This document shows positions 1 to 64,000 of a stretch of DNA of 64,000 bases, one piece after another. Under the pieces are notes generated by a model. That model worked only from the letters and a program-made list of their open reading frames with translations. It ran no database searches and was not told the origin of the DNA. The position numbers and the translations under genes were made by a program. Within the stretch, counting starts at the first letter, position 1. Every line of letters begins with the position of its first letter. Where the stretch lies: assembly GCF_037893015.1 (NCBI RefSeq), contig NC_133658.1, forward strand, positions 427,581,890 through 427,645,889, read 5' to 3'. The DNA is from Macrotis lagotis. Its lineage: Eukaryota; Chordata; Mammalia; Peramelemorphia; Peramelidae.

Positions 1-178
1 CTGTGGAACTTCTAAGTTGTCATGGACTGGGATATTGTATCACTCGGTCTTTCTATGGGTTCTGCCCTGCTAAATTTTGGCTAGAGTCATAATTTGACAG
101 CTTTTGGAGTTTTTGGAGGAATGAGTTCCCCAGGAATTCCTGTCTTCATGCCGCCATTTTGGTTCTGCCCTCCAGGAT
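1..178 (-). mobile_element. L1 5' UTR, minus strand, runs off left edge
   Basis: Read on the minus strand, the segment starts near 178 with 'aaaatggcggcatgaagac' and continues through 'gcagaacccatagaaagacc' towards 'gacaacttagaagttccac'. This order matches the start of a marsupial L1 5' UTR, and the same motifs are seen, more decayed, at the 5' end of the L1 at 34.25 kb. The rest of the element lies outside the window. The two short open frames over 87-353 are chance frames. Confidence 0.6.
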
Positions 179-480
179 TTTTGAATATAAAACAGAGAAT
201 GTCAATGTTAGAAATAGCCTTAAAACATAGAACATTGGATTTGAACAAGAAATTAGATTTAAAATTATGGAACAAAGAAAGTGAAAGGAAAAATTTTTTT
301 TCAGAAATTATGTAATTCAATCCATATACCAAATCATTAAATACCTTCTGCATAATTCCTAATAAGTGGTCATCCTAAATTCCATTTTAAAGACCTTTAA
401 TAATGAACATCTTACCTCTACTTTAAGATAGCCCCTTCATCTACTGAAAAGTAAAGAGGATGGCTATGCTTATAGTAAAA
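179..480. other. No recognisable feature
   Basis: AT-rich sequence without a repeat or coding signal that I can name. Confidence 0.4.
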
Positions 481-790
481 AATAATAATAATAATAGCTA
501 GTATTTAGTGTTTCACTTTATCTTATTTTGATGCAACAACTTTATCCATATAACTACCATATTATATAGTTATAGCTATACAAATAATTCCCTTCTGCAT
601 TTTCCAATGGTAACCCTTTAAATAGTACACAGAATCATAAAATGTTGAAATTAGAATGACTTTACTTCACCTTCTTTAGAGAAAAATGGTGCCCAGAGGG
701 GTAACACAACTGCCAAAGGTCACACAATCAGTAAATGATAGTCAAACCTAAACCCAAATTTTCCTTCTTTAACTGACTAGGTCTCTTTCT
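481..790 (-). repeat. Old MIR/THER1-type SINE remnants
   Basis: An (aat)n run followed by 'agctagtatttagtg' and later 'cccagaggggtaacacaactgccaaaggtcacac' fragments match the antisense 3' half of MIR-like CORE-SINEs. Highly diverged; there may be two copies. Confidence 0.45.
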
Positions 791-1540
791 ATAACCCCAC
801 AGCAATTCTACTCCTAATTCTTCTCTAAGTTTAATAGTTTCTTCAATTGATTCTCAAATAATTTCTGGTGCCCTCTAAATCCTGGCCACCTTCCTCTGGA
901 AGCATTCCAGATAGTTAATGTACCTTAAAAAGTATATTTATATTTAAATAGCTTAAAATATACTATTAATGAAAGAAAATGGTTTATTGACATCTTCCTA
1001 GGGTCATGGATCCTTTCTTGTCAAATATAGACATAATTAACCATCCAATATCAGGCTCCACGTCTTTTGTAATATGCTTTAAGGCTCACTGAAAAATATT
1101 TCTAATATCTTTCTGTTAATAGTGTATTTAAGGGGTCATGTAAGGGTAAGACTGGGAGGATTAAGAGATTTGGTTTCTTCCTGAGGTCTTTGTTGTGAGG
1201 AACCAAAGAAGCTATAAAAAAAGATATATTCAGTTTTAGCCAGATAGCTCAACTGCACAGCACTACAAGAACCAGAGGAAAGAGAAACATCTGGCCAGAA
1301 AGCTCACTTGTTTATGAAAAATAGTAAGAAGGGGAGGAGGAAGAAAAGACTTATTCAACCTCAACCTCCCTAGTTCTCCATGCCAAAATTAAACCTAACA
1401 TTAAAAACAATGAGAAAGTTTGAAAGCCAGGTGGCCACAAAGGCAAGGAATAAAACCCATAATGCAAAAACAGTGTAGATGTTTATAGTGTTTGAAGGTC
1501 AGCAAAGCAATTTCTTCAGTGGAAGAGAGGTCATGCTTTT
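791..1540. other. No recognisable feature
   Basis: Unique-looking AT-rich sequence. No open frame above background and no clear repeat. Confidence 0.35.
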
Positions 1541-1750
1541 ATTTTAGGTCCCATTTTACAGATGAAACTGAAGCTCAGATAGATGGATAGACTTTTTCCC
1601 GGAGATTTTTGTGTATGAAGAAACCATATAAACCAAAGCCTTCAATTTATATATGAGTTAACTAAGACCCACAGAGTCCATAGGGAGATAATAATCAAGC
1701 CCAGATCTAACTCCAAGTCCAGGGCTCTTTCCTCTTTGCTATCTTTTCTT
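1541..1750 (-). repeat. Two MIR-type SINE fragments, antisense
   Basis: 'cattttacagatgaaactgaagctcag' near 1555 and 'gagttaactaagacccacag' to 'cagatctaactccaagtccagggctc' (1650-1730) are antisense MIR 3' segments. The first stretch is given in parts because it is broken by local changes. Confidence 0.4.
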
Positions 1751-2425
1751 TCTTACTCATAATCACCTTACTCATAACTATGGGAGCCAGAAAGTGAGCC
1801 CATATCTCTTGACCTTACTAAGTTCAATGTTGTTTCCACTATAGCAAGCTGCCTCCCACATCATATCTCTTACTGATTCCACTTACTTTCTTCCAAAGCA
1901 ATCTGCACAAAAAAAAGAAAAAAGGTCTTTAATGAGTAAATTATTTCCATCAGGAAGGTATACTTCCACCATCATTGTAAATTGGTATCTGGTTCTCCAC
2001 AACCAAACAGCCAAAAAACTTATTGATGAGCACATTTTCTAGTATTTAGTTTTCACAGTTGCAGACTAAAAAGGATTCTTCCCTTATACAGAAGATGGGA
2101 AGTGTTTAGATCTGAAGAAAGGTGATTTTTTTCTCCTAGAGTACAGGTAAAGGAGTTAACAAGCATAAAACAGGAGAATCATAGAAAGATTTCCCAAATT
2201 AAGCAACCATTCAGAATTGAATAAATGGTTTGTAAGGTCCAGGCAATAATGCTTTCAAAATTAAGGAAGCCTGAACTGAACTCCAGGGAAAAGGTAAATA
2301 ATTCATCTCACCCCATCCCCAAATTAGTGCAGAGCTCTGTACAAGGCAAACACCTAATAGTTATTTGCTGAATGACTGAATTCATACAAGAAAAGGAAAG
2401 AACATTGCCTTTGTTAAGCAGAAGG
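1751..2425. other. No recognisable feature
   Basis: Contains a short A-rich run near 1910 and possible SINE scraps (2330-2380 resembles an L2/MIR tail), none strong enough to name. Confidence 0.3.
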
Positions 2426-2630
2426 CATGATAGAATGATAATGAATGATAGATCTGATAGATCTGGAATTAAAAGACCAGGGTTCAAATCCTAATTTTGA
2501 CAAGCATGTAAGCTTAGCCAAGGCACTTTTCTCTGAGCCTCACTTTTTTCTTTCTATCCAATAAAGGACTTGCACAAGGTGACTTCTAAGACTTCCAATT
2601 CTAAAATCTTATGATGCTGTGAATGAATGG
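2426..2630 (+). repeat. THER1/MIR-type SINE
   Basis: 'agaccagggttcaaatcct' (tRNA-like B box), 'gagcctcac' and the tail 'tccaattctaaaatcttatg' appear in the order expected for a THER1-like CORE-SINE on the plus strand. Confidence 0.6.
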
Positions 2631-3269
2631 GCAGAGAGGGCTCTGCCTAGGCATGATTAGAAAACTCACTTTCTTTTCCCTGGTCTGCTACTGACTCACC
2701 CAGAATGCCTGGGCCAAGTTTTCTGGGCTGAAGACTTTCTCCTTAGGTAAAGCCAAGGAAAACAACAGACTTTGGTGCCTTTACCTCTTTTTCCCCCATG
2801 GATGTTAATGAGATTAACCGGCTAAGGTGGGTAAGGTGCTTTGCATTTCTTGGCACCTAATTGTCCTAACCCCAAGTATTAAGCCACCTGATTGAGAAGG
2901 TTGATTAAGGTCAGAAATTCTGCCCTGTGCTATGAAATTCTTTTGGTTCTGGGTAGAGAATGGATTCAATGACCTGATGTGAAAAGATAGTCTGCAGTTA
3001 CATCTCTAATTCTTAAGTGGGCTGTAAAACCATTGTCAAAATAGAATTGTCTTTAAACCTTATTTTTCAGATATCAGTTTTAGAGTCTAGCACTCCATAA
3101 AGATTCAAAAATCTTGTAATCTAAAATTCACTCATATGATCTTTAAAAAAATAAGTTGTAGAAGAAAAACATCCAAAATATCCTTTGCCTTTCTCCCCCC
3201 AAAAAGGCAAAATGTCAATCTATTTCATGTCCAGGGTGCATATGCTTCATAAGACAGCTAGGTAGCAGA

Positions 3270-3568
3270 CCTGCTCTGTACCATATGGAACAATTGTTCC
3301 AATGGCCAAAGGCAATTGAAGTAGGGGTTGTGGAGAGCTTAGAGCTTGGCCAGACATCAAAAGATGTCAAGATTATCTCCTGCATCCGGGTCATCGCCCT
3401 GACTTTTGTCTTGCCATTGGACTTTGATGGTTCTGGAAGAGAGAGTGATGACTTGGAGCAAGTCTGCTCACATAAATCTAATTCACAACCAATTCAAGAC
3501 ATCACCTGCAATCCAACATCATGATGTTATTTATTCTCTTCAAGAACAAAGGACAAACAACAACTATA
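3270..3568 (+). mobile_element. RTE-tailed SINE (RTESINE-like)
   Basis: Holds the family blocks 'ccattggactttgatg', 'tctggaagagagagtgatga' and 'gacatcacctgcaatcc', and ends with 'caaaggacaaacaacaac', the tail shared with RTE LINEs. The 79- and 60-aa frames over it are by-products of the repeat. Confidence 0.65.
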
Positions 3569-3665
3569 GGCCAGCATTTTGTACATAAGGAGAAACAAAA
3601 GATACTCTCTGCTCTCAAAGAGCTCACAATCTAACAAGTGAAACTATGTGAAATTATGTATAGGC
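3569..3665 (-). repeat. L2 LINE fragment, antisense
   Basis: 'tactctctgctctcaaagag' followed by 'ctcacaatctaac' is the antisense L2 3' region. Confidence 0.45.
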
Positions 3666-3770
3666 AAGATAAAGACAGGATATTTGTGGTGATCTCTGAG
3701 GTAAGGCACTGGTATTAAGGAATATTGAAAAAAGATTCTTTCAGAAAATGGAGGAAAATGGAAAAGGGAG

Positions 3771-3771
3771 A

Positions 3772-3844
<73 letters not shown>

Positions 3845-3890
3845 AAGGAGGAAGGAAAGAAGAAAGGAAGAAAGAAAGAAAAGATAGATG
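3771..3890. repeat. (AG)n microsatellite with purine-rich flank
   Basis: Uninterrupted AG dinucleotides run from about 3779 to 3841, followed by ggaa/aaag imperfect repeats to 3890. The open frames on both strands here encode only repeated Arg-Glu or Leu-Ser and are artefacts of the array. Confidence 0.95.
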
Positions 3891-4202
3891 ATAGATATAT
3901 CTATCCATCCAGCCAAACAAAAGACAGAAATGATCTTTATAAGAATGGAACCTAACTCTATACACATACAGCTGATTTGTAAGGTCTCTATTCTGCGATT
4001 CAAAAGTTCACACATGCTTCTCTTGATTGCTTCTCTCTTTTCCTTATAATTTCTACAAATCTGAAGAAGTTCCTTCTCCATTTTAGTCAGTCAGGACTTA
4101 ATTATTTCTTTTTTAGCACCCAGTGTCACAAGGTAATCCCTCAAAAAAATTACTCTAAACTTGAGGGAGAGTTATATTTTATCTGTGTGGGAGGAAGCAT
4201 GG

Positions 4203-4465
4203 TATAATAATGATAATGATGATAAAGAGCTAACATTTATTTAGTGCAATCTATGTGCCAAATACTTTGTTAAGCATTTTATTATTACTATCTCATTGAT
4301 CCTCCCAATTCTTTGGAAATAGGTTCTATTATTATCCTTAAATTACAAATGAGGAAATTGAGAAAACAGGGGTTAAGTGACCCAGGGTCAGCTAGTAAAT
4401 GTTGGAGATCAGATTTGAACTTAGGTCTTCCTGACTTCAGGTCCAATATTCTATTCACTACCTTA
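4203..4465 (-). repeat. MIR/MAR1-type SINE, nearly full, antisense
   Basis: From 'agctaacatttatttagtgc' through 'atgaggaaattgagaaaaca' to 'gaacttaggtcttcctgac', the whole antisense CORE-SINE order is present. Confidence 0.7.
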
Positions 4466-4479
4466 CATTCATAGCAGAT

Positions 4480-4670
4480 ATATTGCCCAACCTGTAATCA
4501 GGAAAATTCAAATCTACAGACATATACTAGCTACATGAATATGGATAAGTCACCTAATTTTTCTGTTTCAGCTTCCTCAGACTTACCTCACAGGGTTGTT
4601 CTAAGGACAAGTGAAATAACCCAAGTAAAATGCTTTACAAACCCTCTATGTTAGTTATTGCTCCTAATAA
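4480..4670 (+). repeat. MIR-type SINE, plus strand
   Basis: 'aaattcaaatctacagac', 'ggataagtcacctaatt', 'cagggttgttctaagga' and 'aaaatgctttacaaaccct' occur in sense MIR order, back to back with the preceding antisense SINE. Confidence 0.65.
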
Positions 4671-5389
4671 TATACCTCTGAAATCTCATAGCACTCTGTT
4701 TCCTCCTCACCAGTGTTTCAACATCTGCTGTCTTTAATGCTTTGGTAAGTTAAGATCTTATCAATAAGATCATCCTCTCCAATGGGGGCATAGCATCCTG
4801 TGCAATTCATATGCAACACCATCAACTCTCCAAAGAGTAAACTGCCTAATCCACAGGGCTAATCTTCTTATTCTTTTCATAATTCACGGATGGAAATGTA
4901 GCACTCAGCCTACCTCTCTTCACAGCCATATAGGTTCTTGCATCAGAGTGGCAAGTGTCTACAGAAGGGAAACAGCTGGGGGGAGGGGCTAACTTGCCAA
5001 GCATATTCCCCTGCTGTATTTAAGGAGCCTTGAGATCTTTTCTTGACCTTATTGACTTAACAGGAGAATTGAACAGGCTTGGGTCAGAAAAACTAGCCCC
5101 TGGGCGTGGTGAAGGAAAGAGTTTAGACAAAGAGTTAGGCTTAGGGTCAGAGAGCTTGAACAGGAGAGAGAACAGGGTGTGACTGTGAGTCAGTGCAGTG
5201 TGTTTGGGAGGCCAAGAATGGGAGTCCTGGTGGCTGGTGCCTTCCTTTGAGAGAGTGGGTGCTATGGTGAGATGAAAGCATGCACGCCTTGATTGAGCTT
5301 CTAGCCCACTCTGTGACTATGTTCAGATTCTGGATCTTTATGCAAAAGTATTGTTGCCAGTAGGAAGGGGAAATTATAAAATATCACAG
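4671..5389. other. Unique, comparatively GC-rich interval
   Basis: From about 4910 to 5340 base composition rises and a TATA-like 'tgtatttaagg' occurs near 5016. I recognise no repeat family and no coding frame. It could be unique regulatory DNA or an old element whose family I cannot name. Confidence 0.25.
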
Positions 5390-5570
5390 GGTCTTGGATT
5401 TAGAGATGGAAGAAACCATTTATTTTTAACTCTTAATTTTACAATTGAAACTGAGGTCCAGAGGAGATGAGCAATTTGCCTTAAGTCACATATATGGCAG
5501 AGACAAGATTTCAATCCAAATTATCCAATTTCAAAGCCAGCATTCATTCTGTAAAATCATGTCGCTTCAC
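5390..5570 (-). repeat. MIR/THER1-type SINE, antisense
   Basis: 'gatttagagatggaagaaac', 'ttgaaactgaggtccagagg' and 'gccttaagtcacatat' follow the antisense SINE order. The 102-aa open frame that starts here is accidental. Confidence 0.5.
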
Positions 5571-6202
5571 AAAAAGAGTCCAAGAGACCAATTAGAGTCT
5601 GAATATCTACTTGACATATTTCTGAGTTCCCTGTGGTCAATGAATAGAAAGAGAGACAGAGACAGGAAAACAAACAGAGACATAGGCAGAGACAAAGAGA
5701 CAGAAAGAGAGCCTCTGGGATACCTCATTCTGATATGTGAGATCTCCCCTTAGCTTGCCAAGCATGAGGTCCCCACACCACTTCAAGACTACAGCCACTG
5801 TCTAACCTCTTCTTCCAGGTCCCTTTAATGTCTTTATCTTCCTCTCATGTTTCTCTCCATTCATTAGCCTTTTTGCTTGTATATATCTATTTAATTCTCT
5901 TTCATCTCTACATAATTAGAATCTCCAAAGTAAGGTAAGATTGAAATGAGTGGCAATGAGTAAATATGTTTGTTTATGATACCTTGAGTATGTCATTTCT
6001 AGAACAGAAAGCATGCAGTTTGTCAGACCTTCAGTCTCACAATAAAGCAATGGCAGGGGCTCAAGCATTTGTTGAGATGCATACTCCTGGAATTCTAGGT
6101 CTCTGTCCTTATATTTGATGGTTGTTGGGGCGATTCACAAGGACAAAGTAGGAGGGAGATAGGCAATTATTGAGCAACTGGACTGTGACACTACAGAAAC
6201 AC

Positions 6203-6205
<3 letters not shown>

Positions 6206-6250
<45 letters not shown>
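6206..6250. repeat. (AC)n microsatellite
   Basis: About 22 uninterrupted AC units. Confidence 0.95.
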
Positions 6251-6254
<4 letters not shown>

Positions 6255-6784
6255 TCCTCCACAAGGGCATTGGTATTAGGAAAGGTAAATTGATTCTGAT
6301 CAGGAAAACTTTGTACACCTTGAATATCTAACTTAAATGAAATTGGCTGTCAGTTATTTGGTACATAGGAACCAATAGAGAGGTATCTTAACCAGTAGTC
6401 AAACATGGAGCTACTTTTGTTAGCCAGGGTCTAGTATCAGGCCTGTTCTCACAGAAATCTCACCAAGTATAAGACTGGCACCTTTGTGATTTCCCAAAGA
6501 AATTAGAAATTATTGATGATAAGTCTAAGAAATTAGGATCCAAGATACAACTCATATCTTCATTTCCATTGTCATTGAAATGTTCCATATATGCTGGTGA
6601 CATTACCATCTTACCCATGAAGTCATTTTCAAAAATCTCAGTCATCTTTGACTTAATAACTCTCACATTCATTTTTTTCCCCTCTCAACTCACACTGCCC
6701 AACATTTAGGTTAAGGCCTTCATAACCTCCCTAATGGCTTTCTGGCTGATTTCCTTGCCTCCCCTTCTCTACTCTCCTTCACCT

Positions 6785-6911
6785 TATAATCAATCAATCG
6801 ACAAGCATTTATTTGGCTCCTACTCTGTATCAGGACACTCTGCTATGGAGAGGTGCTAGATTCTAAGGGAACCATTCCATCAGGAGAAACAGCATGTACA
6901 TATACAAAGAT
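6785..6911 (-). repeat. L2 LINE 3' region, antisense
   Basis: 'aatcaatcgacaagcattta' and 'ctcctactctgtatcaggac' followed by 'catgtacatatacaaagat' are typical antisense L2 3' text. Confidence 0.55.
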
Positions 6912-7170
6912 ATAAGGTAGCTAGGTGTCAAAGTGGATAGAGTGCCAGACCTAGAGTCAAGAAGATTCTTCTTTCCGAGTTTAAATCTGACCTCAATCTC
7001 TAGTTATGTGACTCTGACCAAGTCACTTAAACCCTGTTTCCATCAGTTTCCTCTTCTATAATGTTATCCAGCAAAGGAAATGGCAAATCAACTACAGTTA
7101 TCTTTGCCAAGAAAATCCCAAATGGAGTCAAAAAGAGTCAGAAATGACTGAAAAACAGGTGAACAATGAA
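6912..7170 (+). repeat. MAR1-type marsupial SINE
   Basis: The tRNA-like head 'gtagctaggtgtcaaagtgg' leads through 'gtgactctgaccaagtcac' to 'atctttgccaagaaaatccc' and 'gagtcagaaatgactgaaaa'. Full length, moderately diverged. Confidence 0.8.
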
Positions 7171-7189
7171 ACACACATACATGTATAAA

Positions 7190-7560
7190 ATACACATAGA
7201 TTTGAGAGAGAAGTAACAAAGCAACCGGGCAGATCAGAAAAGACTTCAAGTAGAAATTAATACATAAGAAAGTAAGATATTCCACAGAGTAGATGAGGGA
7301 GTATAGTCCATGGATTCAGGACAGCAAATATAGATTCAGGGAGTTGGGAGTTGGAATAGCAAGATGCCCATTTTAGACAAACTGTACCATGTAAGAAGGT
7401 GAGTATTAGAGGATTAAGTTTTATGGATAAGTAGAATTCAAGTAATGAAAAGTTTTAAAAAACAAATAGAGAAGTTAATATTATTACATCTTAAAGGTAA
7501 TAAAGTACCACTTCATTTTATTTAGCATAAGAAGGGAAAATGGCATGCTCAGACTTGTAC
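7190..7560 (-). repeat. L2 internal fragment, antisense
   Basis: The stretch with 'gatcagaaaagacttcaagt' and 'aagtagaattcaagtaatg' resembles the antisense L2 body. Weakly supported. Confidence 0.3.
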
Positions 7561-7569
7561 CTCATAGAA

Positions 7570-8000
7570 GTATCCAAGTAATTTTTCTAATGTACTCCTC
7601 TAATCACATCAGTCCTCTCTTCAGAAACCTTTACTGTCTCCTCATTGCCTAAAACAAAGGCAGAGAACATACAGCCCAGGCAGGGTAGGCCATATAAGAT
7701 CCATGGTCTGGTGGTACCATGGCAACTGTAGGTAGGACTTAAAATTTATTTATCTAGGGGATTTTTATGGTTGAATTAATTAAGTATTTGACCAAATATA
7801 GCAGGTGAATGATGGTATAAATATCCAAATAGTCCTTTGCAGAAAAAAAATGTTCCTTTCCCCTGACCTAAAAAATATATATAAATTTCTCAGTCTTGTA
7901 TTTAAGACCCTTCACAATTTGACTCTAGCTTTATTTAACATGATTACATTTCATAGACTTCTTTTCATATACAATTTTCCAATCAAACCTGACTGGAGGA
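7570..8000 (+). repeat. L2 fragment split by a possible hAT-type MITE
   Basis: 'aatcacatcagtcctctctt' and 'cctttactgtctcctcattg' (7600-7650) resume as 'tatttaagacccttcacaat' and 'gactctagctttattt' (7900-7940), which are consecutive in L2. The intervening 7655-7880 piece starts 'gcagagaacatacagccc', reminiscent of a hAT (Charlie-like) end. The MITE identity is a guess; the L2 split is better supported. Confidence 0.4.
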
Positions 8001-8004
8001 AGGA

Positions 8005-8275
8005 ATAGAGAGATGGAAGAAGAAAGACAGACAGAGTCATACCAGAAAGAAAGAAGGATAGAAGGAAAGAAAGACAAAGAGGAGGAGAAGGAAGAAGAGG
8101 AAGAAGAAGAGGAGAAGGAGGAGGAAGAAGAGGAAGAACAAAGAGGATGACAACAATGATTCAGTTGATTACAAGGAGGAGAAGGATGATGATGAGGGCA
8201 AAGACAAGGAGGAGAACAAGAGGAAAATGAGGACAAGAATAAAGAGGAGACAAAGGAAGACAAAAAAAGGGAACT
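8005..8275. repeat. Purine-rich low-complexity tract
   Basis: Almost entirely A/G on the plus strand, with a 63-base stretch (8076-8138) that holds no pyrimidine. The open frame on the opposite strand encodes only Ser/Phe-rich sequence and is not a gene. Confidence 0.9.
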
Positions 8276-9030
8276 ACTTTAAGATTTACAAAGTTCTCCA
8301 CAAAGCCATCATCATGGTGTGAAAGTCACCCTGGTTTATGCTCAGAGATGCATGAATTCTATCAAGTTGAAAAAGTTATGAGGGTAGAAGTGAAAATGAA
8401 CCAGAATGCATAAGTGGATTTTTGTAGTGATGTTGTTGGAATAGCATTGAAGAGGTTGGTGGATAGTAAAGGTCACATAGCTTTCCAATGATCTGTGTAT
8501 ATTAACATAAATACTCATGTTCTAAATTTAAACTCTTTGTCTGATACACTGACCCCAAGATTGACAAATTACTGGAAGAATTGAGCCACATCAATATTAG
8601 ATCCAGAAGGAGTGAAGTGTTCTGGAGGAGGGTATTGAGTGAGTGGAAGTGAGGAGTCTAGACATTGCTGGATCACTAGCAAGTTTTCATTTCCATTGAA
8701 TCGTCACCTTTTGCTGTAGGCTGCTGTGCTAAATTTATGGGGATTGGCCTCAGTTATGAAGAAAGTAACAGATGTTGTTCAAACTTTAATTAATACATTT
8801 ACTGACTAAAATTTATTTTGGTGGAAAAAAGGGGCTGAAGTACATATTTATGATGCCAAAATACTGTCTACAATTGGTTTCATATTTTAATACCAAAATC
8901 CTTTGAAGCTGGATTAAAAAAAATGATGTTCAATTCATTTGCTGTGCTGGACTAAGCCCATCATATTTACCTTATTTAAAAAACAAAGACAAAAAACTAG
9001 TGTATGTCTATAAACATATTCAATTGTCAT
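8276..9030. other. No recognisable feature
   Basis: AT-rich unique sequence; a scrap near 8276-8300 could be a MIR piece. Confidence 0.3.
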
Positions 9031-9142
9031 TTCATTCAATAATTACAAAGTGTCTGTGCTAGGTGCTAAGGGGCTTCCAAAAGACATATAAATGTATATG
9101 TGTGTGTATATATATATCATAAATATCATAAATATTATACAT

Positions 9143-9165
9143 TATATATATATATATATATATAT

Positions 9166-9216
<51 letters not shown>
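9143..9216. repeat. Compound (TA)n-(GA)n microsatellite
   Basis: TA units at 9143-9168 join directly to GA units at 9170-9216. The short frames across it are artefacts. Confidence 0.95.
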
Positions 9217-9219
<3 letters not shown>

Positions 9220-9234
9220 AAAGGTAGGTTTCCT

Positions 9235-9490
9235 TCGCTACATTTTTGGAAGAGTATAGAGAAGATGGAACCCGTCCAAGAAAGGGTCATTAGGATGGGC
9301 AGAGGACTGGAAATCATGCCATGGAAGGATCAAATGAAGGAAATGAAAATGTTTAACCTGGAGAGAGAAAAAGCTAGACAGTATGGGGAAACAAGGAGTA
9401 GAGCAACATAGCTCTTCTAAAATATTTAAAGGGCTATCATTTGGCAGAGGGTTTGAAATCATTCAGCTTTCACCTGAGAACAGAATTAGG
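9235..9490 (+). repeat. CR1/L3 LINE fragment, copy 1
   Basis: 'cgtccaagaaagggtcatta', 'gactggaaatcatgccatgg' and 'gaaaatgtttaacctggaga' match the CR1/L3 segment just upstream of its 3' end. A second copy of the same segment lies at 10.79-11.16 kb. Confidence 0.55.
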
Positions 9491-9499
9491 GAAAATGAA

Positions 9500-9620
9500 T
9501 AGAACTTGAATAGACACTGATTTGATTTTCACAACAACCCTGGGAGGTAGGTGCATTTTCAGATAAGGAAACTGAGACAAACAGAAGTTAAGGGTTTGTC
9601 AAGGATTACATACACAATAA
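9500..9620 (-). repeat. MIR-type SINE fragment, antisense
   Basis: 'ttcacaacaaccctgggagg' and 'gataaggaaactgagacaaa' are antisense MIR blocks. An AT-rich low-complexity run follows to about 9760. Confidence 0.6.
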
Positions 9621-9821
9621 TAATATATATAATATATTATTAAATATGCATAGTATATTAGTATAATAGTAATTAATATACATGTATTATATATGGCACA
9701 TTAGGAAAATATATAATATATGAACATAATGTGTAATAATATGTATATTATATATATAAAAACATGATTAGGGTTCTGTAAGAGCTTGCTGAGAGGAAGC
9801 ATTGCATAGGAGATAGACCCT

Positions 9822-10040
9822 GTTATTATTCAATCCTGTCCAATCCTTCATAACTCTGAACCATCCATTGGTTTAGTGGATTTTTAGGCAAAGATACAAG
9901 AGTGGTTTATCGATTCCCTTCTTCAGTGGATAAACGCAAGCAGAGGTTAAGTGACTTGCCCAGGGTCACAGTTAGTATCTGAGGTCATATTTGAATTCAA
10001 GACCAGTGATCTATTCACTGTGCCATCTAACTGCCTCAGT
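9822..10040 (-). repeat. MAR1-type SINE, antisense
   Basis: 'ttttaggcaaagatacaaga', 'gaggttaagtgacttgccca' and 'attcactgtgccatctaact' occur in antisense MAR1 order. Confidence 0.7.
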
Positions 10041-10340
10041 AGATGGAACATTAGACTTCAAATGCAGAAGATTTGGGATTCAAATTCCATCTTTGATGAC
10101 AAGTATACATGGAGTGTGAATCAGATGAGCCAACCTACCCTTCTCATGCTCTATGCACTCCTCTACCTCAGGTTTTTGCAAGTTAGGTGATATTGGGCAA
10201 GCTACTTAAACTCTCTTAGTCTCAGTTTCCCCATTTGTAATATGAGAGTAATAATAACTGCAAGAGCTGCTAAGAGAATCGTGATATAATTTATATAACT
10301 GCTTCACAAACTTTAAAATATTAATGAAATATCAGTTATA
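10041..10340 (+). repeat. MIR-type SINE, plus strand
   Basis: 'aagatttgggattcaaattc', 'gatattgggcaagctactta', 'tctcagtttccccatttgta' and a 3' tail with 'cttcacaaactttaaaat' run in sense order. An internal stretch around 10090-10170 looks inserted. Confidence 0.6.
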
Positions 10341-10789
10341 ATTACTGGAGCTCAAAATTAAATTAACAATGATTGATTTTTCATTAAAGAAGTAATATAT
10401 TATAATGACAGAAAAGTCAGTCATGAAACCACATAAACCAAGTGAAGTCTTGCTTCCAGCATATATGGGCTATGTGATCCCAGGAAGGCCTCTAGAGAAC
10501 TTCCTAAGACCAGATGATGCACAGAAGTTACTAATCTGTGTCAGTGAAGGGAGCTTCTTAACCTTGAAGTATCCAGAACCAACGAAATTACAGATTCAGG
10601 CTCTAGTTTACCTAAGTAGTCTGGAAAGGATTTTCCAAGCAGACATTGAAACTTAGCTTTGAAGGACGAGTAGAAGCTCGGTGCCAGCAAAGACATTCTA
10701 GGTCAAAGGAGCAACAATCAAGTACATTGAGGTGAGAGCACAGAACAGCAAACAGGTAGATTGGATAGTGTCACCATTAGAATGTGGGA

Positions 10790-11165
10790 ATAAATTTCCT
10801 GTGCTGTTTTGGGAAGGGCCTAGAGAAGATGGAAACTGTCCAAGAAAGGATCACTAAGATGGGAAGAGGACTGGGAGGATCAGATGATGGAAATGGAAAT
10901 GTTTAACCTGGAGAGTGAAAGGTTAGAAAGTATGGGGAGACAAGAAAGAGAGCATCATAGCTCTACTTTTTTTTAAGGTGTTTTTTTTTTGCAAGGCAGT
11001 GGGGTTAAGTGGCTTGCCTAAGGCCACACAGCTAGGTAATTATTAAGTGTCTGAGGTCGGATTTGAACTCAGGTACTGCTGACTCCAGGGCCAGTACTCT
11101 ATCACTGTGCCACCTAGCCGCCCCCATCATAGCTCTTCTAAAGTATGAGAATAGAATTAAGGAAA
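10790..11165 (+). repeat. CR1/L3 LINE fragment, copy 2, split by a SINE
   Basis: Carries the same blocks as copy 1 ('gaagatggaaactgtccaag', 'ggaaatgtttaacctggaga'). It is interrupted at 10965-11124 by an antisense SINE and resumes with 'catcatagctcttc'. Confidence 0.55.
10965..11124 (-). mobile_element. WSINE1-like SINE, antisense, with TSD
   Basis: Reads antisense from 'tttgcaaggcagtggggtta' through 'acacagctaggtaattatta' to 'gtgccacctagccgccccc'. The 12-base duplication 'catcatagctct' flanks it at 10953-10964 and 11125-11136, exact on both sides, showing recent LINE-driven insertion. Confidence 0.9.
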
Positions 11166-11179
11166 ATGGATAGGAATCG

Positions 11180-11395
11180 AAGAGGCACTTATTTAATTTT
11201 CATAACAACCCTGGGAGGTAGATGATATCATTATTACCATTATCATTATTATTATTATCATTATTATTATTATTATTATTATTTTCATTTTTCAGATAAG
11301 GAAACCTAGGAAAACAGAGGTTAAATGATTTGCCAATGAGACAGGATTTAAACTCAGATGTTCCTGACTCCAAGCTTTGCTTGGAGGGGAAACCC
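11180..11395 (-). repeat. MIR-type SINE with (ATT)n expansion
   Basis: Antisense MIR blocks 'cataacaaccctgggaggta' and 'aggaaacctaggaaaacaga' flank a run of att/atc trinucleotides (about 11228-11283) that replaces the short 'attattatcccc' of the normal SINE. The Asn-rich open frame on the minus strand comes from this run. Confidence 0.65.
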
Positions 11396-12364
11396 ATTAC
11401 CTCCCCAGGTAGACTATGTCACTTAATATTGCTTTAATTATTAAGAAGATTTTCCTCCTTGTATTAAATCTGAACCTCATTTTAAAAAATGAAATGTATT
11501 ATCTGATCAGATAATGGTTACATTATCTATGAGTCATATCTTAGCCAGTATAATAATGCTAAGATCAGAAATCAAAATCAAATTAGAACATATAAAAATG
11601 AGAAGAGAATACACACAATTGTACCAGGTCCTATTTGACATATTCAAATAAGCCATTGATAGCAAGCAATGGAAAATGAAAAAAGGCTGAGATACTGACT
11701 TGAGCATTCCCATTTTTCACAATTGTAAAGCATTTGCTATAATAAGGAGGGTAAAAGAGGTCATTAACCATTTTAGCCAGAAAATATTTGATTTGCCTGC
11801 CAAGGAAAGCCATCATATCCAAGGGAAACCAAATTAGAATACAAACTCATTTGTAAAGCATGCAGGAATATGGCAGATGATTTTAAGCAGGATTTCTCCA
11901 TAATACACTGAAAAACACTGGAGACATAGACATTTTCCAGAAAGCTTGATGTGGTACTCAAGTGAATGACTTAATTCCCAAGAGCATTCAAAGATGAAAT
12001 AGTCTTGAGGACAACAAATAGAAGAAAAATAAAACAGATTAGTTAATGATTTTGTCTAACAATTTATTTTCATCATAATCACATGATCATATTCTCAAAA
12101 TTATCTTCCAAGAAATGATCATATTTGAAATCTAATACATCAGCAGTTAAAAAAGCAAAGAAGATGAAGTAAAGAATATTATGTTAGAGGTAAATAGTCT
12201 CAAAAGAATGTGGAGTATGTTATAAAATTTATTGGGGAGAAGAATATACCAAAATATTGGGAAAGTCAAAAATAATAATAATTATATTACTATCTCCAAA
12301 AAGGTGAGCAAGTGAACCTCAATAACTACCAATTTAACTATTTTTATCTTTATAACAAAATGTA

Positions 12365-12595
12365 AAATTTAGCATTTATATAATGATTTAGGATGTGCAA
12401 TTCACTTTCCAAATATGATCTCATTTAATCTTCACAACAACCTTAGGAGGAAGTTGCTATTTTTTATTCTCATTTTATAGATGAGGAAACTGAGACAGAC
12501 AGAGGTTAAGTGACTTGCCCAGGATAACACAGCCAGAAACTTGGGTTTTTCTGATTATATATCCGATGCTTTTTCAGTATAACATCTAGCTACCT
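12365..12595 (-). repeat. MIR-type SINE, antisense, inside RTE relic
   Basis: 'tcacaacaaccttaggagga', 'gatgaggaaactgagacaga' and 'ttaagtgacttgcccaggat' in antisense order. Confidence 0.7.
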
Positions 12596-12884
12596 TATAA
12601 TATTTATAATAATGAACCATAGCTCTATCAAAAGTATCCCTAATGAAAATATGGTAAAGGAATAAAGAAGTTTTAGCAAATGATCTTCTATAGTAGATAA
12701 CAGTCTTATTATATGTAATATATTAAAGTATTGTCATGTAATATATCAAAAGCTAAAAATAATATATATCCTTCTCTAGTTGCTGATTATCAGGGAGAAA
12801 ATTTAGCATAGTATGGAAAAATAAAGCATTAAAGATTCTGTTCCAATTAGAAATGTCACATGCATATTTTAAAGTAGTTTTTGT

Positions 12885-13118
12885 GGTTGTTCAATGGTAA
12901 CCAACTCTTCATAATCTTGTTTTCTTGGCAAAGATATTGAAGTGATTTGTTATTTCCTTCTCAGCTCATTTTACAGATGAAGAAATTGAGATAGAGTTAA
13001 GTGACTTGACCAGGGTCACATAACAAACAAACTTCTAAGGCCAGGTTTGAACTCAGGGAGATGAGTCTTCCTGACTCCAGGTCTGGCCCTCTCTCTATTA
13101 CACCAAATAACTGCTCCA
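12885..13118 (-). repeat. MAR1-type SINE, antisense, inside RTE relic
   Basis: 'ttttcttggcaaagatattg', 'ccagggtcacataacaaac' and 'agtcttcctgactccaggtc' in antisense MAR1 order. Confidence 0.75.
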
Positions 13119-13539
13119 TTAAAGTCATACCAAATTACATTATTTTAACAACTACACAGAGAACTCTGTCCTACCATATTATGATTAATATGAGTGAATA
13201 AGGTGTAAGTCCTATGAAGAGTACAAAAGGAAATCAAAGATAAAGCATTCCAGATTCTAACACTTGTGAGGGACATGCTACTGAATACATCAAACTCCAG
13301 AAAATTAAATTGCTTCCTGAATAGTATTTGTGCTCACTTAAAACAAATTATTCTAATAATGCATGCAAGAAAAACCAAGTGGATGTGGAATACTTTCTGT
13401 CCAGACTGTGACATGCAGCTGTATGACTTAGTATGTCAGTATATGAATTATCTCTGTGATTGCTCAATACTATTAATCAGAAGATAGTAGAACAAAATCA
13501 TCTTTGTGCCTGCTTTAATAATATAATCATATGAGTGTA

Positions 13540-13873
13540 TAATGTCATTTTGCATTGTGTGCATGAAATTATGTGTGTGTCTGTATATTGTATACATGCA
13601 TGTCTATGTACATTATATGTTTATTTTATGCAAACATAGTCTAAGTAAAATTCTCTTTGCAATTTCTACCCATTCCTTCTGATTCTGTTCTCTGGGACAA
13701 AATGGACCAAGGACCTTCCTCCATTTGGCAGGTAGAGGTCCAGCTCATTATCCATCTTCAGGATCTATCCCAGATGGAGATATATAGCAAATAGTACATA
13801 TATATCTGTGTCAATATATACACAAACAAATATAGATGCTATAGTGGGTGTATGTAATATGAATGATATAAAC

Positions 13874-13907
<34 letters not shown>

Positions 13908-14190
13908 GCATATATATTATATACTAAACAGGTCTATCTGTATAAATGTGATCTATAATACTGCTATAGTGTGTGATCTGCACTATAAATACTATATAGA
14001 TGTATCTGCATATATAAGTATTTATATGATATATACTAAATTTGCTATATAAATCAAATAGTATAATTTTGATATATACTATGACTATGTACTATTTGTA
14101 TCCTTACATGTATATATATATATATCATATATCATATACTATAACTCTATACAATATCAATATATCTGTACAGATATATACTCTATCTAC
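13540..14190. repeat. AT-rich low-complexity region
   Basis: Dominated by ata/tat steps with a (TA)n core at 13874-13900 and another near 14108-14126. Short frames over it are chance. Confidence 0.7.
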
Positions 14191-14194
14191 TTAC

Positions 14195-14830
14195 TTTGTG
14201 ATTTGTCCTTCTTTTTCAAATAGGACAAATGACATCTTATTGCCTTGATTAGCCATTATTTGGATTTAAGTGAGGCAGAATAGCACAAAGTCATTAATCT
14301 TACTCTTTCTTACTGAGTCATCAAAGTCCAGTGGCAGGACAAAAGTCAGGATAATTGGTGATGACCCAGGATGCAGTGAATGACCTTGGCATCTTCAACA
14401 TCTGACCAAGCTCTGGTATTTCAAGTACTTCAGCAACCTTCATGGTCTTTCCCACAGCTAATGCCTCTCGCAAAATTATATTGCTTTTATTTTTATTTTA
14501 TTTTTCATTTATGAAATAACACAAATATTTCCATAACATTGCAGAATTAAAAAAACTGATACCACCTGAAGTCGAAAATCTATTATATACAATATGTTTT
14601 CATATACCCATTCTATCGGGGGAAACTAACTCATCAAAGACTGTCAGTTACCCTCAATTAAATGGTTTGTCAAGACAGTTTTACCAGGTTATGGCCATTA
14701 CATGAAACATAGTATCTTGGTGAGGTTTGGATGAACTCTGGTGAGGGTTGGATGACCAATTGGACACTAAAGACAGATGAGTATAAAAGCGGCTGAAACA
14801 AGCTCTTACATCAGAGGTGCTATTCCTCCC
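14195..14830 (-). mobile_element. RTE-tailed SINE, antisense, split by an insertion
   Basis: Begins 'gatttgtccttctttttcaa' (the reverse of the shared RTE tail) and continues with 'ggatttaagtgaggcagaat', 'atcaaagtccagtggcagga' and 'gaccttggcatcttcaacat'. After an unrelated piece at about 14465-14595 it resumes with 'ctatcgggggaaactaac' and 'gatgagtataaaagcggctg'. Family recognised from these blocks. Confidence 0.6.
14465..14595 (-). repeat. Short L1 3' end fragment inside the SINE
   Basis: 'tttatttttcatttatgaaataacac' and the text after it closely parallel the start of the larger L1 3' end at 15.1 kb ('tttttaatgtatgaaataac'). The shared order suggests a short 5'-truncated L1 copy; only parts are quoted. 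Confidence 0.4.
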
Positions 14831-15094
14831 TCAACACTCCATATACCCTGTTTATATTTCTATGATATACACTATATCTATATATTATATAGAACTCTCT
14901 ATGTATGTATAGATAGATAGATGTGTGTATATGTTACATATACTATATATATAACTATATTAATCTATATGGGACATATATTTTATGCCAGTTTTACATG
15001 ATCACATATATATATATATATATAAATATGAATATACTGTTTCTTTATGTAATATAGAAATATCTATATATATTTCCAAAGTTCCTTTTCTCTT
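14831..15094. repeat. AT-rich low-complexity region
   Basis: Irregular ata/tat repeats, with (TA)n near 15005-15024. Confidence 0.6.
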
Positions 15095-15840
15095 TCTCCA
15101 CTGCTGTCTGCCCAAAATTATTCATTTTTCTTTTATTTTTAATGTATGAAATAACAAACATTTCCATAATATTGAATTTTTATTAAAAAAGATGACATTA
15201 TGTATAACTTTCTATTCCCTTAAATATATAATAAAGTCATCATGTAATTTTTCTTTTTATCCCTTCTCCCTCCCCCATCCCTTAGAGATAAGCTACTATT
15301 AGAGTCAAATATATACATACATACATACATATATACTCACATATACACAAACACACCTGAACATATAAATAAAACCATTCTACACACACTTCTATTTATC
15401 AATTGCTTCTCTGAAGATAGTGTCATCTTTCATATGACCTTTGTAGTTAATTTGAGTATGAAACTTGGTTATCCAAAGTTATTTTTAAAATAATATTTCG
15501 GTTACTATATACAATGTTGTCTCGGTCCTGTTCATTTTTTCCTTTTCATAATTTCATGGAAGTCTATCCAAGTTTTGCTAAGATCATCAAGTTCATCATT
15601 TCTTCCATCACAACCAAACAGCAGAACTTGTTTTACCATTCTCCAAATGATGACCATTCCTGCAATTTCTACTCCTTTACCACCACACAGAGAGATGCTA
15701 TAAACATTTGAGAAAATATGTTATTTTTCTTTTTCCCTAATCATCATTGGAAAGAGACCTTATAGTGGTATTGCTGGTCAATGGATATAGACAATTTCCA
15801 AAATTTTATTTTCTATGTCTTCATAGCTCTTGCTATCCCC
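15095..15840 (-). mobile_element. L1 3' end, antisense, 5'-truncated
   Basis: T-rich start followed by antisense L1 3' UTR, an (atac)n stretch near 15312-15335, and then the end of ORF2: 'accattctccaaatgatgac', 'gagatgctataaacatttg' and 'cttatagtggtattgctggt' correspond to the conserved C-terminal ORF2 segment. Old copy. Confidence 0.6.
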
Positions 15841-15958
15841 AAGAGAATGCAAATTCCTTGAAGACAGAGAGAATTTAATTTTGTGTCTTTAAATTTTGCT
15901 TACATACCTTTTACATGCTTAATAAATGCTTGAGCAATGATTCATTGAATTTGGTCAA
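15841..15958 (+). repeat. L2 LINE 3' end
   Basis: 'tccttgaagacagagagaat' to 'tgcttaataaatgcttgagc' is the sense L2 3' end. Confidence 0.65.
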
Positions 15959-16045
15959 GTGACTTCAACTCTCCTGCTGTCAGTTTCATGATATGTAAAA
16001 TGAGGGAAATGGACTCAATGGCCTCCATGACTAAATCTGTGGCCT
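15945..16045 (+). repeat. MIR/THER1-type SINE 3' part
   Basis: 'ggtcaagtgacttcaactct' and 'tgtaaaatgagggaaatgga' in sense order. Confidence 0.5.
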
Positions 16046-16046
16046 G

Positions 16047-16305
16047 TGTGAGCTCATTTATCCTCACAACAGTCCTATGAAGGAGGTGGAAGGATCAGTC
16101 CCTTGCCATGTTATTCCTCTGTGGCAGGCACATTCACAAAGCTTATCTTATTTTCATTTTACAAAGGACACTTAGAGAGATGCACCCATACTTTTCTTCC
16201 TTCATCAGGTTTAAACTGTTGACAAATGTAGGAGGTAAGATTCAAACTCAGGTCTCTCCCAAGTACAAACCCAACACATTTTCCTCTATACCTCTGCTGG
16301 AGTTC
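16047..16305 (-). repeat. MIR-type SINE, antisense
   Basis: 'tcctcacaacagtcctatga', 'ttcattttacaaaggacact' and 'taagattcaaactcaggtct' in antisense order, with an inserted stretch in the middle. Confidence 0.5.
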
Positions 16306-16469
16306 TGATCATGAATTTCATTCTGGAAGTGTTCTGAGAAGCTATTGAGTCTAATTAATACATTTTACAGATAAGAAAATTCAGGTCCAATTCAATTCAT
16401 ATGAAACTTCACCTTGTCAATTCCAATGAAAGTGACTTCTCAAAAAAATCTTTTTTTCTAGGTCTTCCT

Positions 16470-16618
16470 TTGCTTCATAATATCCTTCTTTATATCACAT
16501 ATATTTGTGCACCTAATATATCCTGTCTGAAGCTATAAACAGAGTAGGTATTTTTTTTTATTTTTCTATCCCCAGAACTGATCATAGGACCTAAAACATA
16601 GTAGTCCGTCAAATTTTT
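16470..16618 (+). repeat. L2 LINE 3' end
   Basis: 'ctatccccagaactgatcat' and 'aggacctaaaacatagtag' match the sense L2 3' end. Confidence 0.5.
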
Positions 16619-16648
16619 TCTCCATTAACATTTCATTTGGATACTCTT

Positions 16649-17078
16649 AGAAAAAAAAAAAATCCTAGGATTTTTCCTCCTTTGTGTTTTCATCTCAATT
16701 CCTCATGGTTCATGATGCCAGCTGAGGTTGTAAGCACAATGAATCCAAACTGACAGCATGGTAGCAGATTATTCTGCCACTTTTCCTGATCTTTCAATTG
16801 AACAAATCTGGGGATGATTACACCACACTTGCTTAATCTGCCCATGAGGTTCACAACAATTTTTCCTGCTCTTTGATCATCCATGATCTCAAATTCACCA
16901 ATGTAATCATGCTTCATCATCACAGTTAAGAATCGGACAATTACTTTAGAGCATGGCTTAATGAAAACCTGATGTTTTCCTCGCTTTTCTGCATTGTTGA
17001 TGCTTTTGAGAGCATCTGCCAGAACATTCATGTGCACCATGGGTGGCAGCACTGCAAAATGGCAGAAAGAGCCAAAAT
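16649..17078 (-). pseudogene. RPS15A: Processed pseudogene of ribosomal protein S15A
   Basis: RPS15A (uS8 family) is a component of the 40S ribosomal subunit. On the minus strand the start codon at 17040-17038 gives [20 protein letters not shown] and continues to [13 protein letters not shown], almost the whole 130-residue protein, in one exon. Upstream, 'ctctttctgccattttgc' resembles the usual 5' leader. One residue is lost (RFDVQLKD reads RFVQLKD, an in-frame 3-base deletion), and several residues conserved in the family differ (R to H at residue 3 and at residue 23, G to D in KHGY). A stop at 16692-16690 replaces an Arg codon; after it the frame still reads KHKGGKILGF, and a run of T then shifts the frame at the extreme end. 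Absence of introns and presence of leader sequence indicate a retrocopy. An in-frame ATG four codons upstream is probably leader. No promoter seen; likely silent. Confidence 0.92.
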
Positions 17079-17269
17079 TTTTTTATTGAATCATGATGAG
17101 CGGACAAGATATACTATTTTAAAGAAAAGATTTTAATTATATCAGTTATATTTCTACTTCGGGTCTTACTTCTTTTGAAAGACTTGAATTAGATTATCTT
17201 TAATTATTTTCTTGCTTTGAAATGTTTAATGATTCTGAACAACCTCCTAGAGTTGAGGTCCAAATGATA

Positions 17270-17470
17270 GTTTGCTTCCACTGCTTCCAGGGTCATCTCC
17301 AGTCATCCTGATCCATATCTGGCCCCTGAACCCAGATGACTTCAGAAGAAAAAATGAGACTGGTGAGTTTTCACAGTCCTCTCTCATTTAAATCCAATTC
17401 ACTTGTACATCATGATATTACCTGCTTGATGTCCTGGTTCTCTTTGCGAATGAAGGACAAACAGTAGCCT
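17270..17470 (+). mobile_element. RTE-tailed SINE fragment
   Basis: 'ccagggtcatctccagtcat', 'ctgaacccagatgacttcag' and 'tgaaggacaaacag' match the 3' half of the longer element at 17.57-18.14 kb. Confidence 0.6.
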
Positions 17471-17517
17471 ATGTGAGTAGTCAGAGCTGCCCCATTGCTG
17501 GCCAGTTGTATAACAGA

Positions 17518-17572
17518 GCTCTTTCCTCCCTCACTCCCTCCCTTCCTTCCTTCCTTCTTTCTTTCTTTTATT
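17518..17572. repeat. (CCTT)n/(CTTT)n pyrimidine repeat
   Basis: cctt units grade into cttt units on the plus strand. Confidence 0.85.
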
Positions 17573-18137
17573 TTCCTAACTTCAATCAGTTCTGAGCCAT
17601 CATACTCTTACCTGCAGGTCCTCTGCTTAGAGAAATGTAAGCTTTGATCACTGAAACCTAGCTAGATATCTAGACCCAATACTTTATGACTCTCATTGAC
17701 TGGCCAACAATGGATCCCAAATCAATCCCATTTGGCTATTGCTTGAGTCTAGCCTAATTCCAAGTGAATGTGAATGGCATTTTTTTGTGTGTTTTGGATC
17801 CTGAGGGTCTTCCCTTCCCACATTTGTTTTTTTGACTACTCAAAAGAGGCCATTCTTTGCTTCATTTCTTTTCTTGCCTGCTTGATTACTGAATGGACAT
17901 TGCCTCAGTCCTGTTAAAGACCTTAGCTTGAGAGGTCAGGGTTTCTGACTGCATCCAAAGCCATCTCCAGTCATCTACATCCATGAGCGCTGAACCCCGA
18001 TAGCTTTGTAAGAGAAGATGAGGCTGGTGATTCTGCACAGCCCTACCTCATTTAAATTCAATTCATTTGCATGTTATGGAATCATTTCTTTGCGTCATGG
18101 TCCTCTTTGACAACAAAAGACAAACAACAACAACAAT
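17573..18137 (+). mobile_element. Long RTE-tailed retroposon
   Basis: Blocks include 'acctagctagatatctagac', 'ctgatgaatgtg'-like text near 17765, 'gattactgaatggacattgc', 'ccatctccagtcatctacat' and the tail 'aaaagacaaacaacaacaac'. The last third is paralogous to the copy at 17.27 kb. Non-coding; probably moved by RTE enzymes because of the shared tail. Confidence 0.55.
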
Positions 18138-18219
18138 ATATAGTAACTCACCTGAAGAATATATAGCAAAGCTCTGCCACAGAAAGTGCTGAGCAGACAT
18201 TATAGAATGTGTGTTTAAG

Positions 18220-18468
18220 GATGACAGGCAATTAGGTGACACATTGGATAGAGGACTGGACCTGGATTCAGAAAGACCTGAATTCAAATCTGCCTCAGAC
18301 ACTAGCTATGTGACTCTGGGCAAGTCACTTAACCCAGTTTTCTTCAGTTTCCTCATCTGTAAAATAAGCTAGAGGAAGAAAAAAGCAAACATCTCCAGTA
18401 TCTTTGCCAAGAAAACCCTAAATGAGGTTATAGTTGAACTGAATCAACTGAAGAACAGATTAAGAATG
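18220..18468 (+). repeat. MAR1-type SINE
   Basis: 'ttggatagaggactggacct' (A-box region), 'gtgactctgggcaagtcact' and 'tatctttgccaagaaaaccc' in sense order, full length. Confidence 0.85.
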
Positions 18469-18564
18469 ATTTCCTATTAGCTTAAGGAAAAATTAAAGAG
18501 AAGTCACATGGAGTGTCCAATGTTACATCAGCCACATTATGAAATCCTATGTAGAGCATGGTAA

Positions 18565-18865
18565 AGTATATAAAATTATTGTAGTGGGAATTAGTGAACC
18601 TTAGATTCAAATCCTATTCCTGGTCAGCAAGGTGGCTCAATGGATAGAGTTCTGGGCCTATAGTCAGGAAGATTCATCTTCCTGAATTCACATTTGACCT
18701 CTGACACTGATGTGTGACCCCAACCAAGTCATTTAACCCTATTTGTCTCATTATACTCATCTTAAAAAAATAAGCTGGAGAAGGAAATAGCTCAAGAATT
18801 TTTGCCAAGAAAACTTCAAGTGGGTTCATGAAGATACAACTGAAAAATAACTAAACAATATTTAA
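18565..18865 (+). repeat. MAR1-type SINE, inserted in or beside a MIR head
   Basis: 'gcaaggtggctcaatggata' starts the MAR1, which ends 'tttgccaagaaaacttcaag' and 'aaaataactaaacaat'. The preceding 'gtagtgggaattagtgaacc' looks like a MIR head cut by the insertion. Confidence 0.75.
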
Positions 18866-19099
18866 TGTAGAGTACATCACAGGCCAGCTCAAAGGCTGCT
18901 TTCTGTAAGAAACCCTCCATCATCATTCCAAACCAGAGAGACCATTCCCCACTCGGAACTTCCAAAGAAAATGCTCTTATCTATACCACTCATTGGGTCC
19001 TTAACATACATAATCTTGTGCTGGTCAATTTTTAGCAAATTCCTCTCTGAAGGGAGAAAAAAATTACATATGACACTTTTAAGTTTGAACTGCATTATT

Positions 19100-19235
19100 T
19101 TTTTAGGTTCTTTTGCAAGGCAATTGGGGCGGGGGGGTTAAGTGGCTTGCCCAAGGCCACACAGCTAGGTAATTAGAAAGTATCTGAGGCTGAATTTGAA
19201 CTCAGGTATTCCAGTGCTCGCCACCTTGCCACCCC
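19100..19235 (-). mobile_element. WSINE1-like SINE, antisense, with TSD
   Basis: 'cttttgcaaggcaattgggg' to 'ccaccttgccacccc' in antisense order, with a G-run of seven at 19131-19137. The 14-base duplication 'tgaaYtgcattatt' lies at 19086-19099 and 19236-19249 with one mismatch. Confidence 0.85.
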
Positions 19236-19496
19236 TGAATTGCATTATTAACACTTTCTTCACAAAATTTTTTTTAAGTCTGGGCAATTAAATAAAACAA
19301 TCAAGTCTTGCTTTATAAGATTTATCAATTTTTGAAGTGTAATGTTCAGCTCACACTAAAAATTTAAGTATAGTCTCTTGTAAATCAATTTAAGCTATCT
19401 CCAGCATAATTTTATCTTGTTGTATTATCAATATTTCACAGTTCAATAGCACTTCAATATTTAAAAAGTATTCTGTCATCAACCATATGAAATAGT

Positions 19497-19628
19497 ATAT
19501 TCATCTCTATTTTACTAATTTAAAAAACTGAAACTCAGAGTCATTAAGTGACTTGTCTGAAGTCATGAAATTAAGAAGTACTGGAAACATAATATAATAT
19601 AATATATATATATATATATATATATAAT
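19497..19628 (-). repeat. MIR fragment followed by (TA)n
   Basis: 'aaactgaaactcagagtcat' and 'taagtgacttgtctgaagtc' antisense, then TA units to 19625. Confidence 0.6.
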
Positions 19629-19689
19629 TTAATATAAATTCTCTGTTCTTTCCACCATACCACATCCCATCTTAGTCACAAAATGTCAG

Positions 19690-19875
19690 ACTCAGACTCA
19701 GAACATAGAATGTAAGAGCTGGACTGGACATTTGAAGCCATTCACTTAATTTTACATCTTATGAAACTGAGGCCTAGAGAAGGAATGGGACTTAGTCATA
19801 GTGGGTAAGTCCTGTACTAGTAACCAGGTCTCATGACTTCAACCTTTTTTTTTAATTGTACCACTTCTCCTTTTT
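19690..19875 (-). repeat. MIR/THER1-type SINE, antisense
   Basis: 'aacatagaatgtaagagctg', 'atgaaactgaggcctagaga' and 'gtaaccaggtctcatgactt' in antisense order. Confidence 0.6.
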
Positions 19876-20329
19876 ATGTGTCTACATCTTTTTTCCCCAT
19901 CAAGATTGCAAACCTCTCATTTGAATGATTGATTAACATTCAACATGGTCCTATCAGAACCAAGCAATAAGTCAAAGTGAGATTTTCCTTCTGAAATATG
20001 CTTGTTTATGTGAATTCAAGGCCAACATATTCCACGTGGTCTCAGTGTAGTTTCCATCTTACTGATGAATGATTGCTCTAAAATGGAAAGGCCAGATAGA
20101 CTATTGATGTAGAGCCAACCCTGGCCAAACCATTCTGCCCTCTGAGCCATTTATGTTAGAATTTTGGCATCAACCAACTCTGAACTGTGTCTGTGTGTTC
20201 CAGAGTTTATTTCTAATAATTTAAGTTTCTGGAGAGAGGAATAAGTCAATTATCCAATGGTCTGGCTGATTTTACAGACCCCTCAGATTCATGTAATCAA
20301 AAGACCAATTTCATTCTCAATTTAATTTG

Positions 20330-20455
20330 AATCAATAAATATTTAGCAAAAATCTTGCGTTAAGCACTAAGGAAGATATGAAGACAAAAGATGACTCAGT
20401 CTCTGGTTTCAAGGAACTTATATTCAAGAAGAGAGATACACAAATAAAAAAGATA
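20330..20455 (-). repeat. L2 LINE 3' region, antisense
   Basis: 'aatcaataaatatttagcaa', 'cgttaagcactaaggaagat' and 'ggtttcaaggaacttatatt' in antisense order. Confidence 0.6.
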
Positions 20456-20489
20456 AGATGTGAAATGTGGAAGGAGAAATATTGGAAAA

Positions 20490-20688
20490 AAATTAGTTGT
20501 CTGCATGACTCTCTAGAGCAGAACTAAAAGCAGTTGGTGAACATTACAGAGAAGTCGATTTTGACTCTGTGAATGGAAAAAAAAAATTCTTGATATGTAG
20601 ACCTTTCCAAAAATGGATTGTCTTAGGAAGTAATGGACTTCTGCTTACTGGAAATCCTATATGTCAGATGGAGAAAAGATGACTATTT
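20490..20688 (+). repeat. CR1/L3 3' fragment
   Basis: 'agcagaactaaaagcagttg', 'gaagtcgattttgactctgt' and 'atggattgtcttaggaagta' follow the CR1/L3 3' order. Confidence 0.4.
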
Positions 20689-20689
20689 C

Positions 20690-21330
20690 ACAAAAATATT
20701 ATAAAGGAGATTTCAACCTAGTGATACTACCACTACACCTATAATGCAAAGAGACCAAAGAAAGTGAAAAAGTCTTATATATACCAAAAATATTTATAAC
20801 TGCCCCTTTTGAAATCACAAATAACTAGAAACTGGAGAGAAGGAACCTTCAATTGGGAAATGCTTGAACATATGATGATATGTGAATGTAACGGGATAAT
20901 TGCACTTATAAAATTTGTGAAGGATAAAATACCAGATAAACTTAAGATTTGAATTAACTATCACAGAATGAAGAAATCATAACCAAGAGAATTATTTAAT
21001 TTTGAGAACTTAAGTTTATATTGTTGTTCTATATTGTTACTCTATAACAACTAAAAGAGAATAATTTGAAACACTTAAATCTAACTCAAAAACCCATAAT
21101 GAAAATTTCTAGCCACTACCTGAAAGAGAGGTGATAGACTTACGAGCAGAATGTGTGCATTTTTTTTAATATGGACAACTTGGAAATTTGCTTTGTGCTT
21201 AAAATTGCATATTTTCTAAAGGATTTGTTTCTTTTTCTTTCTTCTGGAAGGTAAAGAGATAGGAGGAGGGGAGAAAATAAATACTTGTTAATTGAAAAAT
21301 AAATTCTATATAAACAAATAAAGAAGACAA
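20690..21330 (+). mobile_element. L1 3' end, 5'-truncated, old
   Basis: 'gtgatactaccactacacct' and 'taactagaaactggagagaa' match the C-terminal ORF2 region; then comes 3' UTR with 'aggtaaagagataggaggag' and an A-rich end at about 21325. Many changes. Confidence 0.6.
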
Positions 21331-21403
21331 CTGCAAGTTTGCTAATTTATCCTGTTCCTACTGATTGCTTCCTGCTATAGTTCACATGAGGGTGAGTGGA
21401 TTG
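21331..21403. repeat. 73-bp direct repeat, copy 1
   Basis: Matches 22700-22772 at 72 of 73 positions by eye (a/g at the sixth base). It starts directly after the L1 tail. Confidence 0.95.
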
Positions 21404-21469
21404 TACAGACATGCCCGCTGAAGTCCCTCCAAAGTCTGTGATTCTTTAATTCTAAGATATCAATGATAT

Positions 21470-21930
21470 CTTTTGAGAAAATTTGAGGAGGGAGAAATTA
21501 TCTTCAGCTTGAGAGATCAGAGAAGACTTCCTTTAGGAATTAGCATCCATACTAATATTTGAAGGAAGAAAAAAATTCAACAATTATCAATAAACTAAGA
21601 AAGGCAGTTTTGCAGGTATTATTGGAAATAGTGTGAGGGGGGTATGGATTCTGAGTGAAAACTTGCAGAATGGAGAAGGCATTAATATTATTTGGCTGGA
21701 ATGAAGAATGAGTGAAGAGAATGAGATAAAGGTAATCTAGAACTGGACTGTGAAGTACCATTCCAAATTAATGTTTATATTTTCATCTTATAAGGCAAAG
21801 GGATAATATTGTCAAACATATGTATTAGAAAAGTCATTTTGCCAGCAGTGTGAGAAATGTAAGAGAGAAAAGAGAAACCAGGGAGATCCATTCAGAGCCT
21901 ATTACAATAGTTCAGATATAAAGCTCTTTG
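21470..21930 (-). repeat. L2 LINE internal region, antisense
   Basis: 'agagaagacttcctttagga', 'gaaaagtcattttgccagca' and 'cagggagatccattcagagc' followed by 'cctattacaatagttcag' are consecutive antisense L2 blocks. Confidence 0.7.
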
Positions 21931-22130
21931 ATGCCTAGGATTATTTTACTTTTCCATTTATTTCCCTAATGTTTAAGAAGGGGCTTTGCACATAATAAAG
22001 ACTAAATAGATCATTCATTTATTCTCTGTAGTTTTCACCCACTGCCCCTAGTCTGTCTTCTGGGGACAAGTAGAAAACAGTTTCCCCAGGACTTAATACA
22101 GGGCTCTACTAAATGGGTGCTGAATCAAAT
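21931..22130 (+). repeat. L2 LINE 3' ends
   Basis: 'ggggctttgcacataataaa' and, further on, 'gctctactaaatgggtgctg' look like two sense L2 3' ends. Confidence 0.45.
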
Positions 22131-22699
22131 TGAATTTAAATTGAACTTGGGCTTTCCATCACATGATTCTGAGGGGTCTGTAAAAGCAGTCAGATCATTC
22201 CTAAACTGAACTGCATTTCTTTTCCAGAATGCTGTATTAATTAGAAATGAACTTTTGAACATAAAGAAAGATAGGAGAGGCAGTGTGAGTAAGAAGACTG
22301 ATGAGAAAAATAGTATGGCAGACAAGACGATGAGCCTTAGGGACTGGGTAGATGTCCAAGTTTAGGGAAGGAGAAGAATCAAAGATAACTGAGTCTTCAA
22401 GCCTGGATTAATAGAATGGTGGAAACATCTCCCTTGGCCTATATTTCTCACTGCATTTTAAGGAAAATTGCCATGCCACAATAAAAATGTTGGAATGGGG
22501 CAGATGTCCATAAATCATGCTCCCCATAGTGCCTATGAAAATAAGAAACATGCTTAAAATAGGTGTGGTTTTTAGCCTAAGTGAATAGCACAGTCAGTCT
22601 GAGATACTGTAGCATTGTGAACAGATGTTTTGAAGGATTCTATCAATAGGATTACTAAAGAATTTATCCACCATAAATTAGCACAGGGTCTTGGCTTTC
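22131..22699. other. No clear feature
   Basis: Possible antisense L2 scraps around 22170-22430, otherwise unassigned. Confidence 0.3.
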
Positions 22700-22772
22700 C
22701 TGCAGGTTTGCTAATTTATCCTGTTCCTACTGATTGCTTCCTGCTATAGTTCACATGAGGGTGAGTGGATTG
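22700..22772. repeat. 73-bp direct repeat, copy 2
   Basis: See copy 1 at 21331-21403; same orientation, 1,369 bases apart. The flanks on both sides differ. Confidence 0.95.
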
Positions 22773-22862
22773 CTATTGGGTAAAATGGACAGTTCAGCTT
22801 AACCTAATTTGACCTTTTAAGAAGCCCTGCTCTGCTCTCTGTTCATCTCAGCTCTCAACTGA

Positions 22863-22932
22863 AGTCAATGTAACTCAATAGATACTTATTCAAGTCTATA
22901 ATGTTAAGTCCTCCTCAGGGAGACATAAGGTT
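22863..22932 (-). repeat. L2 fragment, antisense
   Basis: 'actcaatagatacttattca' resembles the antisense L2 3' end. Confidence 0.35.
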
Positions 22933-23021
22933 TAGCTGAGACATAGTTCATTATTACCTTGTTTGGGGGTGGGGGTGGGGTGAGGTGGAATATAGATACA
23001 ATGCATATACAATACATGTTA

Positions 23022-23272
23022 AATTGTTGTTCTTCAATCATTTCAGTTACTCTCTTTGACCCCATTTGTGTTCTCTTGGCAAAGATAATGAGTGGTTTTA
23101 CATTTTATTCTCCAGCTCATTTTACAGATGAGGAAACTGAGGCAAACAGGGTCAAGTAACTTGTCCAGGAACACATTACTAGTAAATGTCTGAAGCCAGA
23201 TTTGAACTCACAAAGATGAGTTTTTGTGATTTCAGACTCAATATTCCATACATTGTGTCATCTATTTGCCCA
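23022..23272 (-). repeat. MAR1-type SINE, antisense
   Basis: 'tttgaccccatttgtgttct', 'gatgaggaaactgaggcaaa' and 'gccagatttgaactcacaaa' in antisense order, full length. Confidence 0.85.
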
Positions 23273-23329
23273 TAAGGTACATATGTAAAAATGTATGGTA
23301 AATAGAATAAATGAAAACGGTACCAGCTA

Positions 23330-23600
23330 AGCACTTAGAGAAAGGTCATTCAGTACTCAATGGGGTGAGGATGTAAGTTAAGAGAAGCTTTCCTGGCATT
23401 TTATTTGGGTTTTAATGAATGGACAAGAATCCAAAAAAGAGATAAGTGGAATTGTAGTTTACTAAAAGCCAGGGAACAACATGAGAAAATAAATGATGAC
23501 AGGAAAGTGACAGGACTATGCAAAGAGGTACTTGGAGTAATATAATGTATATGGAAAGGAACTATATGGACTGAAGCTAAAAAGTAATCATACTATCAGT
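23330..23600 (-). repeat. L2 LINE internal region, antisense
   Basis: 'agctttcctggcattttatt' and 'ccagggaacaacatgagaaa' with 'gggactatgcaaagagg'-like text follow antisense L2 order. Confidence 0.45.
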
Positions 23601-24120
23601 CTTAGACAGGTTTAGAATATTTATTTATAAAGAAATTTATACATAACTTATTGTGATTTGGGGAGGATCTGTAGTATACTGAAAAGAAAGGTATTAATGC
23701 ACCAAGACTCCTTTAATCTTGGCAAACTGCCTGAAGGAAATGGACAATTTAAATATTGTCTTTCATGTCCCACCACAAATACCTGTCAAAAAATAAAAAT
23801 AAAATGTAGGAAAAATTAATAAGTCCCAAACCACTTCAGCAGACAGAGTTGCACCAGGACAGCTGTCCCAAAATGCCTCTGGGAATGTTTAGGAGAGAAT
23901 TTTGGCCAAATGGAATGATCCAGGGGTGATAAACAGGGAGCCTTTCTTTGAAAAATAGTCAACCCAGCATGAGCAGCAAGAACCCAGAGTAACCTGAAGG
24001 CTGAAAGAAACTACTTTAAGAAAAGAGTCTGAATCACTTTTCCTTTGTTTTCCCATTTTATAGGGGATTTCATCATAAAACTCATTTTTTCTCACAAGAG
24101 ATTTTAGTCCCTAAAGTTGA
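23601..24120. other. No recognisable feature
   Basis: Unassigned AT-rich sequence. Confidence 0.3.
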
Positions 24121-24124
24121 CCAT

Positions 24125-24290
24125 TAACCTCAACAAACATATTAAACACCCACCATGTACTTACTACATTGAACACACAGTAGATGCTAAAAACACTGTT
24201 CTAGGTATTGCAAAAGATAGAAAGAATAGATGTGACACTATTCCTTCCTCCATAAAGTTTGGTGTATGACAAAAGACTGAGAGATTTACT
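24125..24290 (-). repeat. L2 LINE 3' region, antisense
   Basis: 'cacccaccatgtacttacta' and 'gttctaggtattgcaaaaga' in antisense order. Confidence 0.5.
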
Positions 24291-24423
24291 TCAAGAGAAA
24301 ACCATACTTCAAGACTACAATCTCATCAATGCATATACTTCCTCCATTAGCACAGATCAATTTCTATAGGTCCTCTCATTCTTTGTGATACTTATCCAAG
24401 CTTTTTTTAAAAAGTAATCCACA

Positions 24424-24602
24424 GGGGCGGCTAGGTGGCACAGTTGGGGCAGCTAGGTGGCACAGTGGATAGAACACCAGCCCTGGAGTCAGGAGTACCT
24501 GAGTTCAAATCCGGCCTCAGACACTTAATAATTACCTAGCTGTGTGGCCTTGGGAAAGCCACTTAACCCCATTGCCTTGCAAAAACCTAAAAAAAAAAAA
24601 TG
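24424..24602 (+). mobile_element. WSINE1-like SINE with duplicated 5' head
   Basis: The tRNA-like head occurs twice in tandem: 'ggcggctaggtggcacagt' at 24426 is followed by 'ggcagctaggtggcacagt' at about 24449, and the body then runs to 'ttgcaaaaacctaaaa'. It sits at the 5' edge of an L1 3' end; 'gtaatccRca' flanks both sides (24413-24422 and 24602-24611), consistent with a short TSD. Young by its low divergence. Confidence 0.9.
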
Positions 24603-24609
24603 TAATCCG

Positions 24610-25140
24610 CAAAATCAAAGGGATGTCCATCAATTGGGGAATGACTAAACAAACCATGGTATTTGATTATAATGGGATATTATTGTGCAGTAAGAAATGA
24701 CAGCCAGAATGATTTCAGAAAAACCTAGAAACATTTACATGAACTGATGCATAGTGAAGTGAACAGAGGCAGCAGACTGCTGTATAAAGTAACAGCAACA
24801 TTGCTCAGTGAATAGCTGTGAATGACTTTGCTATTCTTAGCAAAACAATGATCCAAGAAAACCCCAAAGAACTAAAGATGAAGCATACTATCTACCTCCA
24901 GAGAATGAATTGCTATTGATTGAATTCAGACTGAAACATTCCATTATTCACTTTCTTTTTTTTCTTTTTTTTAGAATTTTGAAGTATTCTTGTACAAAAT
25001 GACTAATATAGAAATGTTTTACATAATTGCAAAAGTATATCTAATTGCTTACCTAATTGCTTTGGGAAAGAAAAGGGGAGGAAGGAAGGGAAGGACAGAA
25101 TTTGCAACTCAAAACTTTAAATAAAATATAAAAAAAAAAT
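24610..25140 (+). mobile_element. L1 3' end, 5'-truncated
   Basis: 'gggatgtccatcaattgggg' (last part of ORF2) leads into 'acatttacatgaactgatgc' and 'atctacctccagagaatgaa', then 3' UTR and an A-rich tail ending at about 25139. Confidence 0.8.
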
Positions 25141-25410
25141 TAAGCCATCCATAGACGAGCTGCCCAGAATGCTGGAGCCTGATACTTTGACCATTTCATA
25201 GATGCCATTTTGTCCTCATTTTTAAAACTCACCCTTATTATATGATCAGCCTATCTCCTTTTCTGATTTCCTTAATGGTGTCTTTTATATTTCTACTAGC
25301 ATGAAAATTATTAAGGTAAAGATCTTAGGGGCTAGCAAATGACCAGGCAGGGAAGGAACCTCATAATCAGCTGTTCACCATCATTTATTAACACCCTCTT
25401 CCAAAGCTAA
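25141..25410. other. No recognisable feature
   Basis: Unassigned, apart from a possible L2 scrap near 25200-25290. Confidence 0.3.
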
Positions 25411-25515
25411 GAAAAGATGCACAGTAATAATCATAATGGTTTCTGTTTATATAGTTCCACAAGACTTGAAAAGAGTTCTACACTAACTATGTCATTTGAT
25501 TCTCAGAATCCTGGC
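25411..25515 (-). repeat. MIR fragment, antisense
   Basis: 'ttccacaagacttgaaaaga' and 'catttgattctcagaatcct' in antisense order. Confidence 0.4.
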
Positions 25516-25687
25516 AAAAGGAAATGATGTCTATGCCTCTGGAAGGCACTGGGTAATAAGGTGAGAGGAGAGGGACACATAGGTCATGTCACAAAAGAAT
25601 GATGATAACATGTACTGAATTGCTTAAGCCCAACATCTTTACATTGGATCTCCTGCAATTCAGGTTTTTCTGAGGCTACAGTATTCA

Positions 25688-25872
25688 CATATGGTAGAAT
25701 AGAAAGTAGATTCAGCAGTTGAGACTTAAGTTCAAATTCTGAGTCAATCATTTATTACATTGAAAAGTCACAACTTCTGTGAGTCTCTGTTTCCTCATTT
25801 ATGAAAGGCAAAATTTGAACTTAACAGTTGCAATGTCCTTTCCAGTTCTAAATCTAAAACATTGTGATATAG
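25688..25872 (+). repeat. MIR/THER1-type SINE
   Basis: 'gagacttaagttcaaattct', 'gagtctctgtttcctcattt' and 'tttccagttctaaatctaaa' in sense order. Confidence 0.65.
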
Positions 25873-26440
25873 CATTACCAGGAAAAATATTAGCATCATA
25901 GCTAAAAGGGCCTTTGTGGTAGTGAGAATTTTGGGATCATTCATTATGATTTATATTCTCACATTCATATCTGGGCCCAGAACATTAACCATCTGTAATG
26001 GTTTATATAAAGCCACATGTCCTAAGCTGAGAAATGTACATCCTTCATCCACTTCTTTTTTTTTCCAAAATGGATGGCCAGACTGATGACTTCTAAGAAA
26101 TGGTGAATTTAATTGAGAATTTGGAGTGTACTGGGGCTCAATGCAATCAACATAATAAGATATGCTGCAGATCTTCATGGTTGATGAAGCCTTTTTTATT
26201 TGAGTTCTGCTCAAGAAATCCTACATGACACAGCTAACACCGTTGGTGAGGTGAAATCTGTCCACCAGGTGATTACTGATACAATGTATCATTGAGCAAA
26301 GATATCTAAAGTACAACATAGATAATTATGATAAAAAATAAAACATGAATGTATTGGAGAAGTGAGAGCAAAGTATCTTATCAAGTCCAAGATGAGTAAG
26401 GCCATTATCAAATAGGGTTCCTGGAGGAGGTGGTAGTTAA
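25873..26440. other. No recognisable feature
   Basis: Unassigned. The 87-aa minus-strand frame at 25951-26214 shows no family likeness and sits in ordinary AT-rich sequence. Confidence 0.3.
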
Positions 26441-26590
26441 GAGAGGAACTGAAAGATGGGTCAGAGGTCTAGTAAGAAAGAGGAGAAAAAATTCCAAGTA
26501 TATACAGAATAGTGTGAGGAAAGGGGTGGAGGCAAAGATATAAGAGCCATAGCATGAGTACAGTCCAATTTGATCAGAGGGTAGTCTATA
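26441..26590 (-). repeat. L2 internal fragment, antisense
   Basis: 'gtgtgaggaaaggggtggag' and 'gcatgagtacagtccaattt' resemble the antisense L2 body. Confidence 0.4.
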
Positions 26591-26617
26591 CTGATTGTGT
26601 GTAATATGAGGTAAATC

Positions 26618-26766
26618 TGGTTACATGTCCAAAAATATTTATAGTAGCTCTTTTTGAAGTTGCAAAGAATTGGAAATTGAAAGGATATCCCTCAATGGGG
26701 TAATGACTGAACAAGTTATGGTATGTGAATGTATGGAGTATTAAAGTTTTGTAAGAAATATGAGGG
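26618..26766 (+). repeat. L1 ORF2 C-terminal fragment
   Basis: 'catgtccaaaaatatttata' and 'gcaaagaattggaaattgaa' followed by 'atccctcaatggggtaatga' form the conserved ORF2 end, without a 3' UTR. Confidence 0.65.
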
Positions 26767-26930
26767 ATCATTTTGTAGTGGACTTGGAATCAGAAGGTCT
26801 TGGGCTCATATCCTGCTGTGTGACCCTGGGCAACTTATCTAACCACTGGTCCTCTCAGGTTCTTTTTATATATAAAATAAGGAGATTACATTTAATAGCC
26901 TCTAAATCCACCATTCTTTTAATATCAGAC
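26767..26930 (+). repeat. MIR/THER1-type SINE
   Basis: 'gtagtggacttggaatcaga', 'gtgtgaccctgggcaactta' and the tail 'tagcctctaaatccac' in sense order. Confidence 0.65.
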
Positions 26931-26949
26931 TCAGTCTGAATTTTCTTCA

Positions 26950-27235
26950 ACATTTAATAGAGAGGTATTCTGTTGAACAAAGAAGTGACATGACCCATTT
27001 GATTCATTTGAAAGCTTATTTTTACCCCAGGATGAAAACTGAAATAGCGAACTGAGTGACTGAGAAAACCTGTAAACATTTATTCCAATATTTGAAGTGA
27101 ATGACAATGAAGATCCTATACTAAGGTTGCAGAAGTGAGAATAGAGAGAATAAAGTGGGATAAGAGAGATGTCTCAGTCAAACTGATGGGATATGAATGA
27201 AAAATGATCTGAATAAAGGAGGCCTTTCTCATAGG
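26950..27235 (-). repeat. L2 internal region, antisense
   Basis: 'aagaagtgacatgacccatt' and 'aagtgagaatagagagaata' match the antisense L2 block that precedes the tail region. Confidence 0.5.
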
Positions 27236-27675
27236 CTTTAAGAGGAATATGAATGTGAGAATATAATATGAGCTTTAAGGCTCACAGGAACAAGGAGCCC
27301 CAACCCCCTCACATGTATCTCTAACCATGATAAATATAAATGTTTACCTAATCTCAGCCCCTTTGAAAAGGAAACTGGTCTCAATATATTTTAAGGACTT
27401 AGCAGTGCCTAGACCCTTCTGGGTGTTCATGCAATCTTTCTTTCCTAAATGATCCCTTATTAAGAATTACATGGTTCTGAAAAGGATCTTTGCCTAGTCT
27501 TTAGACCTTATAGACCACTACAAATTTCCAGTACATTAACTCTTCCCTGGAATCAAACTAGAGGTCTTCAACCTGAACTTCATGATTTTCTCCTGTGACT
27601 ATTTTCTAAATCCCAATGATCACTAAGCCCCTATTCAATACATTAAACCACCTGGTCTTCTAGCTAAGAAGTCTA
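27236..27675. other. No recognisable feature
   Basis: Unassigned. Confidence 0.3.
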
Positions 27676-27805
27676 TTCCCTTATGATTTCTCTCTCATCA
27701 CACTCAATTTGGACCAATGTACAACATGGAAACAAAGTAAAGACTGACAGATTGCTTTCCGTGGGGGGAGAGGGAAGTAAGTTTGGGGGAAAATTGTAAA
27801 ATAGT
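27676..27805 (+). mobile_element. Very short L1 3' UTR insertion
   Basis: 'atttctctctcatcacactc', 'aacatggaaacaaagtaaag' and 'gggggaaaattgtaaa' are near-identical in reverse to 38.76-38.90 kb. Only about 125 bases of 3' UTR are present, so this is a severely 5'-truncated copy of the younger L1 family. Confidence 0.8.
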
Positions 27806-28285
27806 TGTTACATGATTGATGAAGTAATGAATTCATCAGCTTCCCCTAAAGGGGAGCATTACCAAAATCATACAAGTTGCCAAGAAAAGAGTCACTGACT
27901 TCAATGCCTCCACTGTGTCTCTGGAACTGGATGACCTTGATCATATTTCACTTCCTTGTTTAATATCATTCTTGTTTCAATTGTATTTGCTACACTCATT
28001 TTTTCCTACTAGGATGCAATAATGAATTAAATTCTTAGCATTTTTCCTGAGATAACAATAAAAAAACTGACTGATGAAAATACTTTACAATTCCACTAAA
28101 TCTTTCAAAAACAAAATTAGATTACAAAAATAAGAAAATTACAACTAGACCAAACTAGATGCCACTGTGAGTGATAAGGTTACTGGAAATATTTCAAATC
28201 CATAAGAATGACACTTTCTGCAGCAGATCAGTTCAATTCCTACTGAACCTTAGTTTCTCCATCCATGATATGAGGGGAGGGAGCC
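27806..28285. other. No recognisable feature
   Basis: Unassigned. Confidence 0.3.
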
Positions 28286-28375
28286 TGATAGAATGGAAAA
28301 GGGACAACCCTGAAGTTAAAGAGATCTGAGTTCAAATTCTGCCTCTGACATATATTAAGCTTAATGATCAGGGGC
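28286..28375 (+). repeat. MIR head fragment
   Basis: 'gcctgatagaatggaaaagg' and 'gagatctgagttcaaattct' are a sense MIR 5' half. Confidence 0.5.
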
Positions 28376-28461
28376 AGATCTCAGTGCTCAACACAATTCC
28401 CTAAAAGTCAAGAGTTGTTTACCTCCTTCAATGGAGAGTTTCAACATCAGAATTTCCCTTC

Positions 28462-28682
28462 ATTGTTATTGCTCTAGTTCAGTTGTATTCATTATATGTT
28501 TCTTGGCAAATATATGGAAGTGGTTTGCAATTTCCTTCTCCAATTCATTTTACAGATGAGGAAACTGAGAGAACTGGACTAAGTGACATCTCCAGGGTCA
28601 CACAGCTAATGATTGAGATCAGATTTAAACTCAGGTCTTCCTGATTCTAGGACCTATCTACTGCACCTATCAGCTGCCCTAG
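28462..28682 (-). repeat. MAR1-type SINE, antisense
   Basis: 'tttcttggcaaatatatgga', 'acagatgaggaaactgagag' and 'ctcaggtcttcctgattcta' in antisense order. Confidence 0.8.
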
Positions 28683-28799
28683 ACTCTTCCCATTCCTATG
28701 AAATCACGGATCCAAAAAACATATCCCTCCAAAAGGGGATTGGGGATGTTAGACTATATGATATTTAAGACCCTCCAACTTTGACATTCTAAGGAAAAG

Positions 28800-28955
28800 T
28801 AGCATCCTGCCAATGTCTAGCTGTGTAATTTTGAACAAGTCTTTTCCCTACTTCAGACCAGTTTCCTCATCTGTAAAGTAAAGATATAGATCCATATAAT
28901 TTCTAAAGTAATTTCTAGTTCTAAGTCTATCTCCTTGTATCTGTCATTCTAGGAT
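28800..28955 (+). repeat. MIR/THER1-type SINE
   Basis: 'tctagctgtgtaattttgaa', 'cagtttcctcatctgtaaag' and 'tttctagttctaagtctatc' in sense order. Confidence 0.65.
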
Positions 28956-29019
28956 CCCTCCTCACTCCAATATTCTGTTTTATGACTTCAACTAGCACTT
29001 TGTTTGATTACTTTTGTTA

Positions 29020-29530
29020 GCTTGGAGCAGTGTCAATGAAGTCAAAGTTTCATTTCATTCAAGTTTATTCTGAAGTTAGTGCCATAAAGACACATTTCTG
29101 TTTCTAATCTACTTTGATTCTGAGAGAGGCAGCCCCAATCCTAAACCCTAGAGTCTTGGGTGAAGTAGGACCTCCCACACCATACATCCTGCTGCTAGAT
29201 CAAGGAGCACATTGGGATATGCTCCCAGACACCTCCACATTGGGATGCCATTTGCCACCTGCTTTTGTGGAGGTTATATCCATGCAGTAGCATCAAAGAC
29301 CCCGAAAAGAAAGTTCTCATCATCAACGTACTTGGCACCATCAAAGGGTTCAAAATCAGAAATTGGTATGATTTTATTAATGGAAATTATTTGGTATTAT
29401 TTTATTAATGGAAATAATATTGAAAGGGATGCATTATTTCCATTATTTCCAGCTGCTTTCCTTCCACATCTTAAGAATCATGTGAACTATCTATCTTATT
29501 TGCAACTGAAACCTTCCCTGTGTGCTGCTC
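29020..29530. other. Unassigned; possible decayed coding remnant
   Basis: On the minus strand, about 29370-29280 reads FEPFDGAKYVDDENFLFG, more protein-like than its surroundings, then meets stops. I cannot name a parent gene and the signal may be chance. Confidence 0.2.
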
Positions 29531-29534
29531 CCCA

Positions 29535-29642
29535 TCCCCATTAGAATGTAAGCTCCTTGAGAGCCAGGATTATCTTGTTTAATCATATTCTCAATGTTTT
29601 TCACATAGTAACAAGCTAGTAAATACATTTTCATCCATTCCT
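29535..29642 (+). repeat. L2 LINE 3' end
   Basis: 'agaatgtaagctccttgaga' and 'gccaggattatcttgttt' are the sense L2 3' end. Confidence 0.65.
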
Positions 29643-29748
29643 TCACGATCACAGATCTTCTTTCCTTCATTTGAGCCAACCATCTAACAGTGGTCATAAC
29701 AGGAGTTGTACAAAAGATTGACCAGAGATGGCTCTGGTTCATCCATCT

Positions 29749-29828
29749 CATTGCTTGAGAGACAGGTCAATGTCTTTCATTGTTTGAAAGACAGATCAAT
29801 GTTTCTCATTGCTTGAAAGACAGATCAA
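29749..29828. repeat. 29-bp tandem repeat, 2.8 copies
   Basis: Units begin 'cattgcttgagagacaggtc', 'cattgtttgaaagacagatc' and 'cattgcttgaaagacagatc', with starts at 29749, 29778 and 29807. Confidence 0.9.
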
Positions 29829-30064
29829 AAGGTTCAAGTGAGTCTTTGCATCTAAATGACACCTTGTTTATACAGACATAGAATAAGAAGAGAGAACAAA
29901 AGCATCTAGTGTATGTCAAAGTGCTAAACTAAAAATAGCCTGGTGCCAAACTGGGTATTAAGGTATAACAGTATGTAATCAATGGCTAAGGAAGGGTAGA
30001 GGGTAGGCAAAAGGAGATTAGGAATTAGCAAGGAAAAGTGAACCTCTGTAAGCATACAAATCAA

Positions 30065-30215
30065 GAGTTCTGTAACTGGTGTCATAGAACTTGAGTGCAA
30101 AGTCTGTTTCTAGGAGTTAATCCCTGTTTGACTTCTCAGGTCTCAATTTCTTCAACTGTAAAATAAGGAGGTTGGACTAAATTCTAGCTCTAAATCTATG
30201 GCTCTGAGATCCTAT
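30065..30215 (+). repeat. MIR/THER1-type SINE
   Basis: 'aatttcttcaactgtaaaat' and 'attctagctctaaatctatg' in sense order. Confidence 0.6.
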
Positions 30216-30454
30216 CAAACCCTCAACATGAATTTATCTACTCTAACAATGGAATGGTTCCTGACCTACAATAAGATGTGGAAACTTGAGAAAGTCATAT
30301 TCAATCAGAATATGCACATATGCCCCAATTGGGTTGGGCATTATTCATTCACTATTTCAAATATAAGTGACCACCTTCCTCTTTGACTAATATTTTTCAC
30401 CTTGTGTGTTTCAAATATATCACATGGGTTTAGAGACAGAGATAGATGATAAAT

Positions 30455-30642
30455 AATTGTTGTTCAGTCATTTCACTTATAATTTGCCATTTTCTTCTCT
30501 AGCTCATTTTCCAGATGAGTAAACTGAAGCATATAGGATTAAGTGACTTTCCCAGGTCTGAGATCAGATTTGAATTCAGCAAGATGAATCTTGACTTTGG
30601 GTTCAGCATGCTATTCACCGCACCATCTAGTTACCTGACATA
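30455..30642 (-). repeat. MAR1-type SINE, antisense, internally shortened
   Basis: 'attgttgttcagtcatttca', 'tagctcattttccagatgag' and 'tttgaattcagcaagatgaa' in antisense order; the middle is shortened. Confidence 0.75.
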
Positions 30643-30691
30643 GATAAAGCTAATACCAATATATCTATTTCAAAAACCCACATTAGGATGG

Positions 30692-30699
<8 letters not shown>

Positions 30700-30729
<30 letters not shown>
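30700..30729. repeat. (TA)n microsatellite
   Basis: About 14 TA units; the sequence around it to 30820 is also AT-rich. Confidence 0.9.
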
Positions 30730-30731
<2 letters not shown>

Positions 30732-30820
30732 TCTAGATATCAAATTTACATATATACATAATAGGCATATACATAAACATTTATATTTATATAGATATAC
30801 ATATACATCTAGATAAATAC

Positions 30821-31245
30821 TCAGAGCATCATGATCCCCATACCTTCGCTTCTCATTTCCTGACCTGTCTCCAGGTCATCATCAAAGATACTATTTTAGA
30901 AGTCAAATAAGTAGCTGATGTGGAACAAGGATCTCTGTACTCTTCTATTTGCCCTACCATTACACCCTTTTAGACCTATCAGTATACCCCACAGCTAGAC
31001 ATTCCTCTTCTAGGTCTGCTTCTGACTCCAAACATTGGCACATGCCTCAATTGCTTTCTAATTCAGGAGGTTCACCAGAATCCTTTGACTTTCTCATCAT
31101 GGAATATTGCTCTGTCATTGTAACCCTCTTCTGTTCTGGGTAAGTTCCTCAGGAAACTCCATTTTAAGGAAAAATCCATCTGTGTTCCTCTTCTGGCTTT
31201 TCCTTTGCCTATCAAGACTTCTACGTTCATATATTTTCTTCCACT
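30821..31245. other. Unassigned, possibly old L2 in sense
   Basis: 'agctagacattcctcttcta' and similar pyrimidine-rich text could be L2 body, but I am not sure. Confidence 0.25.
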
Positions 31246-31262
31246 CCCATTTTTCATTTCTT

Positions 31263-31403
31263 TAGGTTTTTGCAAGGCAAATGGGGTTAAGTGGCTTGCC
31301 CCAAGGCCACATAGCTAGGTAATTATTAAGTGTATGAGGCTGGATTTGAGCTCAGGTACTCCTGACTCCAGGGTCGGTGCTCTATCCACTGTGCCACCTG
31401 CCT
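31263..31403 (-). mobile_element. WSINE1-like SINE, antisense, with TSD
   Basis: 'aggtttttgcaaggcaaatg' to 'ctatccactgtgccacctg' in antisense order. A duplication starting 'cccattttt' and ending 'catttctt' lies at 31246-31262 and 31404-31421 (one extra T in the right copy). Confidence 0.9.
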
Positions 31404-31429
31404 CCCATTTTTTCATTTCTTGATTATGT

Positions 31430-31555
31430 GTTGTCTTTCCCCAGTTTGAATAGAAGCTCCTTGAGGTAACTAACTTTATTTTTTCATGTATTTATATCTC
31501 CAGGGCTCAGTAATACATGCACATTACTCTGTGTTTAATAAATTGACTGACTACA
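31430..31555 (+). repeat. L2 LINE 3' end
   Basis: 'gaatagaagctccttgaggt', 'atctccagggctcagtaata' and 'gtttaataaattgactgact' in sense order. Confidence 0.7.
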
Positions 31556-31773
31556 TTTTCCTCTACTTGCCCCTTTCTCTAAATTAAATGGAAACCCAAT
31601 GTCTAAAACAAGGGAGATGATAGCTTCCCTATTCCACTGTAAAATATCAAATCTATAGAATTATGTTTTATTCTGAGAGTTATATTTCAGAAAGACACAA
31701 AAGCAGCATGATGCAGTTAAATGAGTTCCTTCTCAGAAAGAATGTAAGGAAGGAGTAAAAGAGAGAGACAGAC

Positions 31774-31776
<3 letters not shown>

Positions 31777-31848
<72 letters not shown>
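31777..31848. repeat. (GA)n microsatellite
   Basis: About 36 uninterrupted GA units. Confidence 0.95.
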
Positions 31849-31850
<2 letters not shown>

Positions 31851-31889
31851 CTATGAAAGGTCAGGAGGTGCTTGAAGCTGAATCAAGTG

Positions 31890-32160
31890 GAAGAAGGATT
31901 TACCTTTTTTCTGCTTGGTCCCATAGAGCATAATTAGGAGTAATGCCTAGAAGTTTCTAGGAGGCAGATTTAGACTCTGTGAAAGGACAAAAACTTTATA
32001 ACAATGAGAGCTGTCCAAAAGCAAAATAAGCTGCCTTAGAGATTATGGAAGCTTGTAAAACAGAGATCAGGTGACCATTCATCAAGGATCTATTAGAGTA
32101 GATTCATGTTCAAGTGGAAGATCTGCAACTTGCCAGCATTCAGCTCTAAGATTCTATCAT
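31890..32160 (+). repeat. CR1/L3 3' region
   Basis: 'gaggcagatttagactctgt', 'gagctgtccaaaagcaaaat' and 'aagctgccttagagatta' match the CR1/L3 3' segment. Confidence 0.5.
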
Positions 32161-33040
32161 TGTGTGACAGGGACCCTGCATTCTTGATGATTATTTCAGT
32201 AAAGGACAAACTAGGGCTGGGCCTGTCAAACAGACTGTAAGTCTGGCATCTAAAAGTCAGACCAGCTGAGTCCAGAAAGAGTCATCACCAAAAAGTTGCA
32301 CACTTGGAAATAAATATTTTTGGTCACTGAGCCTCATGAAAATTTCCACTAAGACATGGGGTGAGTTCCCATCTTGTTGAAATCATAGTTCTTTTGAAGT
32401 CAGTTCATATCTTCTATCTCCTACTAAAATGCTTCAGGAAGGAATGTATCTTATTTATCTTTTTATTCCTATCAACATTTAACTCAAAGCTTTAACATCA
32501 TAGGAGCTGAATGAAATGCAGGACAAGTAAATAAATTATAGACTGACAGACTGGTTTAATCAATTTATACAATGCCCTTTCAACTCCTCTAAGATGTCAC
32601 CAGTGAAAATGTGTTACTTTTATTCTGCTCTCTATGATTAAGACAGTAGTGGAAGGGAAATTCTTTGGGGATCCCTTGTTAATTCACCATTGGAAGCCAC
32701 CCATTGTCAGTTTGGCTGAACTTCTTTCAATAGGTCAGTGTGAGGAAGTAAAGGAACTCATAATAACCAGAATCCCCAAGGACTTGAGTTAGATTTGATC
32801 TACTACCCATACTTCTTTTTTTTCCAGCTTTATTGTGGGGCCATAGAAATGTCTGCAGATAAGTAAAGATTATTCAGCATCCAATCCACAATGGTTCAAA
32901 AGTAAGGCAGGAGAGAGTTCTGTTGCTTTTATCTTTGGATAGGCTACATCTGGAGGATTTCCATTCTGAGTACCACATTTTATTTGGTACATTCCTAACA
33001 CCCATCACGTTCTTTCAAGCATGTTCTTTGGAAAGTCAAA
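32161..33040. other. Mostly unassigned; one probable L2 3' end
   Basis: 'ttcaggaaggaatgtatctt' and following text (32430-32520) resemble a sense L2 3' end. The remainder has no feature that I can name. Confidence 0.3.
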
Positions 33041-33043
33041 TGG

Positions 33044-33238
33044 TGATTGTTTTGGTTGTTAATTGTTGTCCTTTGTTCTCAAATAGGATCAATGACATCA
33101 TGATATACAGATCAAGGTATAGTGCCTCTGACTATGGCTGGACCAATTTAAGTTTGGAAGGTTTTAACCAGATTTGGCACAAATAATCCATATGAGTATT
33201 TACAATGGAGATGTAACTAAATTTGTGCATCTCAGGAT
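33044..33238 (-). mobile_element. RTE-tailed element, antisense
   Basis: 'ttaattgttgtcctttgttc' (reverse of the RTE tail), 'gacatcatgatatacagatc', 'gcacaaataatccatatgag' and 'atttgtgcatctcaggattc' are consecutive blocks of the same family as the 3.3-kb copy or its parent LINE. Confidence 0.6.
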
Positions 33239-33249
33239 TCTGTCATTCT

Positions 33250-33695
33250 TCTATAAGTATAGTGTCCTACTGTATGAATACTTAAGTAGCTGTTGTATTC
33301 AGAACACTATGAAGACCCTGGGGTAAATACAAGTTAGATAAAAATATATCTCCTGCTTTAATGGCATTTGGAATCTCTTAGGGAAATTAAAAATGTCAAG
33401 ATAATGATGCTATCTATTATTATATGAAGAGGGTTTCAGAAAAGTACCAAACAAATCATTAAATTATTCTGTGGTAGAAGTCATTATCCACTGAGTGGAT
33501 CAGGAGAGGCTTCACAGAGAAGATGGCATTTGACTTAGACTTTTAAAGAGCAGGAATTCAAAAGGGCAAGACAGATAGACTGAAGAGTATGTGGAAGGGA
33601 GTGGAACAAAATAAGTCTTTGAATGGTAAGGTAGATTTAAATTGTGGAAGAATTTTAATCCTGAGCAGAGGATTTTGGTCTTTATAGTCATATTT
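33250..33695 (-). repeat. L2 LINE, antisense, long fragment
   Basis: 'ggaatctcttagggaaatta', 'ggcttcacagagaagatggc' and 'gtagatttaaattgtggaag' with 'ttttaatcctgagcag' follow antisense L2 order. Confidence 0.55.
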
Positions 33696-34240
33696 CAATA
33701 ATTCAGTGAATTATCAATTTCATTAATGTATCTTCTCCCTCCAAAGACATGAATCACAATCTACTGGTACCTTTTCATTCTATATAGCTTTTGCTAATAT
33801 CCCTCCCATAATTCACCTATATAAAGGAGCCACCAAATAAACCAGAGACCTTCATTCAGGTCTTTTTTTTAGCCTTTTGTGGATACCAATGAAAAACTTG
33901 GGTTTTCAATCTGTTATTCCTCTCCCTCATTAATGATCAGGTCACCTCCTTTTCCGATTGTGCATTCCCTAGGTGAAGCCTTTTATGTTGTCATCTACAC
34001 AAGATAACAAAGATAATCTTCTACAGACTACTTATACCCCACCAAATGTATCTTCTTCTCAACAGAATCTTTTCATTGAAATTCATAAGCATTCAAAAAC
34101 ATTTGACCTCATAATTCAAGCAAAAATCAAAACAAAACAAAACCTTGAAGATGAATAATTCCTAGGTTACAGACCAGTATAGGCACTTGGATAATAGTCA
34201 GTCAGTTAATAAACATTTATTATATTATTATTCTGGGGGT
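33696..34240. other. No recognisable feature
   Basis: Unassigned, ending in a short L2-like 'cagttaataaacatttatta' just before the L1. Confidence 0.3.
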
Positions 34241-34859
34241 AAAAAACAAAATGGTAGAGTAGAAAAAGAACTCAACTGAATCCTCCCAACATTTGTTTCC
34301 AAACAACTTTAAAATAATTCCTCAAATTGAATTTTAGAGTAGCAGAGCCAATATAAGATCAGAAAGAGACATTTTTCCATCCCAAGACAATTTAGGAGAC
34401 TTGTGACATGGGAGTGCAAGCTAGCCCAGAGCCCAAGTAGATAAAACATAAGTTGCAAAACCAGGAAGCGGTGACAAAAGCAGCAGCACCTTCAGAAGCT
34501 CTCAAGCCAGAGACAGAAAGGAGGTTGGGCAGCTGATCAGAGAGAAATTTGCCTATGTTGGCATTAGATAGAGGATAGGACACTATTTGGCAAAAATTCA
34601 GGAGTCTTTCTGGTAAGAAACAAGTAGACCAAGAGAGCAGTGAACTCAATTTGTCCTAGATCATATCACCATGAAAATAATGCAAAAAAAAAGCTTGAAA
34701 CTTGAAACAGTGCCTCTTCCCCTTCCCCACCAAGAACAGAGTCTAATATTAATAATATTATAATATATTATATTGTTATTATTATCATATTACATATATA
34801 ATATACATATATACATATATAATAAATTTCAGAATTAAGGTGAAAAATGAGCCATCAAC

Positions 34860-35860
34860 AATGACAGTATATCAGATCATAAAAAACTATGATTGTGACA
34901 GGAAAAATCATGACACAAACTCAGAAGTAGATCATGGAAGAAAGCCTCAAAGGAAAAAAAACATGTGAATGCACATAAGTGCAATAAGAAAAACTGGAAG
35001 AGCTTAAAAAATTATTTTCAAAATCAAATTAGAGTGATAGAAGTAAAATAGACAAAGAAATATAAACAAAGGAAGAAAATTATAAAAAGAAAACATTTTA
35101 GAAAGAGGAACCAAAAAAATACTGAGGCAAATAACATTTAAAAAAATAAAACTGGCCAAATAGAAAAGAAGATACAAAAGTTCATTGAAGAAAATAATTT
35201 CTTAAAAATTTAGAATTGGACAAATAGAAGTTAATGCTTCCCTGAGACACCAAAAAGCAAAAACACAAAATCAAAAGAATGAAAAATAGAAGAAAGTGGG
35301 AAATATCTCAGCAGAAAAACAACAAACTATAAAATAGATCAAGGAGAAATAATTTAAGAATTATGTGACTACATGAATGCCATGATCAAACAAAGAACCT
35401 AGTCTACAAAGTTCAAGAGATTATCAAGGAAAACAGCCCCCAATATTCTTTGACCCTTGGATAAAACAGAAACTAAAAGAATCCATCAATCATCACCTAA
35501 AGAAGTTCCCCAAATGAAAACTCTCAGAAATATTATTGTAAAATTTGTAGAACTCCCAGGTCAAAGAGAAAACTCTTCATCAGAAAGAAACCAGTCATAT
35601 ACCATGGAGCCACAGGGAGTATCATGTAACGTTTAGCAACTAACATAATAAAGGAAATTGCGATAATCTGGAGATCAAGGGAGCTAAAATTGCAACCAAG
35701 AAATAATCTTCCCAGCAAAATTTAATATTATCCTTAGAGGGAAAATGAATATTTAATGGAATAGAGAGCTTTCAAGTATTTCTGATGAAAAGTTCAGAGC
35801 TTAATTGAAAATTTGACTTTCAAGTACAAGACTCAAGAGAAATAAAAAAGCTAAACATGA
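34860..35860 (+). pseudogene. L1-D ORF1 relic
   Basis: ORF1 encodes the coiled-coil RNA-binding chaperone of L1 particles. Recognisable are 'gagcttaaaaaattattttc' (coiled-coil part), 'gaaatatctcagcagaaaaa', 'caccaagag'-like RRM text around 35340-35400, and the C-terminal block at 35530-35830 ('gtagaactcccaggtcaaag', 'gcaaccaagaaataatcttc', 'tcaagtatttctgatgaaaa'), comparable to the better-preserved ORF1 at 45.7 kb. Numerous stops and frameshifts. Confidence 0.75.
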
Positions 35861-36166
35861 AAGAGAACTCATGAGGGACTTTTTTAAAACCTTTTTTATA
35901 TGGGAAGATGATAGATGCAACTTCTAAAAATTTTAAGTTATTAGTCCAAAGGAAGGATTCTACATAGAAAGAGTGAACAGGAGTGAATTGATTCTGTTGG
36001 GTGATGTTAAAATAATGTATAAGCAAAAAAAGAGCAATGTCCTGAGAGAAGGGAGAGATGAAGAATGGAGATTATTATCTCATATAAAAGAAGCATTCAA
36101 TAAAGAGATTTTAGTGTGGAGGAAAGGGGGAGGCAAGCAACACTTAAACCTTACTCATCTAAATTG

Positions 36167-36298
<132 letters not shown>

Positions 36299-36472
36299 TT
36301 AAATACACATGTGTGCATACTCAACTGGTAATAATAAAAAAATCTATATTACCCAAAAGGGAAGTAGGAAGGGAAAAGGCTAAGATAAATAAAAGTTGAT
36401 AAAAGGGAGGGTGGATAAAAGAAGGCAGTAGTCAGAAGTGAAACAACTTTAGAGGAAGAATAGGGGTGGGGG

Positions 36473-36473
36473 G

Positions 36474-36528
<55 letters not shown>
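36473..36528. repeat. (GA)n microsatellite with G-run
   Basis: A run of G precedes about 26 GA units; also inside the L1-D spacer. Confidence 0.95.
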
Positions 36529-36531
<3 letters not shown>

Positions 36532-36569
36532 TAAATAGAAGAAAGTAGAATAGAAAGAGATGTATAATT

Positions 36570-38630
36570 AGTAATCATACCTGTAAATGTGAATGTGATG
36601 AACTTACCTATAAAATAGAAGCAGAAAACTAAATGGATTAGAAACCAGAATCCAACAAAATGTTGTTTACAAGAAATACATTTGAAACAGCGACATACAG
36701 CATTAAAATAAAGGACTGGAGCAGAATCTATTATGTTTCACCTTAAGTTTAAAAAAAAGTAAGGATAGAAATCATATTCTTAGAGTAAATTAAAGTAAAA
36801 GTAGACCTAATTAAAAGGGATACATAGGAAAACTAAATCTTGCTTAACAGTTACCATAGATAATGAAGTAATGTCAACACTAAACATACTGTGCCCAATG
36901 ACATAGCATTCAGATTCTTAAAGGAAAAGTTAAATGAATTACAGGAGGAAATAGTAAAACTAAACTAGGGGATGACCTCATTCATCCACTTTCAGAACTA
37001 GATAAATCTATTAATAAAATTAAAAATGAAAGAAGTCAAAGAGGTGAATTGCATCGTAGAAAAGTTAAATATGATAAACTTCTGGAGAAAATTGAATGAG
37101 AATAGAAAGAAGTATACTTTTTCTCAGCTGTACATGTTCTTTCACAAAAATTGTGTGTTACAGAATAAAAAACAGTCAAACACAGAAAGGAGAAATATTA
37201 AATGTGTCTTTTTAGGAGAATAATGCAATAAAATTACATACAAATTACATATAATTCACCATGGAAATGTAGATTAATAATTATTTGGAAGCTAAATAAT
37301 CTAATTCTAAAAAATGAATGGGTCACAGAACAAATAATTGGAACAATCAATAATTGCATTAAAGAGAATTACAATAAAATGACAACATTCCATAATCTGT
37401 AGGATGCAGAAAGTAGAAAATTCTCTAAGTGCTAACAACAATTAACAAAAAGAAAAAGCAGATAAACAAATTGCAGTTAGAAAAAGAACAAATTAAAATT
37501 CTCTAATTAAACACCAAAAAGGAAATCCTGAAGATCATACGGGAGATTAATAAAATTAAAAACAAAAAACATTAAACAAAAAATAAAAATAAGAGACAGT
37601 ATTATGAAAATATCAATAAAATAAATGAATCATTGGTTAACTTAGACTTTTTGAGGCAATTAAGTATAAGCGATTTGTCAGAATCACACAGTCAGTAAAG
37701 ACAGGATCAGCACTCTATTTTATTCACCACCTAGTTAATTCCCCAAGTTAATTTGATTTTTAGAAAAGAAAGGGAAAAAAATCAAATTTCTAGTATCAAA
37801 AATCAAAATAATGAATGCATTGCAAATGAAAATAAAATTAAAGCAACTATTAAAACTTTATTACTCAATTATAAGCTAGTAAATCTGACAATCTAAGTGA
37901 AATACATAAATATTTACAAAAATATAACTACCCAGATTAGTAGAGGAAGAAATAGAATACTTAAATAATCTCATTTTAGAAAAAGAAATTGAAAAGCCAT
38001 CAATGAATCCTCTAAGAGAAAATCCTCAGTATCAAATGAATTTATAAAGGAATCTAACTAAACATTTAAGAACAATTAATCCAATACTAAATAAACTATT
38101 TGGAAAAAATAAAAAGTCCTACCCAATTCCTTTTGGGATGCAAAAATGGTTCCTAAACCAGGGTAAATAAAAAACTAAACATGAAACCTATAGATGAATT
38201 TATCTGAGGAATATTAATGCACAAATTTAAATATTAAGAAGGAAATTACAGCAATATATACAAAGATCATCCACTATGACTGGATGGAATTTATAACAGA
38301 CATGCAGGACTAGTTCAGTATTAGGGAATCTCACCATAATTGACCAGATGGATAGCCAAAATAAAAAAAAAACATATGATTATATCAATAGACATAGAAA
38401 AAGTATTTGATAGAATGCAATGTTTATTCCTATTAAAAAGCTAGAAAGCAGAGAAATCAATAAAACCTCTGTTAAAGTGATAAGTAGGACTTATCTAAAA
38501 CCAAAAGCAAGCATTATTAATAATGGTGATAAGCTTAAAGTTTTACCAATAAAATAAGAAGTGAAGTAAAGATACCCATTATCACCACTATTTTTCAATA
38601 TTTTGATAGAAATGGTAACTATAAAATAAA
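36570..38630 (+). pseudogene. L1-D ORF2 relic (endonuclease and part of RT)
   Basis: ORF2 supplies the endonuclease and reverse transcriptase. The start 'gtaaatgtgaatgtgatgaa' encodes the NVN(G)MN block. 'aaccagaatccaacaaaatg' and 'gttgtttacaagaaatacat' give the QET-H block. RT blocks occur near 38130-38170 and 38390-38440 ('atatcaatagacatagaaaa' gives SIDIEK). Sequence downstream of the 'PLSPLLFN' block is missing. Many stops. Confidence 0.8.
37648..37743 (-). repeat. Small MIR-type SINE inside L1-D ORF2
   Basis: 'gatttgtcagaatcacacag' and 'gcactctattttattcacca' are antisense MIR. The L1 text 'ttggttaactta' before it restarts as 'agttaatttgat' after it, so a short TSD is plausible. Confidence 0.6.
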
Positions 38631-38716
38631 ACCTCTTTATTCCATTTTTGATACTGTATTTTTATTTTTCCAAACACGTGTTAGGAAAGTTTTCCATCAT
38701 TCATCTACTCGCATAT

Positions 38717-38737
38717 TTAGAAGTTACCAAATTTTCT
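38717..38737. repeat. Target-site duplication, left copy
   Basis: 21 bases starting 'ttagaagttac'; 19 of 21 match 39507-39527. Confidence 0.9.
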
Positions 38738-39506
38738 TTTTTTTAATTAATTTTTATTAAAGAGATTATTTGAGTTTTACAATTTTCCCCCCAATCTTAC
38801 TTCCCTCCCCCCATGGAAAGCAATCTGTCAGTCTTTACTTTGTTTCCATGTTGTACCTTGATCCAAATTGGGTGTGATGAGATAGAAAAATCATATCCTT
38901 AGAAAAGAGACAAAAAGTCTAAGAGGTAACAAGATCAGACAATAAGATATCTGTGTTTTTCTAAATTGAAGGGAATAGTCCTTGAACTTTGTTCAAATTC
39001 CACAGCTCCTTATCTGGATACAGATGGCACTCTCCTTTGTAGACAGCCCAAAATTGTTCCCGATTGTTGCACTGATAGAATGAGTGAGTCCTTCAAGGTT
39101 GATCATCACTCCCATGTTGCTGTTAGGATATACAGTGTTTTTCTGGTTCTGCTCATCTCACTCAGCATCAGTTCATGCAAAAATCTCCAGGCTTCCCTGA
39201 AATCCTGTCCCTCTTGGTTTCTAATAGAACAATAGTGTTCCATGACATACATATACCACAGTTTGCTAAACCATTCCCCAACTGAAGGACATTTACTTGA
39301 TTTCCAGTTCTTTGCCACCACAAACAGTTCTGCTATAAATATTTTTGTACAAGTAATTTTTTTTACCTTTTTTCATCATCTCTTCAGGATATAGACCTAG
39401 TAGTGGTATTGCTGGGTCAAAGGGTATGCACATGTTTGTTGCCCTTTGGGTGTAGTTCCAAATAGCTCTCCAGAAGGGTTGGATGAGTTCATAGCTCCAC
39501 CAACAG
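38738..39506 (-). mobile_element. Younger L1 3' end, 5'-truncated, antisense
   Basis: Read on the minus strand: 39506 to about 39150 encodes the ORF2 C terminus, with WWSYELIQPFWRAIW, DPAIPLLGLYPEE and WYMYVMEHYCSIRNQEG, ending near MLSEMSRTRKTLYILTATWE. The 3' UTR follows to the A-rich tail (T-run at 38737-38745). The frame shifts between the two ORF2 pieces. Flanked by a 21-base TSD, so the copy is bounded exactly. Confidence 0.93.
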
Positions 39507-39527
39507 TTAGAAGTTACTGAATTTTCT
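39507..39527. repeat. Target-site duplication, right copy
   Basis: Starts 'ttagaagttac' and ends 'gaattttct'; pairs with 38717-38737. Confidence 0.9.
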
Positions 39528-40204
39528 ACCACACTCCCTTCCCACTTCTTTTCCTCAGCAGTGAATAAATAGTCTGGTAAAAGTTGTACATGCGTATTTG
39601 TGTTTACCATGTTAATATATTAGTCATTTTGTGTATGAGGAATTAGGCCATAGGGAAAATAAAGAAAACTATGGAATAGGAAGGAAAAACATAAGAGAAG
39701 TTTTAAAAAGTGAACATAATATCCATTCAGATTCTGTGGAGGTTTTTTTGGTTTCTTTTTTTTCCCCTCTGCATGTGATGGCATTGTCCATAACAGGTTG
39801 CCAGGGTTGTTTTAGAACTTTGAACTGCTGAGAGGAGCTGCATCCATCATAGTTGAATAGTTCACAATGTTACTGTTAATGCGTACAATGTTCTCTTGTT
39901 TCTGCTCCCTTCTCTCAGAATCAGTTCATGTATTTGTTTCCAATATTTTCTAAAGTCTGACTATTTATGGTTTCTTATAAAACAATAATATTCCATAACA
40001 GTCATATACCATGACTTGTTCAGTCATTCCCCAACTGAGGGGCTTCCCCTCAAATTCCAATTCTTCACCACTACAGAAAAGAGCTTCTATAAACATTTTT
40101 GAACATCTGGGTCTGATCAGTTTTATTACTCTTTCCATCTTTCTCTCTAGAATAGTTGAACTAGTTCACAGCTATACCAACAATGCTGTCTCAATCTTCC
40201 CACA

Positions 40205-40850
40205 GAAACCTCTTTATTCCTTCAGAAGCATGCCTCTCAATGTAGTCCAACATCACATCAGATTTTGGCGTTGCCATATCACAGTGTAGAATCCATTGGG
40301 GTTTACCAAAAATTAGAGAGCCAACCATAGATCCCAGTAACCCTTACAGAAGACCTCCTTTAAGTAAAATTATTGACCTCTTTCTAAGATCAGACAGTAA
40401 ACCATCTCTGACTTCTTCTAATGAAATTATCATCTAATTGTCATCTAATATATAATCAAATACATATTGAGATATTTTATCCAATGGTTTTCTATAACTA
40501 TGTAAACTGTGTATATAATGGCAACTTCTCTACAATAATCCAACCAAAAACCAAACTGAGACTAGTTTGGTTCTTGCTAAAGCCATGGTGGCTCTTTATA
40601 ATCACTGCTATCTTTATGGAAATGATGTTTTCAAAGACCATTTCTTTATTGATTCATTCTAGAATTTTCCCAGGAATCAAAATCAAGATGAGGGGCATTT
40701 CATTTGCAAGATCCATTATATTCCCTTTTTGAAAATTGGAACATTTACCCTTCTCCAGATCTGCAGAATCTCTCCTATTCTCTATAAGCTTTCAAATATT
40801 ACTGACTGCCTCAGAAATCATATCTACCAGTTTTTCTGTACTTCATGTCA
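40205..40850 (-). pseudogene. CR1/L3 LINE reverse transcriptase fossil, antisense
   Basis: Reading the minus strand, 'aatgttccaattttcaaaaa' at about 40744-40725 encodes NVPIFKKG, the CR1-family RT block before 'NYRPVSLTS'. Next comes 'attctagaatgaatcaat' (KILE block), and 'aagccatggtggctctttat' read in reverse corresponds to the 'QHGF' region. The lower part, 'gtagtccaacatcacatcag' to 'cctctttctaag', matches the CR1 text that follows. Many stops; very old. Confidence 0.65.
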
Positions 40851-40879
40851 GCCAATTAACATGAATCTTTCCAGAGCAA

Positions 40880-41075
40880 CCAGAAATTATCTTTTGAAGA
40901 CAAAAGATACTGCACTGAACTTGAAGTCAATATCTCCTGTGTTTGAATTTTGGATCAGACATATTCTACATAGACAAGTCATTAAATACCTTAGCCTCAG
41001 TTTCCTCTTTATAAAATGAAGGGTTTAATTTAATAGACCCTTCCAAGTTAAAAATCTATGATTTTCTCCTCAGTT
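40880..41075 (+). repeat. MIR-type SINE
   Basis: 'cagacatattctacatagac', 'ttagcctcagtttcctcttt' and 'tccaagttaaaaatctatga' in sense order. Confidence 0.65.
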
Positions 41076-41172
41076 CTCACAATGCTCCCCATTAGCATTT
41101 TTCTATATTCCATCAGAAAGCAATATGATGAATTTATATAAAACTGTGAATTTCCATTTCAGACAGTTTGGT

Positions 41173-42205
41173 TTTTTTAAGTATATAATAAATTCTACAT
41201 GTAACTTTCAAAAATATTTGATGTGCCCCCTCCTTCCTTATGAACCATATTTTGTTTTTGTCACTACTATTGCTAACCATCTACTTCTATATCCTTCCCC
41301 TCCCCATTAGCATAAAGAAAATAAAGAGGGAAAACTTGTAACAGATCACCTTGGTCAAGCAAAATGAATCCACACATTGACCATGTTTAAAAATCTATCT
41401 AAGTCAAAGCTTTTTTGCTTATAATGTTGTTCTTGTGTAAATTCATCTCTTGTTTCTTCTTACTTCACTGTGAGTCAATTCATACTATCCAAAAGTCTCT
41501 GCAATTATCTCTTTATTTCTTTTAGTACAATATTGCTGCATTGCATTCATATACCTCAATTTTTTTAGCCATTCCCCCATTTAAGAGGCAATCTAAATGA
41601 CCCCCTTAGATGCTAATTCTATTCTTTTCTTTCTCCCTTTTCATCCTTCCTTCAGGATCAGTAAGTTTATTTTGTTTCTGATTATTCTCATTTCTTTGTC
41701 ACCCTCTTTTTCAACACTTCTTTTTCCTATTAATTTTGGTGTATGCCAAATTCATTTTGAATGTGTTCAGCCCTCACTTGTCCATTTTGGAAGAGTGAGG
41801 TCCACTCGTCCCATCCCTTCTATATTTGTATATTTTCACATACCCCAATTATGAAAAATAGCAAGTTCCATACCCATCTTTATCCATTACCTCTGTTTAC
41901 TCTCTGTTCTGTTTCCCCTCTTCAAAAACTCACAACAGAACTATCATCCTTTCTCAGAATCAATGTCTTAATAATTTAATTCTATATCCTTTGAATATGT
42001 CAAGATTCTAGAGGAATTTTGATTTTTTACCATTCTTTTTTAGAACATTAGCACTATATCATCCTAAAACTCTTTCAAATTGATCAAATAAATTTCCTTT
42101 TCTAGGTTTCTCTGGAATCATATTTATTGTTCCAAATTCTTACTTAATTCTGGTCTTTATATCAGAAGTGCTTAAAAGTTCTTTTTTCTATTAGAAGTCC
42201 ATTCC
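41173..42205 (-). mobile_element. HAL1-like element, 3' half, antisense
   Basis: This is the 3' part of a half-L1 whose 5' part lies at 51.84-53.3 kb; L1-A separates them. On the minus strand it reads from 'ggaatggacttctaatagaa' (end of ORF1) through 'attggggtatgtgaaaatat', 'ggacaagtgagggctgaaca' and an ORF2-like tail ('gggggaatggctaaaaaaat') to 'attatatacttaaaaaa'. There is no ORF2 between the ORF1 end and this tail, which is the mark of HAL1. Confidence 0.75.
42195..42205. repeat. L1-A target-site duplication, left copy
   Basis: 'aagtccattcc'; 10 of 11 match 51844-51854. Confidence 0.8.
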
Positions 42206-43007
42206 TGAGGACTTCTGGTCAAGATGGTGGAGAGAAGACAGGCACTGTGCTAAGGTCTCCTGATCTTTCCTCATATATAACATAAAACAATCCTCTTAAC
42301 ATAAATCCAATTGACAAAACCCAGAAAAAGAAGTTAGGAGAACATCTACCTCAAGGTCTGATTTCCAGGATCATGGGTAAGCTGGGGACAGAGAGCAGAG
42401 ACAATGCCAGGAGGGGTAAGAATCAAACTAACCTGGGATCAGCTGCAGAGGTGTTGACTGTGGGGGCCATGGTCCGAGAGGCACTGACTGTGAGACTGAT
42501 GGTCTGGGGCTTACCAGCAGGGCTGGAGGGCAAGTTCCAGCATGGAGTGCAGCTGGACATGGATCACCTGATCTTTGGTCTGCAGGACCTCAGACTCCAT
42601 ACCTTCATTTCAGCTGAACCCTCTTCCCAGAACAAGCACAGAGGCAGCCAACCACCCCTGCCCCCCCCCCAGGCTCAGGCATGGGCAGCAGAGGTACCTT
42701 TGTGAATAGGGAGAATAAATACCTCGCCCCAGGGCATATCCCATATTGTTCAAAGACAAAATTATCCAGCAGCATTGCTACCAACACCCTCCAAGTCAAA
42801 GGAAAGGACCTCAAATCAAAGTCACAGACACTCCAAAGAAAGCAACGAGCTTACTAAATAGAGTTACTAAATAGAGTGAGCAATCCTCTAGCACCCTCTA
42901 CTGGCCTGCCCATTTGGAGTTATGAAACACAGAAAGCAAAGTCTCTAGGGAGGCCAACACCAAGCCCCTATGAACCAGAGCCTCCACCAACACAAGACCT
43001 TAGGAAA

Positions 43008-43985
43008 ATGAAGAAAGGCCAGAGAAAAGGGGGTCCATAGAAAAATTCCTAGAACATAAAGATCCTAACTCAGAGAGATCTAGAACTTCTGAGGAGAATA
43101 TGATTTGTTCTCCAGCACAGAAAGACTTTCTTGAAGAAATCAGGAAGGAGTTTAAAAATCAATTTGAAAATCTGGAAAAAAGAAACCCAAGAGAAGATTA
43201 GCACCTTCCAAAGAGAAAACAATTCCTTGGAAAATACAACTGGAAAAATGCAAAAATAAAATAATTCTCTCAGAAGCTCAATTGGCCAAATGGAACACTC
43301 TTACAAAAATAGAATCGACCAACTGGAAAAGGAGTTGCAAAAAGGTAAATGAAGAAAATTCCTTCCCCCAAAAAGAATAGAGTCTATGGAAACCAATGAC
43401 TTCATGAGACAACAAGAAGCTGTTAAAAAAAGCCAAAATGTAAAATGTAAAATACCACATCAGAAAAACCACAGACCTCAAGAATAGATTGAGGAGAGAC
43501 AACCTAAGAATTATTAATCTTCCAGAAAACACTGAAGAGAAAAAAAGCCTTTTCTTAATATTTTGGGATTTAGTGATGGAAAACTGTCCTGATATCATGG
43601 AACCAGAGAGCAAAATCATTATTGAAAGAAAACATCAATCCCCTCCAGAAAGGGATGCCAAAATGAAAATGCCAAGGAATATTGTGGCCAAATTCCAGAA
43701 CTATAGATAAAAGATAAAATCCTGCAAACAGCCAGAAAGAAACAATTTAGATACCAAGGAGCCACAGTAAGGACCTGGCTGAATCAACATTAAGGGATGG
43801 AAGGCCCTGAAATGTGATATTCTGAAATGCAATAAAACTTGGAATATAGCCAAGAATCCACTACCCAGCAAAATTTCCAGGGCAAAATATGGACATTTAA
43901 ATGAAATAGGAGACTTCCAACTTTTCCTGATGAAATGAACAGAGCTTAATAGAAAATTTGGACATTAAACAGGAGATTCGAGAGA
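43008..43985 (+). pseudogene. L1-A ORF1 relic
   Basis: ATG at 43008 gives MKKGQRKGGP before a stop; the sister copy at 60393 reads MKKDQKKRGSIEKFLEGK, so an extra base has shifted the frame. A surviving 73-codon piece (43489-43710) reads RRDNLRIINLPENTEEKKSL and then ENCPDIMEPE and RNIVAKFQNYR, the RRM-to-C-terminal-domain part of ORF1. The C-terminal 'ctacccagcaaaatttccag' is present. Inactive. Confidence 0.85.
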
Positions 43986-44030
43986 TACGTAAAGAGGTAA
44001 AACATGGCGGGGGGTTTAAAAGAAAAAAAA

Positions 44031-44262
44031 CTGCTATCCAATAAGATGAAATTGGGAGAAAGATTTAATAACTCTGAAGAAATGTAACACTATCACAGAG
44101 ACAATATTTAGCCAGAAGAAATGGACAATCATCACTTATTCATGAAACTGCTATCCAATAAGATGAAACTGGCTCTATTCCTACCTGGGAGAAAGAATCT
44201 AATAACTGGATAATTGTAATACTATTAGAGAGAATATACTTAGCCAAAAGTGATGGAAACGC
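44031..44262 (+). repeat. 117-bp tandem duplication in the L1-A spacer
   Basis: 'ctgctatccaataagatgaa' occurs at 44031 and again at 44148; the units end with similar 'acttagccaRaag' text. L1-C has one unit (61427-61545). Confidence 0.88.
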
Positions 44263-44960
44263 ATTAGCTTTCTGTGACTCAGACAGCAAGATTTAAAAAC
44301 ATCTCCTTAAAAGGGGGGACAGTAAAGCGATGGGACAAGGGAGAGGATTGAATGGGGTCAATCTCATTACATTAAGAGATATAAAAGACCTATTGCAATA
44401 GAGGGAAAGAAGAGAGTAGATGAGAACCGTCTGAATCTTACTCTCATCAGATTTGTCTTAAAGTTAACATACATATACTCAGTTAAGAAACTTATCTTTC
44501 AAGTACTTAAAGGGGGAAAAGGGAGGGGGGAGGAAAGGAGGAACCAACAGAAGGAAGGGGCAAAGGGAAAAGAAAGGGGGAGGGGGGCTGGATATCAGAA
44601 GGCAAATGCACTGAAGGTGGCTGTATTCAGAAACAAAATACTGGGGAATGTGAATAAAGTGAAAAAAAGGGAAAACTACAAACAGAGGGAAGATAACATG
44701 GAGGGCAATAAAAAGTAATTATAACTTTGAATGTGAATGGGATGAACTCTCCCTTAAAAAATAAATGAATAACAGAATAGATTAAAAACCAGAATCCTAC
44801 AATATGCTGCTTACAGGAAACTCATTTTAAGCAGAGAGAGATAAATATAGAGTAAAGGTAAGACGTTGGAGGAAAATATATTTTGCTTCAGCTGAAGTAA
44901 AAAAAAGCAGGGGAATCAATCCTTATCTCAGACAAAACAGCTGAAAAAAGAGATATTGTT

Positions 44961-44972
44961 AAAAGACATAAG
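44961..44972. repeat. HAL1-B target-site duplication, left copy
   Basis: 'aaaagacataag' preceded by 'tt', giving the TT/AAAA site favoured by L1 endonuclease. Exact match at 48141-48152. Confidence 0.92.
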
Positions 44973-45688
44973 GAAGCAGGGCAGGAGCCAAGATGGCGAC
45001 AAGAGAGCAACGTCTCTTAGAAGCTCTCTAAAAATCTTCGATACTAAGGACTCTAACAAAACTTTCGAGAGACAGAACCCACAGAGGGACCCAATGAGGC
45101 AGTTCTCCTACTCAAAGATACCTGGAAAATTGCAGAAAGGCTCTGCTCCCCGGGGTTGGAGGGGCAGCCTGCCAGAGCAAAAGAACTTCAGACTCCCAGA
45201 GGCAGCCCCAGGGCGCTGGGAGCTGCAGCTCACAGCAGTGGGAGAATCTTCTGAGCTATGCCCTGGGAGAACACCAGGCACAAATTGGGGGAACAGCAGG
45301 GGACCTCTGCCAGAGTGAGCACGTGAAACCCAGCCCTCAGGGCACACAGCAAGCCCAGATCTAGGAACAAAAGCAGGCAGAGCCAGGAAACAGGAGCCCC
45401 CAGGGCATGAGCCCATTGAACCTAGGGAGGGGAGTGAAGAGAGACTGCCCAGATCTGCCCCTGGAACAGGACTCTGGGGCTCTGACCAAATTCAGATCCT
45501 GATCTCAGTCTAGGGCCCCCCCCCACAGAACAGCAGGACCGCTGCCCTCCACCTCAGCCCCATGGCAGAGGGGGGCGCTTTTGGTCATTCACAGACAAGG
45601 AGGGAGGACAGAGCCTCTCACATGGAGACCCTTGTGGGAGTGTCCCAAAAGCTCAGGAAGCAACCAAATCCAGGCTCAGGCTGGGAAA
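44973..45688 (+). promoter_or_regulatory. HAL1-B 5' UTR, internal promoter region
   Basis: Much richer in G+C than the surroundings, with 'ccaagatggcgac' at the start, a YY1-like 'aagatggcg' core as in many L1 promoters. Frames of about 100-120 codons on both strands (44956-45318 and 45108-45416) reflect the low stop frequency of GC-rich DNA, not genes. Promoter activity is inferred. Confidence 0.6.
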
Positions 45689-46777
45689 ATGAGCAAGCAG
45701 AGAAATAAGAGGAACACCATAGAGAAATAGTTTGCATATGAGCCCAAGAAGGATCAAAATACTACTCAATCTGAAGATGAGGAAGCACAAGCTCCTGCAT
45801 CTAAACACTCCAAGAAAAACATAAATTGGGCTCAGGCTATGACAGAGCACAAAAAAGACTTTGAAAATCAAATAAGGGAGTAAGAAGAAAAACTGGGAAA
45901 AGAAAGGAGAGAGATGCAGGAAAAACATGAACATGAAGTCAGCAACTTAGTCAAGGAAATCCAAAAAAATGCTGAAGAAAATAGCAGGCTAAAAACCACC
46001 TTAGGTCGAATGGATAAAACAGTTCAAAAAGTTATTGAGGAGAAGAATGCTTTAAAAAGCAAAATTGGCAAGATGGAAAAAGAGATAAGAAAACTCTCTG
46101 AGGAGAACAAATCCTTCAGACAAAGAATGGAACTCGGGGAGATTGATGAATTTACAAGAAACCAGGATTCATTACTTCAAAACCAAAAAAATGAAAAATT
46201 AGAAGAAAATGTGAAACATCTCATTGACAAAACAAAAGACATGGAAAACAGACTTAGGAAAGATAATTTAAAAATTATTGGAACACCTGAAAGTCATGAT
46301 CAGGAAAAGAGCCTTGACATCATTTTCAAAGAATTACTACAGGAAAATTGCCCTGATATTCTAGAAGCAGAGGGCAAAATAGAAATGGAGAGAATCCACC
46401 AAGCCCCTCGAGAAAGAGATCCCAAAAAACCAACCCCTATGAATATTATAGCCAAGTTCCAAAACTCCCAAGTCAAAGAGAAAATATTACAAGCAGCCAG
46501 AAGGACACAGTTCTAATATCATGGAGCTGCAGTCAGGATCACACAGGACTTAGCAGCAACTATATTGGAAGCTTGTAGGGCTTGGAATATAATATACCGG
46601 AAGGCAAAAGAGTTTAGAATGCAACCAAGAATCAACTACCCAGAAAGGCTGAATGTTCTCTTCCAGGGAAAAAGATGGACTTTCAATGAACCAGGGGAAT
46701 TTCAAATGTTCCTGTTAGAATGGCCAGAGCTGAACAGAAGGTTTGATCTTCAGATACAGGATTCAGGTGAAGCATAG
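45689..46777 (+). pseudogene. HAL1-B ORF1, single frame with three stops
   Basis: ORF1p is an RNA-binding trimeric chaperone. ATG at 45689 gives MSKQRNKRNTIEK; one frame runs 362 codons to TAG/TAA at 46777. Residues about 65-185 are a Lys/Glu-rich coiled coil (KLGKERREMQEKHEHE, LVKEIQKNAEEN, KSKIGKMEKEIRKL). The RRM follows (NRLRKDNLKIIGTPES, CPDILEAEGKIEMERIHQAP), then the C-terminal domain (MNIIAKFQNSQVKEKILQAA, RAWNIIYRKAKEFRMQPRIN, WPELNRRFDLQIQDSG). In-frame stops at 45728 (codon 14), 45881 (codon 65) and 46514 (codon 276); no frameshift found. So the copy is inactive but recently coding. Confidence 0.92.
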
Positions 46778-47280
46778 AGATTGGAGGAGAAGGGGAAAAT
46801 ATGAGGGACTTAATCTTGATGAACTGCATGTATTCCTGCATAGAAAAATGATACTGATAATACTCATATGAGCCTTCTCAGTTAATAGAGCAGGTAGAGG
46901 GAGCTTTTATAGTTGAAGCACAGGAGAAAGCTAAATTTGAAGATAAAATATGGTGTAAAAATAGAGTCAATAGAAAAAAGGGAAATGTAATGAGAGAAAG
47001 AAAAAGGAAAGGGGGAATAGGCTAAGATATTTTGTATAATAAGATTTTTCTTTACTACAATGAGCTATTGCAATGATATAGAAGGGGGGAAGGCAAGGGG
47101 GAATCTTCGCTCTCATCAGAGGTGGCTAGGAGAGGAAACAGCATATATACTCAATAGGGTATAGACATCTGGAGTAAGAAGAAAAGGGGGGACAGGGGGA
47201 AGGGGGGATGTGAGTGATGGATGAGAGGAAGGACCATAGGAGGAGGGTGGTCAGATATAACACATTTTCCTTTTTACTTC

Positions 47281-47410
47281 TTGCAAGGGGCTGGGATTGG
47301 ATGGCCTGTCCAGGACCATAGGGCCAGGTGGATGCTGGGCCTAAGAGGTGGTAGGGGGGCTCAGGGCCTCTTGGCCCCAGAACCAGGGATCTGTCTGCTG
47401 CGCCACTCAG
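47281..47410 (-). repeat. SINE-like module 1 in the HAL1-B 3' region
   Basis: 'cttgcaaggggctgggattg' to 'ctgtctgctgcgccactcag' follows the antisense WSINE1 order from tail to head, but strongly diverged and G-rich, without a flanking duplication. Confidence 0.65.
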
Positions 47411-47636
47411 ATACGCTACAGCAGAGTCAGAGTGAAAGGAGGGAGAAAATATAGTACATGGTAGTGGAGAAGTACAAATGGAGGGATTTGCAATCAGCAA
47501 TGGCAATGGTGGAAAAATATTGAAGTAACTTTTGCCATGGACTTATCATAAAGAATGTGATCCACCCACGACAGAGTTGTTGGTGTTGGAACAAAGACTG
47601 AAGCACATTTTTTATTATTATTATTATTTGGGGGAG

Positions 47637-47770
47637 GTGCAGGGCAAATGGGGCTAGGTGGTCTGCCTGGAGCCACATAGCAGGGTGATCTTTTGGTGTC
47701 TGAGGCCAGATTTGGACCCAGGTGCTCCTGGATCAAGGGCCAATGCTCTGTCCACCACCCAGCCACCCCT
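47637..47770 (-). repeat. SINE-like module 2 in the HAL1-B 3' region
   Basis: 'cagggcaaatggggctaggt', 'tctgaggccagatttggacc' and 'tccaccacccagccacccc' follow the antisense SINE order, preceded by an (att)n run. Confidence 0.75.
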
Positions 47771-47820
47771 GCTATTATTACTATTTTATTTTATTTTGGG
47801 TCTTTTTTTCTTTTTTTGGT

Positions 47821-47953
47821 TTTTTGCAGTTCAGTGGGGTTGGGGTGGCTTGCATGTCACATGGCTGGGTGATTGTTGGGTGTATGGGGTTGTATATGGG
47901 CTCCAGTACTCCTGGCTCCAGGGCTGGGGCTCTGTCCATTGTGCCACCTGACC
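47821..47953 (-). repeat. SINE-like module 3 in the HAL1-B 3' region
   Basis: 'tttttgcagttcagtggggt', 'ccagtactcctggctccagg' and 'gtccattgtgccacctgacc' follow the antisense SINE order, preceded by a T-rich run. Confidence 0.75.
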
Positions 47954-48140
47954 ATACCTACAATTATTACTATTATTTTTTTTAATTTTAATTTTTTTTC
48001 TCTCCCCTTTACTTTATCACCCAACTGAGTCTATATTTGTGAGGGGAGGTGGTATTCTGTTTACTCTTAAACAAGAATATTTTATTAATGTATAAAAAAT
48101 TATTTGTACAAAAAAGAGGATAAATAAATATTTTTTTTAA

Positions 48141-48152
48141 AAAAGACATAAG
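48141..48152. repeat. HAL1-B target-site duplication, right copy
   Basis: 'aaaagacataag', identical to 44961-44972; L1-A ORF2 resumes here. Confidence 0.92.
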
Positions 48153-49333
48153 CAAGGAAACTATGTCCTCCTAAAAGGTACCACAAAAAATAAAGTAATT
48201 TCAAAACTAAATATGTATGTACCCAGTAGTGTAGCATCCAAATTCTTAGAGGAGAAATTAAAGGAGTTACATGAAGACATAGATAGCAAGACTCTACAAG
48301 TGGGAGACCTCAACCTCCCACTCTCAGATTTAGATACATCTAACCATAAAATAAGCAAGAAGGTACTTAAGGAGGTAAATAGATTGTTAGAAAGCCTAGA
48401 CATGATAGACTTATGGAGGAAATTGAATGGGGATCGAAAGGAATATGCTTTTTCTGCAGTACATAGCTTACACAAAAACTGACCATATACTAGGGCATAA
48501 AAACCTAATAATAAATTATAGAAAAGCAGAAATAGTGAATAAATCTTTCTCAGATCATAATGAATAAAAATCATATGCAATATTGAGCCAGGGAGATATA
48601 GACCCAAAACTAATTGGAAACTAAATAACCTCATTTTAAAGAATGAGTGGATCAAACAACAAATTATAGAAAGAATTAAGTATTTTATCCAAGATAATGA
48701 CAATAATGAAACATGCAAAAAGCTATGGGATACAGTCATGGCAGTTGTCAGGGAATATATTATATCTTTAAATGCTTACATGAATAAATTAGAGAAAGAG
48801 GAAATCAATTAACTAAATATGCAACTAAAAAATTAGAGAAAGAACAAATTAAAAACCCCCAATTAAATACCAAATCAGAAATTCTAAAAATTAAATGATA
48901 AATTAATAAAATTAAAAACAAGAAAACTATTGAACTAATAAATAAAACCAAGAGTTGGTTTTATGGAAAAAAAATAAAATTGATAAGTCTCTGGTTAATT
49001 TGATTAAAAAGAACGAAAGAAGAAAACGAAATTGTTTAGTATCATAAATGAAAAAGGTGAACTCACCACCAATGAGGAGGAAATTAAAGTAATAATTTGT
49101 AATTATTTTGCCCATCTCTATGCCAATAAACATGATAATCGAAGTGAAATGGATGAATATTTACAAAAGTATAAGTTGCACAGGTTGAATAATGAGGAAA
49201 TTAAATACCTATATAACACTATCTCAGAATAAGAAATCCAACAAGCCATTCTTGAACTGCCTAAGAAAAAATCTCCAGGGCCAAATGGATTCACAAGTGA
49301 ATTCTATCAAGCATTTAATGAAGAATTGGTCCC

Positions 49334-49337
<4 letters not shown>

Positions 49338-49408
<71 letters not shown>
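49338..49408. repeat. (TA)n microsatellite inside L1-A ORF2
   Basis: About 30 TA units to 49397, then gtatatatataaac. In L1-C the matching place (63640) reads 'caattctatataaactc', so the array grew from a short TATA seed. Confidence 0.95.
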
Positions 49409-50080
49409 AACTCTTTGGAAAAATAGGTGAAGACAGAACTCTGCCTAACCCTTTCTATGACACCAATATGGTGCTGATACCTAAACCAAGAAGAGTTAAA
49501 AGAGAGAAAGAGAAGTATAGACCTATCTTCCTGCTGAACATAGATGAAAAAATCTTAAATAAAATCTGAGCAAAATGATTACAAGTTATCACTAGGATAA
49601 TACATTATGACCAAGTAGGATTTATCCCAGGAATGCAGACTTGGTTCAATATTAAGAAAACTGTCAGTATAATTGTTTATATTAATAATAAACTTTTCAG
49701 AAATAGTATGATTATATCAATAGATGCAGGAAAAAAGCTTTTGACAAAACACAGCACTCATTCCTACTAAAAACACTAGAGAGTGTAGGAATAAATGGAT
49801 TGTTCCATAGGATAATAAGCAGTATCTATCTGAAGCCATAAATAAGCATTATATGCAATGAGGATAGTCTAGAGGCATTCCCAATAAGATCAGGGGTAAA
49901 AGAAGGATGCCCACTGTCACCACTACTATTCAATATTGTATTAGAAATGTTAACTTCAGCAATATAAGAAGAAATTAAAGAAATTAGAATTGGGAAAGAA
50001 GAGACAAAACTCTCACTCCTTGAAGATGACATGATGGTATACCTAGAAAATCCCTAAAATTCATCTAAAAAACTACTAGA

Positions 50081-50245
50081 GGGGTTTCTAGGTGACACAG
50101 TGGATAGAACAGCAACCCTGGAGTCAGGAGTACCTGAGTTCAAATTCGACCTCAGACACGTAATAATTACCTAGCTGCGTGGCCTTGGGCAAGACACTTA
50201 ACCCAATTTGCCTTGCAAAAACCTAAGAAAAAAATAAAATAAAAT
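50081..50245 (+). mobile_element. WSINE1-like SINE inside L1-A, with TSD
   Basis: 'gtttctaggtgacacagtgg' to 'ttgcaaaaacctaagaaaaa' plus an (aaaat)n tail. The 14-base duplication 'aaaaaactactaga' is exact at 50067-50080 and 50246-50259. Confidence 0.95.
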
Positions 50246-51843
50246 AAAAAACTACTAGAAATAATTAGTAACTTTAGCAAAGTTGCAAAATATAAAATAA
50301 CCTCTCATAAATCCTCAACATTTCTATATATGGCTAGAAAATTACAGAGAAATCCCATTCAAAGTAACTTCAGACAATATAAAATACCTGGGAGTCTACC
50401 TACCAAGGCAGATTCATAAACTTTTTGAAAACAATTACAAAACATTTCTCATGCAAAGAAAATTAGATTTAATTAACTGGGGAAATATCAACTGCTCATG
50501 GATAGGGCAAACTAATATAATAAAAATGACAATTCTACCAAAATTAAACTACTTGTTTAGTGCCCTACCAATTCCAAAAAATTACTTTAATGAGTTTTAA
50601 AAATATTGTAAGTAAATTTATATGGATAAATAAAAAAGTCGAGAATCTCCAGGGATTTTATGGGGAAAAAAGTACAAAAGAAAGTAGCTTATCCCAACCA
50701 GATCTAAAATTATATTATAAAGCATCATTCAATAAAACTATCTGATATTGGCTAAGAAATAGAGTGGTGAACCAATGGAATAGTCTAGGTGTAATAAGAG
50801 GAAATGATTACAGTAATCTACTGTTTGATAAACCCAAAGAGTCCAGTTTGGGGGATAAAAATTCTCTTCAATAAAACTGTTGGGAAAATTGGAAGTTAGT
50901 TTGAAAGAAACTTTGATTAGATCAATACCCCACACCCTATACCAAGATAAGATCAAAATGGGTGCAGGATTTAGACATAAAAAATAATATTATAATCAAA
51001 CTAGGCCAATATGACCAGAAAGGACAGCAATCAATGTTGGAAGGGATGTGGGAAATCTGGGACACTAATACATTGTTGGTGGAGCTGGGAACTCATTCAA
51101 CATTTCTGGAGAGCCATTTGGATAACACCCAAAGGGCAACAAAAATGTGCATACTCTTTCCTCCAGCAATACCACTACTGGGTCTATATCCTGAAGAGAT
51201 CATGAAAAAGAGTAAAAACATCACTTGTACAAAAATATTAATAGCAGCCCTGTTAGTGGTGGCAAAGAATTGGAAATTAAGTGAATGTCCATCAATTGGG
51301 GAATGGCTTAATAAACTGTGGTATATGTATGTGATGGAACACTATTATTCTATTAGAAACCAGGAGGGATGGGAATTCAGGGAAGCCTGGAGGGATTAGC
51401 ATGAACTGATGCTGAGCGACATGAGCAGAACCATAAGAACATTGTATACCCTAACAGCAACATGGGAGTGATGATCAACCTTAATGGACTTACTCATTCC
51501 ATCAGGGCAACAATCAGGCAAAATTTTGGGGTATCTGTGACGGAGAATACCATCTGTATCCAGAGAAAGAATTATGGAGTTTGAACAAAGACCAAAAGTC
51601 ATTGATTTAAAAAAAAACACAATGTTATCTTACTATGTAATTTTACTGTCTCTTACTCTTTATTTTTCTTCCTTAAGGATATGATTTCTCTCTCATCACA
51701 TTCAGCTTAGATCAATGCATACCAGGGAAATAATGTTAGAAACTAACAGACTTCCATCTTGGGGGAGGGTGTAGGGAAGCAAGATTAGGGGGAAAATTGT
51801 AAAATTCAAAATAAATAAAATCTTTCTTTTATAAGCAAAAATA

Positions 51844-51854
51844 AAGTACATTCC
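51844..51854. repeat. L1-A target-site duplication, right copy
   Basis: 'aagtacattcc', pairing with 42195-42205. Confidence 0.8.
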
Positions 51855-52630
51855 CACCAATAATTCAGCTTTGTAAGGTAAGTTATTCTTGTTTATAAAA
51901 CTATTTTGGAATATCATATTCCAAGTTCTCCTCTGATTTTCTATAAAAAATTACCAGGCCTTGTGTGATTCTAACTTTGGTTCCTAGGTACTTGAATTTC
52001 TTTCTGGATGCAAACAGTATTTTTTTCTTTCATGTAGGGACTCTGGATTTTAGTTTTGATATTCTTAAGACTTTTCCTTTGAGAGTTTCTTTTAGTGGGA
52101 CAGAATAAGTGTCTTATTTCTATCTTTTCTATGCCCTCTTTTTCTGATATGAATAATTTTCATTTATAAAAAATTGTGCCCTAGTTTTTTAAAATATCCT
52201 GATTTTCAAAGAGTCTAATAATTCTTAAACTATTTCCTCCTGACCTGTTTTCTAGTTCAATGGTTTTTAATATTTACTATCTTAAATTTTCTCCTATTTA
52301 TTCTGTTTTTGTTATTGCACTGTTGTCTGTTTCATGAAGTCCCTGTTTCAAGTTTAGTCTATTTTAATTTTCAGGGAGTGCACTTCTTGGATATAGTTTA
52401 CCACTTCCTCTTCTAAGCTACTTATTCTCCCACCAAGCCTTTCCTCAGGAGTTTTTATTTCATTTTTTAACTCTTGCTTCATTTATTATAGGTATTCATG
52501 TAGTTCTTGTAGAAAATTCTTTTTTTCCTTGCATCTTTGCTTTTGATTGTGACATTAGTTTTGCAAATATGTTGGTGTTTGATTACAGCCTTAATTTCAA
52601 AATTGGGTTTTTTTAGCCAGAGCTTTATTC
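51850..52630 (-). pseudogene. ORF1 relic of the split HAL1-like element
   Basis: Coiled-coil part ('gttgaa'-rich Lys/Glu text near 52500-52380), RRM part near 52250-52200 ('aatagtttaagaattattag' encoding NSLRIIR), and C-terminal part as given for the parent. Several stops and shifts. Confidence 0.65.
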
Positions 52631-53310
52631 TGATCCATGTTTGGTCTCTCCTAAATCCCTAGATTCTTCTTCTGATGGCCTCCACCTGAGTTTGACTTTC
52701 AGAGTGCTAGACATTTAGAACTTTATTTGGCAATTCAGGAAATAATGTTAGGGCCTGCCATAGCCCTAGACCTAGATTATTCCTAGTTTCATTGTGATAA
52801 ACACTGTGCTATTTGGAACTTATCTTTGCTTTTCTATATGCCACTGCTCCCCTGTGCTTCCAAGGTTCTTATCCTTGAACTTTTTGACAAGTTTGAGGGT
52901 TTCTCAGAAGTATCCTCTGCTCTTGCTGCCTCCATACACACAGGTTTTCAGACTACACATGTACCCTCTCTCTGTTGGCTCTTTCTTATCAGGAGGGGTC
53001 CCCTTTCCCATTACCTGTGAGCTTCTAAATGAATTTGTATGCATTTCCAGGGTAAATTAAGTCATTGTAATTTTCCTTTGCATTTCTTGAGTATTAATCT
53101 GACTGGTATGAACTTCCAAGTTTGAGTGGAGAATATAACAGGGTTGCTGTGCAGCCTGCTTTCCACTCAGAGAGTCATCTTGCCAGTATGACTCCAATAT
53201 ATTTTCCATTGCACCTTATAGTGGCTGTCCTCCAGTATTTTCAAGACTCAATATGCTTGGTGATTAGCCTTTTTAAATTCCTAACTCCAAAAGAGAGAAC
53301 TATAAGCAAT

Positions 53311-53520
53311 GGGTGAATGTTGTAGGAATATGGATTTAGTTTCAATTTTAGAAAAAAAAAATCCTAATAATTAAAACTGTCCCAAAGTAAGAGTTTTCCA
53401 TCACATTTCTGTTCAGATATTGTTTGGATTAATTGTGTTCTGAGGTTCATTTTAGCTTGAAGTGTCTGTGCTTCTGTGTGGTTCTATTACTCTGCAAAAT
53501 TTCAGAAAGACATATTAGAA
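53311..53520. other. No recognisable feature
   Basis: Unassigned AT-rich sequence. Confidence 0.3.
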
Positions 53521-53524
53521 TGAA

Positions 53525-53690
53525 TGCATGAGTGAATGGCTGAATGAAAAAGCATTCATAAAATGGTTACATATGCCAACAACTGTGCTAAGTTCTAGTA
53601 GTACCAAAAAAAAAAAAAGAAGAAAGACTGTTCCTGTCCTTGAAAAGTTTAAATATTAATGAGGAAAGATAATCTATGACTATATTTTAA
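53525..53690 (-). repeat. L2 LINE 3' region, antisense
   Basis: 'gaatggctgaatgaaaaagc', 'caactgtgctaagttctagt' and 'tgttcctgtccttgaaaagt' in antisense order. Confidence 0.65.
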
Positions 53691-54575
53691 GCATATAGTC
53701 ATATATATATATGCACATGTAGATATGATATTTTCTTCTTATATATAAAAATGAAATATAGAGTATCTCAAAAGATCTCATTTCAGAGTGGTTTGCGGTC
53801 TGAACAAGATAAAACAAAGGCTTGCCTATCAAAGCCTAGCATCCCAGGGACAAAATCCATCTTTCAGTTGTGCAGGGTATGTCAAAAGTCTATTTTAAGC
53901 TATTAATGTTTAAAACTTCACTGAGAATTGTGGGACATGCTAATTTTCAATTCAATATGTAAGGAAGAAAAATCTTAATAATAAGAGTTACTCTAAACTA
54001 AAATGGATTGCCTTTTCAGGTAATGAGTATCTCATCACTGATACCTTTCATGGCAGTTTTAACATGTACACCTCCAATGTAATAGATGGAAGATCTTGGA
54101 TGTTCCTTCTAGTTTATAGACTTTTCAATCTCATAACAGAAAGTTTTTCATTATTTCATATTTTAATTTTAATTCTTTGATAAAATACTTCCTAAATTTC
54201 CTCTGGAATCTCTGTAAAATTCAGTTATATGCTTTCCATGGATGAGTTATAGAATCAAGACTTAAGAAAGGAACTTAAAGAAAAAGCTATTTTGACTCTA
54301 ACAGAGCTCAATTTAATAAATACCTGATACTCATGTGTAGGATGTTATACATTTCACTTCTGGAATTCTTTCCTGGAGCTCAACCAGAGCAGAAATGGAA
54401 ATGATTTACTTTACTTCTGGATAGGTGTCAGCTCCATGAGTCTGGTCTACAGGGAGAAAGAGCCAGAAGACTTTAGAACTGGATTTTCATGTGCTGATAA
54501 TCTTTATCAACTCCTGAGGATACTTATATGGTTTATATTTAATGTCCTGTGCAAAATAATAATTGCTGGAATTCT
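53691..54575. other. No recognisable feature
   Basis: Unique-looking sequence with a small TA run near 53703. The 63-aa frame at 54436 has no family likeness. Confidence 0.3.
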
Positions 54576-54579
54576 TCTA

Positions 54580-54775
54580 TTTAGAGTTCTTAATCTTTTT
54601 GTGTCAAGGACCCCTCTGGCAGTCTAGTGGGGCCAATGGATATTTTCATATATATTTCATTAATAATGTTCTTTTAAATGGATAGGGTTACAGAGGAAAT
54701 AAGCTATACTGAAATGCAGTTATCAAAAAACCCATTTTAGAAACCAGTTTACAGATCATTTAGAACTCTTGTTCT
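54580..54775. mobile_element. MITE-like element with short inverted ends
   Basis: Starts 'tagagttcttaatctttttg' and ends 'tttagaactcttgttct', so 'agagttct' is inverted at the two ends. 'tgtcaaggacccctctggca' and 'gaaatgcagttatcaaaaaa' are blocks of a common mammalian non-autonomous repeat that I recall but cannot name with certainty. No coding capacity. Confidence 0.5.
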
Positions 54776-54814
54776 AGGATTTCATAATTTATGAGATTTT
54801 TTGTGTCTTTATCC

Positions 54815-54992
54815 TCATTACCACACACTGCAAGATAGTTAGCACAATTATCACTATCACCTTTTAATAGATGGTGAAAGTGAAGCTCAGAAAAATGAAT
54901 GATTTACTTGTGGTCAGAAAGATTAGTAAGGGATGGAACCAAGAATTGAACATTTTGATGCTAAGTTCAAGGCTCTTTAAAGCCACCATGCT
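54815..54992 (-). repeat. MIR/THER1-type SINE, antisense
   Basis: 'atggtgaaagtgaagctcag' and 'gaaccaagaattgaacattt' in antisense order. Confidence 0.5.
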
Positions 54993-55870
54993 GTTCATTG
55001 CCTATCATATATTAGCTGTTTGTGTCGTAGTGTCATATAAATATTTTTATATCCTTGTTTAAGGCATGCTCTCAGCTTATGAGCAGATCTGCTGTCATAT
55101 CACCATTTTTATTATTACTAATATATAAAATGGGTATAATCATGTTACAGTGTTATTGTGCTGAGAAAAATGAGTGACATCTGCATTCAGATAATTCTTT
55201 TCTAGATTTCCTCTATGTTTCTGTTGCTAAATGTTGTTTTTTTTTTCCTTGAAGAAACATGGTTCCACTGAAATATATAGCAAGATGGTTGAGCAGCATG
55301 TAATCTAAAATGATTTATCTTCTCCAAGTCAGTCTGAACTATCAATCCATCTTTGGTGACCTTCAAATTAGTTAAGATAGGTTTCAGGTTTTTGGAACAC
55401 ATTTCAATCCTTTATGTTCAATAGAACAAATTATTACTGCAAAGGTTGATGCTTTGGATTTTATATTTTTCAGGAAATCTTAAAGCACTATATATAAACA
55501 GTAATTATTATTTTTTCAAACACAAGGTCTCAGGAAGTTACCACTGAACTTCCTACTTCCTTTCTTCCTTTGACCCTGGAACTTCATTTGGAGCAACCAT
55601 TAGACCAAAGAAGAGACAGGCTATTTACCTTTATCAAATGGAGATACTGTTTGACATCTAAGGGAAGATGAGAAACTTCTTCCATCTAATCTCAAAAAGT
55701 CACAGATATTTACCTTTATTTGTGCAAGGAATCTCTGTGTATGTATGGGTATTTGTATATTTTTCCTTTTTCTTTGTAAATGTGCTAATCCAACTCTTTC
55801 CCTGTACCTTGTATGAATTGTGTAAATTTGCCCTTGTTAGTATGTAAACTCAAATTCTGACCTCACCCCC
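54993..55870. other. Mostly unassigned
   Basis: A weak MIR piece around 55120-55190; otherwise no feature that I can support. Confidence 0.3.
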
Positions 55871-55872
55871 AG

Positions 55873-55982
55873 CTTCTTAGAATAAGAGCTCCTTAAAGAC
55901 AAGAATCAGATTTTTGCCTTTCTTTGCATCCTAAGCACTTAGCACAGTGGTAAGACATAATAAATATTTGTTGACTGATTAA
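55873..55982 (+). repeat. L2 LINE 3' end
   Basis: 'ataagagctccttaaagaca', 'taagcacttagcacagtggt' and 'aataaatatttgttgactga' in sense order. Confidence 0.75.
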
Positions 55983-57160
55983 AGCACAAGTTTCAGCAGA
56001 GCATCCAGGCTATAACTATTTTTAATTGCTAATATATATAAGTTTGAGTTTGATAATGATTAGACTTCAAAGGCAAGGTCTCAGTGACCAGAGAATTTCC
56101 TTTTTGCTGTGTCAAAATGCTTTGCCAGTGTCTTCCTCCTACCCCTCTCTCATGGCATGAAGGTAACCTCAGTCTTGAGAAGTGATGTCAGCAGAGGACT
56201 AATACCAGGGAAGGCTACAGGCTCATGAAAGCATTCTCAGCCAAGAGGTGATGGATTATATGTTTGTAAGTCAACCAAACTAAATTTGAAGCAACTCATT
56301 CCCAAAAGCTTGACTCTAAGGAGATGTGATTCCATTTTATTTCTTGGCAAAGCAAACTGACAGTATAAAACAAACAAGCAAATGAAAGACAAAAGAAAAA
56401 TTCATGGCAAACATTTTGAGTTCAGCAGTTTTGGAATGGAAATTTAATCATCAAATTTTGAGAACTGAAAAATTCAGCAAGAGCATTCATTAATTTAGCT
56501 ATTAAGGTGGGTGATGATATGATTCCCTTCCCTGGAAATCTTCCAAAAATTAGTGAAAAGTTGCTTGTTAAGATTCTTCTAGAAGGAATCCTTGTTCAGG
56601 GACAAATTAGATTGAACAATCTTAGATATCTTTTCCTATTCTGAGAGAAGACAATCTCTTCTTGCACTTTCTCTAGATCTCTTCTTTGTACTTATAACCT
56701 TCTACTTCATGTTATTCTTATTCAATCACATTGTGTCTCCTCCCTTTACAGATTATGCAGGAACTATGACATTTTATTATCTTAATATGTGCTTAACATT
56801 TTTTATTACTTGAATTAAATGCTCAGAGTGGAGGTGATTCTATCTGTATTAACTGAAGAAACATCCATATCAGTGCAGAAATCCTTAATGCCATAAGTCT
56901 GCAAGACAAGCTTAAAGTTTACATTACAGTGTCTAAATTCTCTTAATCTATTGAAAAAAGAATGTCTGCTCCCTTGGTTGAAGAAATAAATGCTCTAAAA
57001 CTGAACAAGTCTTTGGATTTCAATAAGGGATCAGTAATCTCCTATTCCACTTAGTATGCACAGGACTCTTAACTTGGGAAACCAAAAAAGAGAGCTAACT
57101 CTAAAGTTTCACACCTGGACCATTTCTCTTCTGAATTGTGTAAATATGTCATTTGTTTTA
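55983..57160. other. Unique interval, no recognisable feature
   Basis: The longest stretch in the window without a repeat that I can name. No open frame above background on either strand and no convincing splice-flanked exon by eye. Confidence 0.35.
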
Positions 57161-57164
57161 ATCT

Positions 57165-57345
57165 GTTTTGTATCATTCTCCAACTGTTCTGGTTAGGAGT
57201 CTTGTCCCACTACACAGTGAGCTCCTTGAAGAAAGGGGCTATTCCTTTACTCTCATACTACACACACATACCCACACAAACACACACATACACACAAAGC
57301 TAGTCAGATATTTGAACACCTAGAGCATGCTCAAGAAATATGAAC
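57165..57345 (+). repeat. L2 LINE 3' end with CA-rich insert
   Basis: 'cagtgagctccttgaagaaa' is the sense L2 block; CA repeats follow at 57264-57296, then 'tagagcatgctcaagaaata'. Confidence 0.5.
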
Positions 57346-57459
57346 GTGAAAAGGACAGCTAAATGAGAAAATTGGAATCCAGGATGCAGGAGCACTAAAG
57401 CAAAAATTGAATGAGTTTGAAAAGAGAAAAATTTGAATTACTATACATGTGGTTTTTGA

Positions 57460-57905
57460 AAAATAAAAACAGCTGCACAAATTCAGAACAAGGGAGGTTT
57501 GGTTATGTTAAAATAAAAAAAACCCTAAGATTTTCTTGGATTTCCAGCTCAATGGGAGACCAGTATAATATGGTGCCTGAAAGAGTATAGGCTGCATTCT
57601 TCATTTCCAGAGCAAAGGAGATATTCAACTGCATCTTGAGCACTATGTTGGTACCATAATTCAGAAGGAACATTGACAGCCCAGTTGTTTAACCTAGGTT
57701 ACATGAAACATACTATATGATTACTGAAAAGAATTAAAGAATATTGAAAGAAAAATCACCTGATTTTTAAGTTTAATAAGTTCCCTCTCCCAGAATATGT
57801 TTAAATGTAAACTGGATTTGTCTTTGGTGCTGTAAAGATGATTCTTAAAGTGAGGAGGCAAGAATTGTGAACTCTAAGAACTCTTCAGCTATAGATTCTG
57901 TAATT
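57460..57905 (+). repeat. CR1/L3 LINE fragment
   Basis: 'cagctcaatgggagaccagt', 'tataatatggtgcctgaaag', 'taggctgcattcttcatttc' and 'cagaaggaacattgacagcc' match the CR1/L3 order just upstream of the segment seen at 9.2 and 10.8 kb. Confidence 0.5.
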
Positions 57906-58074
57906 ATAATATTTCATTTGAATAGGAAAAGTTGTAGGAATGAATTGATGGTAGCTTACTGAATTCCAGAAGTTTAAATTCTAGAGAAAGACTCTCTTAG
58001 GCACACCTTTAGGATATAACCATTCCTTGTTTGATTAGTATAAAGTAGAAATCATTCCCATAGTAGTTTCAGAA

Positions 58075-58545
58075 AAATTCTACTGGATTCATAAGAACTC
58101 ATGTAAAGTAAAATATGCAGAACCAAGGGAACATTGTACACAATAATAACAATATAGTAACAACAATAAACTATGAAAGATTGAAGCTTGTTTTTGCATG
58201 AAGGTGAGGGAAAGCAATTTAAAAATAAAAAACAAAAAAAAAATAAACTCTAAATGACTTAGCTATTCTGATCAATACAATGATCCATGGTAATTCCAAA
58301 GAACTCATGATGAAAAATGCCATTTACCTCCAGAAAATGAACTGATGGACTCTGGGTGCAGATTGAAGCATATCTTTTCATTTTATTTTTCCTATTTTTC
58401 TTGTTTTTCTTCCTTTTTTATAGCATGATTAATATAGAAATGTTTCTCATGACTTCACATGTCTTCTTAATGGGTGAGGAAGGGGCTGGAGGGAGGGAAA
58501 GAATTTAGAAATGAAAATAATTTTTTAATCTTTCCCTTGCTAGCT
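58075..58545 (+). mobile_element. L1 3' end, 5'-truncated
   Basis: 'gaacattgtacacaataata', 'caatgatccatggtaattcc' and 'catttacctccagaaaatga' are L1 ORF2-end/3' UTR text, with a T/C-rich stretch and 'gaggaaggggctggagggag' before the tail. Confidence 0.7.
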
Positions 58546-58814
58546 AAAGGTAAAGGAGAAACTGAAAACATTTTTTTTTAGTGTAACACAGTGTTAAACA
58601 AAAAATACATCTAGAGTTGTCCCAACTACTTGTAGGTGACCATGGGTACTAGTTAGGCTCTTGTGTGCTTTTGGGAATGATGAAGTCCCTGGTGGGTTCT
58701 GGATAGCCATGTATGACTCAATACTTAGATGCTTTGGAAATGACAAAGCAATTTCCTTATTGGCCACTGAACTAAAAGAATCAATGACTTGTAGACTTTG
58801 TGGGGGTGGGGATT

Positions 58815-58955
58815 TTTGCAAGGAAATGGAGATTAATGACTTGCTCAAGGCCACACAGGTAAGTAATTATTAAGTTTTGAAACTGGATTTGAACTCTGGT
58901 CCTCTTGACTCCAGGATCAGTTCTCTATCTGCTGTGCCACCTAGCTGCACCTTTG
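58815..58955 (-). mobile_element. WSINE1-like SINE, antisense
   Basis: 'tttttgcaaggaaatggaga', 'ccacacaggtaagtaattat' and 'tgctgtgccacctagctgca' in antisense order; more diverged than the other copies. Confidence 0.8.
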
Positions 58956-59265
58956 GTAAACTTTTAAAAAGGAAATTAATGTGCTCCTCTCTCTGCCTTC
59001 CTTTGACCCTCCAGATGACATCATATAAGTCTGGAACTTCCAGAGAAGGCTGAGTGAAGTTTTGTCTTTTTGTCGTCCTGACCACCACGTGGCCATGAGG
59101 GCAAATCATTTAAAATATATATCCTTCCTACACAACTCTAAAATTGGATCTCATTGTCTTTTATGGTTTTTATTTCTTTAAAGACCAAATTAAGTTAAGT
59201 TGACCATTCATCTCAAAATGAATGTGCTCTTGTGAATAAGAAAGGATCATAGTATCTGAAACTTA
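58956..59265. other. No recognisable feature
   Basis: Unassigned. Confidence 0.3.
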
Positions 59266-59269
59266 GAGT

Positions 59270-59698
59270 TGGTTGGAACTGACAGGAGAAAGGGGGAGCT
59301 TCTGCATTAGAAAAGATGATACAATAACAGAAGCCTTTTGACAGTGTTAACCTCCATTACCCTGTTCCAGGTCACAGTTCCAAAGAACAGATGAGAGTTT
59401 TCAGTCTTGAGGAACAGGAACACTACTCATATAAAGACCAGAGTACAAATGAGGATAGCAGAGACCTTTCCCCATATCACACAACTTTGGAAGCACCAAA
59501 AATCTTCAGGCCTCCAGATTGAACTGTGTTGGCAAAACTGAACAATAAAAAAATCTGACCATAAAAAGTTACTATGGTGAAAGAAATCTGAAACAAAATT
59601 GGAAAAAGACAATAACTTGACATTGTCTTCAAGCAAAGTATCAAAGGAAAATACGGTTTGGACAGAAGCCCAACAAGAATTCTTAGAAAAATACAATG
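59270..59698 (+). mobile_element. L1-F: old L1 5' UTR/ORF1 start, cut by L1-C
   Basis: 'cttgaggaacaggaacacta', 'gaccataaaaagttactatg' and 'gcccaacaagaattcttaga' belong to the 5' UTR end and ORF1 beginning of the same general L1 type as L1-D. It breaks off where L1-C starts. Its continuation must lie beyond the right edge if L1-C is a simple insertion. Confidence 0.65.
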
Positions 59699-60392
59699 AG
59701 GGACTTATGCCCAAGATGGTGGAGAGAAAACAGGCACAGTGCTAGTCTCCTGATCTTCCCTCACATATAAAATGAAACAAAGCTCTTAACAGAAATCCAA
59801 TCCACAAAACCCAGAAAGAGAAACTAAGAGAAGAGGATCTACCTCAAAGTTTGTCCTCTGGGATCATGGGTGAGCCAGGCTTAGAAGGTAGAGTCTGCCA
59901 GGAGCAGAGGACAGGGTCAGAGCCTGAGAACTCAACTTGCCTGATCTGTGGGGTGGGCAAGATCCTGAGACCCTGAAAGTGTGACCAGGCTGATCATCGA
60001 CAGGGTGGGCAAGAGTTTGAAAGCTCAACTAGCCTGATCAGTTGGGCAGACTGAAAGCCTAAAAGATGGGCAAGCCTGATTGGACAACTAGGGAGCAGAG
60101 GCAATGGTTGTAGCACTGACTTTCTGGAGCTTGCCAGCAGAGCTGAAGGAAGAGTTGCAGTCATACCTTCATTTCAGCTGAAGCCTCTTTCCAGAACAAA
60201 GACAATTACAGCCCACCTCTGCCCCGGGAGAAGGACTGAGCAGCAGACCTCCATTGCCTGTAAATAGGGAGAGCAATTAACTTGCCCTAGGGCAAAAACC
60301 ACCATTGATCAAAGATAACTTGGAGTTACTAAACCCAGTGAATAAAGCCTCTAGGGATATCAAAATCCTCACCAACATAAGGTCTTAGTAAA

Positions 60393-61385
60393 ATGAAGAA
60401 AGACCAGAAGAAAAGGGGTTCCATAGAAAAATTCCTAGAAGGAAAAGACCCTAACTCAGAAAGACCTAGAACCTTTGAGGAGAAAACAATCTGGTCTCCA
60501 GCACAGAAAGACTTCCTTGAAGAAATCAAGGAGTTTAAAAATCAACTGGAAAATTTGAGAGAGACAATTAACACCACCTTGCAACAAGAAAACAAATCAT
60601 TGGATAATACAATCTGAAAAAATGAAAAATGAAAATAATTCTCTCAAAATCTCAATTGGTCAAATGGAAAACACTTTCAAAAATAGAATTGACCAATTCG
60701 AAAAGGAGTTGCAAAAGGTAAATGAAGAAAATTCTTCTCTTGAAAAAAATGGAGTCTGTGGAAACTAATGACTTCATGAGACAACAAGAGTCTGTTAAAC
60801 AAAACCAAAAAAATTGAAAACATAGAACAAAATACCTCATCAGCAAAACTACTGACCTCGAGAACTGATCAAGAAGGGAAAATCTGAGCATTACTGGTCT
60901 TCCTGAAAATATTGAAGAGGAAAAAAATCCTGGACTTAATATAGGATTTGGTGATGGAAAACTGCCCTGATATCATGGAACCAGAGGGAAAAATCATTAC
61001 TAAAAGAATACATTGATCCCCTGTGGGAAAAGATCCTAAAATGAAAACACCAAGGAATATTGTTGCCAAATTCCAGAATTATCAGATAAGAAGGGAAAAT
61101 CCTGCAAACAGCCATAAAGAAACAATCTAGATACCAAGGAGCCACAGTAAGTATTACACAGGACCTGGCTGCATCAAAATTAAGGGATCAAAGTGCCTAG
61201 AATGATGTATTCTGAAGAGCAAGAGAACTTGGAAAGCAGCCAAGAATCCACTACCCAGCAAAGCTGAGTCTTCTCTTCCAGGGGAAAAGATGGACATTTC
61301 ATGAAATGGGAGACTTCCAACATTTCCTGACAAAAAGATCAGAGCTAAATAGAAAATTTGGACATCAAAGAGGAGACTCAAGAAA
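60393..61385 (+). pseudogene. L1-C ORF1 relic
   Basis: ATG at 60393 opens MKKDQKKRGSIEKFLEGKDP and runs 74 codons (…SPAQKDFLEEIKEFKNQLEN…) to a stop at about 60617. Coiled-coil, RRM ('atgccctgatatcatgg'-type text near 60963) and C-terminal blocks ('cactacccagcaaagctgag', 'acatttcctgacaaaaagat') follow in other frames. Broken by stops and frameshifts. Confidence 0.85.
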
Positions 61386-61596
61386 AGGTTAAAAACAAGG
61401 AGGGAATTTAAAGGAAAAATTAACTGCTATCCAATAAGGTAAAACTGATCATATCTCCTCCTGGGAGAAAGATTCTCATAACTCTTGAGAACTGTAACCA
61501 TTTTAGAGAGAATATACTTAGCCAGAAGTTATGGATACTCATGATTTTTCTATCTATGATTTAAAAAAGAATACCTCCTTAAAAAGGGGGAGAGTA

Positions 61597-61760
61597 GGGC
61601 GGCTAGGTGGCAATGGGGTGGCTAGGTGGCACAATGGAGAAAACACCGACCCTGAAGTCAGGAGTACCTGGGTTCAAATCCGGTCTCAGACACTTAATAA
61701 TTACCTATGTGGCCTTGGGCAAGCCACTTAACCACATTTGCCTTGCAAAAACCTAAAAAA
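61597..61760 (+). mobile_element. WSINE1-like SINE with duplicated 5' head, in L1-C
   Basis: The head occurs twice: 'ggcggctaggtggca' at 61599 and 'ggtggctaggtggca' at about 61617. The body runs to 'ttgcaaaaacctaaaaaaca'. Flanks 'gggggagagtag' and 'tggggacagtaa' could be a weak TSD. Confidence 0.9.
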
Positions 61761-62194
61761 CAAAGTGGGGACAGTAAGAAGATGGTAAGATGGAGGAGAT
61801 TGAATGGGGGTAAATCTCATTACAGGAAGAGGTACAAAAGACCTATTTTAATAAAGGGGAAGAAGGAAGGAGCTGAGAAATACTTGAATCTTCCTCTCAT
61901 CAGACTTGGCTTAAACTTAACTTACACACTTATTTAAGAAACTTATCTTAGCTTTCAAGCATTAAAAGGGGAAAAGGGGAAGGAGGGAATGGGGAAGGAG
62001 ACAAAAAGGGGAACTAACAGAAGGAAGGAAGGGAAGAAGGAGAAAAGGGAAAGGGGAAATAAAGGAGAGGGGGATTGATAGAGGAGGATAAACACACTGA
62101 AGGTGGTGGTATAAACAAAATACTGGGGAATATGGATAAAGGGAAAAAAGGGAAAACTTCAGAGGGAAGATAACATAAAGGGCAATAAAGAGTT

Positions 62195-64000
62195 AGTAAT
62201 TATAACTTTAAATGTGAATGAGATGAATTCTCCCTTAAAAAATAAGTGAATAACAGAATAAATTAAAAACCAGAATCCTACAATATGCTGCTTACAAGAA
62301 ACTCATTTGAAGCAGATTGATACATATAGTGTAAAGGTAAAAGGTTGGAGGAAAATATATTTTGCTTCAGCTTAAGTGAAAAAAAGTAGGGGTAGCAATC
62401 CTTATCTCAGACAAAACAGCTGCAAAAATAGATCTCATTAAAAGAGATAAGGAAGGAAACTATATCCTCCTAAAAGGTACCATAGACAATAAAGTAGATT
62501 CAATACTAAATATGCATGCACCCAGTGGTATAGTATCCAGATTCTTAGAGGATAAGTTAAAGGAGTTATGTGAAGAAATAGACAGCAAAACTCTACTAGT
62601 AGGAGACCTCAACCTCCCACTCTCAGATTTAGATAAATGTAACCATAAAATAAACAAGAAGGAACTTAAGGAGATAAATAGATTGTTAGAAAACCTAGAT
62701 ATGATAGACTTTTGGAGGAAACTGAATGGGGAACAGAAAGAAATAGACTGTTTTCTGGTGTACACGGCACTTACACAAAATTTGACCATGTACTAGAGCA
62801 TAAAAACCTAATAATTGAGTGAAGAAAGGCAGAACTAATGAATACATTATTCTCAGATCAGAATGTAATAAAAATCATATGAAATACTGGACCAGGGAGA
62901 TGCAGACCCAAAACTAACTGGAAACTAAATAACCTCATTTTAAAAAATGAGTGGATTAAAAAACAAATCATAGAAAGAATTAATTATTTCATCTTAGATA
63001 ATGACAAGAATGAAACAACATGCCAAAAGCTATGGGATTCACTCAAGGCAACTGTCAGAGGATATATTATATTTTTAAATGCTTACATGCATAATTAGAG
63101 AAAGAGAAAATCAATGAACAAAATATACAACTAAAAAATTAGAGAAAGAATAAATTTAAAACCCCAAATTAAATACCAAATTAGAAATTCTAAAAATTAA
63201 ATGAGAAATTAATAAAATTAAAAACAAGAAAACTATTGAATAAATAAAACCAAGAGTTGGTTTTATAAAAAAAACAATAAAATTGATAAATCTCTGGTTA
63301 ATTTGATTGAAAAGAATGAAAGAAGAAAACCAAAATTGTTTAGTATCATAAATGAAAAATATGAACTCACCACCAATGAGGAGGAAATTAAGGTAATAAT
63401 TTGGAATTATTTTAACCAACTCTATGCCAATAAATATGACAATCCAAGTGAAACAGATGAATATTTACAAAAGTATAAGTTGCACAAGTTAAATAATGAA
63501 GAAATTAAATACCTAAACAACCCTATCTCAGAAAAAGAAATTCAACAAGCCATTATTGAACTCCCTAAGAAAAAATTTCCAGCATCAGATGGATTCACAA
63601 GTGAATTCTATCAAACATTTAAGCAACAATTGGTTTCAATTCTATATAAACTCTGGAAAAAATAGGTGAAGACAGAACTCTGCCTAACTCTTTCTATGAC
63701 ACCAATATGGTGTTGATGCCTGAAGTTGAAGAGTTAAAACAGAGAAAGAGAAGTATAGACCTATCTCCCTAATTAATATAGATGCAAAAATCCTAAATAA
63801 AATCTTAGCAAAATGATTACAAAAAGTTATCACTAAGATAAAACACTATTTCCAAGTAGGATTTATCCCAGGGATGCAGGCTTGGTTCAATATTAGGAAA
63901 ACTGTCAGTATAATTAATTGTATCAATAAAAAACCTATCAGAAATCATATGATTACATCAATAGATTCTGGAAAAGCTTTTAACAAATACAGCATCCATT
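62195..64000 (+). pseudogene. L1-C ORF2 relic, endonuclease and start of RT
   Basis: Begins with TLNVNEMNSPL near 62207 (the G of NVNG is E). A 94-codon open piece (62512-62796) holds LLVGDLNLPLSDLDKCNHKI and MIDFWRKLNGEQ, the GD-N and downstream blocks of the endonuclease. A 120-codon piece (63303-63665) holds [16 protein letters not shown] and [20 protein letters not shown], the linker before RT ('SPGPDGF.SEFYQ' block). PGMQAWFNI near 63870 begins the RT. Several stops; frame changes between pieces. Confidence 0.88.

Follow-up and report, generated by a model that had tools for sequence, protein, structure and literature searches.

The element and its insertion site

The 64,000-nucleotide window analysed here contains, at positions 44973-48140, an L1 derivative that has ORF1 only, is flanked by an exact 12-bp target site duplication (TSD), and was inserted at a TT/AAAA site within the ORF2 of an older L1. 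The two forward-strand TSD copies (AAAAGACATAAG, at 44961-44972 on the left and, as an exact copy of the same 12-mer, at 48141-48152 on the right) are the longest match between the element's two edges, and a TT precedes the left one. The host L1, which shares its strand with the inserted element, consists of a left part at 43442-44960 (C-terminal half of ORF1, spacer and start of ORF2; forward strand) and a right part at 48153-51825 (remaining ORF2 and 3' UTR; forward strand, right end approximate); its ORF2 also contains a (TA)n tract at window positions 49337-49408. When the flanks were joined with a single TSD copy, they aligned without gaps, at 82-87% identity over 147 bp, to the empty site in all four L1 copies given (L1b in the window, L071, L068, and L069), which establishes that the boundaries of the element are real. 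The 12-base duplication and TTAAAA-type site of the first-pass annotation were thus confirmed, and its claim of exact boundaries stands with one refinement: because alignable family sequence begins at about 44979 (element position q7), the first 6 nt of the element may be non-templated.

The 5' UTR and ORF1

The plan of the element comprises a 5' UTR, ORF1, an L1 inter-ORF spacer, and the remnant of an L1 3' UTR, together with three SINE-like blocks in antisense. The 5' UTR (44973-45688, forward strand) is GC-rich as first annotated, with 56.8% GC compared with 37.5% in ORF1, and is depleted in CpG. Near the putative transcript start it carries a YY1-site-like motif, CAAGATGGC (44989-44997, forward strand), which resembles the YY1 site at the 5' end of human L1 and presumably has a like role here. 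Many 5'-complete copies begin with a similar GGAGCCAAGATGG-type sequence.

The single ORF1 frame (45689-46777, forward strand) has the 362 codons plus stop and the mere three in-frame stops originally reported, at codons 13, 64, and 275, and Pfam recognised two domains in it: an RNA-recognition-like domain (PF02994, Transposase_22; 46262-46504, forward strand, E 1.1e-9) and a C-terminal dsRBD-like domain (PF17490, Tnp_22_dsRBD; 46568-46675, forward strand, E 1.5e-4, at the curated cut-off). The final codon, 363 (46775-46777), is TAG in the window and TGG in 26 of 40 copies, with the frame then continuing for 8 codons. The ORF1p of another copy, L033, is 370 AA long and matches the solved L1 ORF1p structures 2ldy and 2yko, and in 11 of 39 copies ORF1 still runs for 355 AA or more without a stop.

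Structure of the 3' region

The "1.36-kb 3' region" of the first-pass annotation is present, but it is not a single unit, being made up of spacer, L1 3' UTR remnant, and three SINE-like blocks. The retained L1 inter-ORF spacer (46778-47267, forward strand) is followed by SINE-like block 1 (47275-47417, antisense; recognised by profile, best E 5e-13, and by alignment), by the joint of the spacer end with the L1 3' UTR remnant (47418-47612, forward strand, with 3' UTR homology over its right part), by blocks 2 (47613-47771, antisense) and 3 (47772-47955, antisense), and by a terminal 3' UTR part (47987-48122, forward strand) held in common with the older half-L1 (HAL1) copies described below, in which none of the three blocks occurs. 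An AATAAA polyadenylation signal (48123-48128, forward strand) adjoins a short A-rich tail, and the arrangement is similar in other copies.

A profile of the post-ORF1 sequence matched L1 ORF1-ORF2 spacers and the reversed control gave no match; the spacer of L070 did not match this profile and lay outside the later six-spacer test. In that test, with the old copies added to the profile, all six L1 spacers given were matched (E 5e-7 to 4e-4; best reversed control 0.094), five of them in one common part of the profile and that of L1c in a neighbouring, overlapping part. The 3' UTR part in turn matched sequence directly after ORF2 C-termini, with E below 0.1 in 5 of 13 stretches and reversed controls at 4.4 and up. 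The best of these matches were in L072 (2.9e-9), where an ORF2 C-terminus lies upstream (31% identity, E 2.5e-6), and in the host L1 (3.4e-6). Both the spacer and the 3' UTR scores are modest and fall partly within purine-rich DNA. Since these remnants match their L1 counterparts, the HAL1 is best read as an L1 minus ORF2 with the spacer and 3' UTR kept.

Blocks 2 and 3 resemble SINE copies of the window at 68-76% by blastn, and the likeness of block 1 to these SINEs appears by profile and alignment only. In a scan for tRNA-type boxes, every block contained an A-box-like site (1 mismatch), but only block 2 a B box (3 mismatches); with boxes this weak, the SINE assignment rests on the similarity to the window SINE copies, and we do not adopt the label CORE-SINE/MIR-like for the blocks. 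Rfam returned nothing up to E 0.1 for positions 44900-48200. It is also conceivable that the 3' module is no L1 3' UTR with later SINEs but was captured from SINE-containing host DNA by 3' transduction; the 3' end is unlike those of the L068-type L1s in direct comparison, and its last piece, used as a profile alone, matched neither the window's other L1s nor L068-L071. We regard this origin as improbable, however, because the left part of the module matches sequence after L1 ORF2 C-termini and an older subfamily has the module without the SINE blocks.

An ORF1-only family

A search of the 3.66-Gb genome with the whole element was scored for the best 40 places, namely the query and 39 others, all of which were fetched. 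These 39 copies are 87-92% identical to the element, and 26 of them are near full length. In 19 of them the TSD is exact over 10 bp or more, and none that long was found in 20; as a control, wrongly matched flanks of those 19 copies gave a repeat of such length in 1 of 278 pairings. A-rich tails occur in many copies, that of the window copy being short. Element position 3044 or beyond is reached by 37 copies. The other two, L030 and L032, lie on different contigs and both end at position 2595 before A-rich sequence, possibly through early polyadenylation between SINE blocks 1 and 2. A second HAL1 3'-region piece directly follows the L015 copy (L015:4183-5124), and pairs of HAL1 copies with equal or near-equal scores lying 105-164 kb apart (C3:127767370 and 127931587; C5:44033774 and 44138634) suggest segmental duplications.

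The first-pass annotation saw no trace of ORF2 and proposed a search for copies with the same ORF1-3' region junction, adding that copies with ORF2 before this 3' region would make the window copy a deletion derivative. In all 39 fetched copies, ORF1 runs into the same 3' region without ORF2, over a span exceeding that of the query by at most 73 nt. A search with the 3' region only was likewise scored for the best 40 places, and the upstream pieces, taken for the best 20 of the 39 others, all run into ORF1 (20/20), that of L053 with an internal deletion. Thus no ORF2 between ORF1 and the 3' region was found in any of the 39 copies or 20 upstream pieces, both sets having been chosen by similarity to the element. 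Where the 3' region itself is similar to the L1s given, the similarity is confined to spacer, 3' UTR, SINE, and low-complexity sequence and does not extend to ORF2, in agreement with the original observation.

Across the 3.66-Gb genome, a 30-mer from just after ORF1 has 22,846 sites at up to 3 mismatches, compared with 0 for its reversed control. As a check less biased by similarity than the fetched copy sets, linkage was counted around an exact spacer 17-mer, which has 10,433 genome sites (whole count). An ORF1 motif lies about 75 bp upstream at 5,713 of these sites (55%) and SINE block 1 begins about 445 bp downstream at 4,818 (46%), with both reversed controls at 0. In the 40-copy set the 17-mer is present in 32 copies, of which 28 (88%) have the upstream and 26 (81%) the downstream link. 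Because the two links drop off similarly, there is little room left for a large ORF2-bearing subpopulation, and the element is not a private deletion but one old copy of a large ORF1-only family.

These counts also bear on whether each copy could have arisen separately, by deletion of ORF2 from a full-length L1 of the family, with no ORF1-only source lineage. The spacer and 3' UTR remnants do suggest an origin by some loss of ORF2 from an L1, but recurrent deletion is difficult to reconcile with 39 copies of one ORF1-spacer-3' region layout that stay within 73 nt over the query span, with identical joints in dozens of copies spread over several contigs, with a spacer/tail joint common to two old copies, and with the lack of ORF2 in every sampled copy. 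The HAL1 3' module is, moreover, missing from the L1s L068-L071 in a direct comparison. No L1 combining an ORF2 with the HAL1 5' UTR came to light, the stretches of L068-L071 at hand starting about 60-170 nt before their open ORF1 frames. We give independent deletion almost no credence.

An older subfamily and the L1s of the same genome

A single ORF1-only lineage is also consistent with the presence of older, SINE-less HAL1 copies. The 5' end of one occupies window positions 1-170 on the reverse strand and continues to the left of the window (L073:4084-6760, minus strand); its 5' UTR, ORF1, spacer, and tail are arranged as in the young copies, with no SINE blocks. L083/L085 has the same SINE-less form, and at about L073 4-374 lies a second HAL1-like 3' end without SINE blocks, interrupted by an L1 3' end. 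The best 40 places in a search with the L073 HAL1 (itself included) are mostly 76-84% identical to it, and among the matches listed six others can be aligned unbroken for 2.4 kb or more, their target spans being no longer than the query span and hence holding no SINE-sized insertions. In a midpoint-rooted tree of the ORF1 C-terminal half with 26 rows, the old and young HAL1s (10 rows) share one side of a branch with support of 98/95 that was recovered in 99% of 200 bootstrap trees. Because the older subfamily has the same plan minus the SINE blocks, the lineage appears to have lost ORF2 first, kept multiplying, and taken up SINEs later. A composite query with block 1 and without blocks 2 and 3 found no place contiguous across the empty joint among the 40 listed (source copy included), in a ranking that favours block-1 matches, and six listed places had a second piece about 330-365 bp away, like three-block copies.

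Among autonomous L1s, those of the L068 type resemble the element in the C-terminal half of ORF1 (71-72% identity) and in having a homologous spacer and 3' UTR remnant, but they possess an ORF2, and the N-terminal half of their ORF1 is far more divergent from the element (0.34-0.53 per codon position). The 39 other places listed for L068 are 92-97% identical to it and the 39 listed for the young HAL1 L033 are 91-96% identical; with identity ranges this similar, candidate ORF2 donors of similar age existed. The window also contains an old L1 with both ORF1 and ORF2, L1_c (35142-38617). In the tree its ORF1 sits with HAL1 (92/89), though on a long branch, and upstream of it there is a very weak match to the 5' UTR profile (E 0.049). 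L1_c is possibly a relative of the parent L1; we did not adopt it as the parent itself. The element had been described as late in the insertion order, which is borne out against the host L1 (tree end branches of 0.033 for the window copy and 0.11 for the host) but not against some other L1s, whose end branches are even shorter (0.007-0.018), indicating that L1 activity went on too.

Constraint on ORF1

Divergence from the 40-copy majority is lowest in ORF1, at 1.4-4.9%, with 2.8-8.4% in the 3' region and 2.9-11.6% in the 5' UTR. The dN/dS comparison of ORF1 across copies proposed at the outset gave a divided answer. Non-CpG singletons looked neutral (N/S 389/117, 21 stops, omega about 1.2) and variants in two to three copies were intermediate (70/32, 6 stops, 0.8), whereas non-CpG variants shared by at least 4 of the 40 copies were constrained (27/21, 0 stops, 0.47; Fisher p 0.003 against singletons). 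A codon-position test agrees, with 27 of 48 at position 3 as opposed to 180 of 530 (p 0.003). When the young majority is compared with each of two old copies, divergence at position 3 likewise exceeds that at positions 1+2, at 0.32 against 0.20 (p 4e-5) and 0.31 against 0.18 (p 7e-6). Given the plan shared by old and young HAL1, both comparisons would postdate the loss of ORF2, and if ORF2 was indeed lost before the two groups split, this suggests that ORF1p was useful to the element itself.

It might be argued instead that the HAL1 RNA was a passive passenger, with the L1 donor supplying ORF1p as well as ORF2p and no use of ORF1 in cis. L1-dependent SINEs carry no ORF1, and the signal weakens when CpG sites are included, with N/S of 35/22, 2 stops, and omega about 0.58 for ORF1 variants in at least 4 copies. 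A passenger would not readily account for constraint that is seen in shared variants and not in singletons, or for its appearance both in shared variants of the young family and in the old-to-young change, each after the inferred ORF2 loss, and we judge this explanation unlikely. The earlier proposal that the element used its own ORF1p in cis is accordingly supported by the constraint in shared variants, although not proved.

A model for the amplification of the family

Overall, we are confident that the element is best explained as a copy of a HAL1 family, one that most likely relied on its own ORF1p and on ORF2p supplied in trans by L1. Such a HAL1 would be a non-autonomous LINE composed of a 5' UTR, ORF1, an L1 inter-ORF spacer, and a short L1-type 3' UTR, with ORF2 probably lost in an ancestor of both old and young copies, judging from their shared plan and the tree. 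The element's own 5' UTR would have driven transcription of its RNA, and the AATAAA would have served for polyadenylation, as the intact 5' ends and A-rich tails suggest; the RNA would have made ORF1p, to which the ORF1 constraint points, and been bound by it. The endonuclease and reverse transcriptase of a contemporary L1, the presumed donor, would then have copied the HAL1 in trans into TT/AAAA-type sites. The lineage would have persisted long enough for an older SINE-less subfamily to arise and then a younger one, derived from a source that had acquired three antisense SINE-like blocks within the 3' UTR. Trans mobilisation by L1 ORF2p is most likely in view of the TT/AAAA site, the TSDs, and the L1s of similar age; we also infer an own promoter and the cis use of ORF1p.

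Rather tentatively, since we would put it at somewhat less than even, we suggest that ORF2 was lost just once and that the family became a long independent replicator with a selected ORF1p, outlasting successive L1 donors. Its most prolific phase may then have come after the three antisense SINEs were acquired, perhaps because antisense insertions lengthen the RNA without internal A-runs.

Comparison with known systems

In mammals, HAL1 elements are described as L1-derived, encoding only ORF1p, having a poly(A) tail and TSDs, and depending on L1 reverse transcriptase and endonuclease (PMC5753468, PMC5322556); both papers cite the HAL1 study of Bao and Jurka 2010, and HAL1 families are reported to have arisen several times independently (PMC5753468). 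The element is similarly L1-derived (ORF1p domains, structure matches, spacer and 3' UTR homology, tree), encodes ORF1p only, as does its family (39/39 copies, 20/20 upstream pieces), has TSDs and an A-rich tail (12-bp TSD here; at least 10 bp in 19/39 copies), has amplified as a family of its own (22,846 spacer sites; 4,818/10,433 linked to block 1), and presumably depended on L1; the ORF2 with endonuclease and reverse transcriptase that marks an autonomous L1 is absent. It appears to differ from known HAL1s in that its 3' UTR carries three antisense SINE-like blocks and its family has at least two age layers, and from human HAL1 in number, with nearly 2,100 copies given for the latter (PMC5322556) as opposed to the 22,846 spacer sites here. 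In the PMC3183009 table of families below 1% divergence, the opossum entries are L1, SINE, ERV/LTR, and mariner, with no HAL1, and the wallaby entries are two LTR families, while guinea pig and marmoset do have HAL1 entries. The absence of HAL1 from the opossum and wallaby entries of that table fits with the element's family being no longer among the youngest, provided that the genome is that of a marsupial, as its repeat signatures suggest.

We therefore place the element in a large HAL1 family within the already known half-L1 kind, one possibly already in Repbase or Dfam, whose notable features are its size, SINE-loaded 3' UTR, and two-layer history. One genome here provides a series of HAL1s without SINEs, HAL1s with SINEs, and a possible relative that has ORF2, which shows how a half-L1 family is assembled and shifts over time and suggests that half-L1s can form a large genome component. 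Its thousands of copies are also material with which to test cis action of ORF1p without ORF2p. SVA-like composites offer a second parallel, being, like the element, non-autonomous, driven by L1, and equipped with SINE-derived pieces. The element differs from them, however, in keeping a constrained coding ORF1, its SINE pieces being late insertions into the 3' UTR.
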